Shown here in pieces: positions 1-64,000 of a DNA stretch of 64,000 nucleotides. The DNA is taken from contig DYID01000020.1 of assembly GCA_020723805.1 (NCBI GenBank), positions 1 to 64,000 on the forward strand, in the 5' to 3' direction. Made by a program: the position numbers and the translations under genes. The stretch's first letter is position 1, and each line of letters starts with the position of its first letter. Below the pieces are notes generated by a model that saw only the letters and a program-made list of their open reading frames with translations, was not told the origin of the DNA and searched no databases. This stretch comes from Anaerolinea sp. GTDB taxonomy: Bacteria; Chloroflexota; Anaerolineae; Anaerolineales; Villigracilaceae.

Positions 1-112
1 GTCGCGTCTATTATAGCCCGCACGGACGTGAACGTCCGTGCTATTCGTACAAAGCCGGCTGGAAGCCGGCTAGCGGGCGTAGCGGACGTTCTCTTACGTC
101 CGCCTAACCTTG
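1..112. repeat. cluster of short palindromes (GCACGGACGTgaACGTCCGTGC, AGCCGGCTggaAGCCGGCT, GCGGACGT..ACGTCCGC)
   Basis: three consecutive inverted repeats read directly in the sequence. Confidence 0.7.
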
Positions 113-122
113 CGCTGTAATG

Positions 123-1400
123 TTAGTCTGCGGCGGCGGTGACGGGAGCGGGCTTGGGCTGTCCGCGCCAGAAGAACGCCCAGTACATGACCACCGAAAT
201 GGTGTAGAGAATGATTGTCCCGATGAAGGGCGGACCAAACCCATAGCGCACTTGCAGCCAGCCGCTGATGGTGGGACTGAACGCCCAGCCGAAGTTCCAT
301 GCCATGCTGGTCAGGCTGGCAACCGTGGCGCGGGCAGAAGGGTCCACGTGTTCCATGATGAAGGTCTGATAGACGGGCGAACTCATGTTCATCAGCGCAA
401 CGCGGATGTAGTAGGTGGCGGCGCCCACCCAAAAGACCGGCGAAAAACCCAGCAGGATGAGGAAGGGAATCGAAAGCGCCTGCGAGATGACTACCAGTTG
501 AATCTTGCCGGTCCGTTCGGCGAGCGGAGGGGCAATCAAAAGCCCAATACCCATCGCCAGCGACCCCCAGGCGAACAGCGTCCCGATGACCGGGTCGGGC
601 TGGTGATGCACCACGCGGAAGAAGACGTTCATGAACGGCATGACCAGCCCCGCGCCGAGGGAGGTCAACAGCATGGGGAGGATGAGTTTGGTCAGCAGGA
701 GGGGCTGTTGGGCGGCATACTGAAAGGGGGCGAATACGGCGCGTTGACTGCGTCCCAGTTTCGGGGTCCGCAAAAAGAGAAGCGGCAGGATGGCAAGTCC
801 CGCGCCGATGCCGATGACGAGCACCGAGTTCCCGTATGCCAGACTGTCGGTGGGGGAAACGCCCTGCGCCTGTCCCATCCAGGTGGGCAGGTAGCCGCCA
901 ATCCAGTTGCCGACGGATGCCATGGTCATCTGCAAACCCTGACCAAAACTGAAGAGATAGGTGCGCTCCTTTTCACTGCTGTTCTCCATCAGGAAGGGCG
1001 ACATGGTCACGCCTGCCAGGCTTTGGGCAATGCCGGAGAGGATGTTCATCGAGTAGAAGGATGTTTCCGTCTGCCAGACCGCCATGACGAGGATGGACAG
1101 GCTCAACAGCGCGCCGGAGAGGAGCAGCGACCCTTTGCGTCCCAGCAGATCTGCCAGGTAGCCCATGGGCAGGGCGGCGAGCAGGGCGACGAAACTGCTG
1201 GCAGTGATGAGACTGCCGAGCAGCGCCTCGTCGAAGCCGAGGCTCAACACATAGAAGTTGAAGATGAGGCGAAAGCCGCCCATCACCGCGCCGGTCAAAA
1301 TGACGTTGAGCAGGTAGAGCCGTGCGTTCGGCGTAAAGGCGCGGACGTGGGATGCATATTCGCCCAGCAGACGAAATGGGCGAAAGATGGGGATGTTCAT
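123..1400 (-). CDS. MFS transporter
   Basis: 425 aa, multiple hydrophobic segments, MFS-like loop 'GYLADLLGRKGSLL'. Confidence 0.85.
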   Translation of the reverse strand: MNIPIFRPFRLLGEYASHVRAFTPNARLYLLNVILTGAVMGGFRLIFNFYVLSLGFDEALLGSLITASSFVALLAALPMGYLADLLGRKGSLLLSGALLSLSILVMAVWQTETSFYSMNILSGIAQSLAGVTMSPFLMENSSEKERTYLFSFGQGLQMTMASVGNWIGGYLPTWMGQAQGVSPTDSLAYGNSVLVIGIGAGLAILPLLFLRTPKLGRSQRAVFAPFQYAAQQPLLLTKLILPMLLTSLGAGLVMPFMNVFFRVVHHQPDPVIGTLFAWGSLAMGIGLLIAPPLAERTGKIQLVVISQALSIPFLILLGFSPVFWVGAATYYIRVALMNMSSPVYQTFIMEHVDPSARATVASLTSMAWNFGWAFSPTISGWLQVRYGFGPPFIGTIILYTISVVMYWAFFWRGQPKPAPVTAAAD

Positions 1401-2512
1401 TCGGTTGTAGAGGTATTTTCCAAAAATGATTTCAGGCTTCCGAATAGCGCGTCGAGCGCCTGCCTGCGGACGGTGTAGCGGTTTTCCTCGTGCAGGAGCG
1501 AGAGTTCCACCAGGCTGGCAAGGCGCAGTTCCTTCAAATGGTGGGTGACGGTCGGCGGGCGGAGCTGCAGGCGGCGGGCAATTTCAGAAGGGGTGAGGCT
1601 TTCGCTGGTGAGGTAACGCAGAATCTTCAGACGGGTCGGGTCGGCGAGCGCCTTGAGCGAACGGACGAGGGCATCGGGCACCACCTCGCCGGGGATGACG
1701 GACATATCTGCCGGGCGTGCGCCAAACGCCAGCAGAATGGTGTCGTTGTCTAACTTTTCGAAGAAGACCAGCGGGGTGATCCAAAACGCCGGAGCAATGA
1801 TGAAGCGCGAGACGGTGAACTCATCCCCCAGTTGCAGCCCCTGGGTGATTTCGGTGAAGAACTTCTCGAAACTCATCGAGGTGGAGAGCGCCTGTGCGCG
1901 TTCCAGCGCCGCTTGCAGGACGGGAGCGACCCGTTTTTCCTCCTCCTCGAAAAATGCCTGATAGTAGGACTGGAACGCTTGCAGATATGCTTCGCCGAGT
2001 TCCGCCGGTTTGCTCCACCAATCCAGAGCGTATTCGACGGACTCGCGCTTGATGTTTTTGTTCTTCTTGCCGAGCATCTTCAGCAAAAAATCGGCGTCAT
2101 CACTGGACCATGTGCCTGTTTCAGCGATGCGGCGGAGACTTTCGTTGAATTTTTTGTGGTTTTCCGAATCGGGGGTGCCGTCGCTTTCGTAGGTTTCGTT
2201 GACGCGGTACAGGAGCATCATCCGTTCGGCAGGCGGAATCTGCTTGAGCGACCAAAGCGCGCTGATGGCGTCCTTGGGCGCCGGCAGGGTGTGGAGCCAC
2301 TTGAGCGGCACGCCGAGAAGCGGATACAGGTCCTCCAGGAGTTTGCGCTCCGTGGTCGGGATGCGGGCGCGGACGCTGGCAGCGTAAGCGGGACGGATGC
2401 CGAAATACTCCGGCTCGATCAACACATGCAGGCTGATGAACAGTTCGTAGGCTGTGCCGCAGTCCCATTCAATGGCAGGGGAGAAGGCAGGCTTGTTGGT
2501 CATTGGCTCCAT
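1397..2512 (-). CDS. ArsR-family transcriptional regulator with long N-terminal domain
   Basis: C-terminal wHTH 'LADPTRLKILRYLTSESLTPSEIARRLQLRPPTVTHHLKELRLASLVE'; overlaps MFS gene by 4 bp. Confidence 0.85.
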   Translation of the reverse strand: MEPMTNKPAFSPAIEWDCGTAYELFISLHVLIEPEYFGIRPAYAASVRARIPTTERKLLEDLYPLLGVPLKWLHTLPAPKDAISALWSLKQIPPAERMMLLYRVNETYESDGTPDSENHKKFNESLRRIAETGTWSSDDADFLLKMLGKKNKNIKRESVEYALDWWSKPAELGEAYLQAFQSYYQAFFEEEEKRVAPVLQAALERAQALSTSMSFEKFFTEITQGLQLGDEFTVSRFIIAPAFWITPLVFFEKLDNDTILLAFGARPADMSVIPGEVVPDALVRSLKALADPTRLKILRYLTSESLTPSEIARRLQLRPPTVTHHLKELRLASLVELSLLHEENRYTVRRQALDALFGSLKSFLENTSTTE

Positions 2513-2534
2513 AAATGTCTTGCCGCTCCTGAAA

Positions 2535-2744
2535 TCACCTGGAAAGCAGTTTTTTGCCGAGGGAGATCAGCGTCTCACCCGTGTTTTCGTCAATTGTCTC
2601 GTTGAAGGGCGGAACGTGCTTGAAGATCATCCCGAACGTCAACAGCACCTGTCCGGTCTGGTGGGTGAGAGGAGTTTTGTGGGGCTTCTTTTCGTTTTTG
2701 AGTTCTGTAAGGGTCATTTCTTCCAAGACCTGATTGGTAGACAT
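2535..2744 (-). CDS. small hypothetical protein (69 aa)
   Basis: ORF directly upstream of the ArsR/MFS pair, RBS-like ggagaga upstream. Confidence 0.5.
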   Translation of the reverse strand: MSTNQVLEEMTLTELKNEKKPHKTPLTHQTGQVLLTFGMIFKHVPPFNETIDENTGETLISLGKKLLSR

Positions 2745-2791
2745 GGCTGTTCTCTCCTCGAATAAAGCGGTTGGTTAGGCGAATGCCTTTT

Positions 2792-2823
2792 TTAGACCGA
2801 TGTCTAATTAGATAATAGTCTAA
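2792..2823. promoter_or_regulatory. candidate operator TTAGAC-N4-GTCTAA followed by a third half-site GTCTAA
   Basis: perfect inverted repeat in divergent intergenic region. Confidence 0.5.
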
Positions 2824-2910
2824 ATCTTTCCGGCTGTCAAGAGGCATTATTTGCCTTTTATGCACGTTTCCAAACTTTCCCGGCGTATAATCGCCGCAAA
2901 GGAGACCCCC

Positions 2911-3705
2911 ATGACCCGAAACATCCTGGCGTGGCTGTTGATCCTCTTCAGTTCGCTGTTTTTGCTGCTGAGCGCTGCCGGCACCGCGGCGGCGTGGGTC
3001 TATAACGAACCGCTGACCCACCGGGCAGTCTCTCAACTCGAAGAGGTGGACGGCGAATTGGCGCAGGCAGAAGCCACCCTGTCATCTACAAAAGCGGAAC
3101 TCGAACGCGCCCTGCGCATTTTGGATGCGGCGCAGGCGGCGCTGGAAAAACTTGCCGCGCAAACTGCCAGCGCCGATAGCCTGCTCGATGGCATCCAGTC
3201 TTCGCTGGACGATCAGCTTCTCCCAGAACTGCGGACGACCCGCGAACGCCTCGCCGCCGCCCGCGCCGCGCTCGAGAGCCTGCGTGCCCTCCTCCAGAGC
3301 GTCGGTTCGCTGCCCTTCCTCGACTTGAAGTTTCCCGATCAAATCCTCACCGACCTGATTGCCTCCACCGAAACGCTCGATGCGCAAATTGCCGGCGCCG
3401 AAGATCTGGCAAAACGCGCCTCGACCTTCGTGAGCGACACCTCGTACCTGCTGGGCGGCGACCTGACGGAGACGCGGGATAACCTGCAGAATTTTCTTTC
3501 GGTGGTGGAAGCGTATCAGGGAAAGGTGACGGGTTGGCGAGAACAGATTGGGGATTTGAGGGATGCGCTTCCCGCTTGGATGGACCGCGCCTCGATCATT
3601 CTGTCCCTCTTTCTGTTCTGGTTCGGTCTTTCTCAGTTCAGCCTGCTTCTGCATGGACGCCTGCTGCTGCGCGGAGGAAATCCGCTGGAGGCGTGGCGGG
3701 CGTAA
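2911..3705 (+). CDS. membrane-anchored coiled-coil hypothetical protein
   Basis: RBS aaaggag before ATG at 2911; N- and C-terminal TM segments, central heptad-rich helix. Confidence 0.7.
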   Translation: MTRNILAWLLILFSSLFLLLSAAGTAAAWVYNEPLTHRAVSQLEEVDGELAQAEATLSSTKAELERALRILDAAQAALEKLAAQTASADSLLDGIQSSLDDQLLPELRTTRERLAAARAALESLRALLQSVGSLPFLDLKFPDQILTDLIASTETLDAQIAGAEDLAKRASTFVSDTSYLLGGDLTETRDNLQNFLSVVEAYQGKVTGWREQIGDLRDALPAWMDRASIILSLFLFWFGLSQFSLLLHGRLLLRGGNPLEAWRA

Positions 3706-3771
3706 CTGGTTCCGGGGAGGGGAATGCCGTTTGGGGGGAACAGGCTGAGGGGCGGAAAGAAGCGTCCCTCC

Positions 3772-4740
3772 TCATGCCTTTTGGCGGCGGCGTTGTTTGT
3801 GTTCGTACATCGCCTTGTCTGCCTGGGCGAGCAGTTCTTCCATGGTGATGGTGGATTCGGGCGGCACACGGATGACGCCCAGGCTGAAGGTGATGAGCGC
3901 CTGCCCCGCCTGGCGGTTGTAGGCATCCACGTTTTGCTGAAGGCGTTGGCGCATGGCTTCAACGTCGCTTTCGGTGGCGTCTGCCATGAGGACGACGAAT
4001 TCATCGCCGCCCAATCGCCCGAGGACATCGGATTCGCGGAAGGTGTCGGTGAGAATGCGGGCGAAGCGCAGGATGAGGGCGTCGCCGGCGGCGTGACCGA
4101 GGGTGTCGTTGAGGTGTTTGAGGCTGTCCAGGTCTATGTAAAGCAGGCACAGGGAGTAGCCGGCGCGGCGGGCGAATTTCATCAGCCCGGTGGCGAGGAC
4201 CATGAAACCACGGCGGTTGTTGAGCCCGGTCAACCCATCAGTGAGGGAAAGGCTGCGCAGGCGTTCGTTGGCGGCTTCGAGTTCGGTGACTTTTTCGTAG
4301 AGTTTGTTGGCAAGCACCTGAAGGTGCTCGCGCTGAAGCTGCCCGGTTTGGGGCAAACGGGCGGGCGCGGCGGGGTGCTTGAGGGCGTCGTTGACGACGC
4401 GCAGGATTTCGTGCGGCTCGCTGGGTTTGCGAAGGATGTGACGGATGCCGCTCGCCCGCGCCAGTTTGTGGATTTCGGTGTCGTCGTAATTGGCGGTGTG
4501 GAAGACCACCGGCACCTTCATGAGCAGGGGTTCGGCGCGCAGACGGCGCGTGAGGGTGAAGCCGTCCATGTTGGGCATGATGATATCGGTGATGACCAGA
4601 TCGGGGAGTTGGTCGCGGGCGATTTCGAGCGCCTCGGCTCCGTTGTTGGCTTCGATGATGCGATGTCCAAAGTTCCCCAGCAAGGCGACATACATGTTAC
4701 GGTCTGTTGCGTTGGTGTCTACGACGAGTATGGTTGCCAT
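3772..4740 (-). CDS. response regulator with GGDEF (diguanylate cyclase) domain
   Basis: REC 'ILVVDTNATDRNMY...LVITDIIMPNMDGF', GGDEF 'LGRLGGDEFVVLM'. Confidence 0.88.
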   Translation of the reverse strand: MATILVVDTNATDRNMYVALLGNFGHRIIEANNGAEALEIARDQLPDLVITDIIMPNMDGFTLTRRLRAEPLLMKVPVVFHTANYDDTEIHKLARASGIRHILRKPSEPHEILRVVNDALKHPAAPARLPQTGQLQREHLQVLANKLYEKVTELEAANERLRSLSLTDGLTGLNNRRGFMVLATGLMKFARRAGYSLCLLYIDLDSLKHLNDTLGHAAGDALILRFARILTDTFRESDVLGRLGGDEFVVLMADATESDVEAMRQRLQQNVDAYNRQAGQALITFSLGVIRVPPESTITMEELLAQADKAMYEHKQRRRQKA

Positions 4741-4889
4741 TCGATGACATCCCTTGATGAGAGTTGTGTGTTCCCCGGCAGGGAGGTTCAGCAAAAATCA
4801 TAGCACAGTTGCCCGGCAAAGCCGGATGGGGAACATCCCCCCTTTCAAATTTATCAGGAATTTGTGGTTCTACCGTTTTTAACGGGAAA

Positions 4890-5163
4890 GCCCAAAACCC
4901 TTAGCCACGGATTTCAGGAATTCACACGGATTGTCTAAAAATTCGTAACTACTCAGACCGACTGGGTGAGCGGGGCTGCCCTAAAGGGTGCTTCGCGAAA
5001 GCCGCCTGCTCAGTTTATGGAAGTCCTTCGGACTGGCGCAACGAGTCGGTTTCAACCGACTTTTATGCGCTGAGGCAGGACTTTAGTCCGCCGAAACAGG
5101 GCAGAACGATATGGCTGAGCAGTTACAAAAATTCGTGAAAATCCGTGTAAATTCGTGGCATAA
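4890..5163. repeat. nested inverted-repeat element (outer GCCACGGATT.../...ATTCGTGGCA; inner GTAACTACTCAG.../...CTGAGCAGTTAC)
   Basis: outer and inner inverted ends visible; several internal hairpins. Confidence 0.65.
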
Positions 5164-5231
5164 AATCTTACTCATGAGGCGTGATCCCGTCAGAAACGGG
5201 AGAGCCGAATTTGTTTACGCAAATTTTCGAG

Positions 5232-6941
5232 TTATTCGCCGAAAGAGAATTGATGGAGCAGTTCCCAGCGTTCCTCGGCGGTTTGCACGGTCCATTCGAA
5301 GCGGTTGACGGTGAATGTAATCGGGTCACGGGCGCCAAAGGTGGGATCTTTGATGCGCGTGGAGTGGTTTTCGGGGAGTTCGACGATTTTGATGTGAGGG
5401 AGCCAGTTCTGCGATTGATAAGGATAGCTTTCACACCCCATTTCAGCGGCGAGGTTACTGATGTCGTTATACATCTTTTCGAGTTCGGCGCTTCTTTCTG
5501 CTAACAGCCACAACCTGCCCTGCTGGTTGTTGACATTCATGCGGGCGATGTTGTTCACTGTAATTTGGAAGGGTTTCATCTGGCGGGCGTATTCCGCAAG
5601 GCGCTTTTTGACGGCGTCGAAATCTTCCACGTTGCGGATCGCCTGCACAGTCAGATGCAGGTCAATGATGGGCGCGCCGTCGGTGATTTTGGCGGTCTCT
5701 TCCGAAAGTTTGAACAGGCGGGAGTATGCCTCACTTTCGGGACGGAGGATGATGAAGGTGGCTTTGCCGTTTGGGCTGGATGCTTGCATACGTTCTATTT
5801 CCTTGAGCCTGTTCTTGTACAAGTTCATGTGCGCCTCAACGTCATTTCTTCCGACGCCATAGTTCCATGCCAGCAGTCCGCGGTGCTGGTCGTTTTGCCA
5901 CACGGCATGGATTCTTTCTTTCAATTCCGCCAGGCTGTGCTGCAATGAAACGATTTTGAATTCATCGCCGGCGCGTTCCGAGCGGAAAACAAAGAACCCT
6001 TCTTTTTTGGGGAAACACGTAAGCAGCAGGTTCGAGAAGCGTTTAAGGTCCTGGTCAATGGCAGAACTGCCGTAGCGGGCGTTTCCTTCGTGCATGTTGA
6101 GCATGTCGGTCAGCGCCACGCCTTGAATGGTCTTATTCTCCAAATACCATTTGGCTCCCAATCCATTGAGCGTGCCGGTCAAATATTCCTTGGTGACGAC
6201 GCTTTCGGCGATGTTCTGGGTGATTTGAACCTGCGTCACGGCTTGCTGTTTCAGTGTAGTGGGCAGGTTTAGCGACTGAATTTTAGCCACAAGATTGGCG
6301 TAGGGCATGTTAAACTCATTCCAACTTTGATAGCCGTCGTTGTCCTCGATGCGCCGCGGGATCTCGGAGTGGCTCTCGATGATGGTCTGCCGCAGCACCA
6401 CAGGGCGGTACTTTTTGCGTTGTTTTTGAAGTTCGTTTTCGGCTTCGGTGTCGGTGGTGCCCACCCCGTAATCCCAGGTGAGCAGAGATTCTGCCTCCTG
6501 CCGGTGATACATTTTGGCGAGGATGCTGTTCATTTCACGCGGGGTCTTGGTGGTGGAGACAATGCGGAATTCGTCGCTGCCCGGCGCGCGGCGGACGAAA
6601 TCGCCCGTATCGAGGCTGAACGCCGACATGAACTTAAACGCCAGTTTGCGCAATTCTGCATCCACCACCAGCGCGCCGTACACTTTATTTGCCTGCCGCA
6701 GGTCGTAAATATCCACCCTTGCCATTCCCCGCACCTGGTCGGGAGGAATCAGCCATTTTTCTGCCCGTGTGTTCAAGGCGTGCGTGATCGAATCGTAAAG
6801 CGCCAGTCCCTTGGCGTTTTTCAACGCGACAGAAACCAGGCGCTTCAACTCCTGAATTTGGCTTTCGCTGATGGGCAGCGCTTGAAAAAGATTTTCCAGT
6901 TCCTTGAAGGATTGCAGGAAAATCTTCAGTTCGTTATCCAT
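5232..6941 (-). CDS. tandem GGDEF-like domains fused to a C-terminal 2H (2'-5' RNA ligase-like) phosphoesterase domain
   Basis: start MDNELK at 6941 overlaps upstream STAND gene; 'APGSDEFRIVS' and 'ERAGDEFKIVS'; C-terminal 'DLHLTV'...'WLPHIKIVEL' spacing typical of 2H fold. Confidence 0.7.
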   Translation of the reverse strand: MDNELKIFLQSFKELENLFQALPISESQIQELKRLVSVALKNAKGLALYDSITHALNTRAEKWLIPPDQVRGMARVDIYDLRQANKVYGALVVDAELRKLAFKFMSAFSLDTGDFVRRAPGSDEFRIVSTTKTPREMNSILAKMYHRQEAESLLTWDYGVGTTDTEAENELQKQRKKYRPVVLRQTIIESHSEIPRRIEDNDGYQSWNEFNMPYANLVAKIQSLNLPTTLKQQAVTQVQITQNIAESVVTKEYLTGTLNGLGAKWYLENKTIQGVALTDMLNMHEGNARYGSSAIDQDLKRFSNLLLTCFPKKEGFFVFRSERAGDEFKIVSLQHSLAELKERIHAVWQNDQHRGLLAWNYGVGRNDVEAHMNLYKNRLKEIERMQASSPNGKATFIILRPESEAYSRLFKLSEETAKITDGAPIIDLHLTVQAIRNVEDFDAVKKRLAEYARQMKPFQITVNNIARMNVNNQQGRLWLLAERSAELEKMYNDISNLAAEMGCESYPYQSQNWLPHIKIVELPENHSTRIKDPTFGARDPITFTVNRFEWTVQTAEERWELLHQFSFGE

Positions 6942-9174
6942 GAGCAGATTGCGAAAGTCGTTTGCGCGACAAAATCTCCAGGATCTTCTCGTGCAATTCC
7001 TGGCTTTGCCGAATCTCGTGCTGCATACCCTGACGCTGGAAACTATCCAATGCGTCGTTGACGAGCATGAGAGCCGCATCCAGGTTGCTGTCTGCTTCGA
7101 AGTACACAGACGCCAGACCGAACTGTCCCCGCGCCAGTTCGTCCACCCGCCCAAACTCTTCGGCGGAGCGGATGCCCTCGCGGAAGTAGTGCTCCGCTTC
7201 GGCGTACTTTTTCTGCTTTAACGCGACAAAGCCCAGCCCGTTGAGTGCGTAACTGACATGACGGATCGGGTCTTTCCGCGCCGGGTCCTGCCACGTTTCC
7301 AACGCTTTTTGATACCACTCCCGCGCTTTTTCCAGGTTTCCCAGTTCGTATTCGAGGTCGCCGAGACCGTATTGCACGAAGCCGCGGCTGTAAATGCCGT
7401 AGTCGTCTTTGGGAAATTCCTCGGTGGTCTGAAGCACGTCCATGAGCAGGGCGCGGGAGCGGTCGAAATTGCCGAGGCGCAGTTCCACGGTCCCGAGCGA
7501 ACGTTTGGCGGCGGCAATCAGCAGTTTGTCCTCGGTCAGGGTCGTGGCGGAGAGCGCTTCCTCCGCCCAGCGCAGCGCCCGCAGATAGTCGCCCTGGTAG
7601 AAGTAAATCCAACTGATGTTGCGGGCAAAGGTGCTGAGGGATTTCCAATCCGAAAGCAGGTCGGCGGCTTTGATGGCGGCGTGGGCGAGGGTCAGGCGGT
7701 CATACCAGTAGGCGCGCTGCCACAGCACACTGCCGAACTGAAGACCAATTTGGACCAGCGCGGCGGCGATGTCGCGCGTGCGTTTTGTGAGAGCGCTCGA
7801 AGCGGACTTCTTTTGGATGGCTTTATAACACCATTGGGCGGCGCTCAGGATGTTGTTGCGGTCGAGCAGGAGTTTTTCGTAGCCGCGCCACTCTTTGAAG
7901 CTGCTCATCTGTGCCACCAGCCGGCTGTAATACTGGGCGGTCCGCCACTCCGCCTGCTGGATGAATTTACGGTTGTTTGCAAACTGCGTGCGGATGAAGC
8001 GGCGCGTAAGCGGCAGGATGCTGAAATAGTCGCGGTCCGGTTCGTGTTCAGTGAGCGTGAGTTGCAGCAGGTCGCTGAGGGCGCTTTCGAACTCTTCTTC
8101 GTCCTCGATGCCGGAAATTTCTTTGAGCGCCTCCCGCGAGACCGCCTCCGGCTGAAGCGCCAAGATGAACAACAGTTTCTTTTGGTTGCCGTCCTTCAGC
8201 AGGTTCCAACTGTGATTGAAGCAATATTGCAGGATGGGGATGCTCGAATCGAGGCTGAGTTTATCCAGCACCTGTGTGACGGAATACCCCAGCACGGCGA
8301 TTTGCCCCTGCACCCACAACAACGCCAGGGGAAGCCCGCCGGTCAGCTCAATCAACTGCTTGTTTTGTTCGTCGGTCAGGTGGATGTTCTTCTGCTGGGC
8401 GTCCCATTTCAGCAGGGCGGTGCTTTCATCCTCCGTCAAGCCCTGCAAGCGGATGATCTGCCCCTCCGCGACGCGCTCGCGCGAGGTGACAATCACTTTG
8501 AGGGTGATGGGTGAGCGGCGCAGAAACTCCAGGATGTCATTTTGTTCCTTGCGGGAGAGCGACTCGAAGTTGTCCAGAACGAGAAGCGTGGTGCGGCGGG
8601 CAAGCAGGTTGTAGGCGCGGCGGATTTGCTCCGGCAGCGACAGGTTGCCAATGGTGGGATTCCCCAGCGCCGCGCCGATGGTGATGAGGATGTCGGTCAG
8701 TGATTTGGCTTCCGGGATGATCGGCTCGACGCCGTGTAGCGTAAGCACGGTTTCCTTCGCCGAAATCCAGATGACCGACTCGAAGAGTTCCTCCTCCACA
8801 CAGCGGTGGCTGACTTCGATGGCAAGCGCCGATTTTCCCACTCCGCCGATGCCCTCGATGCCGATGATGAACGTGCGGTTATCGGGCTGAAGGGACTGGA
8901 GGATGGTCTTGATTTCCTGCTCCCGCCCTACAAAGAAAGGGCGCCGCGGCAGGCTTGCCAGCAGGACACTCTTTTCGCGCTCTTTGCCAGTGGAGGTCAG
9001 ATGCTCGATTTGCTTGGTATAACGGGCAATCGCCTCCTTTTCCATCGTCACGCTGTTAATGAGATGCAGGGGCTGGTCGGCGCCGTATTTTGCCAGCATT
9101 TCTTCGAGCGTGTAGAGATTCTTCTTGTGAAGTTCGATCAGCCGTTCGAGGTGAGTGATTTCTTCCTTGTCCAT
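6934..9174 (-). CDS. STAND NTPase (NB-ARC) with N-terminal helical effector-associated-like domain and C-terminal TPRs
   Basis: 'FVGREQEI', Walker A 'GIGGVGKSA', Walker B 'LLVLDNFE', 'TSRE', 'GLPLAL', then TPR-like repeats. Confidence 0.88.
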   Translation of the reverse strand: MDKEEITHLERLIELHKKNLYTLEEMLAKYGADQPLHLINSVTMEKEAIARYTKQIEHLTSTGKEREKSVLLASLPRRPFFVGREQEIKTILQSLQPDNRTFIIGIEGIGGVGKSALAIEVSHRCVEEELFESVIWISAKETVLTLHGVEPIIPEAKSLTDILITIGAALGNPTIGNLSLPEQIRRAYNLLARRTTLLVLDNFESLSRKEQNDILEFLRRSPITLKVIVTSRERVAEGQIIRLQGLTEDESTALLKWDAQQKNIHLTDEQNKQLIELTGGLPLALLWVQGQIAVLGYSVTQVLDKLSLDSSIPILQYCFNHSWNLLKDGNQKKLLFILALQPEAVSREALKEISGIEDEEEFESALSDLLQLTLTEHEPDRDYFSILPLTRRFIRTQFANNRKFIQQAEWRTAQYYSRLVAQMSSFKEWRGYEKLLLDRNNILSAAQWCYKAIQKKSASSALTKRTRDIAAALVQIGLQFGSVLWQRAYWYDRLTLAHAAIKAADLLSDWKSLSTFARNISWIYFYQGDYLRALRWAEEALSATTLTEDKLLIAAAKRSLGTVELRLGNFDRSRALLMDVLQTTEEFPKDDYGIYSRGFVQYGLGDLEYELGNLEKAREWYQKALETWQDPARKDPIRHVSYALNGLGFVALKQKKYAEAEHYFREGIRSAEEFGRVDELARGQFGLASVYFEADSNLDAALMLVNDALDSFQRQGMQHEIRQSQELHEKILEILSRKRLSQSAHG

Positions 9175-9267
9175 ATCTCACTTGCTCTCTAAATTACAGC
9201 GAAAAGTGGGCTGGCGGTGCAGGAGACGCTCTCTGGCGTCGGTTTTTACGCTGTCACAGCCATCCGC

Positions 9268-9717
9268 TTATTGGGTGGCTTGAATGTCCTTTTTATAGAC
9301 CTTGGACAGCGCCGCTTCCAACTGCTTGAGCGTGTTCAGCATGGCGTTTTCCGCTTCGGTCAGGTTATGAACGATGATGGGAGGAACCAGCGCGCTTCCC
9401 CATTTGGCGTATTGCTCTTTGGAAAGATGATAGTTGCGGGAATACGTCTCCAGCAGAGTCACCAGATGCCGCACCTCTGCCTCATGGTTTTGCCACAGCA
9501 ATTCGTCAATTTTGGCGGCGGTCAGGTCATTTTTTGCCGCTTCCGCCTGTTCAGGTGGCAGCGGCAGAACCTCCGCCTCTGTTTGAGGAACTTGCGTCTG
9601 CGCTGCGTTGGCTTCCGCTTTTCGCCGCTCCCGCCGCTCTTCGAGGATGCGGCGTCCTTCGTCGAACACAAAGTCTATCGCTTTCAAAAGGATGGGGATT
9701 TGCACGGCATCTAACAT
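9268..9717 (-). CDS. small helical hypothetical protein, first gene of STAND operon
   Basis: 149 aa ORF with RBS ggaggaaaac-ATG; 94 bp upstream of the STAND gene on same strand. Confidence 0.6.
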   Translation of the reverse strand: MLDAVQIPILLKAIDFVFDEGRRILEERRERRKAEANAAQTQVPQTEAEVLPLPPEQAEAAKNDLTAAKIDELLWQNHEAEVRHLVTLLETYSRNYHLSKEQYAKWGSALVPPIIVHNLTEAENAMLNTLKQLEAALSKVYKKDIQATQ

Positions 9718-9796
9718 GTTTTCCTCCGTTGCGGATAGTATAGCATAGACATTACCGGGGTACTATCACCTGTCAATTTCGTTAATCGGGGTTTCC

Positions 9797-9985
9797 TGAG
9801 TAACTCACCTTACGCAGAACGTCCCGAAGGTTCTCTGAAAAGAGCCTTATGGAACGATAAAACCTTCGGGACGGTGCTTAACATCAGTGAGTAACTCACC
9901 TTACGCGGTGGCGCGAGATTCATCTCGCGTTTTCAAGCGACATGAATGTCGCGCTACGAGAAAACTGCGTAACATCAGTGAGTAA
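9797..9985. repeat. two tandem palindromic elements bounded by GTGAGTAACTCACCTTACGC
   Basis: internal stems CGTCCCGAAGGTT/AACCTTCGGGACG, CGCGAGATtcATCTCGCG, GCGACATgaATGTCGC; second copy matches 56.2 kb element. Confidence 0.75.
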
Positions 9986-10048
9986 ATTTTGCCGCGCTTT
10001 TGTAGACGGGCGTATAATTTCAAATGGAAACATCCGCAGGAGGGCGGC

Positions 10049-10693
10049 ATGGAGCAGGATTTTGTGACAGAACGAAGGCTCATGGTGGAGCGTCAACTGC
10101 GGGGACGTGGAATCAGCGACCGGCGTGTGTTGGATGCGTTCGAAACCGTGCCGCGCCATCTCTTCGTCCCCGAGGAATACCGCCATTTGGCATACGAAGA
10201 CGGTCCGCTTCCCATTGGATTCAGCCAGACTATCTCCCAGCCTTTCATCGTTGCCTACATGACTCAACTGCTGGATTTGAGCGGCGATGAACGTGTGCTC
10301 GAAGTGGGGACCGGCTCCGGCTATCAGGCGGCGATTCTTTCCGCCCTGACGGCTGAAGTGCACACCATCGAACTCATCCCCGCCCTGGCAGAACGCGCCC
10401 GCCAGACCCTCGAGCAAATCGGCGTGACCAACGTTTTCATTCACATTGGCGATGGGTCGCTGGGTTGGGAAGAAGCCGCCCCTTACGATGCCATTCTGGT
10501 CACTGCCGCCGGTCCGCGTGTGCCGCCGCCTCTGCTGAAACAACTTGCCGACGGCGGGCGCATGGTGCTGCCTGTCGGTGAGCGCGGCGCTCAGGTGCTG
10601 GAGTTGTGGCGGCGGGAGGGAGAGAAGTTTACGCACGAGACCCTGCTCCCTGTGGCGTTTGTCCCCCTGCGGGGCAGGGAGGGGTTGAAGTAA
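10049..10693 (+). CDS. pcm: protein-L-isoaspartate O-methyltransferase
   Basis: 'LFVPEEYRHLAYEDGPLPIGFSQTISQPFIVAYMTQLL...VLEVGTGSGYQAAIL'; RBS before ATG at 10049. Confidence 0.93.
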   Translation: MEQDFVTERRLMVERQLRGRGISDRRVLDAFETVPRHLFVPEEYRHLAYEDGPLPIGFSQTISQPFIVAYMTQLLDLSGDERVLEVGTGSGYQAAILSALTAEVHTIELIPALAERARQTLEQIGVTNVFIHIGDGSLGWEEAAPYDAILVTAAGPRVPPPLLKQLADGGRMVLPVGERGAQVLELWRREGEKFTHETLLPVAFVPLRGREGLK

Positions 10694-10787
10694 CGAAGGC
10701 GCAACGCTCCCAACAAAACTGCCGGCAGGGGAAACGGCGGGTTTGCATTTCCAGTTTTTCCAGTTTTATGGAATAATACAGCAGGTT

Positions 10788-12071
10788 ATGTATAAAATCA
10801 TCATTCCCGATTCGCGGTTGATCGCCCCCTTTAACGAGCCTGCGCGCGATTTGCGCATTCAAAACAATCCCCTCTGGCTGCATCAGAGGAATGTCCTTGC
10901 GCCTTACACCACCCGCGAAAAGGAACTCGAACCCAGGGAGCATCTTCCCAACGAGCGGGTGGAAATGCTCGTTTATCGCAACAACCTGTTTTTCGACGAG
11001 GAATACATCAAGGCGTTCATTTCCGCCGCGCGCAAGCGGAAACGGGCAGTGCGGGCGGCATTCTCCGCCGAAGACCCGGCCTTCAAGGAACATGCCCTGC
11101 CGCTGTCCACCTCCTACACGCTGGCGGGCAATTTGTACTTGGCTGACTTGTGGTATTACCCCCAGGGACCGGTGGCAGACGTGGAACCGCTCGTCATTGA
11201 CCTGGAGGCGCGCGAACTCGGTTATTATCACGTCCCCACCTACATGGCTGACCAGAGCGGCGACCTGACCTTTCAAGTGCCTCTGCGCGCCCTTCTGGCA
11301 ATTGACTCGTGGGTGCATATCTTCATTGCCGATATTGTGTTCGGTCTGTTTTCGCGAGGCGCACGTTTCGAGAAACGCCTGAACGAAGACTTGGCATTCA
11401 AGTTGAGAATTTTGAGCAAGGCACTCTACGAAGGACGGCAGGTGCTCGAATGTTCGGAACTGGTGAAGGTGGGCAAAAACTGCGTCATTGACCCCCGCGC
11501 CGTCATCCACGGACCGACCACCATCGGCGATAACGTGACCATCAACGCCGGCGCGGTCATCGAAAATTGCATCATTGGGAATAACGTCAACATCTCGCAG
11601 GATGTGCAGTTGATGCTTTCGGTGGTGGGGGATGGCACGTTTCTACCCTTCCGCGCCGCCCTGTTCATGACCACCGTGATGGACAACAGCATGATTGCGC
11701 AAAACACCTGTTTGCAGATGTGCGTCGTTGGGCGTAACACCTTCATCGGCGCCGGCTCCACTTTTACCGACTATAACCTCGTCCCCACGCCCATCCGTGC
11801 GCTGGACGGGCATGGCAACCTGAGTTATGCCAACCGTCCTGTTATTGGCAGCGCCGTGGGGCATAACTGCCGCATCGGTTCAGGGATGATTGTGTACCCC
11901 GCACGCACCATCGAATCAGACGTGGTGCTGGCGGCGTCGAAAGAACGGCGCGTCATTGACCGCAACATCCGCTATGAAGACAGCGACCACCACAAGTTCA
12001 AGTATCCCGGGCTGCATAAGCGGCTGTACGACCCCAAAAGCAGAGAAGTGCAGGCGCTGGAATCATGGTAG
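10788..12071 (+). CDS. left-handed beta-helix hexapeptide-repeat (acyl/nucleotidyltransferase-like) protein
   Basis: 'IDPRAVIHGPTTIGDNVTINAGAVIENCIIGNNVNI' hexapeptide repeats. Confidence 0.8.
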   Translation: MYKIIIPDSRLIAPFNEPARDLRIQNNPLWLHQRNVLAPYTTREKELEPREHLPNERVEMLVYRNNLFFDEEYIKAFISAARKRKRAVRAAFSAEDPAFKEHALPLSTSYTLAGNLYLADLWYYPQGPVADVEPLVIDLEARELGYYHVPTYMADQSGDLTFQVPLRALLAIDSWVHIFIADIVFGLFSRGARFEKRLNEDLAFKLRILSKALYEGRQVLECSELVKVGKNCVIDPRAVIHGPTTIGDNVTINAGAVIENCIIGNNVNISQDVQLMLSVVGDGTFLPFRAALFMTTVMDNSMIAQNTCLQMCVVGRNTFIGAGSTFTDYNLVPTPIRALDGHGNLSYANRPVIGSAVGHNCRIGSGMIVYPARTIESDVVLAASKERRVIDRNIRYEDSDHHKFKYPGLHKRLYDPKSREVQALESW

Positions 12072-12074
12072 CAC

Positions 12075-13175
12075 ATGGATACCTTCGCGTTCATCATTCA
12101 TCCCATTGACCCCAAACGGGATGTCAGCCGCAAGTTTCCGCTTTTGGGGCGGTTGTTGAGCGAAAGACAGATTGACTTTTTCTCCACGTTCTTTCCGCCG
12201 GTGTACATTTCCGAAATCGAAGGGATACGCTCGGAGGCGACGGGCAAGGAAATCAAAGGCTGGTTCATCGCCTGTCCCTACACGCCGCGGCGGATGATGG
12301 AGTTGCCGGAGCAGACGGTTTATCGTAAGATTATCCAGACCGGCAGGCTGGCGGAAAAACTCGGCGCGCAAATTCTGGGCTTGGGAGCGTTTACATCGGT
12401 GGTGGGAGATGCCGGCATCACCATTGCCAAAGCCCTAGATGTGCCGGTGACGACCGGCGATTCCTACACCGTGACGGTGGCTGTGGAAGCGGTGCGGGAG
12501 GCGGCGCGGCTGATGGACATTCCGCTGGCAGGCGCCACCGCCGCTGTAGTAGGCGCGACGGGCGCCATCGGTCAGGTGTGTGCCGAACTGCTGGCAGACG
12601 ACGTGCAGCGTCTCTTTTTGATCGGCCGCAGGCAGGAAAAACTCGAGGAACTGCGGGACAGGCTGAAGGTCCGCGCAAGAGCCGAATTGATCGCCAGCAC
12701 ACGGATGGAAGTCCTCTCCGAGGCGCAGTTGATTCTGACGGTGACGAGCGCCATCCACGAGGTCATCCGCCCGGAACATTTGCAGCCCGGCAGTGTGGTG
12801 TGCGATGTCGCCCGCCCCCGTGATGTTTCTGCAATGGTGGCACGGGTGAGAGATGATATATTAGTGATTGACGGCGGAATGGTGGATGTGCCAGGACCCG
12901 TTGATTTCCATTTTAATTTCGGTTTCCCGCCGGGTAAGGCGTATGCCTGCATGGCGGAGACGATTGCCCTGGCGCTGGAGGGACGTTTCGAGGATTACAC
13001 GCTCGGCAAACACATCACCAGGGAACGCGTCGAAGAAATCGGTTCGATTGCCAGGAAGCATGGCTTCCGCTTGAGCGGCTTTCGTTCGTTCGAACGCGAA
13101 GTAACACCCGAACAAATTGAAACTGTGAGGCGTAACGCGGCGCAGGCAAGAAAATTGCGCGCGGCGCATACGTAA
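12075..13175 (+). CDS. acyl-ACP reductase (AAR)-like Rossmann protein
   Basis: Colinear with cyanobacterial AAR from memory: 'SEATGKEIKGWFI', 'LGAFTSVVGD', 'TTGDSYT', 'AAVVGATGAIG', 'AYACMAETIALALEG'. Confidence 0.7.
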   Translation: MDTFAFIIHPIDPKRDVSRKFPLLGRLLSERQIDFFSTFFPPVYISEIEGIRSEATGKEIKGWFIACPYTPRRMMELPEQTVYRKIIQTGRLAEKLGAQILGLGAFTSVVGDAGITIAKALDVPVTTGDSYTVTVAVEAVREAARLMDIPLAGATAAVVGATGAIGQVCAELLADDVQRLFLIGRRQEKLEELRDRLKVRARAELIASTRMEVLSEAQLILTVTSAIHEVIRPEHLQPGSVVCDVARPRDVSAMVARVRDDILVIDGGMVDVPGPVDFHFNFGFPPGKAYACMAETIALALEGRFEDYTLGKHITRERVEEIGSIARKHGFRLSGFRSFEREVTPEQIETVRRNAAQARKLRAAHT

Positions 13176-13190
13176 TTTCGGAGGTTATGT

Positions 13191-14099
13191 ATGGGAAAAT
13201 CACGATTGTTGGTTGTGGAAGATGACCTCGACATCGGAAACATGCTGAAGATTTACTTCAGCGGGCTGGGTTTCGATGTGGATGTCGCAGTGCGCGGTTC
13301 GGATGCGCTGGAGAAGACCAAGCAGGTGCTGCCCCATCTGATCGTGCTGGACATCATGCTGCCCGACATTGACGGCTATGAAGTGTGCCGCAACCTGCGC
13401 ATGAACATGCGTACCAGCCACATCCCGGTCATCTTTCTCACCCAGAAGGATGAGCGCAGCGACAAACTCCAGGGACTGGAACTGGGCGCGGACGATTACA
13501 TCACCAAGCCCTTCGACATTGAGGAACTCAAACTGCGCGTACAGGGCGCCATCCGCCGCGCCGAACGTGAGAGCCTCACCGACCCCCGTTCCGGTCTTCC
13601 TGCCGGGCGTTTGATCGAGGAACAACTCCGCCGCATCATCCGCGAAAAGGACTGGGCGCTGATTGACGCGCGGGTCAACCACTTCGAGCCGTTCAAGGAT
13701 GTTTATGGTTTTGTGGCAGGCGACGACGTTCTACGCTTCACTGCCATGCTCATCGGCGAAGTGGTGGATGAACTGGGCACCGCCTCCGATTTCATCGGTC
13801 ACGCCGGAGGCGACAACTTCATCATCATCACCAAAGCCGAAAAAGCCGCCGCCATCCGCGAGCGCCTCAAAGCGCGCTTCAACGAAGAAGTGCAGACGCA
13901 CTACAACTTCATGGACCGCCAGCAGGGCTTCATCATGGCGCCCTCTCCCGACGGGACGACCACCCAAGTGCCTTTCATGACCATGTCGGTGGGGGTGGTC
14001 TCGCCTTTGGAACATTCCTTTGCCGATATTCGTGAAATCACCGAACTTGCGGCGGAAGCCCGCCGTCAGGATACCCCATCGGCAGGGAAAGCAGGCTGA
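13191..14099 (+). CDS. response regulator with degenerate GGDEF-like output domain
   Basis: REC 'LLVVEDDLDIGNML...IVLDIMLPDIDGYE...FLTQKDE'; 'GHAGGDNFIIIT'. Confidence 0.85.
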   Translation: MGKSRLLVVEDDLDIGNMLKIYFSGLGFDVDVAVRGSDALEKTKQVLPHLIVLDIMLPDIDGYEVCRNLRMNMRTSHIPVIFLTQKDERSDKLQGLELGADDYITKPFDIEELKLRVQGAIRRAERESLTDPRSGLPAGRLIEEQLRRIIREKDWALIDARVNHFEPFKDVYGFVAGDDVLRFTAMLIGEVVDELGTASDFIGHAGGDNFIIITKAEKAAAIRERLKARFNEEVQTHYNFMDRQQGFIMAPSPDGTTTQVPFMTMSVGVVSPLEHSFADIREITELAAEARRQDTPSAGKAG

Positions 14100-14108
14100 T
14101 GGAAGAGG

Positions 14109-17100
14109 ATGTTTGACGGTTTGGGACTCGGTCACTATTTAATTCTGCTGGCGCTGGCATTTTTACTGCCGGTGCTGGCGGTTGTCGCGTTCCGCCGCGC
14201 CTTTCGAAAACCCTCTCTCCCTCCACAAACCGACCCTTCCCTTTCTTCCCCCGATTCTTCTCAAAAACTCAACGAAGCGATTTTGCTCATCCAGCCCGGC
14301 GGGCGGGTGGAATACCTCAACGAACTCGCGCGGGAATGGTTTGGCTTGCGCCCCGAGGAACCGCCCGACCTGGAATTGCTGGCGCGCCGCGTCCGTCCCT
14401 CCGAGGAATTTTTCCGCCTGTGCGCCAGCCCCTCCCGCAAACGCCTCTCCATTGGCGGTCAACTGGTGGAAGCCGCCTCCTACCCTCTGCCGGGTGTCCA
14501 TGCACAGACGCTCGTGGCAATGCAGGCGGTCGAATTTTCGAAAAATTTGCAGGAAGCGGGAGCGCATTCTTCTATCCTGCGCCTCCTCACCGACTTCAGC
14601 CGCAGTCTGTCTGCCAGCCTGGCGCTGGAGGATGTGCTGCACGCCGTCCTGTTGAACATCTCGCAGTTGCTTTCGCCCGATATTCTGGAACTCAAACTCG
14701 AGGACCCCGAAACCAAACAACTGACGCCGTTCATCCTCGATCCCATTGGTCGCGCCGGCGTTCAACGCGCCCCCTTTTCCCAATTCAACGGCTTCACTGC
14801 CTATCTTCTCCAACAGAATAAACCCGTCCTTCTGACCGACACCACCACGCCTTCGCTTCCGCCTCAACTCCAGGTTGAGAACTCCCCGATTCGTTCCTAT
14901 CTCGGCTTGCCCCTCCTCGCCGACCAGCAACGAATCGGAACGCTGGAACTGGGACGCTTCACCCCTGCCGCCCTCCGCCAGGAAGACCTGGACCTGATCC
15001 AGTTGATGGCATCGCAAATTGCCTTCAGCATTCGCAACGCCATTCTGCACCAGACGGAACAAAAACGCGCCGCCGAATTGAGCGGGCTTGCCAGCCTTGC
15101 CCAAGCGGTGAGCGTTTCCCGCGATTACAAAGACATTTTGCGGCGGCTGATTCAAAGCGTTGCCCCTCTGTTACCCTTCGATATTCTTGGTTTCCTGTTA
15201 TACGACCCGGGCAAAGGAACGCTGGAAGCCCAGTCTCCTTTTCAGGGATTGCCTCCGCAAATCGTGGATATGTACCGGGCGTCCGTCCCCCCCAACAGCC
15301 CCGTCGAAAAATTCATCCTCGAAAAGAAAACCATCGTTGCCTCCAACGCCGCCGCCGACCCACACTGGCGTGAACTTGGGCTTCACACTCTCGCACAAGC
15401 CGCCAGCCTGCGAGAATCGGTCCTTGCTCCCATGGTCGCCGATGACCATCTGGTGGGATATTTGCAGGTTTCCAACCGCAAAGGCGGCTTCGCCGAATTC
15501 TCCGAGGCGGAAATCCGCCTCATCGAAACGATTGCCCGTCAGGCGGCGGGTATTCTCGAAACTGCCCTCACCACCGAGCAGACCCGTCAGCGCGCCCTCC
15601 GTTCCGACGCTCTGCGCCGCATTGCCAGCCTTGCCGCCTCCAACGCCACCATAGATGAAATCCTGCGCTTCTCGGTTCAGGAACTGGCGCGTCTCTTTCA
15701 AGGCGACCTCGCCGCCATCTTCCTGCGCGACGAAGAGCGCGGCGAACTGACCCTGCACAAGGAATCGGTCTTTGGCGCCAAACCCGAAGAAATCAACACC
15801 CTCAGCCGCCTGCATGTGGACGCCTCTCAATACCGCTTCACCGTCTCCGGCAGCCAAAAGCCCTTCCTCTCCGGGCGGCTCAGCGCCGACCGCCGCATCC
15901 TCGCCGCCTACCTGCCGCTGGTCACCACCCTGCAGGTCGAATCGGCGGTGGTGGTTCCTCTCGTCGTCCGCGACCGCAGCCTGGGCGAACTCATGCTCGG
16001 AAGCCGCAAAGCCGAATTCTTCAACGAATACGACCTGCAAATCATCTCCACCGCCGCCGGTCAACTTGCCTCCGCCCTCGAAGACGCCTCCCGCGCCACC
16101 CTCACCGACGAAACTTTGCGCCGCCGTGTCGAACAACTGACTGCCATTGCGCGCGTCAGCCGTGAACTCAGCGCCGCCTCCGACCTGCGCTCTCTGCTGG
16201 ATGTCATTCACAGCGAAAGCCTGCGTATCACCCGCGCCAAATGCGGCACCATCCTGCTCTTCGACGAAAACGCTTCCACCGACCCTCTGCCTGTCTCTCT
16301 CACCGTTGGCTGTCCCTTCCCTGAGACTCTTTCTGCGCTCGAAAAACACGCCTTCCACAGCGGCGAACCGCAGCTTATCGAAAACACCGCGCAGACGCCC
16401 TATGCTGTCTCCCACGAGGGAGTGAAAGCCCTCTTGGTCGTCCCCATTCTCAGTCAGGGAAGAACCGTAGGGCTGATTCACCTGCACTCCGACAAACCCG
16501 GCGCTTTCGACGCGTCCTCCCTCGAAGTCGTCCAAACGCTGGCGGCGCAAGCCGCAGTTGCCGTTGTCAACGTGCGCCGCTATCAGGAGCAGGTGCGCCA
16601 GGCGGAACTCCTGCGCCGGCGCGCGGGTGCGGCTGCGCGTTTATCCGAAAGCGGTTCGCTGGATTTTGAACAGCCGCTGGAACAAACCCTGCGCCAGATT
16701 GCCGTCAACATCAGCGAAGCGACCGCCTTTCGCGCCGTTCTCATCAGTGTGCTGGAGCCGCAGAGCGGCATGTTGCGGCGCGTTACCGGTGTGGGCTTTC
16801 CGCCGGAAATCATGGCGGAATTCATGGCACGCAAACAGCCATTTTCCAGCCTGAAACAACTCCTCAAACCGCAGTTCCGCATCAGCCGTTCCTACTTCAT
16901 CCCGGCTGACCAGTCTCCCATCGTCCCCGCCGATATCCACCTCGTCACTCTTCAATCGCAGGAGCGCCAGCAGAACAGCCCCAACGCCTGGGACCCGGAC
17001 GATACCCTTGTGACCGTTCTGGAGGACAACGAGGGAAAACCGATTGGAATCATCAGCGTGGATGCGCCCCGCGACGGTCTGCGCCCGGACCGCGCCGCCA

Positions 17101-20100
17101 TCGAAGCGCTGGAACTCTTTGCGGCGCAAGCCTCACTGGCGATCATCGGTCATACCCGCATCACGGAACTCCGCAATCAGGTGGATGCGCTGAAAGCCGG
17201 GCTCGAACGCCAGCAGCGTCTGCTTGCCAACACCCAAAACGACCTGCCCGTTCTGCTCCGCAAAGACCTTGACCAGACCATCGCCATCCAAAACCTCGAC
17301 CAGCGGGCGCAGCGTGTCCGCGCGGGGCTTGCCATCACCGAATCGGTCAGCCGCCAGTTGGACGCCTCCTCTGCCCTTCAGGCATTGGCGCGTGAGACCC
17401 TCACGCAGTTGGGTATGTCTGCCGCGCTGGTGGCGGAAGCCTCGCCCGAAGGTCCGCGTTTGACTCACATCCTGGGCAACATTCCGCGCGCCACCAACCC
17501 GGAGGCGCTGTTCGGTCAAAGAAACCCGCTCCGCGCTACCCTGCAAAGCGGCGAAGCCATCCTCATTGCCGCCTTGGACGAAAACGTCGAATGGCGCGAT
17601 ACGCCTCTGCTGACTGCTCTGCGGGCAAAATCCGTCATCTGCCTGCCCCTCCGCATAGACAAGCGCACCGTGGCAGCGATGATGGCGGTCAGCCCCGAAC
17701 CGATGCCTGCCTTCACCAGCGAAGACCTGCAGGTCTATCACCAAATCGCGCGGCAGACCTCCGTCATCCTGCAAAACATTTCCCTGCTCAGCGAAACCCG
17801 CCGCCGCCTGCAGGAAGTCAACCTGCTGCTCGATTTCAGCCGTCAACTGCGCGGACTCGATGCCGACCACATCGTCAAGGCGCTGTTGGAGAGCGCCCGC
17901 AAAGCCTTGAACACGGCGCACGCCGGCGTGGTGTTGATTTGGAACGAGCACACCGCTCAACTCATTCCCAAAGCCGTGGCTGGCTATGCCGACAACGAAG
18001 CGATGAAAAAGATCGCCTACCGCTCCGGCGAATCTCTGCCGGGGCAGGTCTTCGAAACCAACCGTCCCCTGCGGGTGGACGAAGTGCAGTTCACGCGCGA
18101 TTACACCTTCACCACCGAAGGGCAGCTGCTCTACCGTCAAGCCACCGGCGGACGTTTGCCCGTTTCGAGTTTGCTCATCCCCATCCAATCGGGCGACCAG
18201 CGCGTGGGGGTGGTGGTGCTGGATAACTTCAACACCCCCGCCGCCTTCCATGAAGAGGACGAGACCCTGCTCCTTTCGCTTGCCCAGCAGGTTGGGCTTT
18301 CGCTCCAAAACGTTCACCTCGTACAGGCGACCCAGGAACGCGCTGCCCAGCTGGAAGCCCTCACCGCCGCCGCCACCAACCTGACCTCCAGCCTGAAAAG
18401 CACCGAACTCATGGAGACCCTCCTCGATCAACTGGGACCGGTCATCCCCTTCGATACGGCGACCCTGTGGATCCGCGAAAAAGACCGCCTCACCGTCGCC
18501 GCCGCGCGCGGCTTCCCCGACACCGAACGGCGCCTCGGCTTGACCATTGCCGCGGAAGACAGCGCCCTGTTCAAGGAAATGATTCGTACCGGTCAGGGCA
18601 TCTCCGTCGGCGACGTGCGGCAGGACCCGCGTTTCCCGCCGCTCGAAGCGCCGCGGCTTTCCTGGCTGGGCTTACCGCTGGTCTCGAAGAAGGAAGTCAT
18701 CGGTGTGCTGGCGCTCGAAAAATGGCAGGCGTACTTCTACACCCGCGAACATATTCAGGTCGGCACAACCTTTGCAAGCCAGGCGGCTGTGGCGTTGGAA
18801 AACGCCCGCCTCTTCGAGGAAAGCCTGAGCCGCGCCTCCGAACTCGACCAGCGTTCCAAACGCCTGGCGCTCCTCAACCGTTTCTCCTCATCGCTGGGTT
18901 TCCTGCTCGATGAGGACAAAATCCTGCAACTCACCGCCAACGAAATCCAGGATGCTGCCAATGCCGCGCGGGTCTCGGTGGTGGTATTCGAGCGCGGCAA
19001 AGCGGTGTGGAAATTCTCCAACCCGAAACCCACCCGCAAACTGCCGCAAACCCTGCCCGATGCTCCCATCTTCCAGCGTCTGCGCGAATCGCTGGGTGTG
19101 TTCACCACCGATTCGGTCAAGAGTGAAGCGGACCTGGCGCCCCTCGCCGGCTTCCTGGGCGAAAATACCAAATCGCTGCTCATCCTGCCGCTTGCCAGCA
19201 GTTCGAATCTAAGAGCGCTGATCTTTGTCCAACAAAACGAAGCCATGCGCTTCAGCCACGCCGAACTCGAACTGGCGCTCACCCTCACCAATCAGGCGAG
19301 CATTGCGCTCGAAAACGCCCGCCTTTACCAGTCCACCCTTTCCACGGCGGAACGATTTGCCATTCTCAACCAATCCAGTTATCAGGTTGGCGCCAGCCTC
19401 GACCCGGAGCAAATTTACGTCGCCGTCCATCGCGCCGCCCAGCGGCTCATGCCGGTCGAATCCTTCGTCATCAGCCTGCTGGATGAAGAGACGAACGAAA
19501 TCGAAGGCGTGTACCTGGTGGATGGCGACAAACGCGCTCCCGTCGCCCGCATCCCGCGCGACCAGGGCTTGAGCGGGCGCGTCATTTCCACCGCTCAACC
19601 TCTGCTCATTCACGGCGCCGCCGCTGTGGATGAGTTGGGCGGCGTTCCCTATGGCAGACCCGAAACGCCGCAATCCATCCTTGCCGTTCCCATGCTCCTC
19701 GGCGGACGGGCGCTGGGCATGCTTTCCGCCCAAAGTTACCAGCCGAACGTCTATACCGAAGACGACCTGCAAATCCTCAGCACGCTTGCCAACCAGGCGA
19801 TGGTTGCCATCCAAAACGGACGCCTGCTCAACGAAACCCGCCGCCTCGCGCAGGAACTGGAACAGCGCGTCGTCGAACGCACAGCGGAACTGGAACGCGA
19901 AAAACAAAACACCGAAACCCTGCTCCGCATTCTGACCGAAGTCTCCTCCAGCCTCGACCTGGACCGCGCCCTCAACCGCACGCTTGCCCTGTTGAACGAC
20001 GCCATTGGCGCGGAACAAGGCACCATCATGCTGCGCGACGCCGAAGACAACATGCTTCATTACCGCGCCGGCTACGGTTACCTCTCCAGCATGATGAGCG

Positions 20101-21542
20101 GTGAACGGCGCGGCTTCAAACTCAAAATCGGCGAAGGGCTGGCGGGCTGGGTGGTGGCAAACCGCGAGCCGGTGCTGGTGGGCGACCTGTTGAAAGACCC
20201 CCGCTGGGTGACCAATCCCTCCTCCTCGCGCGAACATCGCAGCGCCATCGTTGTCCCGCTGATGGTGGGGGAGGATGTCATCGGCGTGCTGATGGTCTTC
20301 CACCGCAAAGCCAATTTCTTCAGCCCCGAACGGTTGAACATGGTCAAAGCCATCGCCGGGCAGGTTTCGGTGGCAATCAACAACGCCCACCTCTACGAAC
20401 TCATCCGCGATCAGGCGGAACGCCTGGGCTCCATGCTCCGACGCGAGCAGGAGGAAGCCAGCCGCTCGCAAGCCATCCTCGAAGCCGTGGCAGACGGCGT
20501 GCTGGTGACCGGCCCCGACAACCGCATCACCTTCCTCAACAATTCCGCCGAAAAAATCCTCGAACTCGAAGCGGAACGCGTGGTCGGACAGCCGCTGGAT
20601 GTGTTCGCCGGTCTGTTCGGCAAGGCGGCTGGCGCGTGGATGCAGACCATCCGCACCTGGTCCGAATCGCCCTCCAAATATCAAAAGGGCGAGACCTACG
20701 CCGAACAGCTCGATCTGCAAAACGGACGCATCATCCTCGTTCACCTTGCTCCGGTCATCTTCCAGCATGACTTTTTGGGAACCGTCTCCATCTTCCGCGA
20801 CATCACTCACGAAGTCGAAGTGGACCGCCTCAAGTCCGAATTCGTGGCGACAGTCAGCCATGAACTTCGCACCCCCATGACATCCATCCGCGGCTACACC
20901 GACGTGCTGCTCATGGGCGCGGCGGGCGCTTTGAACGAGAACCAGGTTCACTTCCTGAACATCATCAAGAGCAACACCGAACGCCTGAACATTCTGGTGA
21001 ACGACCTGCTCGACATTTCCCGCATCGAATCGGGACGTGTGACCCTCTCTCCGCAGGCGCTCGACCTGCGCGAACTGGCGGAAGATGTCATCGAAGACGT
21101 GTTGCGCCGTTCCCAAGAGGAGAACAAACCGATGGCGCTCTCCCTCGATGCGCCCAAAAAACTGCCCCTCGTCTATGGCGATATGGAGCGCGTGCGTCAG
21201 GTGTTGAGCAATCTCGTTTTCAATTCCTACCACTACACGCCGGAAAACGGCACCATCACGGTGCACATCCATCCCCTGAACGGCGAGAACCAGGTGCAGG
21301 TGGATGTGGAAGACAACGGCGTGGGCATCCCGCGCGAAGACCAGGAGCGCATCTTCGAACGGTTCTACCGCGGCGAACATCCCCTCGTTCTGGCAACCCC
21401 CGGAACGGGGCTGGGACTCTCCATCGTGAAACAAATCGTGGAGATGCACAAGGGACGCATTTGGATGAAAAGCAGCGGCGTCCCCGGCGAAGGCAGCGTG
21501 TTTTCCTTCACCCTGCCGCTCTACGAAAAAAATGAGGCGTGA
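14109..21542 (+). CDS. giant sensor histidine kinase with about 11 tandem GAF domains, PAS, HisKA, HATPase_c
   Basis: 2477 aa; repeated GAF-like blocks; 'ATVSHELRTPMTSIRGY', 'VEDNGVGIPREDQERIFERFYRGE', 'GTGLGLSIVKQIVEMHKG'. Confidence 0.92.
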   Translation: MFDGLGLGHYLILLALAFLLPVLAVVAFRRAFRKPSLPPQTDPSLSSPDSSQKLNEAILLIQPGGRVEYLNELAREWFGLRPEEPPDLELLARRVRPSEEFFRLCASPSRKRLSIGGQLVEAASYPLPGVHAQTLVAMQAVEFSKNLQEAGAHSSILRLLTDFSRSLSASLALEDVLHAVLLNISQLLSPDILELKLEDPETKQLTPFILDPIGRAGVQRAPFSQFNGFTAYLLQQNKPVLLTDTTTPSLPPQLQVENSPIRSYLGLPLLADQQRIGTLELGRFTPAALRQEDLDLIQLMASQIAFSIRNAILHQTEQKRAAELSGLASLAQAVSVSRDYKDILRRLIQSVAPLLPFDILGFLLYDPGKGTLEAQSPFQGLPPQIVDMYRASVPPNSPVEKFILEKKTIVASNAAADPHWRELGLHTLAQAASLRESVLAPMVADDHLVGYLQVSNRKGGFAEFSEAEIRLIETIARQAAGILETALTTEQTRQRALRSDALRRIASLAASNATIDEILRFSVQELARLFQGDLAAIFLRDEERGELTLHKESVFGAKPEEINTLSRLHVDASQYRFTVSGSQKPFLSGRLSADRRILAAYLPLVTTLQVESAVVVPLVVRDRSLGELMLGSRKAEFFNEYDLQIISTAAGQLASALEDASRATLTDETLRRRVEQLTAIARVSRELSAASDLRSLLDVIHSESLRITRAKCGTILLFDENASTDPLPVSLTVGCPFPETLSALEKHAFHSGEPQLIENTAQTPYAVSHEGVKALLVVPILSQGRTVGLIHLHSDKPGAFDASSLEVVQTLAAQAAVAVVNVRRYQEQVRQAELLRRRAGAAARLSESGSLDFEQPLEQTLRQIAVNISEATAFRAVLISVLEPQSGMLRRVTGVGFPPEIMAEFMARKQPFSSLKQLLKPQFRISRSYFIPADQSPIVPADIHLVTLQSQERQQNSPNAWDPDDTLVTVLEDNEGKPIGIISVDAPRDGLRPDRAAIEALELFAAQASLAIIGHTRITELRNQVDALKAGLERQQRLLANTQNDLPVLLRKDLDQTIAIQNLDQRAQRVRAGLAITESVSRQLDASSALQALARETLTQLGMSAALVAEASPEGPRLTHILGNIPRATNPEALFGQRNPLRATLQSGEAILIAALDENVEWRDTPLLTALRAKSVICLPLRIDKRTVAAMMAVSPEPMPAFTSEDLQVYHQIARQTSVILQNISLLSETRRRLQEVNLLLDFSRQLRGLDADHIVKALLESARKALNTAHAGVVLIWNEHTAQLIPKAVAGYADNEAMKKIAYRSGESLPGQVFETNRPLRVDEVQFTRDYTFTTEGQLLYRQATGGRLPVSSLLIPIQSGDQRVGVVVLDNFNTPAAFHEEDETLLLSLAQQVGLSLQNVHLVQATQERAAQLEALTAAATNLTSSLKSTELMETLLDQLGPVIPFDTATLWIREKDRLTVAAARGFPDTERRLGLTIAAEDSALFKEMIRTGQGISVGDVRQDPRFPPLEAPRLSWLGLPLVSKKEVIGVLALEKWQAYFYTREHIQVGTTFASQAAVALENARLFEESLSRASELDQRSKRLALLNRFSSSLGFLLDEDKILQLTANEIQDAANAARVSVVVFERGKAVWKFSNPKPTRKLPQTLPDAPIFQRLRESLGVFTTDSVKSEADLAPLAGFLGENTKSLLILPLASSSNLRALIFVQQNEAMRFSHAELELALTLTNQASIALENARLYQSTLSTAERFAILNQSSYQVGASLDPEQIYVAVHRAAQRLMPVESFVISLLDEETNEIEGVYLVDGDKRAPVARIPRDQGLSGRVISTAQPLLIHGAAAVDELGGVPYGRPETPQSILAVPMLLGGRALGMLSAQSYQPNVYTEDDLQILSTLANQAMVAIQNGRLLNETRRLAQELEQRVVERTAELEREKQNTETLLRILTEVSSSLDLDRALNRTLALLNDAIGAEQGTIMLRDAEDNMLHYRAGYGYLSSMMSGERRGFKLKIGEGLAGWVVANREPVLVGDLLKDPRWVTNPSSSREHRSAIVVPLMVGEDVIGVLMVFHRKANFFSPERLNMVKAIAGQVSVAINNAHLYELIRDQAERLGSMLRREQEEASRSQAILEAVADGVLVTGPDNRITFLNNSAEKILELEAERVVGQPLDVFAGLFGKAAGAWMQTIRTWSESPSKYQKGETYAEQLDLQNGRIILVHLAPVIFQHDFLGTVSIFRDITHEVEVDRLKSEFVATVSHELRTPMTSIRGYTDVLLMGAAGALNENQVHFLNIIKSNTERLNILVNDLLDISRIESGRVTLSPQALDLRELAEDVIEDVLRRSQEENKPMALSLDAPKKLPLVYGDMERVRQVLSNLVFNSYHYTPENGTITVHIHPLNGENQVQVDVEDNGVGIPREDQERIFERFYRGEHPLVLATPGTGLGLSIVKQIVEMHKGRIWMKSSGVPGEGSVFSFTLPLYEKNEA

Positions 21543-21917
21543 ATGGCAAAGATACTGATTGCAGAAGACGAACGCGATATTCGAGACCTGATTGCTTTTA
21601 CCCTGCGTTTTGCCGGGTACGAAGTCTTCGCCGCCACCAACGGGGAGGAGGCGGTGGCGATGGCTCCCAAAGTCAACCCCGACCTGATTCTGATGGACGT
21701 GCGCATGCCGCGCATGACCGGCTACGAGGCTTGCCGCATCATGAAACAGACCCCCAGCCTGAAAGACATCCCGGTGGTCTTCCTCTCCGCCAAAGGACAG
21801 GAAAGCGAAATCAAACAAGGCATGGACGCGGGCGCGGAAGAATACCTGCTCAAACCCTTCGCTCCCGACCAGTTGACCGCACGCGTCAAAGCCATTCTTG
21901 CCAAATTCGGAAAGTGA
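21543..21917 (+). CDS. single-domain response regulator
   Basis: 'KILIAEDERDIRDL...LILMDVRMPRMTGYE...FLSAKGQ...LKPF'. Confidence 0.92.
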   Translation: MAKILIAEDERDIRDLIAFTLRFAGYEVFAATNGEEAVAMAPKVNPDLILMDVRMPRMTGYEACRIMKQTPSLKDIPVVFLSAKGQESEIKQGMDAGAEEYLLKPFAPDQLTARVKAILAKFGK

Positions 21918-21920
21918 CCT

Positions 21921-22703
21921 TTGAGCGCTGTTCTTCTCGATAACTCCATTGTGCATTACGAAGTGCTGGGACGCGGACGCCCGGTCATCTTCCTGCACGG
22001 CTGGGTCGGTTCATGGAAGTACTGGATCGCCTCCATGCAGGTCGCTTCGACCTCCTACCGCGCCTACGCCCTCGACCTGTGGGGTTTCGGCGACACCGCG
22101 CACAACGAACTGAAATATTCCCTCGACGAACAAGCCCGACTGCTCGAAGCCTTCCTCAACGAACTGGGCATCGGCAAAATCGCCCTCGTCGGTCACGGGC
22201 TTGGAGCGCTGGTCGGCATGAAATTTGCCTCCCGTTCCCGCCAGAGCGTGGACCGCATCATGGCGGTCAACTGCCCGCTTACCTACGATGCGGTTCATGC
22301 GCGGCTGAAGACCACCCCCCCGCAAGAACTCTCCGACTGGCTCTCGAACCGCACCCCCGAAGCCTCTGCCGCCCTCTCCGACGCCCCCAAAGCCGACCCC
22401 AAAGCCATTGCCGCCTCTGTGGCTGCCTTCCAGGCGGATAACCTGTTCGGGGCATTCCGCGAGTTGGACATCCCCTGCCTGCTGGTCTATGGCGAAAAAG
22501 ACCCCGCCATCACCGTTCCCCCCTACGAATCCGCCACCTCCACCTTTACCCATCAAATTGTGCTGGACGGCTTGGGACACTTCCCCATGCTCGAAGAGAC
22601 CGCCAAATTCAACCGCCTGCTCACCGACTTCCTCGCCCTGCCCTCGGGCATCAGCCCCAGCGAACTGCAAATGAAGGACGAATGGAAGCGCCGCGTCCGC
22701 TGA
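21921..22703 (+). CDS. alpha/beta hydrolase (TTG start)
   Basis: 'VIFLHGWVGSWKYW', 'IALVGHGLGALVGMKFA'. Confidence 0.85.
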   Translation: MSAVLLDNSIVHYEVLGRGRPVIFLHGWVGSWKYWIASMQVASTSYRAYALDLWGFGDTAHNELKYSLDEQARLLEAFLNELGIGKIALVGHGLGALVGMKFASRSRQSVDRIMAVNCPLTYDAVHARLKTTPPQELSDWLSNRTPEASAALSDAPKADPKAIAASVAAFQADNLFGAFRELDIPCLLVYGEKDPAITVPPYESATSTFTHQIVLDGLGHFPMLEETAKFNRLLTDFLALPSGISPSELQMKDEWKRRVR

Positions 22704-22779
22704 TGATGTAACGCAAGTCCTGGGCTTGCGTTTTTGCATTGACAAAACCGTCCCATCGTCATATAACTGCCTCACAACC

Positions 22780-22869
22780 AAACGGGGAGCCCCGCCGCAC
22801 GGGGCTGAGAGGAGCGTGAAGCGCTCGACCCGCATCACCTGATCCAGATCATACTGGCGGAGGGAACAT
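22780..22869 (+). ncRNA. TPP riboswitch (THI element)
   Basis: 'GGGGAGCCCCGCCGCACGGGGCTGAGAGGAGC...GACCCGCATCACCTGATCCAGATCATACTGGCGGAGGGAA'. Confidence 0.95.
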
Positions 22870-22884
22870 ACTTCATCCACCACC

Positions 22885-22909
22885 ATCCTCCGCCCTTGGA
22901 GGATTTTTT
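22885..22909 (+). terminator. riboswitch expression-platform terminator
   Basis: ATCCTCC-gccctt-GGAGGAT followed by T run. Confidence 0.75.
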
Positions 22910-22954
22910 GTGCCGCAAGATTTATCTTGCGAACACCTGCCAGTGACCGCAACC

Positions 22955-23596
22955 ATGAACCGCATCGTCATCTTCGCCAACGGCGAACTGCCCGACCTCG
23001 ATAAAGCCCGCGCCCTGCTTCGGGACGGGGATTACATCATCTGCGCTGACGGCGGCACCCGCCACGCCTCTGCCCTGGACCTCAAGCCTGCCCTCGTCAT
23101 CGGAGACCTCGACTCCGCCGAAAGCGCCTTCCTCCAAACCCTGCAAGCCGAGGGCGTTCCCATCGAACTCTTCCCGCGCGACAAAGACGAAACCGACCTC
23201 GAACTCGCCATCCACAAAGCCATCGAACTCGACCCGCCGGAAATCCTTATCCTCGCCGCCCTCGGCGGTCGCATGGACCAGACCCTCGCCAACATCGCCC
23301 TGCTCAGTGACGTTCGACTTTCGACGTTCGACATTCGACTCGATGACGGCGTGGAAGAACTCTTCTTTTGCCGCACCCGGTCTCAGGTCAAAGGACGAAG
23401 CGGCGATACCGTCTCCCTCCTCCCTTGGGGTGGAGCGGTCACGGGCGTCCGCACCGAAAATCTCAAATGGCAGTTGAGCGGCGAAACCCTCTACCCCGAA
23501 AAAACGCGCGGCATCAGCAACGAAATGACGAGCAGTACGGCAACCGTTGAAATCCAATCGGGACTCCTCCTCATCCTCCACCGCCGCGCCTCCTAA
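22955..23596 (+). CDS. thiN: thiamine pyrophosphokinase
   Basis: 'ICADGGTRHA', 'VIGDLDSAES', 'FPRDKDETDLELAIHKA', 'LGGRMDQTLANI'; downstream of TPP riboswitch. Confidence 0.92.
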   Translation: MNRIVIFANGELPDLDKARALLRDGDYIICADGGTRHASALDLKPALVIGDLDSAESAFLQTLQAEGVPIELFPRDKDETDLELAIHKAIELDPPEILILAALGGRMDQTLANIALLSDVRLSTFDIRLDDGVEELFFCRTRSQVKGRSGDTVSLLPWGGAVTGVRTENLKWQLSGETLYPEKTRGISNEMTSSTATVEIQSGLLLILHRRAS

Positions 23597-23649
23597 TTAC
23601 CAATTACCAATTACCAATTACCGCTCACCAATCGCAAATCGCAAATCGA
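23594..23649. repeat. 7-bp-period tandem array (CAATTAC / AAATCGC units)
   Basis: 8 consecutive 7-mers; first unit contains the thiN stop codon. Confidence 0.9.
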
Positions 23650-23650
23650 A

Positions 23651-24748
23651 ATGAGGTTCCCCATGAAAAAACTCACTCTCCTCCTCACCACTTTCCTCAC
23701 TTCGGCTGTGCTCAGTGCAAGCCTTCTTCTTTCCTCCTGCGCCCCTCAGGCAACGGAACCCCCTCAACCTGCCTCCCCTCAAACCCTCACCGTCATGACC
23801 CACGACTCATTCTCCGTCAGCGAAGAAGTGGTGGCGGCATTTGAAACGGCAAACAACGCCAAGGTTACCTTCCTCCAAAGCGGCGACGCCGGCTCCATGC
23901 TCAACAAAGCCATCCTCGCCAAAGAAGCCCCGCTTGCCGACGTGCTTTTCGGCGTGGACAACACCTTCCTCTCCCGCGCCCTCGAAGCGGAAATTTTTGA
24001 ACCCTACGCCTCGCCCGCACTGGCGAACATCCCCGCCGCCTTCCAACTTGACCCCTCCAACCGCGCCCTGCCTGTGGATTACGGCGACGTGTGCATCAAC
24101 TACGACAAGAAATATTTTTCCGAACATGCCCTCGCCGTACCGCAATCGCTCGAAGACCTGACCAAACCCGAATACGCCAATTTGCTCGTCGTCGAAAACC
24201 CCGCCACCTCCTCCACCGGGCTTGCCTTCCTGCTTGCCACCGTTGCTCACTTTGGCGAGGACGGCTACCTCGACTACTGGCGTGACCTCAAAGCCAACGG
24301 CGTCGTGGTGGTGGACGGCTGGGAGACCGCCTACTACACCAACTTCAGCGCCTCCTCCGGGCGCGGACCTCAGCCGATGGTTGTCTCCTATGGGACATCC
24401 CCTGCCGCAGAAGTCATCTACGCCGACCCGCCTGTGGACGACGCCCCCACCGCCTCCATTCTTGGACCTGATACCTGCTTCCGCCAAATCGAATTTGTCG
24501 GCATCCTCAAAGGGACTCAAAACCGCGCCCTCGCCGAAAAATTCGTGGACTTCATGCTCGGCAAACAATTTCAGGAAGACGTGCCTCTGCAAATGTTCGT
24601 CTATCCCGTCAACCCGAACGCTGTCCTGCCTGATGCATTCGTCAAATATGCCCAGGCGCCTTCGCAGACCGCCGCCCTCTCCCCCGAAGACATCGCCGCC
24701 CACCGCGACCGCTGGATTCAAGAGTGGACCGATGCGGTGATGAAATAA
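23651..24748 (+). CDS. thiB: thiamine ABC transporter substrate-binding lipoprotein
   Basis: lipobox 'LLLSSCAP'; ThiB-like 'VMTHDSFSVSEEVVAAFE'; start may be Met at 23663. Confidence 0.88.
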   Translation: MRFPMKKLTLLLTTFLTSAVLSASLLLSSCAPQATEPPQPASPQTLTVMTHDSFSVSEEVVAAFETANNAKVTFLQSGDAGSMLNKAILAKEAPLADVLFGVDNTFLSRALEAEIFEPYASPALANIPAAFQLDPSNRALPVDYGDVCINYDKKYFSEHALAVPQSLEDLTKPEYANLLVVENPATSSTGLAFLLATVAHFGEDGYLDYWRDLKANGVVVVDGWETAYYTNFSASSGRGPQPMVVSYGTSPAAEVIYADPPVDDAPTASILGPDTCFRQIEFVGILKGTQNRALAEKFVDFMLGKQFQEDVPLQMFVYPVNPNAVLPDAFVKYAQAPSQTAALSPEDIAAHRDRWIQEWTDAVMK

Positions 24749-24751
24749 ATT

Positions 24752-26461
24752 ATGGAAACAGGTAAACACGTATACAAGGAAACAGGTAAACTTGGAAAAC
24801 AATCCCTGTCTACCCGTTTACGTGTTTACCTGTCTTCTGTGACCCTCTGGCTGCTCCCCCTCACCTTCCTCGTCGTCTTTTTCTTCTTTCCACTTTCCCG
24901 CATCCTCGCCCTCACCTTCTCCCCCGAAGTCATCACGTCTCAAAATTTACAAGTTACCACTCACGCACTGCGTTTTACTTTTTACCAAGCCTTCCTCTCC
25001 ACCCTTCTCACCCTTTTCCTCGGACTGCCCTCCGCCTACCTCTTCGCCCGTTTCGACTTTCGCGGCAAACCCCTGCTGCGCGCCATCACCGCCGTCCCCT
25101 TCATGCTCCCGACCGTTGTCGTTGCCGCCGCCTTCAACTCCCTCCTCGGTCCCCGCGGACTGCTCAATACACTAATTACCAATTACCAGTTACCAACTTT
25201 CACTCCCTCTCCTTTTGCCCTCATCCTCCTCGCCCACGTCTTCTACAACACCACCATCGTCATCCGCATCGTCGGCGCCGCCCTCTCCAACCTCGACCCC
25301 AAACTCGAGCAGACCGCCCGTTCCCTCGGCGCGGACTCCCTCCGCGTCTGGACGAACGTCACCCTGCCTCTTCTCCGCTCGTCCATCCTCGCCGCCTCAC
25401 TCCTCGTCTTCCTCTTCGACTTCACCTCCTTCGGCGTGATCCTGCTTCTTGGCGGCTCTCAATACGCCACCCTCGAAGTGGAAATCTACCTGCAAGCCGT
25501 CAAACTCCTCAACCTTCCGCTTGCGGCGTTCCTCTCCGTCATTCAACTCCTCTGCACGCTCACATTTTCCATTCTCTACTCGCACTTCATAACTCGCAAC
25601 TCATATCCATTAACCCCTCGCTCCGTTACCGCCAAGCCCCGCACCCTCCGGCAAAAACTCTTTGTCTTCTCTCTCATCCTTTTACTTTCTACTTTCTACT
25701 TTCTACCCCTCGCCTCCCTCCCCGCCCGCTCCCTCCTCCGCCTCGAAGCCAACCGCGGACAACGCGCCGAAGTCCAATATGGCTTTACCACCGACTATTA
25801 CACTGAACTCTTCATCAACCGCCGCGGCTCGGTCTTCTATGTCCCGCCCATTCGCGCGGCGTTCAACTCCCTCGCCTACGCCTCTGCGACAGTTGTTCTT
25901 TCCCTCCTCCTTGGCTTCCCCGCTGCCTTTGCCCTCGCCAAATCCACCCGCCTCGAAAAAATCCTCGACCCGCTCATCATGCTCCCGCTCGGCTCGTCTG
26001 CCGTCATGCTGGGGCTGGGATTCATCATCGCGTATGGCAAATGGCTCACCTCGCCGCTGCTCGTCCCGTTCGCGCATACGCTCGTCGCGCTCCCCTTCGT
26101 CATCCGCACACTGCAGCCCGCTATTGCCTCCATCCCCCAGCGCCTGCGGGATGCCGCCTCTACCCTCGGCGCCTCGCCCTTCGAAGTTTGGAAAAACATA
26201 GATCTGCCCATCCTTCGCCGCGCCGCGCTTGCCGCCGCCACCTTTGCCTTCACCGTCTCGCTCGGCGAATTTGGCGCCACCCTCCTCATCGCACGTCCTG
26301 AATATCCCACCATCCCTGTCGCCATCGAACGCTTCCTCTCCCAGCCCGGCGGACTCAACTACGGTCAAGCCATGGCGATGGCAACCCTCCTCATGCTTCT
26401 CACGACAATCAGCATTCTCCTCATCGAAAAATTCCGCCTCCCCAATACGGGAGACTTTTAG
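24752..26461 (+). CDS. thiP: thiamine ABC transporter permease
   Basis: two-module permease; position in operon; EAA-like loops. Confidence 0.85.
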   Translation: METGKHVYKETGKLGKQSLSTRLRVYLSSVTLWLLPLTFLVVFFFFPLSRILALTFSPEVITSQNLQVTTHALRFTFYQAFLSTLLTLFLGLPSAYLFARFDFRGKPLLRAITAVPFMLPTVVVAAAFNSLLGPRGLLNTLITNYQLPTFTPSPFALILLAHVFYNTTIVIRIVGAALSNLDPKLEQTARSLGADSLRVWTNVTLPLLRSSILAASLLVFLFDFTSFGVILLLGGSQYATLEVEIYLQAVKLLNLPLAAFLSVIQLLCTLTFSILYSHFITRNSYPLTPRSVTAKPRTLRQKLFVFSLILLLSTFYFLPLASLPARSLLRLEANRGQRAEVQYGFTTDYYTELFINRRGSVFYVPPIRAAFNSLAYASATVVLSLLLGFPAAFALAKSTRLEKILDPLIMLPLGSSAVMLGLGFIIAYGKWLTSPLLVPFAHTLVALPFVIRTLQPAIASIPQRLRDAASTLGASPFEVWKNIDLPILRRAALAAATFAFTVSLGEFGATLLIARPEYPTIPVAIERFLSQPGGLNYGQAMAMATLLMLLTTISILLIEKFRLPNTGDF

Positions 26462-26469
26462 CAGCGTAC

Positions 26470-26489
26470 TGCACGCTCTCTAGCGTGCA
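26470..26489. repeat. palindrome TGCACGCT-ctct-AGCGTGCA between thiP and thiQ
   Basis: perfect 8-bp inverted repeat. Confidence 0.8.
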
Positions 26490-26500
26490 AAAGGAAATCC

Positions 26501-27511
26501 ATGCTCGAACTTCGCCACATCTACAAAACCTATGAGGGCAAACCGCTCCTCACCGACATCTCCTTCACCGTCCACTCCGGCGAGACGATCTGCCTGCTGG
26601 GCGCATCGGGGAGCGGCAAATCCACGCTTTTGCGGATGATTGCTGGATTGGAGACTCCCGACTCGGGCAGCATCCTCTTCAACGGCATGGACCTCGCCTC
26701 CACCCCGCCTCATCTTCGGGACTTTGGCTTGGTCTTTCAGGACTACGCGCTTTTTCCTCACCTCAACGTCAACGAGAATGTCGCCTTCGGATTGCGGATG
26801 CGCCGCCTGCCGCCGGACGAAATCAGGGAGCGTGTAGCCAAGTCTCTGAAAATAGTGAACCTGGGAGAGTTTGGTGAGCGGCGGGTCACCGACCTTTCGG
26901 GCGGCGAGCAGCAACGTGTGGCGTTAGCCCGCGCCCTTGCCATTCGTCCCCGCCTGATTATGTTCGATGAGCCCCTCGGCGCACTCGACCGTTTCCTGCG
27001 TGAAGACCTGCTCGGCGAACTGCGGAAGATTCTGCACAAGACCCAAATCCCCGCCATTTATGTGACCCACGACCAGGAGGAAGCCTTCACCATCGCAGAC
27101 CGTGTACTCATTCTTCACGAGGGACGCATCTTCCGCGAGGGGACGCCGGACGATGTGTGGGCGAATCCGCAGTCGGCGTATGTGGCGAGGTTTCTTGGGT
27201 TGGGAAATGTCCTCGAAGGGAGGATCAAAGAAAAGACGAAAGGGCAAAGATGGAAAGTGGAAAGCGATGCCGGTATCTTGCACGTCGAATGCGGGCATAA
27301 ACATCAGGAGGGAGAAAAAGTCCATTTGCTGGCGCGCCCGTTCGAGGTCCGGGATGAAGCGAATGTCATTTCAGGTACAGCCGCAGATGTGATCTTCCAG
27401 CAGGATCGGTATAAAGTCACGTTCGAGGACGGTCTGTTCGTCTATCTGGATGCGCCGCCGAAGATGGGGGAAAAACTTGCCGTGCGGGTTAAGGTAGAAT
27501 GTCTCGCATGA
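26501..27511 (+). CDS. thiQ: thiamine ABC transporter ATP-binding protein
   Basis: Walker A 'GASGSGKST', signature 'LSGGEQQRVALARAL', 'LIMFDEPLGALD'. Confidence 0.88.
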   Translation: MLELRHIYKTYEGKPLLTDISFTVHSGETICLLGASGSGKSTLLRMIAGLETPDSGSILFNGMDLASTPPHLRDFGLVFQDYALFPHLNVNENVAFGLRMRRLPPDEIRERVAKSLKIVNLGEFGERRVTDLSGGEQQRVALARALAIRPRLIMFDEPLGALDRFLREDLLGELRKILHKTQIPAIYVTHDQEEAFTIADRVLILHEGRIFREGTPDDVWANPQSAYVARFLGLGNVLEGRIKEKTKGQRWKVESDAGILHVECGHKHQEGEKVHLLARPFEVRDEANVISGTAADVIFQQDRYKVTFEDGLFVYLDAPPKMGEKLAVRVKVECLA

Positions 27512-27963
27512 ATGTCACTGTGCTGAAAAAGAATCTCGCCGGCGAAGTGATCTGGAAGTACGAGGGCGTGGTGCTGCATCGTGATGAGACTTCCGTCACG
27601 ATTGAGGCGCTGTTCGACCGCGACGACCTCCCTTTCATGGATACCACTCTGAAAAAGGGCGACCGCTTTGTCGAGTTCTATTATTCCGACCGCTGGTACA
27701 ACATCTTCGAGATTTATGACCGTGACAACGGGCGGGTCAAAGGCTGGTATTGCAATGTGGGCATGCCTGCCGTGATCGAAGATGGGATTGTTTCCTATGT
27801 TGACCTTGCCCTCGATTTGTGGGTTTCGGCAGACGGGAAGCAAACCGTTTTGGACGAAGATGAATTTTCAGAATTGGTATTGGATGAGGAAGTGAGGGTT
27901 CGCGCTCGAAAAGGACTGGATGAATTGAAGGAATATTTTGCGTCAAAAAATCCTCCGCGGTGA
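27508..27963 (+). CDS. DUF402 domain protein
   Basis: 'WYNIFEIYDRDNGRVKGWYCNVGMPAVIEDGIVSYVDLALDLWV'. Confidence 0.85.
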   Translation: MNVTVLKKNLAGEVIWKYEGVVLHRDETSVTIEALFDRDDLPFMDTTLKKGDRFVEFYYSDRWYNIFEIYDRDNGRVKGWYCNVGMPAVIEDGIVSYVDLALDLWVSADGKQTVLDEDEFSELVLDEEVRVRARKGLDELKEYFASKNPPR

Positions 27964-27978
27964 TGACGGAGGATTTTT
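27947..27978. terminator. rho-independent terminator
   Basis: ATCCTCCG-cggtgatga-CGGAGGAT followed by TTTT. Confidence 0.8.
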
Positions 27979-28006
27979 ATGCCCGCGAGTGGCGTGTGCG
28001 ATGAAT

Positions 28007-28168
28007 TTAGAAATTCAGGCTTTGCAGGATGGCATCACCATACGTCCAGGCTGCCCACAAGCCTACACAACAACAGCAAAGCAGGACAACGGCAACAACA
28101 GCAATGATGATGATGGTGGTGTTCTTCTTTTTGGGCTCTTCAACGGTGGGGGGCATTTGCTCGTTCAT
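28007..28168 (-). CDS. 53-aa single-TM small protein (not in the ORF track)
   Basis: translation MNEQMPPTVEEPKKKNTTIIIIAVVAVVLLCCCCVGLWAAWTYGDAILQSLNF*; RBS-like aaggagag upstream. Confidence 0.6.
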   Translation of the reverse strand: MNEQMPPTVEEPKKKNTTIIIIAVVAVVLLCCCCVGLWAAWTYGDAILQSLNF

Positions 28169-28206
28169 GAGTTCTCTCCTTTGCATGAATGATTTTGGGG
28201 ATTATA

Positions 28207-28773
28207 TCAGGGAACGTTTTTGTCCATTCTTTTCCAGATGCGCCAGACGATGAAGGAAGCGATGACGACCAGCAGGGTGCCGATGAGAATGGGCAGAACA
28301 ACCGCCACAATGGACAACACCGTGGAAGTGACATCCTCCGCGATGCTGACGGGGACGTTACCTGCGCCGCCCGTCGTCGCGGTGACGGCGGGGCGCACGA
28401 TGCCCGACTTGGTGAGGTGCACCGTCCCTGCCACGAGCAGACCCGCCGCAAGCGCAAGGACGGGATGAACATCGGTCACCACGTCCGCGCTGGCGGCAAA
28501 AACGATGGCGCCGGCCGTGGGACGCACGAAGGTTTGAATCAGGTCGTTGAGGTGGTTGACGGCGGGGACCTTGTCTGCCAGCATTTCGATGATGACAAGG
28601 ATGCACAACAGCAGGATGATCCAGGGGTTGGAGAGGGTATCCCAGGGCTTGTTGAGGGTGATGAGGTTGGTGTAGTGCGCCAGCAAACCGACGACGAGCA
28701 GGGGGATGTAGGCGTTCAAGCCGGCGCTGGCAGAAAGCCCAAAGGCGGTGAAAATTCCGGTCAGTAGTTCCAT
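28207..28773 (-). CDS. DUF4126-like membrane protein
   Basis: 'FGLSASAGLNAYIPLLVVGLLAH...NPWIILLL'. Confidence 0.78.
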   Translation of the reverse strand: MELLTGIFTAFGLSASAGLNAYIPLLVVGLLAHYTNLITLNKPWDTLSNPWIILLLCILVIIEMLADKVPAVNHLNDLIQTFVRPTAGAIVFAASADVVTDVHPVLALAAGLLVAGTVHLTKSGIVRPAVTATTGGAGNVPVSIAEDVTSTVLSIVAVVLPILIGTLLVVIASFIVWRIWKRMDKNVP

Positions 28774-28798
28774 AGAGTCTCCAGAGTCGGGGTGAGAA

Positions 28799-29635
28799 TC
28801 AGCCCAGGGGAAAACCTCCCCAGGTTCCGGTAAGGCGGAAGCGAAGCAGGTCAATGAGGGTGATGAGGAGCAGGGCGAGGGTCAAGCCGGCAAGGAGGGG
28901 CATCCACATCTGTATCAGCGTCTCGAAGGTGTTTTCGAGGCGCATCATCAGCACCCAAACCATGCTGAAGACGATGATGAGCAGAGATAACACTCCCAGC
29001 ACGCTGACGATGGCAATGGGGTAGAGAACGGCGGGATGTTCGGTGAGGATGAGCAGGTCAACGACCAGAACAATGCCGATGAGGATGCCGAGTTTTTTCC
29101 AGTCGAGGGCGGGAGCGGGGTTGTAGGTCTTCCATGCAGAACTGTTGAAGGCGGGGTAGAGGATGGACCCCAGGGCGATGCCCATGCCGCTGCCGCTGAA
29201 GAGCCGCAGGATGTTGTTGGGAACATAGAGATTAGGAATGTTTTCGAATATGCCCGGTGAAGTTTGCTTGAGCAGGTAGAGGTAGGAGTTCGAGCCATCG
29301 AGGGCGAAGGCAAAGAGAAAGAAGAGGAGCGGCGCGCCGAGTTTCCAGCCGGGCATGCCGCTTTTCTTGGGGCTGGTGAGTGACAGGAAGAGAAGCGTGA
29401 GACCGGCTGCGTAGAATTCGCCGGTACAACGTGCGCAGAGCGGTAACTGTCGTCCGAAGAGGTGAAAGGAGCGTTCGTCAATGCGGTGACAGACGGCGTA
29501 GCCGATGGCATCCGCTTTACCGAGGATGCCCGGTGGCGCGATGTAGAACCAAACGCCGAATGCGAGGAGGGCGGCAAGGGGAAGGAGCCAGCGGGCGAGG
29601 AGGTCGGCTTTGGTGCGGGGGACGGTTTGTTCCAT
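28799..29635 (-). CDS. DUF2085 membrane protein
   Basis: 'AVCHRIDERSFHLFGRQLPLCARCTGEFYAAGL'. Confidence 0.82.
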   Translation of the reverse strand: MEQTVPRTKADLLARWLLPLAALLAFGVWFYIAPPGILGKADAIGYAVCHRIDERSFHLFGRQLPLCARCTGEFYAAGLTLLFLSLTSPKKSGMPGWKLGAPLLFFLFAFALDGSNSYLYLLKQTSPGIFENIPNLYVPNNILRLFSGSGMGIALGSILYPAFNSSAWKTYNPAPALDWKKLGILIGIVLVVDLLILTEHPAVLYPIAIVSVLGVLSLLIIVFSMVWVLMMRLENTFETLIQMWMPLLAGLTLALLLITLIDLLRFRLTGTWGGFPLG

Positions 29636-29739
29636 GCGCTGATTATATGGGGTTATACGGTGATGTGCAAGAAAAGATGCTTTTGGGTGGATGAAGCAAC
29701 TGGTTATATTCGCAGTGGGGGAGCGCCCAATGTCGTGGG

Positions 29740-29840
29740 TTTAGCCACAGAGAGCGCAGAGATTTTGAGATTTTTCTCAGAGATCTCTGTGAGCTCTGTG
29801 GCAGAAAAATCTTTAGCCCATTCTTTTAGACACTCTCGTT
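29740..29840. repeat. palindromic GCCACAGAG...CTCTGTGGC element, copy 1
   Basis: hairpin; second diverged copy at 52785-52882. Confidence 0.85.
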
Positions 29841-29911
29841 TCATTTTGGCATTTCTTCCATAACCGCACGAGGCGCTCATCTTCCTTCGCACAGACTGGT
29901 AAAATCACACC

Positions 29912-30835
29912 ATGATCCGCGTCGTCTTCATGGGCTCGCCCGATTTCGCCCTCCCCACCCTGCACGCCCTCGCAAAAACCTACGATGTCGTTGGCGTCGT
30001 CACCCAGCCCGACCGCGCCTCCGGTCGCGGGCGCGAACTCAAACCGCCGCCCGTCAAAACCCTTGCGCAGGAACTCGGCATTCCCGTCATTCAACCGGAA
30101 AAACTCAAACAACCCGAAGCCATGCAGCAACTGCGCGATTGGGCGCCCGACCTCATCGTCGTGGCGGCGTTCGGGCAAATCCTCCGCACCGAGGTTCTCG
30201 AACTGCCGCGCTTCGGTTGCGTCAACGTTCATGCCTCCCTGCTCCCGCGCTGGCGAGGCGCCGCACCCATTCAAGCCGCCATCCTGGCAGGCGATGAAGA
30301 GACCGGCGTGACCATCATGCAGATGGACGCCGGGCTCGACACCGGTCCCATCCTGGCAAAACGCGCCATCCGCCTCAAAGCGGACGATACGGCTGGTTCG
30401 GTCTTCCAAGCCTTATCCACGCTGGGAGCGGATCTGCTCCTCGAAACCCTGCCCGATTATCTCGCCGGCAAACTGACGCCAACCCCACAACCCGCAGAGG
30501 GGGTCACCTACGCCCCCATGCTCAAAAAAGAAGATGGACGCCTCGACTTCCACGCCGACGTGAACGAGTTGGAACGCAAAGTGCGGGCGTTCAACCCCTG
30601 GCCCAGCGCCTTCATGGACTTCGACGGCACGATGCTCAAAATCCAGCGCGCGCACGTTGCCCCTCTCCCCGCGGGAGAGAGAGGGGCATCAGCGGGGCAA
30701 AGGCTCATTGTCCAGAATCAGCCCGCAGTCGTGGCGCGAGGCGGTGTTCTCGTCCTCGACGAAGTTCAGCCGGCCGGGAAAAAGCCGATGAGCGGAAAGT
30801 CCTTCCTCGCCGGCGCGCGCAATTGGGAAGCCTGA
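29912..30835 (+). CDS. fmt: methionyl-tRNA formyltransferase
   Basis: 'FMGSPDFALPTLHAL', 'NVHASLLPRWRGAAPIQAAILAGDEETGVTIMQM'. Confidence 0.95.
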   Translation: MIRVVFMGSPDFALPTLHALAKTYDVVGVVTQPDRASGRGRELKPPPVKTLAQELGIPVIQPEKLKQPEAMQQLRDWAPDLIVVAAFGQILRTEVLELPRFGCVNVHASLLPRWRGAAPIQAAILAGDEETGVTIMQMDAGLDTGPILAKRAIRLKADDTAGSVFQALSTLGADLLLETLPDYLAGKLTPTPQPAEGVTYAPMLKKEDGRLDFHADVNELERKVRAFNPWPSAFMDFDGTMLKIQRAHVAPLPAGERGASAGQRLIVQNQPAVVARGGVLVLDEVQPAGKKPMSGKSFLAGARNWEA

Positions 30836-30925
30836 ATTTCATCTTCGTCCATGAGAATACCCTGCCCAAAATGACGGACAGGTCATATAATTTTTCCGGC
30901 ACAAGACATGCAGAAAGGAGTGCTT

Positions 30926-31642
30926 ATGGCTGAAGAACCGCAAGGATGTGCCCGCACTACCGGAACCGTGATGGGGGAAAAACCGACCGCCGAACAAACA
31001 AGCGATACCACCCAATCACAAAAGGAGGCGATTATGACCGCACGCGTGGGGCAAAAAGCGCCCGATTTCCAGGCGCCCATGTACTATCAGGGTAAGTTCG
31101 GAAGCGTCAAGCTTTCCGACTTTTTGGGGCAATGGATTTTGCTCTGCTTCTACCCCGGAGATTTCACCTTTGTCTGAGCGACCGAAGTGTCAGCGGTCGC
31201 TGCCAAATATCCCGAATTGCAGAAAATGGGGGTGGAGGTGATTTCCGTAAGTGTGGACAGCCACTTTGTGCATAAGATGTGGAACGACCACGAACTGTCG
31301 AAGATGGTGGAGGGCGGTGTGCCGTTCCGCATGGCTTCGGATCAGGCGGGGAACGTGGGACGCGCCTATGGCGTGTGGGACGAGAACCAGGGCATCGAAC
31401 TGCGCGGACGCTTCATCATTGACCCCGATGGCGTGATCCAGGCAATGGAGGTGATGACTCCGCCGGTGGGCCGCCGCCTGGCTGAGACGATCCGACAAAT
31501 TCAGGCGTTCCAGCATGTCCGTGAGACGAAGGGCGCGGAAGCAACTCCCGCAGGCTGGATGCCGGGCGATATGACGCTGAAGCCGGGTCCCGACCTGGTG
31601 GGCAATGTCTGGAAGGTCTGGAATCCTTCGATGGAAAAGTAA
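30926..31642 (+). CDS. AhpC-type peroxiredoxin, probable selenoprotein (in-frame TGA at 31175-31177 read as Sec); alternative start 31034
   Basis: 'CFYPGDFTFV-TGA-ATEVSAVAAKYPE' matches canonical 'FYPxDFTFVCPTE'; flanking ORFs in the same frame; strong RBS aaaggaggcgatt before ATG 31034. Confidence 0.85.
31175..31201 (+). promoter_or_regulatory. candidate bacterial SECIS hairpin
   Basis: TGA then AGCGACCG-aagtgtcag-CGGTCGCT, perfect 8-bp stem starting at the UGA. Confidence 0.75.
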
Positions 31643-31692
31643 GCATACGCTGAAAAAGTCATCGTCCCCGCTTCTCAGCGGGGACTGTTTTT

Positions 31693-32577
31693 TTACGCGG
31701 GATATTCCTCGCGCACGATCGCAATGAATTTCTTGGCGAGAAACGATTGCGTCCGTTCGACGTGAGTCGCCGCGGCAATTTTTCGCTGCGGGGCGGCGCC
31801 GCTCAATTCACGATAGATAACCTGTTTTGATTGATCGCTCACCGCCAGCGCTTTTGGCACAAGGGAAACCCCCAAACCCATTGCAACACAATTTTGTACA
31901 GTGGATAATTGAGCGGTGTGACAGACAATTTTCATTTCCAAATCCTGTTGATAACAAAAAGATTGCACCTGCTCGCCAAGGCAATGTACTTCACTCAACG
32001 CGATAAAAGGGAATTTGTCCAATTCTTTGACGTGAATATTCGCGCGGCTGATAATGTCGTTGGCTTTGGAGGAAGCCACCAATAACGGCTCGCTCAACAA
32101 CTCTTCGGTCCGGATCAGTCTGTTGTGGATGGGCGTGCTGGTGATACCCACATCCAATTTGCCATCCACAATATCGTGGACGAGGGCTTCGGTCAAATCT
32201 TCATGGACGGAGAGGCGCGCCTCGGGAAATTCCTGGTTGAAGCGTTTGATGACGCGCGGCAGGACAAAAGGCGCAATGGTGGGAATAAAGCCGACACTTA
32301 ACCTGCCGCGGCTGGAATCTGCTTCCTGATTCATCGAATGTTTGATGTCCTGCAATTCGGCAAGGATGCTGACGGCGCGGGGAAGCAAAGCACGCCCTGC
32401 GTCCGTTAGGACGACGCGGCGGGGAAGGCGGTCAAAGAGAGGCGTGCCCAATTCCTGCTCCAGTTTTTGAATCTGCTGGCTGAGAGAAGGTTGAGTGACG
32501 TTACACCGTTCGGCGGCGCGGCTGAAACTTCCCGTTTCGGCAACGGCAACAAAGTAGGTCAGTTGGTGAATTTCCAT
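31693..32577 (-). CDS. oxyR: LysR-family peroxide sensor, OxyR-like
   Basis: 'TYFVAVAETGSFSRAAERCNVTQPSLSQQIQKLE'; redox Cys pair 'HCLGEQVQSFC'; divergent from katG. Confidence 0.85.
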   Translation of the reverse strand: MEIHQLTYFVAVAETGSFSRAAERCNVTQPSLSQQIQKLEQELGTPLFDRLPRRVVLTDAGRALLPRAVSILAELQDIKHSMNQEADSSRGRLSVGFIPTIAPFVLPRVIKRFNQEFPEARLSVHEDLTEALVHDIVDGKLDVGITSTPIHNRLIRTEELLSEPLLVASSKANDIISRANIHVKELDKFPFIALSEVHCLGEQVQSFCYQQDLEMKIVCHTAQLSTVQNCVAMGLGVSLVPKALAVSDQSKQVIYRELSGAAPQRKIAAATHVERTQSFLAKKFIAIVREEYPA

Positions 32578-32652
32578 TTTGATTCTCTCGGCTGGTTTTG
32601 CGGGGGGCATCTGCCTTTGGGGATATATAGTTTTTTCCTATGAATGACATAG

Positions 32653-34941
<2,289 letters not shown>

Positions 34942-35045
34942 AAACGCGAAAAGGGCGAACCTTTTCTTCCACCTCGAACAGGACTGGCGCAAGTCAGTCC
35001 TGTTTTGTTTTACAATAGGGCATCTTCCAAATTTGGAGGGCATCC

Positions 35046-36695
35046 ATGTCTAAATACGTCGCTGCCATTGACCAAGGCACCACCAGCACGCGTTGCATGA
35101 TTTTCGATCATGGGGGAAATGTGATTGCCGTCCATCAAAAGGAACATCAACAGATTTACCCCAAGCCCGGCTGGGTGGAGCATGACCCGCTGGAAATTTG
35201 GGAGCGCACACAGGAGGTAATGCAGGGGGCGCTGGCGAAGTTATCGAGTGAGCGGTCATCAGTAAGCAGTAATCAGTCATCAGTGATCAGTGAGCAGTCA
35301 TCAGTGAGCAGTGAGCAGTCAACAGTGAGCAGCCATCAGTCAACAGTGAGCAGTGAGATTGCCGCCATCGGAATCACGAATCAACGCGAGACAACGGTGG
35401 TGTGGGAACGGGAAACAGGACGCCCGATTTACAACGCCATCGTCTGGCAGGATACGCGGACGGATGAGATTTGCAACGAACTCGCCAAACAAGGCGGGCA
35501 GGACCGCTGGCGCTCGAAGACCGGTCTGCCGCTGGCGACGTATTTTTCGGGTCCGAAAATCAAATGGATTTTAGACAACGTAGCAGGCGCGCGCGCCAAA
35601 GCCGAACGCGGAGAATTGCTCTTCGGAAACATTGACACCTGGCTCATCTGGAATTTGACAGGGGAGCACGTCACCGATGTGACCAACGCCTCACGCACGC
35701 TGTTGATGAATCTGCACACGTTGGATTGGGATGAGGAAATTCTAAAGGAATTGGACATCCCGCGCGCGATGCTGCCGAAAATCAAATCCTCCTCCGAGGT
35801 GTATGGAACAATTTCTGCTGGTCGAGCAGGCGGCGGGGTTTCGATACGCGAAGAACGCTACTCGACCACCACCGCCGTACCGAAACTAGATGCTTTCAAC
35901 GGCATCCCCGTTGCAGGCGACCTCGGCGACCAGCAGGCGGCGCTCTTCGGTCAGACCTGCTTCACGCCGGGCGAGGCGAAGAACACCTACGGCACGGGCT
36001 GTTTCATGTTGATGAACACCGGTGAGAAACCTGTGCAGAGCAAGTCAGGATTGCTCACCACGCTCGGCTACAAAATCGGCGGTCAGCTCGCCGTGTATGC
36101 GCTGGAAGGTTCGATTGCCATCACCGGTGCGCTCGTCCAATGGCTGCGCGACAATCTCGGCTTGATCGAAAAATCGTCGGACATCGAAGCGCTGGCGCAG
36201 ACCGTGGACGACAACGGCGGCATCTACTTTGTCCCAGCCTTCAGCGGGCTGTTCGCGCCCTATTGGAAGTCCAATGCGAGAGGCGTTATCGTCGGGTTGA
36301 CGCGCTACGTCAACAAGGGACACATCGCCCGCGCCGCCCTCGAAGCCACCGCCTTCCAGACGCGCGAAGTGCTCGACGCCATGGAAACAGACTCCGCCGT
36401 GAAGTTGACCGCCCTCAAAGTGGACGGCGGCATGGTCTTCAATGAACTGCTCATGCAATTTCAGGCAGACGTGTTGAATGTGCCGGTCATCCGCCCCAAA
36501 GTGGCAGAGACCACCGCCCTCGGCGCGGCATACGCGGCTGGACTCGCCGTCGGCTTTTGGAAGGACTACGACGAACTGCGCGCCAACTGGGCAAAGGAGC
36601 GGGAATGGCACCCCAAAATGGACGCAGAGACGCGAAAGAAGTTATACTCTGGCTGGAAGAAGGCAGTCACACGCACGTTCGATTGGGTCGAATAA
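35046..36695 (+). CDS. glpK: glycerol kinase with in-frame repeat insertion
   Basis: '[16 protein letters not shown]', '[30 protein letters not shown]'. Confidence 0.95.
35249..35353. repeat. 7-bp-period array, 15 units (consensus TNANCAG), inside glpK
   Basis: tcatcag/taagcag/taatcag/tcatcag/tgatcag/tgagcag...; 105 bp = 35 codons. Confidence 0.95.
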
Positions 36696-36743
36696 CATTT
36701 GTGTAGTCGGCGTTCTCTTACGCGGAGGGATGCGCAACAAAAT

Positions 36744-38435
36744 ATGAACCGACAGGAAATCCTCTCTCACCTCAAAGAAAATCCCGAAGTCTCCGTGCTG
36801 ATCGTAGGCGGAGGCATCAACGGTATCGGCGTATTCCGCGATCTGGCATTGAACGGCGTGGACGTTCTGCTGGTGGAACGCGGCGACTTCTGTTCCGGCG
36901 CGTCGGCGGCTTCCTCGCACATGGCGCATGGCGGCATCCGCTACCTCGAAAACGGCGAGTTTCGTCTCGTGCGCGAGGCAGTGCGCGAACGCAACCTCAT
37001 GATTCAAAACGCGCCGCACCTGGTCAAGCCTCTGCCCACCGTCATCCCCATCTTCAAATGGTTCTCCGGGCTGTTCAATGCGCCGCTCAAATTTTTAGGC
37101 GCGCTCGATAAACCCGCCGAGCGCGGCTCGTTCGTCATCAAAATCGGCTTGATGCTCTACGACGCCTACACCGGCAAACAGCGCACTGTGCCTCGTCACA
37201 CCTTTTTGCCGCGGCGCAAGGCATTGCAAAAATGGGAACGCTTGAACCCCAAAATTGTCCACGCCGCCGTGTATTACGATGGCGCCATCCTCCAGCCCGA
37301 ACGTCTCGCCATCGAAACGCTGCTCGACGGCGAACAGGAAAACCCGCGCGCTCACGCCCTCAACTACATGAGCATGGTCAGCGGCATGGAAGAGACCGTC
37401 ATCCTGCGCGACGAACTCACCGGCGAACACTTCGAGGTGCGCCCCAAACTGGTCATCAACGCCAGCGGCGCATGGATTGACCTCGCCAACCGCAAACTGG
37501 GGTTGTCTTCCCGCTTCATTGGCGGCACCAAAGGCTCGCACATCGTCGTGCAGCACGAGGAACTTCGCCGGGCAATCGGCGAATACGAATTCTTCTTTGA
37601 AAACAACGACGGACGCATCGTGCTGCTCTTCCCGCTCTATGACCGTGTGCTCATCGGCACATCGGACATCCCGGTGGATGACCCCGACGACGTGCGCTGC
37701 ACGGATGAGGAGATCGAGTACTTCCTCGGCATGGTCGAACGCGTCTTCCCGGACCTCAACCTGACCCGCCAAAACATCGTTTTCCAATTCTCGGGCGTTC
37801 GTCCGCTCCCCCGCTCAGGGGCAAAGAGCGCCGGGCAAATCTCGCGCGATCACCACATCGAAGTGCTCAGCGGCGAATGGACGCAACTTGCCTTTCCGGT
37901 CTATTCGCTGGTGGGCGGCAAGTGGACCTCCTTCCGCGCCTTCGCCGAGCAGACGGCAGACAAAGCCTTCGAGTATCTCGGCGTCAAACGCACCAAACGC
38001 ACCGCCAGCCTGCCCATCGGCGGCGGACACGGCTACCCCGCCAATGAGGAGGAAACGCGCCGTCAAATCCAGAGTCTTGCCGCATGGACCGGTTTGCCGC
38101 GCGAACGCGTGCAGACGCTCTTCGAGCGGTACGGCACGCGCGCCGAAGCCGTCGCCGGCTTCATCGCCGAGGGGACAGACCGCCCCCTCGCCGCGCTGCC
38201 CGATTATTCGCTGCGTGAAATTCAATTCATCGCCACGCACGAAAAAGTCATCCACCTCGACGATTTCATCCTGCGGCGTTCCATGCTGGCAATGCTGGGT
38301 CATCTGACGCGCGCAGGGCTGGAAGAACTGGCAGAGGCGCTCGCCGCCGCCCTCGGCTGGACGGAGGAACAGAAAAAAGCAGAGGTGGCGCGAACGCTGT
38401 CCATTCTGGCAGACAGGCACGGGGTCCGTTTGTGA
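36744..38435 (+). CDS. glpD: glycerol-3-phosphate dehydrogenase
   Basis: 'VLIVGGGINGIGVFRDLALNGVDVLLVERGDFCSGASAASSHMAHGGIRYLE'. Confidence 0.92.
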   Translation: MNRQEILSHLKENPEVSVLIVGGGINGIGVFRDLALNGVDVLLVERGDFCSGASAASSHMAHGGIRYLENGEFRLVREAVRERNLMIQNAPHLVKPLPTVIPIFKWFSGLFNAPLKFLGALDKPAERGSFVIKIGLMLYDAYTGKQRTVPRHTFLPRRKALQKWERLNPKIVHAAVYYDGAILQPERLAIETLLDGEQENPRAHALNYMSMVSGMEETVILRDELTGEHFEVRPKLVINASGAWIDLANRKLGLSSRFIGGTKGSHIVVQHEELRRAIGEYEFFFENNDGRIVLLFPLYDRVLIGTSDIPVDDPDDVRCTDEEIEYFLGMVERVFPDLNLTRQNIVFQFSGVRPLPRSGAKSAGQISRDHHIEVLSGEWTQLAFPVYSLVGGKWTSFRAFAEQTADKAFEYLGVKRTKRTASLPIGGGHGYPANEEETRRQIQSLAAWTGLPRERVQTLFERYGTRAEAVAGFIAEGTDRPLAALPDYSLREIQFIATHEKVIHLDDFILRRSMLAMLGHLTRAGLEELAEALAAALGWTEEQKKAEVARTLSILADRHGVRL

Positions 38436-38459
38436 AGCGGGTGGTAAAATCAAAGCCCT

Positions 38460-39404
38460 ATGTCGCCACGCAAGTCCAAACTCCGCGTTGATTTGGTCAT
38501 CCCCGTCTATAACGAGCAGGGAGTGGTCGAGCAGACCTATGAGGATGTCCGCAAGGTCATTGACGCGCTTCCCTATAAATTCACCATCTATTATGTGGAC
38601 GACGGCTCGGAAGACGGCACTGTTGAGTCGCTCAATGCGCTTGCCCGACGGGACAAGCGCGTGGTGGTTCTGGAACTTTCCCGCAATTTCGGGCATCAAG
38701 CCGCGCTGACCGCCGGGCTCGACGCCGCACAGGGTGATTTCGTCATTTCGATGGATGCGGACGGACAGCATCCGCCCTCGCTGATCCCGCAGATGATTGA
38801 CTTGTTCCTGCAGGGATACGACGTGGTACAGGCGCAGCGGGTGGAGGCGGGCGGAACATCTTTCAAACGCCTGACCTCGGCGGCGTTCTACCGCATCATC
38901 AACGCCATCAGCGGAACGCAGATGGTGCCCGGCGCGGCGGATTTTCGCGGGTTGAGCCGTCAGGCGGTGGATGCGCTGAAGTCCATGCCGGAGTATCACC
39001 GCTTTTTGCGTGGCATGGTCTCGGCGATGGGATACAAAAGCGTCATCCTGCCCTATCATGAAACGGGACGCGTCGGCGGGCGCTCCAAATATTCGCTGGG
39101 CAAGATGGTGCGTCTGGCTATGGACGCCATCTTCTCCTTCTCGCTGGTGCCGTTGTATATCGGCATGAGCGCCGGGGTGATTTTTCTGTGTCTCGCCGCG
39201 CTCGAGATGGTGTATGTATATTCGTTCTGGCTCAAAGGCGACACAGTCTCGCTGGCGCCGGGCTGGAGTTCGCTCATGTTCGTCATTCTGATTGCCAGCG
39301 GCGTCATCCTGATTGTGCTGGGATTTATCGGCGTGTACATCGGTTACATTTTTCAGCAGGTCAAGCAAAGACCGGTCTATCATCTCAAAAAGAGGGCGGA
39401 ATGA
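38460..39404 (+). CDS. family 2 glycosyltransferase (DPM/ArnC-like) with 2 C-terminal TMs
   Basis: 'VIPVYNEQGVVEQTYEDV', 'DADGQHPPSLIPQMI'. Confidence 0.9.
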   Translation: MSPRKSKLRVDLVIPVYNEQGVVEQTYEDVRKVIDALPYKFTIYYVDDGSEDGTVESLNALARRDKRVVVLELSRNFGHQAALTAGLDAAQGDFVISMDADGQHPPSLIPQMIDLFLQGYDVVQAQRVEAGGTSFKRLTSAAFYRIINAISGTQMVPGAADFRGLSRQAVDALKSMPEYHRFLRGMVSAMGYKSVILPYHETGRVGGRSKYSLGKMVRLAMDAIFSFSLVPLYIGMSAGVIFLCLAALEMVYVYSFWLKGDTVSLAPGWSSLMFVILIASGVILIVLGFIGVYIGYIFQQVKQRPVYHLKKRAE

Positions 39405-40036
39405 ACGATACGCCTGTGTATCAATTCGTATTTCTGCGTCATGGCGAGTCGCTGGGCAACGCGCAGTCGCGCTGGCAGGGACAGTCCGATTACCCCCTCA
39501 CCGACAAGGGACGCGCCCAAGTGCGCGCGCTGGCGGAACGCTGGAAAGCGGAACAAGCAAAGTTCGACCTCATCATCTCCAGCCCACTGGGGCGCGCCAA
39601 AGAGACGGCGGAAATCATCGCCGAGGCGCTGCAAGCGCCGCTCGAGTTCGACTCGATCTGGCTGGAACGCGCCATCGGCGAGATGGAAGGGCTCACCGCC
39701 GAGGAAGTGCGCCAGAAACCGCGCCCGCCCTACGTCACACCCTATGACCCCGTCGGCGGCGACGGCGAAGGCGATTGGGCGCTGTTCCTGCGCGCCGGGC
39801 AGGCGCTGCACAATCTGCTGCGCAGACCGCCCGGCAGTTACCTCATCGTCTCACATGGCGGGCTGCTCAATCAACTCATGCACGCGGTCATCGGCATCGC
39901 TCCGCACGTGGACCCTTCCGGCGTGCGCTTCCGCTTTGAAAACACCGCCTTCGCGCGGGTGTTCTACCATCCCCCTCAACACCGCTGGGTCATAGACGCC
40001 GTCAACGACCACGCGCACTGGAACTTCAACGGATAA
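39401..40036 (+). CDS. histidine phosphatase (phosphoglycerate mutase-like)
   Basis: 'FLRHGESLGNAQSRWQGQSDYPLTDKG'; ATGA overlap with upstream gene. Confidence 0.9.
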   Translation: MNDTPVYQFVFLRHGESLGNAQSRWQGQSDYPLTDKGRAQVRALAERWKAEQAKFDLIISSPLGRAKETAEIIAEALQAPLEFDSIWLERAIGEMEGLTAEEVRQKPRPPYVTPYDPVGGDGEGDWALFLRAGQALHNLLRRPPGSYLIVSHGGLLNQLMHAVIGIAPHVDPSGVRFRFENTAFARVFYHPPQHRWVIDAVNDHAHWNFNG

Positions 40037-40038
40037 AC

Positions 40039-41127
40039 ATGGCGCTTTCATCCTCATCCCCCCTCAATGCAAAACTCAAAGTCCTCACTTTTGGCGCAGG
40101 CGCCATCGGCACCTACATTGGCGGGAGCCTGGCACTGGCTGGGCATCCGCTCGTTTTTGTGGAACAGCCCAAGGTGGTCGAAGAACTGAGGCGGCGCGGC
40201 ATGCGGCTCGATCTGACCCTCGATGAAAGAAGGAAGACGAAAGAGGCAAGCCTTCTGGATGCGTCCTCGTTCGTCATTGTAAGTTCGCTGGAAGAAGCGC
40301 TTCGCTACGGACCCTTCGACCTGGCTCTGTTTGCCCTGAAATCGTTCGACACCTCAGCCGCACTGGAGGGCATCAAGCCGTTTGCCGATAAAATGCCGCC
40401 CATTCTGTGCCTCTCCAACGGGGTTTCGAATGAACCCGCCATTGCCGAAGCCCTCGGCGCAGACAAGGTCATCTATGGCACGGTCACGTCTGCCGTCGGG
40501 CGGCGCGGGCCGGGCGACATCGTCCTCGAAAAACTGCGCGGCGTGGGCATTGCCAGGGGGCATGCGCTCTCCGAAAAGTTGAACGACGCCTTCAACAAGG
40601 CATATCTCAACTCGCGCCTGTACGACGACGCCGCTTCGATGAAATGGTCGAAGATGTTGACCAACCTCATCGCCAACCCCACCTCTGCCATCCTCGACAT
40701 GACCGCCGCCGAAATCTTTGCAAACAAAGACCTCTATCGCGTCGAAATCGCCATGCTGAAGGAATGCCTGGCGGTGATGGAGGCGCAGGGGCTGAAGGTG
40801 GTGGACCTGCCCGGCACACCGGTGCGGGCGCTGGCGTTTGCGACCAAACTGCCGTTGTGGCTCTCGAAACCCTTCCTCAGCAAAGCCGCCGGCGCAGGAC
40901 GCGGCGCAAAGATGCCCTCCTTTCACATTGACCTGCATTCCGGGCGCGGCAAAAGCGAGGTCGAATACCTGCACGGCGAAGTGGTGCGCGCCGGCGAAAA
41001 ATACAACGTACCGACGCCGGTCAACAAAGCGCTGACCGAGACCCTGCTGGCGCTGACGCGGGGGGAAATTCCGCTCGAAGAATTCGCCCGCAAGCCGGAA
41101 AGACTGCTCCAAAAACTCCCTGCCTGA
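40039..41127 (+). CDS. panE: 2-dehydropantoate 2-reductase family protein
   Basis: 'LTFGAGAIGTYIGGSLALAGHPLVFV', 'KWSKMLTNLIANPTSAIL'. Confidence 0.85.
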   Translation: MALSSSSPLNAKLKVLTFGAGAIGTYIGGSLALAGHPLVFVEQPKVVEELRRRGMRLDLTLDERRKTKEASLLDASSFVIVSSLEEALRYGPFDLALFALKSFDTSAALEGIKPFADKMPPILCLSNGVSNEPAIAEALGADKVIYGTVTSAVGRRGPGDIVLEKLRGVGIARGHALSEKLNDAFNKAYLNSRLYDDAASMKWSKMLTNLIANPTSAILDMTAAEIFANKDLYRVEIAMLKECLAVMEAQGLKVVDLPGTPVRALAFATKLPLWLSKPFLSKAAGAGRGAKMPSFHIDLHSGRGKSEVEYLHGEVVRAGEKYNVPTPVNKALTETLLALTRGEIPLEEFARKPERLLQKLPA

Positions 41128-41146
41128 GCCGGGGCGGGCGCAAGCC

Positions 41147-42610
41147 ATGAGAAAGAATACGCCGTTCCTGGTCATTGTTCTTTTGCTTTTCCCCGCTGCC
41201 CTGATGTACGGCTGGCGCGTTTACGCCCCTTCGGATGACATGTACATCTTTCTCGTCTATGTGCGGAATTTCCTTGCCGGCAACGGGCTGACGTATAACG
41301 GAACAGTAGTGGAGGGATTTACCAGCGTCTTTTGGGTGTTTCTGCTCACCCTGTTTGGCGCGCCGGGCATTCCCCTGCCGGAACTTGCCGCAGGGTTGAG
41401 CATGGCATCTGCTTTGCTTGCCCTGCTGGCAGCATACCGTCTCGCCGTGAGCATGGAAATTCAGCCGGGCTGGCTGGCATTGATGCCTCCCTTCCTGCTC
41501 GCCCTGACGGGCGACTTCGCCTTCTATTCAGTGGTCGGTTTGGAGGAGGTCTTATTCACCGCTTTGGTGACCTTCAACCTGTCCCTCCTGCTCTCGAAGC
41601 CGCCAGAGACCTTGCTTCGGTCAAATTACTATCCGGCGCTTCTGGCAGTGATGATTTTGACGCGCCCGGAGGGGGCGTTGATTTGCGCCTTGTTCTTCCT
41701 GATTGCGCTCAAAAAGGAAACCCTCCCTTTGGTCTTGCAGTGCGGCATCAAACTCTCGCTGTTCCTGCTGCCGATACTGGCTGCCAAACGGGCATATTAT
41801 GGGTATTGGCTTCCCAACACCTGGTACGTCAAAGGAGGCGCCGGGCTGGCGAATGCGGAGCAGGGGCTGGTCTATGTCCTTTTCAACGGCGGCAGATATG
41901 TGAGCGTGTTGGTCGTGCTGGCGGCGTTGATCCTGCTCATGCGGCATCGCCGGCAATCCCTGCCCAAACAGCCTCTCCTGCCCGCCGGGTTGATTGTGCT
42001 CGTCTGGCTGACCTATGTCATCGTGCAGGGTGGAGACAACATGGTCGGCGGCAGATTTCTCCTGCCGGTGCTGCCCATCGTTTACTGCCTCCTGATTAAA
42101 ACCGCACAGCAAGCCCGCCTGGGACAAACCGCGATTGCTGCCACCTCTTTTGTGCTGGGACTCTTTTTGCTGCTCGCCTATGTAACCAGCCCCGGCATTC
42201 AAGCACAAGCCAACTCCTGGCGCGAAGTGTTCGAGACGCGCAAAAAAGCAGGGTTGTACCTGCGCGAACACTATCCGCCCGATACGCTGGTGGCGTTGAA
42301 TCAGGCGGGGATCATCCCATACTACTCCCAACTTCCCACCATTGACATGCTCGGACTGAACGACGCCCACATTGCCCATCACGGCAAACGGGATTACCGC
42401 CTGTGGTATGCGCATCAAGCCGGCGATGGCGATTACGTTTTATCACGCAAGCCCGACATCATCATCTTTGGCGGGCGCGGATTGAATGCCCAGCCCGGCG
42501 AATTCATCAGCGACCGCGAGATTTGGGCTTCGGAACAGTTTCAGAACGAATATTTGCTGACCGAATGGGAAGGAATCGGTCCAGTGTACGTGCGAAAGGA
42601 TAGTCAATGA
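41147..42610 (+). CDS. membrane glycosyltransferase-like / multi-TM protein
   Basis: multiple TM helices, N-terminal 'DDMYIFLVYVRNFLAGNGLTYNG' loop. Confidence 0.65.
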   Translation: MRKNTPFLVIVLLLFPAALMYGWRVYAPSDDMYIFLVYVRNFLAGNGLTYNGTVVEGFTSVFWVFLLTLFGAPGIPLPELAAGLSMASALLALLAAYRLAVSMEIQPGWLALMPPFLLALTGDFAFYSVVGLEEVLFTALVTFNLSLLLSKPPETLLRSNYYPALLAVMILTRPEGALICALFFLIALKKETLPLVLQCGIKLSLFLLPILAAKRAYYGYWLPNTWYVKGGAGLANAEQGLVYVLFNGGRYVSVLVVLAALILLMRHRRQSLPKQPLLPAGLIVLVWLTYVIVQGGDNMVGGRFLLPVLPIVYCLLIKTAQQARLGQTAIAATSFVLGLFLLLAYVTSPGIQAQANSWREVFETRKKAGLYLREHYPPDTLVALNQAGIIPYYSQLPTIDMLGLNDAHIAHHGKRDYRLWYAHQAGDGDYVLSRKPDIIIFGGRGLNAQPGEFISDREIWASEQFQNEYLLTEWEGIGPVYVRKDSQ

Positions 42611-44307
42611 AAAACATTCAGATTTCACAACCCAGCGATACCGTTCAAATCCACCTGCCCAATGGACAGACGCTCGAAGGTCCGCGCGGGGCAAGCGTTG
42701 GAGAATTTCTCTCGGCGGTCGAGCATCGCTCGCTTTTGGTGGGAGCAATCGTCAACGGCGAACTGCGCGAACTAACCTACCCCATCCGCATGGAGGCGAA
42801 GGTCGAACCTGTGCTGATGGACTCCGCCGACGGCGCGCGCATCTACCGCCGCTCGCTGACCTTCCTGCTCGAAAAAGCCTTTGCCGACCTCTTCCCCGAA
42901 GGGACGCTGTACGTGGATCACTCTGTCGCCTCGGGCGGATATTTCTGTCAGGTGACGGGACGCGCCCCGCTCTCGGACGAAGAAATCGAGGCGTTGAAAG
43001 CGCACATGCAAAAACTGGTCGAGGCAGATTTGCCCTTCGAGCGGATGGAAGTCCCTTTGCAGGAAGCCATCGAACATTTCCGTTCAAAGGGATATGAAGA
43101 CAAAGTTTCGCTCTTGAAGTATCGCAAAAAGAATTACCTCACCCTCTACCGTCTCGAAGATCACTTGGATTACCACCACGGCTACATGGTGCCGTCCACA
43201 GGATATTTGCGCATCTTCGACCTCAAGGCAACCGACGGCGGCTTTACCCTCGGCTACCCGCGCCGGCACAAACCCAACGAACTTCAGCCCATGCCGGAGT
43301 ATCCCAAACTGCTGGCGGCGTTCCGTCAATACGGCGGCTGGCTGACGCGCCTCGGCATCGAGAACGTCGGCTCGCTGAACGAAGCCATCGAGCAGGGACG
43401 CGCCGATGAAATCGTGCTGGTTTCGGAGGCGTTCCACGAACAAAACCTGGCAGACATTGCCCGCACGGTGGCAAATCATCTCGACAAGAGTCACCTGATT
43501 CTCATCGCGGGTCCGTCTTCGTCAGGCAAGACCACCACCTCGAAGCGCCTCACCATTCAACTGCTGGCGCTGGGCATTTCGCCGTTTCCTCTCGAACTCG
43601 ATAATTATTTCCTCGACCGCGACAAAACTCCCCTCGGCGCAGACGGCAAACCCGATTTCGAATCGATTGACGCCCTTGACCTGCCTCTGCTCTGGGAACA
43701 ACTGCCGCGTCTGATTCGGGGAGAAGAGGTTCAATTGCCGCGCTACAACTTCAAGGAGGGAAGGAGCGAGCCGGGCAAGGTCATCCAGTTGAAGCGCGGA
43801 CAGCCCATCATTCTGGAGGGGATTCACGGCATGGATCCGCGCCTCATTCCCGACAGCCTGCGCGGCGAGGCGTTTCGGATTTACGTCTCGGCTCTGACTC
43901 AGTTGAACCTGGACCGCCACAACCGCGTCTCCACCACCGACACGCGTCTCATCCGCCGCATCGTGCGCGACGCGCGCGAACGCGGTTACAACGCGGCGCA
44001 GACCATCGCCAACTGGGAGGCGGTGCGGCGCGGCGAAAAGCGGCACATCTTCCCGTTTCAGGAGAACGCGGATGTGATGTTCAACTCGGCGCTGGCGTAT
44101 GAAATGGCGGCGTTGAAACCGTTGGCGGAACCGCTTCTGCGGCAGGTGCCGTTTGGCACGCCGGAATACATCGAGGCAAAACGCCTGCTGGCGTTCCTCG
44201 AATGGTTCCTGCCGCTGGACATGAACCTCGTGCCAGATAATTCACTGCTGCGCGAATTTCTGGGTGGTTCGATTTTGAAGGATTTTACGGTGTGGAAGGA
44301 TAAGTGA
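42607..44307 (+). CDS. uridine kinase-like P-loop protein with N-terminal TGS and ThrS-like (N2) domains
   Basis: 'LIAGPSSSGKTTTSKRLTIQL'; N-terminal 'IHLPNGQTLEGPRGASVGEFL'. Confidence 0.85.
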   Translation: MKNIQISQPSDTVQIHLPNGQTLEGPRGASVGEFLSAVEHRSLLVGAIVNGELRELTYPIRMEAKVEPVLMDSADGARIYRRSLTFLLEKAFADLFPEGTLYVDHSVASGGYFCQVTGRAPLSDEEIEALKAHMQKLVEADLPFERMEVPLQEAIEHFRSKGYEDKVSLLKYRKKNYLTLYRLEDHLDYHHGYMVPSTGYLRIFDLKATDGGFTLGYPRRHKPNELQPMPEYPKLLAAFRQYGGWLTRLGIENVGSLNEAIEQGRADEIVLVSEAFHEQNLADIARTVANHLDKSHLILIAGPSSSGKTTTSKRLTIQLLALGISPFPLELDNYFLDRDKTPLGADGKPDFESIDALDLPLLWEQLPRLIRGEEVQLPRYNFKEGRSEPGKVIQLKRGQPIILEGIHGMDPRLIPDSLRGEAFRIYVSALTQLNLDRHNRVSTTDTRLIRRIVRDARERGYNAAQTIANWEAVRRGEKRHIFPFQENADVMFNSALAYEMAALKPLAEPLLRQVPFGTPEYIEAKRLLAFLEWFLPLDMNLVPDNSLLREFLGGSILKDFTVWKDK

Positions 44308-44369
44308 ATTACGGAGACATGGGCGTTTTGAAGAGCAGCCCCACTGCACAGCCTGACAGATGTTCACAC

Positions 44370-44480
44370 GGATAAGCGCCGGCGCTTATGGTATCGTCTT
44401 GAAAAACTGCGCCGATCACGAAGATTCTGTAGCGCGACATTTATGTCGCCTTTGGGCTGCGACTTGAAAGTCGCATTACG
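44370..44480. repeat. palindromic repeat cluster (AAGCGCCGGCGCTT; GCGACATttATGTCGC; GCGACTTgaAAGTCGC)
   Basis: three inverted repeats read directly. Confidence 0.7.
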
Positions 44481-44486
44481 CGACTG

Positions 44487-44813
44487 TCAGATTACAACGG
44501 CTTGCTCTTTTATGATCTGCTGCCAGAAAGGAGATACTTTTTTGAACTTGATTTCGTCTGGCGTAAAGCCCTGCGCCTGAACAGGCTCCAAAATCCGTGC
44601 GGCGGCTATGCCGAGCAGTTCCAGCCGCTGGCGGTGATTGTATTTTTCCCAATCGTCTGAAATTACAATGAGGTCAATATCGCTTCCTTCATGCGCCGCG
44701 CCAGCCACCTGTGAACCGTAAAGCAAAACACGCGTGGGACGGATGCCCATTTTCTGAAGTTGCAAGCGATAGCGTTTTATTACTTGCTTAAGTTCGGGTG
44801 CTGCTTTAACCAT
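44487..44813 (-). CDS. minimal nucleotidyltransferase (MNT)
   Basis: 'VLLYGSQVAGAAHEGSDIDLIVIS' (GSx10DxD). Confidence 0.88.
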   Translation of the reverse strand: MVKAAPELKQVIKRYRLQLQKMGIRPTRVLLYGSQVAGAAHEGSDIDLIVISDDWEKYNHRQRLELLGIAAARILEPVQAQGFTPDEIKFKKVSPFWQQIIKEQAVVI

Positions 44814-45172
44814 TGGATCAATTCCGCGGTTTGGGTCAAGTAATCTTTAGCGACAGATTTTGGATATTCCTTCAATGCGCGCTGCAGGTCATCCGGATAA
44901 CGCGTAGGGATACTGGCAGTATTAATTTTGCCGATAAAATCGAGATATTGCGCCGGCATTTTCAATTCGCATTTCCTAACAAGATAAATGAGGTCATGTG
45001 TTTTAATTGGAACAGATTGGGTTACTTCAGCCACATGCGCTTTGAGCATCTTTTCCAATGCCAGATGGCAAAGAAAGATGACGTACAGATAACGTCCCGT
45101 CGCCAGCATGTGATGGGCGGTTTCAACATCATATTCTGCCAGAGCAATCCAATTGGCGGTGTCTTTGCGCAC
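44780..45172 (-). CDS. HEPN domain protein
   Basis: 'WIALAEYDVETAHHMLATGRYLYVIFLCHLALEKMLKAH'; overlaps MNT by 34 bp. Confidence 0.85.
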   Translation of the reverse strand: MRKDTANWIALAEYDVETAHHMLATGRYLYVIFLCHLALEKMLKAHVAEVTQSVPIKTHDLIYLVRKCELKMPAQYLDFIGKINTASIPTRYPDDLQRALKEYPKSVAKDYLTQTAELIQWLKQHPNLSK

Positions 45173-45232
45173 GACTGAAAAACCTTGATTGAATTATACC
45201 CCGTGCTTGATGGAGTAAAACCGGGATTCTTC

Positions 45233-45979
45233 TCACGGCACCGTCGGTACTCTGAAGATCAATCCCACCACATAGCCTGCCAGCGCGCTGACCGTGCCAA
45301 TGATTGCCATCTCCAGCCCGCTGCGGAAGGGTTTGCCGACCGTTACGCGGGCTTTGTAGAAGCCGACGAGGAACAAGGTCAGGGCGGCGATGAGGACCGA
45401 GAAAACGATGCTCAGTTTCACGGTCCAGAAGAAGAACGGGAAGAGGGGGATGAACGAGCCGAGCAGGGCGGAGAATCCCACCAGCAGGGCGGAGTTGAGC
45501 GCCCGCGACTTTTCCGGCGGCGTCAACTGAAATTCCTCCGACATCATTACGTTGACCCACACGTCCGGGTTGGAGGTGATGACCTCCACAATCTTGTCGA
45601 GCGTCTCGCCGTCGAAGCCCTTTTTGCGGTAGATGTCGCGGATTTCTTCGACTTCCACGTCGGGGGCAAGATGAATGTGGCGGTATTCGCGCTCGCGTTC
45701 GCTGTGATAGAGGTCGTTTTCCGCCAATGTGGAAGTGTAGGCGACCGCGCCCATCGAAATGGATTCGGCAAAGGTCGCCGCCAGTCCCGCCGCGATGACG
45801 ATGCGGACATCGGCTGTGGCGGCGGCGACGCCGAGGATGACGCCCAGCACGTTGACCAGCCCATCCTGCCCGCCGAGAATCACATTGGCAAGGTGAAACT
45901 CACCGTGATGCGGATCGTGGTGGTCGTGCCAGCGCACCTGCTGGATGATTTTGCTGTGTCCATGTTCTGTGTTCGACAT
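45233..45979 (-). CDS. VIT1/CCC1-family iron/manganese transporter
   Basis: 'NVILGGQDGLVNVLGVILGVAAA'. Confidence 0.85.
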   Translation of the reverse strand: MSNTEHGHSKIIQQVRWHDHHDPHHGEFHLANVILGGQDGLVNVLGVILGVAAATADVRIVIAAGLAATFAESISMGAVAYTSTLAENDLYHSEREREYRHIHLAPDVEVEEIRDIYRKKGFDGETLDKIVEVITSNPDVWVNVMMSEEFQLTPPEKSRALNSALLVGFSALLGSFIPLFPFFFWTVKLSIVFSVLIAALTLFLVGFYKARVTVGKPFRSGLEMAIIGTVSALAGYVVGLIFRVPTVP

Positions 45980-46020
45980 AGATTTATTCGATATGTCAAA
46001 TGGAATTTTCCATCATCCCT

Positions 46021-46062
46021 TGCCCCTCTCCCAAATAAAGAGGGGTTGGGGTGAGGGGAAGC
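46021..46062. repeat. CCCCTCTCC/GAGGGG palindromic repeat
   Basis: same motif in fmt (30659) and upstream of thrS (63178). Confidence 0.6.
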
Positions 46063-46079
46063 CACGCGGAAGACGACGC

Positions 46080-47015
46080 TTACCGATCCAGATACATATC
46101 TTTCATCGAGAGTTCGTCTTCGGCGGGTTCGAGATGCGTGAAGACCGTCACCGCGCCGCCCAGGGAGGAGCGAATATCGTCCTCGAAGTCTTCCACGATG
46201 TGATGCGCGTCGTGAACGGTGGTATCACCTGGCACGAGCACATGCACCGAGATGAACCGGCGCGCCGCCGCCTGCCGTGTGCGCAGGGCATGGAATCCCA
46301 CGCCTTTTTCCTGATACTTTGCCATGACATCCTGAATGAGCCTTTGTTCGTTCTCAGGCAGTGCCGCGTCCATGAGACCCATCACCGAGCGGCGGATGAG
46401 TTGAAATCCCGTCCAGAGAATGTTGAGCGCAACCAGAATGGCAACGAGCGGATCGAGCGCATCCCAGCCCGTAACGCCTGCCAGCGCAACGCCGACAATC
46501 ACCCCCACCGAAGTCCACACATCGGTCATCAGGTGACGCGCATCCGCTTCGAGCGTGATGGAGTTCCGTTTCCTGCCCGCCTCGAGCAGAATGCGCGCAA
46601 CGCTGAAATTGACCAGCGACGCGACGACCGAAACCCCCAGACCGACGCCCAATTGTTCGATTGGGCGCGGCTCGATCAATCTTTGCACAGCCGTAACCAA
46701 AATGGCAATCGCCGCGCCGAAGATGAGTATCCCTTCCGTGACGCTGGCGAAATACTCCGCCTTGCTGTGACCGTACACGTGGTCTTCATCAGCGGGGCGC
46801 GCCGCGATGGAGAGCATGGTCAACGCCATGAGCGCACCCGCCAGGTTGACCAGCGACTCGATGGCATCGGAGAGCAAGCCCACGGAACCCGTCAAAAAGT
46901 AGGCGGCGGTTTTGAGCGTGATGGTCGCCACAGCCGCACCCACCGAAAGCCAGGCAAAGCGGGTCAGCGAAGCGCGGTCCTTCAACAGGTCGGTTTTATT
47001 TCGTTTCTCTGACAT
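46080..47015 (-). CDS. cation diffusion facilitator
   Basis: six-TM CDF; 'GSVGLLSDAIESLVNLAGA', C-terminal cytoplasmic domain. Confidence 0.9.
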   Translation of the reverse strand: MSEKRNKTDLLKDRASLTRFAWLSVGAAVATITLKTAAYFLTGSVGLLSDAIESLVNLAGALMALTMLSIAARPADEDHVYGHSKAEYFASVTEGILIFGAAIAILVTAVQRLIEPRPIEQLGVGLGVSVVASLVNFSVARILLEAGRKRNSITLEADARHLMTDVWTSVGVIVGVALAGVTGWDALDPLVAILVALNILWTGFQLIRRSVMGLMDAALPENEQRLIQDVMAKYQEKGVGFHALRTRQAAARRFISVHVLVPGDTTVHDAHHIVEDFEDDIRSSLGGAVTVFTHLEPAEDELSMKDMYLDR

Positions 47016-47102
47016 AAAATGATGATACATCCCCTCGGCACACTTGAGAATGGACGAAAGTCACAAATCAAAAAGCATGCCGCGCCAAGCAACAGCAGAC
47101 GT

Positions 47103-49325
47103 TCAAAACATCATTCTTTGCGCGCCGGACTTTTCCAGCGGGTCGCTGGCGATTTGTTCCTCGAAGGTCTCGCGCGTCAGCACGGGCAATTCAATCAGGG
47201 TTCGCAACAAACGATATTTGACAAGGCGATACTTCTTCAGGCGCGCCGCCAGAGCAGGGTCGCGTTCGGCTTTGTATTCGATCAGCCCCGCCCGTCCGCC
47301 GGGGATGACGATGATGGTGCGCTCCGGCGGATAAGGCGTCTCCTCCAATGCCCGCCCAATCAAAGCGGAAGCAAGAACATAGAACGCACGCACCACGCCG
47401 CCGTTTTCATCCTCCCAGAGATAATTTCTCCCTGCCGGACGGGTGACGTAATTCAGCCGCTTGCCGATTGCCTCGAGCAGAGCCGTGACCGTGTGCAACT
47501 CCCTGCGCCGCACGGCAGCGACATCTTCCGGGCGCAAGACGAACGCCGCTCCCTGCCGCAGGGCATACGAGTCCAGCACGGCGTAGATCATCCCTTTGGA
47601 GGGCGTAAGCAGACCGGGAAAACGGGGATACACATCGTCTTCGATTTCGATGTAAATGCTGTTGGGATTCTTTTGCAGAAAAGTGACAACGGCAACCTCC
47701 ACACGGTCCGCAAGCGATTCGCCGCTTGCCGCCGTCAGCCCCCACAACCCCGTCTCGACGCCCTCCCCGCTCGAATAATGGACGAACCGTTCATCCTCCA
47801 GCAGCGCCTTTTGAATGACCGACTGCGTCAGGCGCAGCGCCTCATCGAATTCGCGCTCCTTTTTCTTCAGAGCGTGCGCCTCTGCCAGCGCAATCAATCC
47901 TGCTGCATGAAGGTGCAGATACCCCACCGGCTCGCCGCGTTCGGTCAAATATGCAACCATCGCTTCGCGCACCAGAGCGGTATCCGCTTCATTCGCCTCA
48001 CGTTTCAGAGTCTCGCCGCGCCGCCAGACCACCTGCACGGCGTCGTGTTCCGTGCGCAGGGCAAGCGAGGTCAGATCGAAGCCGGCGGCGCTCGCGGCGG
48101 TGAGAGCCGAAGTGAGGAACGCCGGCTCGGGTTCGGGCAGGAGACCCAAAAACGGCGTCCCCAGCGGAAGCAGTTCGAAGAGATGCGAAAACGCCGCATA
48201 TAACGCGGTGGCATTCCATGCCCAGTCGTAACGGCGGCGGCGCAGCGCCACCTTGAACGGTTCCACCGCCTCGCGCCCCCACAGCCACCCCGCCCACAGC
48301 GCCGAGAGCGTCCAAAACGCTTGATTCGGACGCGGCACCGCCCCAATGACCGCCGCAATCGGAATCTCCTTTTTGACTTCACGCGCCAACTCTTTGAGAC
48401 GCCCCTCATAGAGACAAATCCCCCCGCTCTCTGGAAGTTTACGGGGCCACGCTTCAAGCGGGACGCCGGAACCTGTCTCTGCCCACAGGCTTTGTCCACG
48501 CTCGAGCATCATCCACAGATTGTGTTCGCGAAACTGAGCGGGAATGTTGAGTTGTTTGGGGCGCGGTCTTTCGGAGGGATGCCCCCAGAGGGTGTTGCCC
48601 GCGTCACAGACGACCAGCAGCAGGGCACTCAAGGCGCGTTTTCGTTCGGGCGATAACCGCAGCGAGTCGAGGCGGTTGATGACGGTGGTCAGGAAATACA
48701 GGGGACGCGGCAGGTAATGGGAAATCGCTTCTTCCGCGTAGATGCGGTCTTCGTCGTCGAGCGCCGCCACCCGTTCGAAGGCACGCGAGCGGTGCAGGCT
48801 GTCGGTGGCGGCAATCTTCTTGGCGCGATCGACATCCTGTGGAGCGGCGAGGCGTTCGCCCGCATCGCCGCAATGCGGACAGGTGTAGATGCGGGCGTAG
48901 GGCGTGTCTTCGCCTTTGCGCCAGAGGAAGGCTTCCGCCTGAATTTCACGTTCGCATTTTTCACAGGGGGTGAGGTAGAGGGATTGGAGATGCACGCCGA
49001 GGCGTTCCTCGCCTTTTTTGGAGGTCTCCAGTTCGGAGAGGGCGGCTTTGAAATCCGCTTCGGCGGGAGGCTGGGCGGCGGTCTCCAGCAGGAAGCGGGT
49101 GATGGGGTTGTTGACGGTGACGAGGACGCGGTAACCGGCGCGGGCGGCTTCGAGGGTCAGGCGGGGGGAAAAGCCGAAAGGGTCGAGCACCCAAGCGCCG
49201 GGTCCGGCGTGAAGCGGGAGCCAGCGCGAGACCACTCCCTCTTCCAGCGGAGGCGTGAAGCGCGAGAGCGGACCGGGGTCCGCCGGCTTCGTTCCGGGGA
49301 GGTAGGGTTGAGGCTGCATCGGCAA
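47103..49325 (-). CDS. divergent DNA methylase-like protein with zinc ribbon (DUF1156-like)
   Basis: 'VLDPFGFSPRLTLEAARAGYRVLVTVNNPITRFLLE'; 'CEKC...CPHC'; no intact DPPY seen. Confidence 0.6.
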   Translation of the reverse strand: MPMQPQPYLPGTKPADPGPLSRFTPPLEEGVVSRWLPLHAGPGAWVLDPFGFSPRLTLEAARAGYRVLVTVNNPITRFLLETAAQPPAEADFKAALSELETSKKGEERLGVHLQSLYLTPCEKCEREIQAEAFLWRKGEDTPYARIYTCPHCGDAGERLAAPQDVDRAKKIAATDSLHRSRAFERVAALDDEDRIYAEEAISHYLPRPLYFLTTVINRLDSLRLSPERKRALSALLLVVCDAGNTLWGHPSERPRPKQLNIPAQFREHNLWMMLERGQSLWAETGSGVPLEAWPRKLPESGGICLYEGRLKELAREVKKEIPIAAVIGAVPRPNQAFWTLSALWAGWLWGREAVEPFKVALRRRRYDWAWNATALYAAFSHLFELLPLGTPFLGLLPEPEPAFLTSALTAASAAGFDLTSLALRTEHDAVQVVWRRGETLKREANEADTALVREAMVAYLTERGEPVGYLHLHAAGLIALAEAHALKKKEREFDEALRLTQSVIQKALLEDERFVHYSSGEGVETGLWGLTAASGESLADRVEVAVVTFLQKNPNSIYIEIEDDVYPRFPGLLTPSKGMIYAVLDSYALRQGAAFVLRPEDVAAVRRRELHTVTALLEAIGKRLNYVTRPAGRNYLWEDENGGVVRAFYVLASALIGRALEETPYPPERTIIVIPGGRAGLIEYKAERDPALAARLKKYRLVKYRLLRTLIELPVLTRETFEEQIASDPLEKSGAQRMMF

Positions 49326-49329
49326 AACA

Positions 49330-50181
49330 TCACCTAACCTTTCTCCAAATTCCTGTGCCTATATGTTCGATAAATCCAAGTTTATGCAAAATCTGCAATT
49401 GCTGTCTGATCTTTGCCCTGATATTCAAATTCTGCGGGTAGTGTTGCTTGAACTTATTCTCGTATCCGTAAATTTCCCGGTTGGTAAACCTGTCTTCTGG
49501 GAGCGCGCTGTAAACCAGTTCAAGCCAGCCAACCAAGTCTGCTTTTGTTGGCTTTGGACGCTGAAGTTTGTTCGCTTTTCCCAAAAATGTTTCTTTCAGT
49601 TTTTTGAGTTCAGAATCCTTTGCCAGCCTACGCTCGCGCAATTTTTCATGTTGGCACAGCTCCGCAAACAGGGCAATAAACTCATCATCAGGTACGACTC
49701 TGTCGGGATGGTACTTTAGCCTGTTGTATGTGCTGTATATCTCCGATACGATTTCTGCTTGAACATTGTCTCTGATAACTACATTCGCTTCAATGTTTGA
49801 TGTTAGCCCGCGCCGTGTCAAATTTGACGAGCCAATAATTGCTGTAGCGGTATGGTCATCTCTCATCAAATACATTTTGGGGTGGTATATCGCCGAAGCG
49901 CTTCGAGATGCAAAACACAGTAGAGAGACTTGTGAAGTTTCATGGGTCAAGTCATATAATTTTTTTATAGCAGAGGGATCGGTAGCGCGCACATCCATAC
50001 CCACAAGAAATTCAACATAGGCGCCTGCAGCCAGCGCTGTCTGTACTGAAGGCATGATTTGCAATAAACCGTCGCTTGACACAAATGCCACGGCAATGCG
50101 AACATCATTCGCTGCTTTAATAGAAGAGACAAGCTCAGCGGCAGTGTTGTGTTCGACATTATCTATCATTTGGAGTTGCAT
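49330..50181 (-). CDS. PLD-superfamily nuclease-like protein
   Basis: 'YHPKMYLMRDDHTATAIIGSSNLTRRGL' HxK...GSSN motif; C-terminal winged-helix-like segment. Confidence 0.8.
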   Translation of the reverse strand: MQLQMIDNVEHNTAAELVSSIKAANDVRIAVAFVSSDGLLQIMPSVQTALAAGAYVEFLVGMDVRATDPSAIKKLYDLTHETSQVSLLCFASRSASAIYHPKMYLMRDDHTATAIIGSSNLTRRGLTSNIEANVVIRDNVQAEIVSEIYSTYNRLKYHPDRVVPDDEFIALFAELCQHEKLRERRLAKDSELKKLKETFLGKANKLQRPKPTKADLVGWLELVYSALPEDRFTNREIYGYENKFKQHYPQNLNIRAKIRQQLQILHKLGFIEHIGTGIWRKVR

Positions 50182-50323
50182 ATGCGAACCTGTTGTATTG
50201 TTGCTCTCAAAAGTTGCCTATAAATTATCTCGCCTTACGTGTTAGCACGAGCTGTATCTCGTATTTTCGGGCGACCTAAATTCCCATGCGGGGATAATGT
50301 GCCAGCGGCATAAACAAACTGCA

Positions 50324-51475
50324 CTATGGAATGGCGCCCAAGAGCGGCGCGCAGACGATGTCATAGTATTCGAGTTCGACGGCTTTGTTTTGTTCGGCGT
50401 AGGCAGCGGCTTCCTTGCCGATGTTGCGGACGTTGTCGAGTTCGGCGCGTACCTGGTAGGGCCAGTAGCGGGGAATGACCATACGTGGGTCGTTGACGTA
50501 GCCTTCGGGGAGATAGGAGGGACGGGCGGGGTCGGGCTGGTCGGCGAGGGGAATCCAGTTGTACATGACCGGTCCGCGCGGATTGACGGTGAAGCCGAGG
50601 CGGTAGCCGTATTCGCGGGCGATTTGCACGGGACGGATGCCGAAACCGCCGCCGGGCCAGATGATGGCAACCGGGGTTTTGTGGAAGTTCTGCTGAAGGT
50701 CGGCGATGGACTTTTCGAATTCGGTGCGGATGAATTCGTCGGTGGAGGCGTCGGTCATGTTGATGTTGTGGATGTAGCCGTGCGATTGATGGTCCACCCA
50801 GCCTTCGGCTTCGAGGGCGATGTTGTCCTGCAGGGCGATGGCGCGGGGTCCGTCTTCGGCGCTGATCCAGGAGTTGACGACCACCCAGCCCCATTGTTCG
50901 TAATAGGGGCGGAAGTGGGTGTTGAAGTTTTCGCCGGTGCGGCGGTCGTCCTGAATGAGGAGGACGGAACGCGGAGGAATGTAGGCATTGTGGTCGAGGA
51001 AGTCTGCCAGTTGTGCGGCGCTGATGGCTTGAAAGCCCTGCTCGTGCAGGTCGTTCATCATGTGCTGGAAGTCTTCGACGGTGATGTCGTTGGCGGTCAC
51101 ATCCGCCGCGTCTCTTTTGATGCCGTGAAGCATGACGACCATGACAACGGTGCCGGGGGCGGCGTTATCCGATTTCCATTTGTTGTAGAGGTAGCGGCAA
51201 GTGTCGGCTTCGTAGGTGTGCGGGGTGTCGAGGGGGTTGAGGCGGGCGGTGGTGAAGGGCGCCGGCAGGGCAGGCGGGGTGCGGACGGCGGTCGGTGAGG
51301 GGATGGGGGTATCGGTGGGCGCGGGGGTGGCAGTGGGCTGGAGGGCGGCGAGGGCGGTCTGGTATGCCTGCGTGGAGAGGGCGCTCACGTCGAGGGTGGG
51401 GGCGGAGGCTTGAGGCGCGCACGCGCTCAATAGGATGGCGAGCAGGAGGAGGGTAGGGGTGAGGCGGGAGGGCAT
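50324..51475 (-). CDS. polysaccharide deacetylase-like (CE4) lipoprotein
   Basis: lipobox 'LLSACAP'; 'VMLHGIK', 'DDRRTGENFNTHF', 'SHGYIHNINMT'. Confidence 0.7.
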   Translation of the reverse strand: MPSRLTPTLLLLAILLSACAPQASAPTLDVSALSTQAYQTALAALQPTATPAPTDTPIPSPTAVRTPPALPAPFTTARLNPLDTPHTYEADTCRYLYNKWKSDNAAPGTVVMVVMLHGIKRDAADVTANDITVEDFQHMMNDLHEQGFQAISAAQLADFLDHNAYIPPRSVLLIQDDRRTGENFNTHFRPYYEQWGWVVVNSWISAEDGPRAIALQDNIALEAEGWVDHQSHGYIHNINMTDASTDEFIRTEFEKSIADLQQNFHKTPVAIIWPGGGFGIRPVQIAREYGYRLGFTVNPRGPVMYNWIPLADQPDPARPSYLPEGYVNDPRMVIPRYWPYQVRAELDNVRNIGKEAAAYAEQNKAVELEYYDIVCAPLLGAIP

Positions 51476-51483
51476 GAGGGAGG

Positions 51484-51609
51484 TATCAGTCATCAATAAT
51501 CAGTTATCAGTGAGCAGTGAGCAGTGATCAGTTATCAGTGAGCAGTGATCAGTGAGCAGTGGTGCGAGAGAAAAATCGTCAATCGAAAATCGCAAATCGA
51601 AAATCGAAT
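51484..51609. repeat. two adjacent 7-bp-period arrays (CAGTGAG/CAGTTAT-type, then ATCGAAA/ATCGCAA-type)
   Basis: 11 + 5 consecutive 7-mers between start of deacetylase gene and stop of ino1. Confidence 0.92.
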
Positions 51610-52694
51610 TATTCTTCCGATTTGCCCGAAATGAAGTCTTCCACTTTTTGTTTGGCGATTTCGTCGCGGAATTGGACCGGCGGGGTCTTGAAGAAGTAGG
51701 AGGAGGGTCCGATGATGGGACCGGCAAGTTCGCGGTCGAGGGCAAGTTTGGCGCAGCGGATGGCGTCAATCATCACGCCGGCAGAGTTGGGGCTGTCCCA
51801 CACTTCGAGTTTGACTTCGACGTTGAGCGGCACGTTGCCGAAGGTGGTGCCTTCCATGCGGATGTATGCCCATTTGCGGTCGGTCAGCCAGGGAACGTGG
51901 TCGGAGGGACCGACATGGACGTTATCGGGGTCGAGTTCGTAGGGGATCATGCTGGTGACGGCGTTGGTCTTGGAGATTTTTTTGCTTTCGAGGCGTTCGC
52001 GTTCGAGCATGTTGAGGAAGTCGGTGTTGCCGCCGAAGTTGAGCTGGTAGGTGCGCTCGATTTTGACGCCGCGGTCAATGAAGAGGGTGGCGAGTTGGCG
52101 GTGCAGGATGGTGGCGCCCACCTGGCTTTTGATGTCGTCGCCGAGGATGGGAAGCCCGGCGTCGGCAAAGCGCTTGCCCCAGTATTCGGAGGAGGCGATG
52201 AAGACCGGGATGCCGTTGACAAAGGCGCAGCCGGCTTCGATTGCCTGCTCCACGTACCATTTGGTCGCCATTTCGGAGCCGACCGGCAGGAAGTTGACAA
52301 CCACGTCGGTTTTGGTCTCGCGCAGCAGGCGGACAATATCGGCGGTGGGACCGGGTGCCTTTTGGATGATGCCGCTGAGATATTTGCCGAGTCCGTCGTG
52401 GGTCATGCCGCGCACGACGGGGGCGTTGAGGTGCGGGACTTCGGCAAATTTGTAGGTGTTGTTGGGTTCGGCAAAGATGGCTTCGGAGAGGTCCTTGCCG
52501 ACTTTGGTAACGTTCACGTCAATGCCGAGGGTGAACTCAATGTCGCGGATGTGGTAATCCGCCAGTTGGGGGTGCATGATGCCGGGAATGACATCGTCCT
52601 TTTTGGCGTTTTTGTAGAATTGCACTCCCTGGACGAGAGAGGATGCACAGTTTCCCACGCCGATGATGGCGACGCGTACCTTTTTGTGTGGCAT
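51609..52694 (-). CDS. ino1: inositol-3-phosphate synthase
   Basis: '[23 protein letters not shown]...[17 protein letters not shown]', '[11 protein letters not shown]'. Confidence 0.92.
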
Positions 52695-52784
52695 GTGTTT
52701 CGATACTCCTTTTGTGTAGTTTCTATCAGGATTGTACCCGCTTTGGGCGGCGAGCGTGTTTTCAAGAGTGACCGATCTTTTAGG

Positions 52785-52882
52785 CTTAGCCACAGAGTGC
52801 ATAGAGATTTTGAGTTTTTTCTCAGAGAACTCTGCGGGCTCTGTGGCAAAGAAAGGTTTAGCCCATCCTTTTAGCCGCTCTC
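52785..52882. repeat. palindromic GCCACAGAG...CTCTGTGGC element, copy 2
   Basis: near-colinear with 29740-29840. Confidence 0.85.
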
Positions 52883-52932
52883 ATATTTCCGCCGGCGGGC
52901 TGTGGGTGCGCGGGTGTTGTATAATTCAAGCC

Positions 52933-54198
52933 ATGCCAGCCAATGAGCGCATCGAAGATTTGGAACGCCTGCTCGAGGTGGTGCGGGGATTGACAACCGC
53001 TCCCGAAATCGAATCGTTTTTGCAGACCATCATCGCCGAAGCCAGCGAAATGACGGACAGCGAGCTCGCGTCCATCCTCGAATACGACGCCGAGGCAAAG
53101 GAACTGCGCTTCCTCTCCACGGTCTGGTTCGACCGCGACATCCTGCGCCCGATGGGGGTTCCGCTGGAGGGAAGCGTGGCGGGCGAAGTCTTCCGCAAGG
53201 GGCATCCGCTCATCATTCAGGATACGAAGGCAGATCAGCGTCACTTCAAGGTGATTGATCGCATCACCAAGCACGAAACGCACTCGCTGGCGGCGGTTCC
53301 CATCATTGTGCAAGGGGAAACCATCGGCGTCCTCGAAGCACTCAACAAACGGGACAATGCTCATTATACCGAAGAGGACACCACCCTCCTGGCAACCCTG
53401 GCGGCGATAGCCGGTCAGGCGATGCGCAACGCACAGTTGGAGCGAAAGGTCAAAGCCGTGCGCATTCAACTGGCGGAACTCGAACGCCTCAAATCGGACT
53501 TTATTGCCATCACCTCGCACGAACTGCGGACCCCCCTGGGCTTGATTCTCGGTCACGCCACCTTTCTCAAGGAAATTGCCGGCAAGGAATACGAGGCGCA
53601 ACTGGCAACCATCATCCGCAACGCCACGCGGCTCAAAGAGATCATCGAAAACATTTCGGATATGGAAAACGTGCAAGTTGGCGCCGCGCGTGTGCGCAGC
53701 AATAAAGTATCCATGGCGAGGATCGCGGAGGATGTCATCCTGACGTTTCAGGACGAGGCGAAAGCGAAGAACATTACCCTGCTGCGCGAATGGGGCAACA
53801 CGCCGTATTTCATCGAAGCCGATCAGACAAAAATCAACATTGCCTTGAGCAATTTGGTGAAGAACGCGCTTCAATTTACCGAATCGGGCGGGACCGTGCG
53901 GCTCAACATCGAAGAGGACAGCGGCTATGTGAAGGTGACCGTCAGCGATAACGGCATCGGCATCCCGGCGCGGGACCTGCCGAAAATCTTCGACCGCTTC
54001 TTCCAGGTGGAATCGCATCTCACGCGCCGGCACGGCGGGATGGGGCTGGGGCTTTCCGTCGCCAAATCCATGATCGAACTGCACGGCGGGCGCATCTGGG
54101 CGGAAAGTGAGGAAGGCAAGGGCAGCACCTTCATTTTCCTCTTGCCGGTGGATGGTGTGAAACAACCGCCCAAAAGCACTGCACCATTCGTAGAATAA
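52933..54198 (+). CDS. GAF-domain sensor histidine kinase
   Basis: GAF then 'ITSHELRTPLGLILGH', 'GMGLGLSVAKSMIELHGG'. Confidence 0.93.
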   Translation: MPANERIEDLERLLEVVRGLTTAPEIESFLQTIIAEASEMTDSELASILEYDAEAKELRFLSTVWFDRDILRPMGVPLEGSVAGEVFRKGHPLIIQDTKADQRHFKVIDRITKHETHSLAAVPIIVQGETIGVLEALNKRDNAHYTEEDTTLLATLAAIAGQAMRNAQLERKVKAVRIQLAELERLKSDFIAITSHELRTPLGLILGHATFLKEIAGKEYEAQLATIIRNATRLKEIIENISDMENVQVGAARVRSNKVSMARIAEDVILTFQDEAKAKNITLLREWGNTPYFIEADQTKINIALSNLVKNALQFTESGGTVRLNIEEDSGYVKVTVSDNGIGIPARDLPKIFDRFFQVESHLTRRHGGMGLGLSVAKSMIELHGGRIWAESEEGKGSTFIFLLPVDGVKQPPKSTAPFVE

Positions 54199-54216
54199 CT
54201 TGTGTTCAACGAAAAT

Positions 54217-54249
54217 AAAAAAGGCTCACGCAAACCGTGAGCCTTTTTT
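54217..54249. terminator. bidirectional rho-independent terminator
   Basis: AAAAAA-GGCTCAC-gcaaacc-GTGAGCC-TTTTTT. Confidence 0.9.
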
Positions 54250-54264
54250 ATTCGCCTTCGCGGG

Positions 54265-54576
54265 TTATGCCCAGCCTTGATTTTTGATGAAGTCGGTCAG
54301 CACGGGAATTACGACCATCTCGCCCTGATATGCCTTGTACGCCCAGTACAAGAAGACCAGCCACAAGAGCGGCACGCAAATGATACCGACCACTGTGACG
54401 CTTAGAACGGATGACAAAATCCAAAAGACAATGCTTGCCGCAATGGACTGCACCGCATGGAACTTGATGAACGGACGGGATTTTTTATCTTCCATGAGCA
54501 GAACAATGATGCCGATGAGCGGGGCAATGACATAACTCAACGCTGCCCACAATTTGTCGTCGCTTGTGGTTTCCAT
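54265..54576 (-). CDS. DUF4870 membrane protein
   Basis: 'WAALSYVIAPLIGIIVLLMEDKKSRPFIKFHAVQSIA'. Confidence 0.88.
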   Translation of the reverse strand: METTSDDKLWAALSYVIAPLIGIIVLLMEDKKSRPFIKFHAVQSIAASIVFWILSSVLSVTVVGIICVPLLWLVFLYWAYKAYQGEMVVIPVLTDFIKNQGWA

Positions 54577-54703
54577 GGCTTATTCCTCCGAGTGAGTTGG
54601 TTTGGGGTTTCAAGCATTGTACAACCAATTAAGACAAAAGGCAACCAAATTGATTGACCGCCGCCTCCCCCTTGCGTACCAGACGGGCAGTATTGTATAA
54701 TCC

Positions 54704-55045
54704 GCACCATTCAGAAGGAGTAAGCGTGTTGGTCGCCTGATAGAGAAGGAGACGCGCGGTGGAAGTCTCCGCAGGAAAACAACGCCGAAGTCGTCTGAAT
54801 GAGAGAATGCCGAAGAACGTCAGTGATTTAGTGATCAGTCACCAGTGATCAGTAGTCAGTGATCAGTAGTCAGTGACTAGTAGAACGGCACGGGTGCGCC
54901 CGTTATCGCGCAGGCTGATGAACACGTCAGTCACAGAGTGTCCCGCAGACAAGTGCGGGAAATTGAGGTGGTACCGCGGAGTCGCCGCCCTGAGTTTATC
55001 GAAGGGAACGCTTCGTCCTCATAACGGACGAGGCGCTTTTGTTTA
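54704..55045 (+). ncRNA. T-box riboswitch leader (candidate specifier GUC, Val)
   Basis: ATTCAGA/TCTGAAT basal stem with AGTA/GAA loop-E; AG-bulge ATAGAGA; distal GGTGGAA; T-box 'GAGGTGGTACCGCGG'; terminator CGCTTCGTCC-tcataac-GGACGAGGCG-TTTT. Confidence 0.9.
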
Positions 55046-55061
55046 ACAGGCATTTGCCAAA

Positions 55062-56030
55062 ATGACCCGATATTTCATCACCGGCGGACTGGGGTTTCTC
55101 GGGCAGTACATCGTGAAGACAATTCACGATCACGACCCCGGGGCTGAACTGCGCGTCCTTGTCCGCACACCGCGGAAGACGTTCCTCGGAATCGAGACGC
55201 TGAAACACGTCACCTGGGTGCGCGGAGATTTGCTCCAGCCCGAAACCTACACCGAAGCCCTGCGCGGCGTGGATGCAATCGTACATAACGCGGCGATGGT
55301 GTCGTTCCGTAAATCGGAAGCGGAGACAATCGTCAGGTCCAATGTGAACGGGACGCGGTTCCTGGCGGAAGCGGCGCGCGCGGCAGACTGTCCGAACTTC
55401 GTTTTCGTCAGTTCCATCTCCTCCATCGGCTTCAACCTCAATGGTTTGACCGATGAGACGATGATGCCCGACCTGGAGACCAAACGCCGCACCGACGCCT
55501 ACGGATACAGCAAACTGGTCAGCGAGGCGGAGTTGCGGGAGATGACAGACGACATGCGCGTCGTCATCTTGAACCCGAGCGTGATTCTTGGTCCCGGCTC
55601 CGACCGCATAGACATGACCATGCGCGCCGTCAGACTTCTGCCGGTCATTCCGATGCTGCAATACGTCAACAGTTTCGTGGATGTACGAGATGCGGCGCGC
55701 GCGGTGTTCCTCTCATTGACGCGGGGCAGAAACGGTGAACGTTATATCGTCACCGCCTGGAACGAGGACATGATCGCCTTCACCCAGATCGTCCTGCGGC
55801 TGGCAGGCAAAAAGGCGCGTATTCTCCCGCTGGCAGGGCGGGGCGTGAAAATCATGGATGTCTTTCTCTGGGCGCTGGATGTGATGAGGCTCAATCCCGG
55901 CATCCGCCGCCTCTCAGAAATCAACGTGGATAAAGCCTGCTCGTCCGAAAAGATTCGCCGCGAGATGGGCTGGGAACCGTCTCTAACGCTGGAACAATCC
56001 ATTCGGGATTCTATTCTCATCAAAGAGTAA
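55062..56030 (+). CDS. NAD-dependent epimerase/dehydratase
   Basis: 'ITGGLGFLGQYIVKTI', 'YGYSKLVSEAEL'. Confidence 0.9.
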   Translation: MTRYFITGGLGFLGQYIVKTIHDHDPGAELRVLVRTPRKTFLGIETLKHVTWVRGDLLQPETYTEALRGVDAIVHNAAMVSFRKSEAETIVRSNVNGTRFLAEAARAADCPNFVFVSSISSIGFNLNGLTDETMMPDLETKRRTDAYGYSKLVSEAELREMTDDMRVVILNPSVILGPGSDRIDMTMRAVRLLPVIPMLQYVNSFVDVRDAARAVFLSLTRGRNGERYIVTAWNEDMIAFTQIVLRLAGKKARILPLAGRGVKIMDVFLWALDVMRLNPGIRRLSEINVDKACSSEKIRREMGWEPSLTLEQSIRDSILIKE

Positions 56031-56201
56031 ATCGCGGTTATTTTCGATGGAGCAAAATTATGAATGTGCGCGCCATTGTTCAATCTCAATACCTTGCCGC
56101 GCTGGCAAACAAACTTGAATTGCAGATTTACAACATCCGCCACATTCAACAGCATACCGGCGAACTGTACGAACGGTTGAGGCGCTACGACGTGAAATTA
56201 A

Positions 56202-56413
56202 ACTCAGTAACTCACCTTACGCGGTGGCGTGAGATTTATCTCGCGCTTTTAGGCGACATCAATGTCGCGCTACGAGAAAACTGCGTAAGGCGACTCAGTA
56301 AATCACAAGTTTGCTGTAGTAACGACTTTAGTCGTTGATTTGTTCAGAAACTTCAGCCCAAAAGCGACTAAAGTCACCACTACAGGTCATTCAAGTGTTG
56401 AAACCGTGATTTA
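56202..56413. repeat. palindromic repeat cluster between epimerase gene and valS
   Basis: copy of 9.9-kb element, then TAGTAACGACTTTAGTCGTT...GCGACTAAAGTCACCACTACAG. Confidence 0.8.
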
Positions 56414-56449
56414 CTGAAACTGGTCATCCAAGCGATACAAGGAGAAGAA

Positions 56450-59185
56450 ATGAGCAAACACGAACTACCCAAGACCTACGACTTCAAATCCACGGAGGCG
56501 CGCATCTACGCGATGTGGGAGGCGGGCGGCTACTTCCAGCCATGGAACGACCCCAACAAGCCGGGCTTCGACCCCTCCGTCAAGCCGTTCGTCATCTCTA
56601 TCCCGCCGCCGAACGTGACCGGCGAACTGCATCTCGGTCACGCCATGTTCGTCAGCGTCGAAGACCTGATGATCCGCTATCACCGCATGAAGGGCATCCC
56701 CACGCTGTGGGTGCCAGGCACCGACCACGCCGGCATCGCCACACAACTCATGGTGGAGCGCGACCTGCTCAGGAACGAGGGAGTGAGGCGCGAAGAACTG
56801 GGGCGCGAGGAGTTCATCAAACGCACCTGGGAATGGAAGCGCAAGTACGGGAACATCATCACCACCCAGATTCGTCGCCTCGGCGCCTCCTGCGATTGGA
56901 CGCGCGAACGCTTCACCCTCGACGAGGGACTGAGCCGCGCCGTGCGGGAAGCATTCGTCCGCCTCTACGAAAAGGGACTGATCTACCGCGGTCCGCGCCT
57001 CATCAACTGGTCGCCGGGACTCAAGACCGCCGTCTCCGACCTCGAGGTGGAGTATGAGGAAGAGGATGTGACGCTGTATTATTTCAAATATATGATCAAA
57101 CCCGTAGGGATTGGGTCACCCGACCCCTACAAGGATGAATACATCCCCGTCGCCACCATCCGCCCGGAGACCATCCTTGGCGATACGGCGGTGGCGGTCC
57201 ACCCCGAAGACGAGCGCTACAAAAAATACATCGGGCGCACCGCCATTGTGCCAATTCTCGGACGTGAGATACCGGTCATTGCAGATGAATACGTCAGCAT
57301 GGAGTTCGGCACCGGCGCGCTCAAAATCACGCCCGGTCACGACCCGAACGACTACGCCATCGCCCAGCGCCACAATCTGCCGGTCATCTCCGTGCTGGAT
57401 GCGGAGGCAAAGGTCAACGAAAACGGCGGCAAGTACAAAGGTCAAGACCGCTTCGAGGCGCGGAAAAACCTGTGGGCAGATATGAAAGCCGCCGGTCTCG
57501 TCATCAAAGAGGAGCCGTACCGCACCACCATTCCGCGTTCCCAGCGCGGAGGCGAAATCGTCGAGCCGATGATTTCCACACAGTGGTTCGTCAAAATCGA
57601 GCCGCTTGCCAAAGCCGCCATCGAAGCCGTGAAGGACGGGCGTATCCGCATTGTGCCGGAACGTTTCGAAAAGGTCTATTTCAACTGGATGGAAAACATC
57701 AAGGACTGGTGCATCAGCCGTCAGTTGTGGTGGGGACACCGCATCCCCGTGTGGTATTGCCCCGAAGGTCACATGACCGTGGCGCGCGAAGACCCGACCG
57801 AATGTGCCGCCTGCGGCTCGAAGGACATCCATCAGGATGAAGACGTGCTGGATACGTGGTTCTCCTCCGGCTTGTGGCCCTTCTCCACGCTCGGCTGGCC
57901 CCAGGAAACGCCCGATTACAAATACTTCTATCCCACCTCCTACATGGAGACGGGGTACGACATCCTGTTCTTCTGGGTGGCGCGCATGATCATGAGCGGA
58001 CTGGAATTCACCGGTCAGATTCCTTTCCATACCGTGTACCTGCACGGACTGGTGCGCGATGAACACGGGCAGAAAATGTCGAAGACCAAGGGCAATGTAA
58101 TTGACCCGCTCATCGTGATGGATGAGTTCGGCACGGATGCGCTGCGTTTCACACTGTTGGTGGGCTCCACGCCCGGCAACGACATGAACCTCTCGGTGAA
58201 AAAGGTGGAAGCAAACCGCAACTTTGCCAACAAGTTGTGGAATGCGGGACGCTTCGTCATTAACGCCATCGGTGGTTTGGAAGCAGGTACACAAGCACAT
58301 ACGTACACAGGTACACAGGCGGACAAGTGGACGCTGGCGGATTCGTGGATTTGGGCAAAACTGCAGCAACTCATCCGCGATGTGGAGCGGCAGTTCCAAA
58401 ACTTCCAATATGGGCAGGCAGGGCAGCAAATTTACGATTTCCTCTGGTCCGATTTTGCCGATTGGTATGTGGAGATCGCCAAAAGCCAACTTCAGAATTC
58501 AGAACTCAGAATTCAGACTGTGAAAACTTTGGCGAGGATATTGGACATCGTTCTACGCTTGCTCCATCCCTTCACGCCGTTCGTGACCGAGGAAATTTGG
58601 GGACACTTGCGCGACGCCCTCCGCGCCTCTCCGATCTCGCACCTCGCCTCGGACTGGTCGCATGCGTTGATCGTTGCCCGCTGGCCCCAGCCGCGTCCGC
58701 CCGAAGGCTGGGAGGCAGCCAAGGTTGCCGATTTCGAGTTGATTCAGGAAATCGTGCGCTCCATCCGCAATCTGCGCGCGGAGAAGAACGTATCCGCGTC
58801 GAAGAAACTGGCTGCGACCATCGTCGGCGGGGCAAAGACAGAACTGGTAAAAAGCCAGGCTGATGTGATTGCGTCGCTTGCCGGACTCGACCTGTCACAA
58901 ATTACCATTTACCAATCGCTTACCGACAAGCCCGCTGATTCCGCTGTCCTCGTCGTCGGCGCGGTGGAGGTGTATCTCCCGCTGGCAGGCATGGTGAATC
59001 TGGAGGAAGAAAGAGCGCGGCTGGAAAAGGAACTCAAGGAAACCGAAGCGCACATTGCCCGCCTCGAAAAACTCCTCGCCAGCGATTTCGCCAGTAAAGC
59101 CCCGCCTGCCGTCGTCCAAAAGGAGCGCGACAAACTCGCCACCTACAAGGAGACGGCGGAGAAAATCAAGGCGCAGTTGGCGTAA
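56450..59185 (+). CDS. valS: valyl-tRNA synthetase
   Basis: 'PPPNVTGELHLGHAMF', 'KMSKTKGNVIDPL'. Confidence 0.97.
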   Translation: MSKHELPKTYDFKSTEARIYAMWEAGGYFQPWNDPNKPGFDPSVKPFVISIPPPNVTGELHLGHAMFVSVEDLMIRYHRMKGIPTLWVPGTDHAGIATQLMVERDLLRNEGVRREELGREEFIKRTWEWKRKYGNIITTQIRRLGASCDWTRERFTLDEGLSRAVREAFVRLYEKGLIYRGPRLINWSPGLKTAVSDLEVEYEEEDVTLYYFKYMIKPVGIGSPDPYKDEYIPVATIRPETILGDTAVAVHPEDERYKKYIGRTAIVPILGREIPVIADEYVSMEFGTGALKITPGHDPNDYAIAQRHNLPVISVLDAEAKVNENGGKYKGQDRFEARKNLWADMKAAGLVIKEEPYRTTIPRSQRGGEIVEPMISTQWFVKIEPLAKAAIEAVKDGRIRIVPERFEKVYFNWMENIKDWCISRQLWWGHRIPVWYCPEGHMTVAREDPTECAACGSKDIHQDEDVLDTWFSSGLWPFSTLGWPQETPDYKYFYPTSYMETGYDILFFWVARMIMSGLEFTGQIPFHTVYLHGLVRDEHGQKMSKTKGNVIDPLIVMDEFGTDALRFTLLVGSTPGNDMNLSVKKVEANRNFANKLWNAGRFVINAIGGLEAGTQAHTYTGTQADKWTLADSWIWAKLQQLIRDVERQFQNFQYGQAGQQIYDFLWSDFADWYVEIAKSQLQNSELRIQTVKTLARILDIVLRLLHPFTPFVTEEIWGHLRDALRASPISHLASDWSHALIVARWPQPRPPEGWEAAKVADFELIQEIVRSIRNLRAEKNVSASKKLAATIVGGAKTELVKSQADVIASLAGLDLSQITIYQSLTDKPADSAVLVVGAVEVYLPLAGMVNLEEERARLEKELKETEAHIARLEKLLASDFASKAPPAVVQKERDKLATYKETAEKIKAQLA
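58491..58518. repeat. 7-bp-period array (TTCAGAA x4) in frame within valS
   Basis: ttcagaa/ttcagaa/ctcagaa/ttcagac. Confidence 0.85.
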
Positions 59186-59299
59186 GAGAGAGCCCGCCTC
59201 CGTTGTTTTCACTCGGCAAGAAGGGTATGCAAGCGCCCTTCTTGTTTTTTTTGTTTCCTGACCCAACCTTTTCGGGATGCATCGGATATGATTAAGTAG

Positions 59300-59866
59300 A
59301 TGACAATGGACGAGCAACAAGCCATTCAACGACTCAAAAACGGCGACATCAGTGGGCTGGAATTCCTGGTGAATTGTCATCAGGTGAAGGCGATCCGCGC
59401 GGCATATCTCATCACGCGCGATCGGGCTTTGGCGGAGGATGTGGTGCAGGATTGTTTTCTCCGTGCATATCGCGCCATTCGCGGATTCGATTCGGCGCGT
59501 CCCTTCGAGCCGTGGTTCATGCGGAGCGTGGTCAATGCTTCAGTGAAGGCAATGCAGAGGTCGGCGAAGCAGGTTGCAGTCGGGGATGATGCGGATGAAA
59601 TCCTGTTTGCAGAATTCGCCGCGAGGGTTGAATCGGTTGAAGAGCAGGTCAAGTCCATTGAAGTCCAAGAGCAAATCTGGGACGCCATGCGGCAGTTATC
59701 GCCGCGGCAAAGAGCGGTCATTGTTCAGAGATATTTTTTGGAGATGAGCGAAAAGGAAATGGCGGAGGAATCGGGCGCGGCAGCCGGCACGATCAAGTGG
59801 CTGTTGAATGCGGCGCGCCAACGCCTGCGGCGTCTGCTTGCTGCTGCGGAAAGGAGCGAGGAATGA
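59300..59866 (+). CDS. ECF-type RNA polymerase sigma factor
   Basis: 'ALAEDVVQDCFLRAYRAIRGFD', 'QLSPRQRAVIVQRYFLEMSEKEMAEESGAAAGTIKWLLNAARQRLRRLL'. Confidence 0.92.
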   Translation: MTMDEQQAIQRLKNGDISGLEFLVNCHQVKAIRAAYLITRDRALAEDVVQDCFLRAYRAIRGFDSARPFEPWFMRSVVNASVKAMQRSAKQVAVGDDADEILFAEFAARVESVEEQVKSIEVQEQIWDAMRQLSPRQRAVIVQRYFLEMSEKEMAEESGAAAGTIKWLLNAARQRLRRLLAAAERSEE

Positions 59867-61287
59867 ACGAGAAGCGCATGAAAGACGCGTTGGAAGCCAT
59901 CGCCCGCCGCGGCGTGCCGGAGGATGTGAATTTGATGCCGTCCCTTGCGGCTCGACTCGAAAGGAGAACTTTGATGACGACGCTTCGCGCCCGACCCGTA
60001 TTGACTCTTGTGTTGGTTCTTTTGACTCTCGCGCTGTTGACCGGCGCAGCCTATGCCATCGGGAAAATGACCGGTTATATTCCGGGTGTCGGGCTGGTGG
60101 ACCAGAGCGCACCGATTCGAATCCTCACCGACAAACCGAGCGTTCAACGGGAGGGAATTACACTGACCATGAAACAGGTCATTGTAGATTCGAACAAAAC
60201 GCGGGTGATGTATCACGTCAAAGGCATATCCATGCAGGATGCCTCCGCACAGGAATGTATGAAAGCCCCTTCCCTGCTCGCCGAAAATGGCGTTCGTTTT
60301 GAATCGACGGGCGGGTACGTGGACAATGTGGGCGGCGAGAATGGCATCCTGCGATTCGATGCGGATTTTACTTTTCCGTCGCTTCCAGACGATTTGACGA
60401 AGGTCACGCTGGTTTCGCCCTGCGACCTGCCTTTACTCACTTTGCGGCTGATCCCCGCACCGGAGGGGTTGGTGCTGCCAGCCACTGAAATTGCGCCAAC
60501 CTTTAAATCATCGCGCCCGCTCCTGCCGACTCTTGCCTCTGCCAGTCCTGAAACGCTATTACCGACGCAATCCTATCCCACTGAGTTTCCTGCTACCCTA
60601 ACGCCGGTTCCTAACGGTTCAGGATTGTATTTGGAGAAGGTCGTGGAGTTGGCGGATTCATATCTGTTGATTGGGAATTTCACGGATACCGGTGACCTGC
60701 CCGGCTCATTGTGGAATGGTTCAGCGCAAACGTCCATTCCTTACGAATTCCGCGTTACGGACCGTCATGGGGAACGCGTCTCTTTTTCCTTCCGCCCGGA
60801 CCTGATGCCGCCATCAGTTTGGTCAAACGTGACCCCATGGGCGCTGGAGGTCCGCAAACCTTTGGATGCGCCCATTACCATAACTCTGCCCGAAATTTCC
60901 TTGACCAGTGATGATCCTTTCCAATTTCGCGTGGACGTTGGGACAAATCCTGCTGTTGGGCAGACCTGGTCCCTGAATCGAACGGTGGAGGCGGGCGGCT
61001 ACTCCTTTACGGTGAAAAGCCTCACGCGGGCGAAGCGCGGGTACACCTTGACGTTGCGCTCTCCCGTTTCACGCGAACAGGCTTTTTTCGATTGGCGTTT
61101 GGAGGAAGGCAATGCCAAATTATTGTCCGAACGTGTGTATGATCGCGATGGTTATACCGATCTAACAGAGACGCTCATCTTCGAAAATGAACTGCCCACC
61201 GGTGTTTTGACATTTACCCTGCACATTTATGTGGATCATCCGATCGGACCCTGGACATTGGTCTGGTCGCCGCCCGATAGCCCGTAA
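59863..61287 (+). CDS. putative membrane anti-sigma / sensor protein
   Basis: start overlaps sigma stop; cytoplasmic N-terminus, one TM 'VLTLVLVLLTLALLTGAAYAI', long extracytoplasmic domain. Confidence 0.65.
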   Translation: MNEKRMKDALEAIARRGVPEDVNLMPSLAARLERRTLMTTLRARPVLTLVLVLLTLALLTGAAYAIGKMTGYIPGVGLVDQSAPIRILTDKPSVQREGITLTMKQVIVDSNKTRVMYHVKGISMQDASAQECMKAPSLLAENGVRFESTGGYVDNVGGENGILRFDADFTFPSLPDDLTKVTLVSPCDLPLLTLRLIPAPEGLVLPATEIAPTFKSSRPLLPTLASASPETLLPTQSYPTEFPATLTPVPNGSGLYLEKVVELADSYLLIGNFTDTGDLPGSLWNGSAQTSIPYEFRVTDRHGERVSFSFRPDLMPPSVWSNVTPWALEVRKPLDAPITITLPEISLTSDDPFQFRVDVGTNPAVGQTWSLNRTVEAGGYSFTVKSLTRAKRGYTLTLRSPVSREQAFFDWRLEEGNAKLLSERVYDRDGYTDLTETLIFENELPTGVLTFTLHIYVDHPIGPWTLVWSPPDSP

Positions 61288-61350
61288 AAGCGGACAGGCG
61301 GAGAGCCTCACAACCCTCCGCCTGTTCTCTTTCATCTTTCTTCTTTCCTT

Positions 61351-63162
61351 TCACAACTCCTTCGCCCGCCTGGCAATGCGGTCCTTCGCCCGCGCAATGA
61401 ACTCTGCCAGCGGGATGTTATTCTGCTGACTGCCGTCGCGCACGCGCAGCGAGATTTGCCCCGCTTCCATCTCGTTTTTACCGACCACGATCATGTACGG
61501 CACTTTCATCATCTGCGCGTCGCGGATTTTGGCGTTCATGCGCTGGGAAGACAGGTCGGCGCTGGCGCGGATACCGTTTGCGCGCAACTGCTTTGCGATG
61601 TTTTCCGCGTACTCGTTCTGTCCGTCTGTGATGGGGATGACACGCGCCTGTTCCGGCGAGAGCCAGACCGGGAACGCGCCGGCATAATGCTCGATGAGGA
61701 AGCCGATCATGCGCTCGTGCGTGGAGAGCGGCGCGCGGTGGATGCACAGCGGCACTTCCTCCTGCCCGTCCTTGTTGATGTACTTCAGGTCGAAGCGGGC
61801 AGGGACGGCGAAATCCACTTGATTCGTCGCCAGCGAGAACTCGCGTCCGATGGCAGACCAGATTTGCACGTCAATTTTGGGACCGTAGAAAGCGGCTTCG
61901 TCCTCCGCCTCCACAAACGGGACGCCGCCGTTCGTCATGGCGCGGCGCACCATCTCCTCCGTCTTCAGCCACAGACGTTCGTTGTCCACGTACTTTTTGC
62001 CCAGTCCCGCCTTCGAGTGCAATGACAGGCGCATGACGAACTTCTCGATGCCGAACAGGTCGAAGTATTTGCGGTACAGGTCCACCACGCCCATAAATTC
62101 CTGCTCGAACAACTCCTCCGAGACGTAGATGTGCGAGTCGTTCATCTGCATCGAGCGGACGCGCATCAAGCCAAAGAGTTCGCCCGATTTCTCGTAGCGG
62201 TAGCACGTCCCATATTCCGCGAGGCGGAGCGGCAGGTCGCGGTAGGAGCGCTGTTTCGAGCCGAAAATCTTGTGGTGGAACGGACAGTTCATCGGTTTGA
62301 CGTAGTACTTCACGCCCTCCAATTCCATCGGCGGGTACATGGACTCGGCATAATAGGGAAGATGCCCCGAACGCAGGAAGAGGTCTTCCTTCGTCAGGTG
62401 CGGCGTGCGGACGCGCACATAGCCCGCCTTTTCCTCCATCTCTTTGGCGAGCTTTTCCAGTTCCTCGATCATCACGCCACCGTTGGGCAGCCACAAAGGC
62501 AGACCGGGACCGACCTCCTCATCGAAGATGAAGATTTCCAGTTCCTTGCCCAGTTTGCGGTGATCGCGCTTCTTCGCCTCTTCCAACTGATGAAGATATT
62601 CCTCCAGTTGTTGTTTGTTCTCCCATGCCGTGCCGTAAATGCGCTGTAACTGCTTGTTGTTTTCGTCGCCGCGCCAGTAGGCACCCGCCACGTTCATCAG
62701 TTTGAACGCATCGGGCTTGATCTCGCGCGTGTTCGCCACATGCGGACCGCGGCACAGGTCAACGAACGTGTCGTGCTGATAGATGGAGATTTCGGGCTTT
62801 TCCTTGAGCGGGTTGCCATATTCATCGAACCCGCCCTGCTCGAGTCCATCAATCAACTCCAGTTTGTAGGGCTGGTCTTTGAAAATTTGACGCGCCTCAT
62901 CCGCCGACACCACCTTCTTGATGAAGTCGTGCTTGCCCTGCACGATCTGGCGCATCCGCTTTTCGATGGCTTCCAGGTCTTCGGGCGTCAGGCTGCGCGG
63001 CAAGTCGAAGTCGTAGTAAAAGCCGTTTTCCACCGGCGGACCAATCGTGTACTTCGCCTCCGGGAACATCTCCAGCACGGCTTGCGCCATGATGTGCGCC
63101 GCCGAGTGACGGATTCGATACAGATGGGACTCCTCATATTTTTCCTGAACTTGTTGCGCCAT
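61351..63162 (-). CDS. thrS: threonyl-tRNA synthetase, apparently lacking N-terminal TGS domain
   Basis: starts near editing domain 'RHSAAHIMAQAVLEMFPEAKYTIGPPVENGFYYDFDLP'; full catalytic core. Confidence 0.95.
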   Translation of the reverse strand: MAQQVQEKYEESHLYRIRHSAAHIMAQAVLEMFPEAKYTIGPPVENGFYYDFDLPRSLTPEDLEAIEKRMRQIVQGKHDFIKKVVSADEARQIFKDQPYKLELIDGLEQGGFDEYGNPLKEKPEISIYQHDTFVDLCRGPHVANTREIKPDAFKLMNVAGAYWRGDENNKQLQRIYGTAWENKQQLEEYLHQLEEAKKRDHRKLGKELEIFIFDEEVGPGLPLWLPNGGVMIEELEKLAKEMEEKAGYVRVRTPHLTKEDLFLRSGHLPYYAESMYPPMELEGVKYYVKPMNCPFHHKIFGSKQRSYRDLPLRLAEYGTCYRYEKSGELFGLMRVRSMQMNDSHIYVSEELFEQEFMGVVDLYRKYFDLFGIEKFVMRLSLHSKAGLGKKYVDNERLWLKTEEMVRRAMTNGGVPFVEAEDEAAFYGPKIDVQIWSAIGREFSLATNQVDFAVPARFDLKYINKDGQEEVPLCIHRAPLSTHERMIGFLIEHYAGAFPVWLSPEQARVIPITDGQNEYAENIAKQLRANGIRASADLSSQRMNAKIRDAQMMKVPYMIVVGKNEMEAGQISLRVRDGSQQNNIPLAEFIARAKDRIARRAKEL

Positions 63163-63177
63163 TTTCGCATCCTTTCT

Positions 63178-63222
63178 TTCACCCCCCTCTCCGTGCAGGA
63201 GAGGGGAAGGGGGTGAGGTCAA
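63178..63222. repeat. CCCCCTCTCC/GGAGAGGGG palindromic repeat
   Basis: inverted repeat between T-box terminator and thrS start. Confidence 0.65.
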
Positions 63223-63224
63223 AT

Positions 63225-63515
63225 AAAAATTCTCGCCCACACACGGGGCGAGAATTCAATTCACGCGGTTCCACCCGATTTGTGGGGCGAGATGAATCTC
63301 GCCGCACATCTCTTCAGCCTCTAACGGAGCCACCCGTTTCGCTTACTGACTGATCACTGTTCACCGATTACTGATTACTGATTACTGAACACTGATCACT
63401 GTTCCGCTCCACGCTCGCGAGGGGTTTTCGGCGACTGTTTCTGCAAGAGGCTCTCAATCTGCGGCTTCTTGTCCCTGTCAGACCGTCGTCACCTACTCGT
63501 CTCGGTCAACGCGTT
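63225..63515 (-). ncRNA. T-box riboswitch leader of thrS
   Basis: on minus strand: AGTA/GAA loop-E, AG-bulge, T-box 'CGGGTGGAACCGCG', terminator ATTCTCGCCCCgtgtgtGGGCGAGAAT-TTTT. Confidence 0.9.
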
Positions 63516-63579
63516 TTGAATTTCGATTGGCGGCATTATACCCACATCCACCAAAAAGCACAACCTGCCCCTGCAACTC

Positions 63580-64000
63580 TTATTCCGGCTCCCCAAACAC
63601 AATCTGGTCGCCTTCCATCGAAGTGATGCACGCCAGCGAATGGACCGGCACCCCCAGCGGCTTGAGCGCCGCGCGCCCGCCCTCGAACACCTTCTCGATC
63701 AATGCCCCGATGCCGACGATTTTCGCCCCCGAAGCCTCCGCCAGCCGCACCAACCCAAGGATGGTTTGACCGCTGGCAAGAAAGTCGTCAATGATCAGCA
63801 CCTTCTCCCCGTTTGCCAGGTATTCCGGCGAGACAATCAACTCCACCATGCGTCCCTTCGTATGCGAGGGAGCCAGTGTCAGGTACACCTGATCGGGCAT
63901 CGTAATCGGTTTGTGCTTGCGGGCATACACCACCGGCAGCCCGAGGTGAATCGCCGTCGTCAGCGCAGGGGCAATGCCAGAGATTTCAGCGGTCAGCACC
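63580..64000 (-). CDS. xpt: xanthine phosphoribosyltransferase (5' end outside window)
   Basis: 'LTAEISGIAPALTTAIHLGLPVVYARKHKPITM', 'VLIIDDFLASGQT'. Confidence 0.85.
   Translation of the reverse strand, partial: VLTAEISGIAPALTTAIHLGLPVVYARKHKPITMPDQVYLTLAPSHTKGRMVELIVSPEYLANGEKVLIIDDFLASGQTILGLVRLAEASGAKIVGIGALIEKVFEGGRAALKPLGVPVHSLACITSMEGDQIVFGEPE

Follow-up and report, generated by a model that had tools for sequence, protein, structure and literature searches.

The heptad array in the leader of thrS, the gene of a threonyl-tRNA synthetase, probably forms the distal hairpin in Stem II of a T-box riboswitch, a site where dispersed, self-pairing heptads would colonise hairpins that the RNA tolerates and slip within them. 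The features concerned, all within the 64,000-nt stretch of DNA analysed here (the window), are collected in Table 1. The identity of the leader as a T-box, put forward in a sequence-only reading of this DNA, has been confirmed: all core T-box parts are matched by RF00230 with 76.4 bits, a score under the gathering score of 93, and a competing terminator is present as well. The GAAAACC of Stem I gives ACC (Thr) as the specifier, which fits the downstream gene, and the leader presumably controls thrS in the ordinary T-box way (transcriptional, class I). A sigma-70 consensus scan of this leader gave no promoter at the scan thresholds; a TATAAT is present at 63530-63525. The array itself was also described correctly on the minus strand, since the string quoted in that reading is found with period 7 at 63400-63350. 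Its placement in a linker between Stem I and the T-box region, on the other hand, has to be corrected. In thrS, the S-turn strands GAA (63404-63402) and AGTA (63347-63344) flank the insert, according to both the model alignment and the sequence, and the same two strands enclose the array of a second T-box leader, of Val type. Both arrays are therefore inside Stem II, in its distal part, and no linker after Stem I is involved.

Table 1. Features of the thrS and Val T-box leaders (coordinates are those of the window).
Feature	Position	Strand	Remarks
thrS T-box leader	63241-63518	minus	RF00230, full-length match 1-219, E 7e-17
Stem II distal insert of thrS leader, 54 nt	63348-63401	minus	CAG + 7 heptads + TC
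Hairpin arm 1a of thrS insert, TGATCA	63393-63398	minus	pairs with 63356-63351 in predicted folds (minimum-energy and centroid)
Hairpin arm 2a of thrS insert, TGTTCA	63386-63391	minus	pairs with TGAACA 63363-63358 in predicted folds
Loop of thrS insert, three TAATC(A/G)G heptads	63364-63385	minus	nearest relative (G014) lacks 21 nt here
Stem IIA/B pseudoknot region of thrS leader	63322-63337	minus	ACGGGTGGCTCCGTTA; RF00230 alignment
Stem III of thrS leader	63282-63307	minus	palindrome similar to a dispersed REP-like element of this genome
T-box sequence (antiterminator) of thrS leader	63264-63276	minus	GGGTGGAACCGCG
Intrinsic terminator of thrS leader	63227-63257	minus	12-pair hairpin and T tail
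thrS, threonyl-tRNA synthetase	61351-63162	minus	TIGR00418, 657.7 bits (cut-off 383.65); putative ATG start
Val T-box leader, specifier GTC	54704-54995	plus	upstream of an epimerase-like gene, then valS
Stem II heptad array of Val leader, 61 nt	54818-54878	plus	flanked by GAA 54815-54817 and AGTA 54879-54882

In the thrS insert, Tandem Repeats Finder reports a period of 7 with 7.6 copies and 82% matches (63349-63401), and sequence identity is 0.81 at lag 7 and 0.10-0.13 at lags 5, 6, 8, and 9. Between the initial CAG and the final TC the units are, in order, TGATCAG, TGTTCAG, TAATCAG, TAATCAG, TAATCGG, TGAACAG, and TGATCAG. The main unit, TGATCAG, is nearly self-complementary, with six of its seven bases able to pair with another copy, and therefore a tandem array of a single strand also folds on itself; moreover, any two TGATCA units can pair because this hexamer is a palindrome. 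The pairing listed in Table 1, TGATCA with TGATCA and TGTTCA with TGAACA, has been predicted for the insert alone and for the whole leader, in the centroid as well as in the minimum-energy folds. The order of the units folds no better than random orders in thrS (P 0.15) or in any of five arrays (P 0.15-0.89), and thus it is the repeat family, whatever the arrangement of its units, that confers the pairing. Selection on unit order for folding, which was considered as a candidate, has been rejected, as no signal appeared in the five arrays.

Equivalent inserts have been found in relatives of the order Anaerolineales (Chloroflexota); one of the records with a ThrS 85-97% identical belongs to a Candidatus Villigracilaceae bacterium. 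In what follows, G000 is the present genome (3.69 Mb) and G014 its nearest relative, with a ThrS 97% identical. The thrS insert measures 26 nt in 11 of 18 family members and is longer in heptad-rich genomes, namely 33 nt in G014, 47 in G007, and 54 in G000, that is, 26 plus 7, 21, and 28, although these lengths may be off by one because the S-turn boundaries were placed by eye. Alignment of the G000 and G014 inserts leaves a single 21-nt gap, located in the loop. Off this pattern are G021 (27 nt), G023 (24 nt), G008 (11 nt, a minimal loop), and G013 (31 nt, an unrelated hairpin). Lag 7 is prominent in nearly all 18 inserts, with identities of 0.37-0.81 where repeats are present, and the predicted folding of every one of the 18 beats the mean of its dinucleotide shuffles (mean z -3.2). 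A CAGT-type loop goes with a high number of CAGT arrays in the genome (Mann-Whitney p 0.002), with the exception of G023, which has many such arrays and yet a thrS loop made of a different unit. AGC-type heptads were also considered as a genome-wide source of the non-CAGT thrS loops, but the case is weak: there are 11 hits in G005, 4 in G003, and about 0-2 in the others, in a count whose reversed-pattern control is itself a heptad family.

The second example is the Val leader, where the repeat call extends over 54820-54876. In this part of the window (54704-56450) the T-box is followed by an NAD-dependent epimerase-like gene and then by valS, which the specifier fits. The common architectural position of the Thr and Val arrays, already pointed out from the letters alone, holds, and this position is recurrently built of repeats in the family. 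Among Val orthologues, the Stem II insert contains the CAGT strand in G000 and G014, the ACTG strand in G007, G016, and G019, and TTGGTAA-type heptads in G011 (TTGGTAATTACCAATT), and it is short elsewhere. Since strand and unit of this loop differ between species, the same loop has been filled more than once, which implies its repeated colonisation. The Val insert lengths have residue 4 modulo 7 (11, 18, 18, 18, 46, 46, and 53 nt) or residue 5 (12, 26, 33, and 61 nt) in 11 of 12 cases.

Changes of this kind between orthologues bear on an adaptive explanation, according to which the number of heptads sets the size or stability of the distal Stem II, and hence the co-transcriptional timing or the access of the tRNA. 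This is possible, if quite unlikely, and the same low probability is given to the associated idea that copy number has been selected as a fast-mutating knob. The variation of length in unit steps between close relatives, the recurrence of the 26-nt hairpin, and the known importance of Stem II contacts (PMC7583486) would agree with such a role. However, unit order folds no better than shuffled order, strand and unit type swap freely between orthologues, an 11-nt loop suffices in G008, and an unrelated hairpin does so in G013. With neither order nor strand nor unit constrained, and with an insert nearly absent in some species, a selected role for copy number is unsupported. The function of the repeats that had been suggested as an alternative to preferential insertion is likewise not upheld by the differences in strand and unit or by an order that is not optimised for folding.

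Another explanation is chance: with arrays this frequent in intergenic DNA, their presence in two of the five leaders would need no further cause, and the structure of the RNA would be irrelevant. Five T-boxes have been identified in this genome by RF00230 (Ile, Phe, Thr, Ser, and Val). The sequence-only reading had accepted as damaging to its case a finding that other T-boxes lack repeats while intergenic arrays are frequent enough to yield two by chance, and half of this applies: the Ile, Phe, and Ser leaders are without heptads, and intergenic arrays are frequent, with 0.57 per kb in a 464 kb sample and 17% of gaps carrying one. With such a proportion of gaps, two leaders out of five are unremarkable (P 0.21 for at least two, per intergenic gap), whereas the same figure calculated per 66-nt window is 0.005. 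Chance is nevertheless an unlikely explanation, given that both arrays are exactly between the S-turn strands and that a hairpin is predicted in all 18 thrS inserts. A survey of 160 T-boxes, from G000 and its relatives, gave 1.15 lag-7 arrays per kb for Stem II, compared with 0.46 for flanking intergenic DNA and 0.15 for Stem I. For Stem III the density of lag-8 arrays was 2.0 per kb, about nine times the 0.23 of flanking intergenic DNA.

Scoring of lag-7 periodicity over the T-boxes of this genome and its relatives, proposed earlier as a check, gave a clear signal in the family, where 118 T-boxes were well anchored: the Stem II profile peaks at lag 7 (z 6.0), lags 10 and 12-14 being positive but weaker, and the Stem III profile peaks at lag 8 (z 14), with lags 3, 4, and 7 likewise weaker. 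The Stem II signal comes from the Thr (z 9.2), Val (6.3), and Ile (5.1) classes and is not carried by the Phe, Ser, or Leu (specifier CTC) leaders of the family, in a classification by a simple specifier pattern that placed a few Trp and Leu leaders under Val. In comparison with length-matched intergenic windows, lag 7 was detected in 14 of 118 Stem II regions versus 33 of 506 windows (odds ratio 1.9, p 0.04), and lag 8 in 31 of 118 Stem III regions versus 31 of 508 windows (odds ratio 5.5, p < 1e-4), both p-values being optimistic because the genomes are related and not independent samples. The enrichment of heptads in Stem II relative to intergenic DNA is therefore modest and borderline, that of octads in Stem III strong. 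Preferential insertion, as first proposed for the heptads, finds modest support in the family-wide odds ratio; in this genome alone, it is supported by the figure per 66-nt window and not by that per gap. The stronger preference, that of octads for Stem III, was not mentioned in the sequence-only reading.

The Stem III octads, for example GTTAGTCGAGTAGTTCGATAGTC ... GACTATCAGACTACAAGACTA, are inverted arrays that form long hairpins. In the Stem III of T-boxes from relatives, for example at loci L196, L075, L089, L091, and L164, the inverted 8-nt unit is TAGTYNNN with its complement. REP-like palindromes (GCGAGATNNATCTCGC and kin), are found 30 times in 464 kb versus 4 times in shuffled sequence, and within the family some leaders of the Phe, Ser, and Thr types have such an element at Stem II or at Stem III. 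Inverted heptad arrays also occur in the RNase P RNA of two order-level relatives, G037 (L353) and G038 (L332), in a helix which we take to be P12 from the flanking conserved sequence. The P12 of G000 (L346) and of G007 contains another dispersed hairpin, of the CCTCACCC...GGGTGAGG type in G000. Heptamers known as STRR have reportedly been observed in RNase P RNA from heterocystous cyanobacteria (Vioque, 1997). As in that case, dispersed genomic heptamers are found here within a structured RNA, and G037 and G038 extend the likeness to RNase P RNA itself; the T-box arrays differ in their units, in the phylum, and in being part of a riboswitch instead of a ribozyme. A wider proposal would see tandem repeats as a general building material of peripheral RNA helices (heptads in Stem II, inverted octads in Stem III, and repeats in P12 of RNase P) and, in addition, the thrS heptad number as a selected, fast-changing, heritable setting; as a whole, it is improbable.

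The heptads are heptameric tandem repeats in the usual sense, with a 7-nt unit in tandem and many copies dispersed in the genome. G000 contains 258 exact matches to a four-copy CAGTNNN pattern and 2 to the reversed one, and GAT, GAG, AAT, GAA, and TAT are all common after CAGT. Arrays amount to 0.71 per kb in co-directional gaps and 0.22 in convergent ones; the genome-wide densities rest on the 464 kb sample and on pattern counts, with genes called by a home-made codon score, for which reason the 50 arrays scored as coding include some miscalls.

This abundance recalls the TAACTGA direct repeats of Beggiatoaceae, Cyanobacteria, and Bacteroidetes, which are mostly located a few nucleotides upstream of start codons, with related heptamers being rare beside TAACTGA, and which have been proposed to act as a signal for a protein or small RNA on many mRNAs (MacGregor, 2015; PMC4679880). 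Neither Chloroflexota nor riboswitches are mentioned in that work (MacGregor, 2015; PMC4679880). By analogy, the repeats described here might be a sequence signal, namely a protein or small-RNA binding site common to many mRNAs, and their closely related unit (TCAGTTA is the other strand of TAACTGA), their intergenic abundance, and their higher density in co-directional than in convergent gaps could be read in that way. Such a signal is, however, very improbable in thrS: the array ends about 186-190 nt before the start codon, not within several nucleotides of it, and is inside the riboswitch domain; the same loop of orthologues holds both strands of the unit; and arrays occur in glpK too. Unlike the TAACTGA repeats, the heptads are also degenerate, include several common units, and reside within RNA stems. 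In the same phylum, Chloroflexus aurantiacus has heptamer satellites, (GATAGRA)n (Subirana and Messeguer, 2019; PMC6749651), which likewise are tandem repeats found at many places; their unit is different and, in the passages of that report consulted, they are not tied to RNA structures.

The preferred explanation, colonisation of tolerated hairpins by dispersed heptads, is compatible with what is known of the T-box. The parts recognised by its core are the S-turn, the pseudoknot, and the purines around Stem III, the stem tips being variable (PMC7583486). Stem II is the less conserved domain, with diverse insertions whose function is unknown (PMC7583486). The thrS leader shares with the transcriptional T-box riboswitch (RF00230) Stem I and its specifier, the S-turn, Stem IIA/B, Stem III, the T-box bulge, and the terminator, and departs from the usual T-box in having a distal Stem II that is a tandem heptad array with a length changing in 7-nt steps. 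Because the array folds on itself, it can replace or extend the distal Stem II hairpin; self-pairing arrays would do so where the T-box core ignores hairpin length and sequence, with the S-turn kept. Once there, an array would gain and lose whole 7-nt units, most likely via replication slippage, and would be nearly neutral. The same process may have acted independently in the Val leader, in the octads of Stem III, and in P12 of RNase P. Tolerance of stem tips, combined with change by whole units, would thus account for the position, the step lengths, the indifference to strand, and the presence in other RNAs. In the literature searched, mostly papers outside subscription, T-box stems containing tandem repeats were not found described. 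For some unexplained T-box insertions an origin is now apparent in dispersed, self-folding short tandem repeats, whose length varies by whole units and which give way to other repeat families from one species to the next. With the repeat source visible, the origin of variable RNA stems becomes directly testable, and a natural length series is at hand for probing the role of the distal Stem II.

Arrays have been observed in other contexts of the window. In the coding sequence of glpK (FGGY kinase), a heptad array at 35247-35357 adds some 35 residues to the protein as a loop rich in S, Q, and V; at the corresponding site of the G014 gene the array is shorter and the reading frame is maintained. 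At 51485-51612, arrays of CAGTNNN and AAAATCG are adjacent, and the syntenic gap of G014 is almost wholly devoid of them, which indicates a fast turnover of intergenic arrays. Finally, a TPP riboswitch is present at 22773-22883, with 58.9 bits, over the gathering score.
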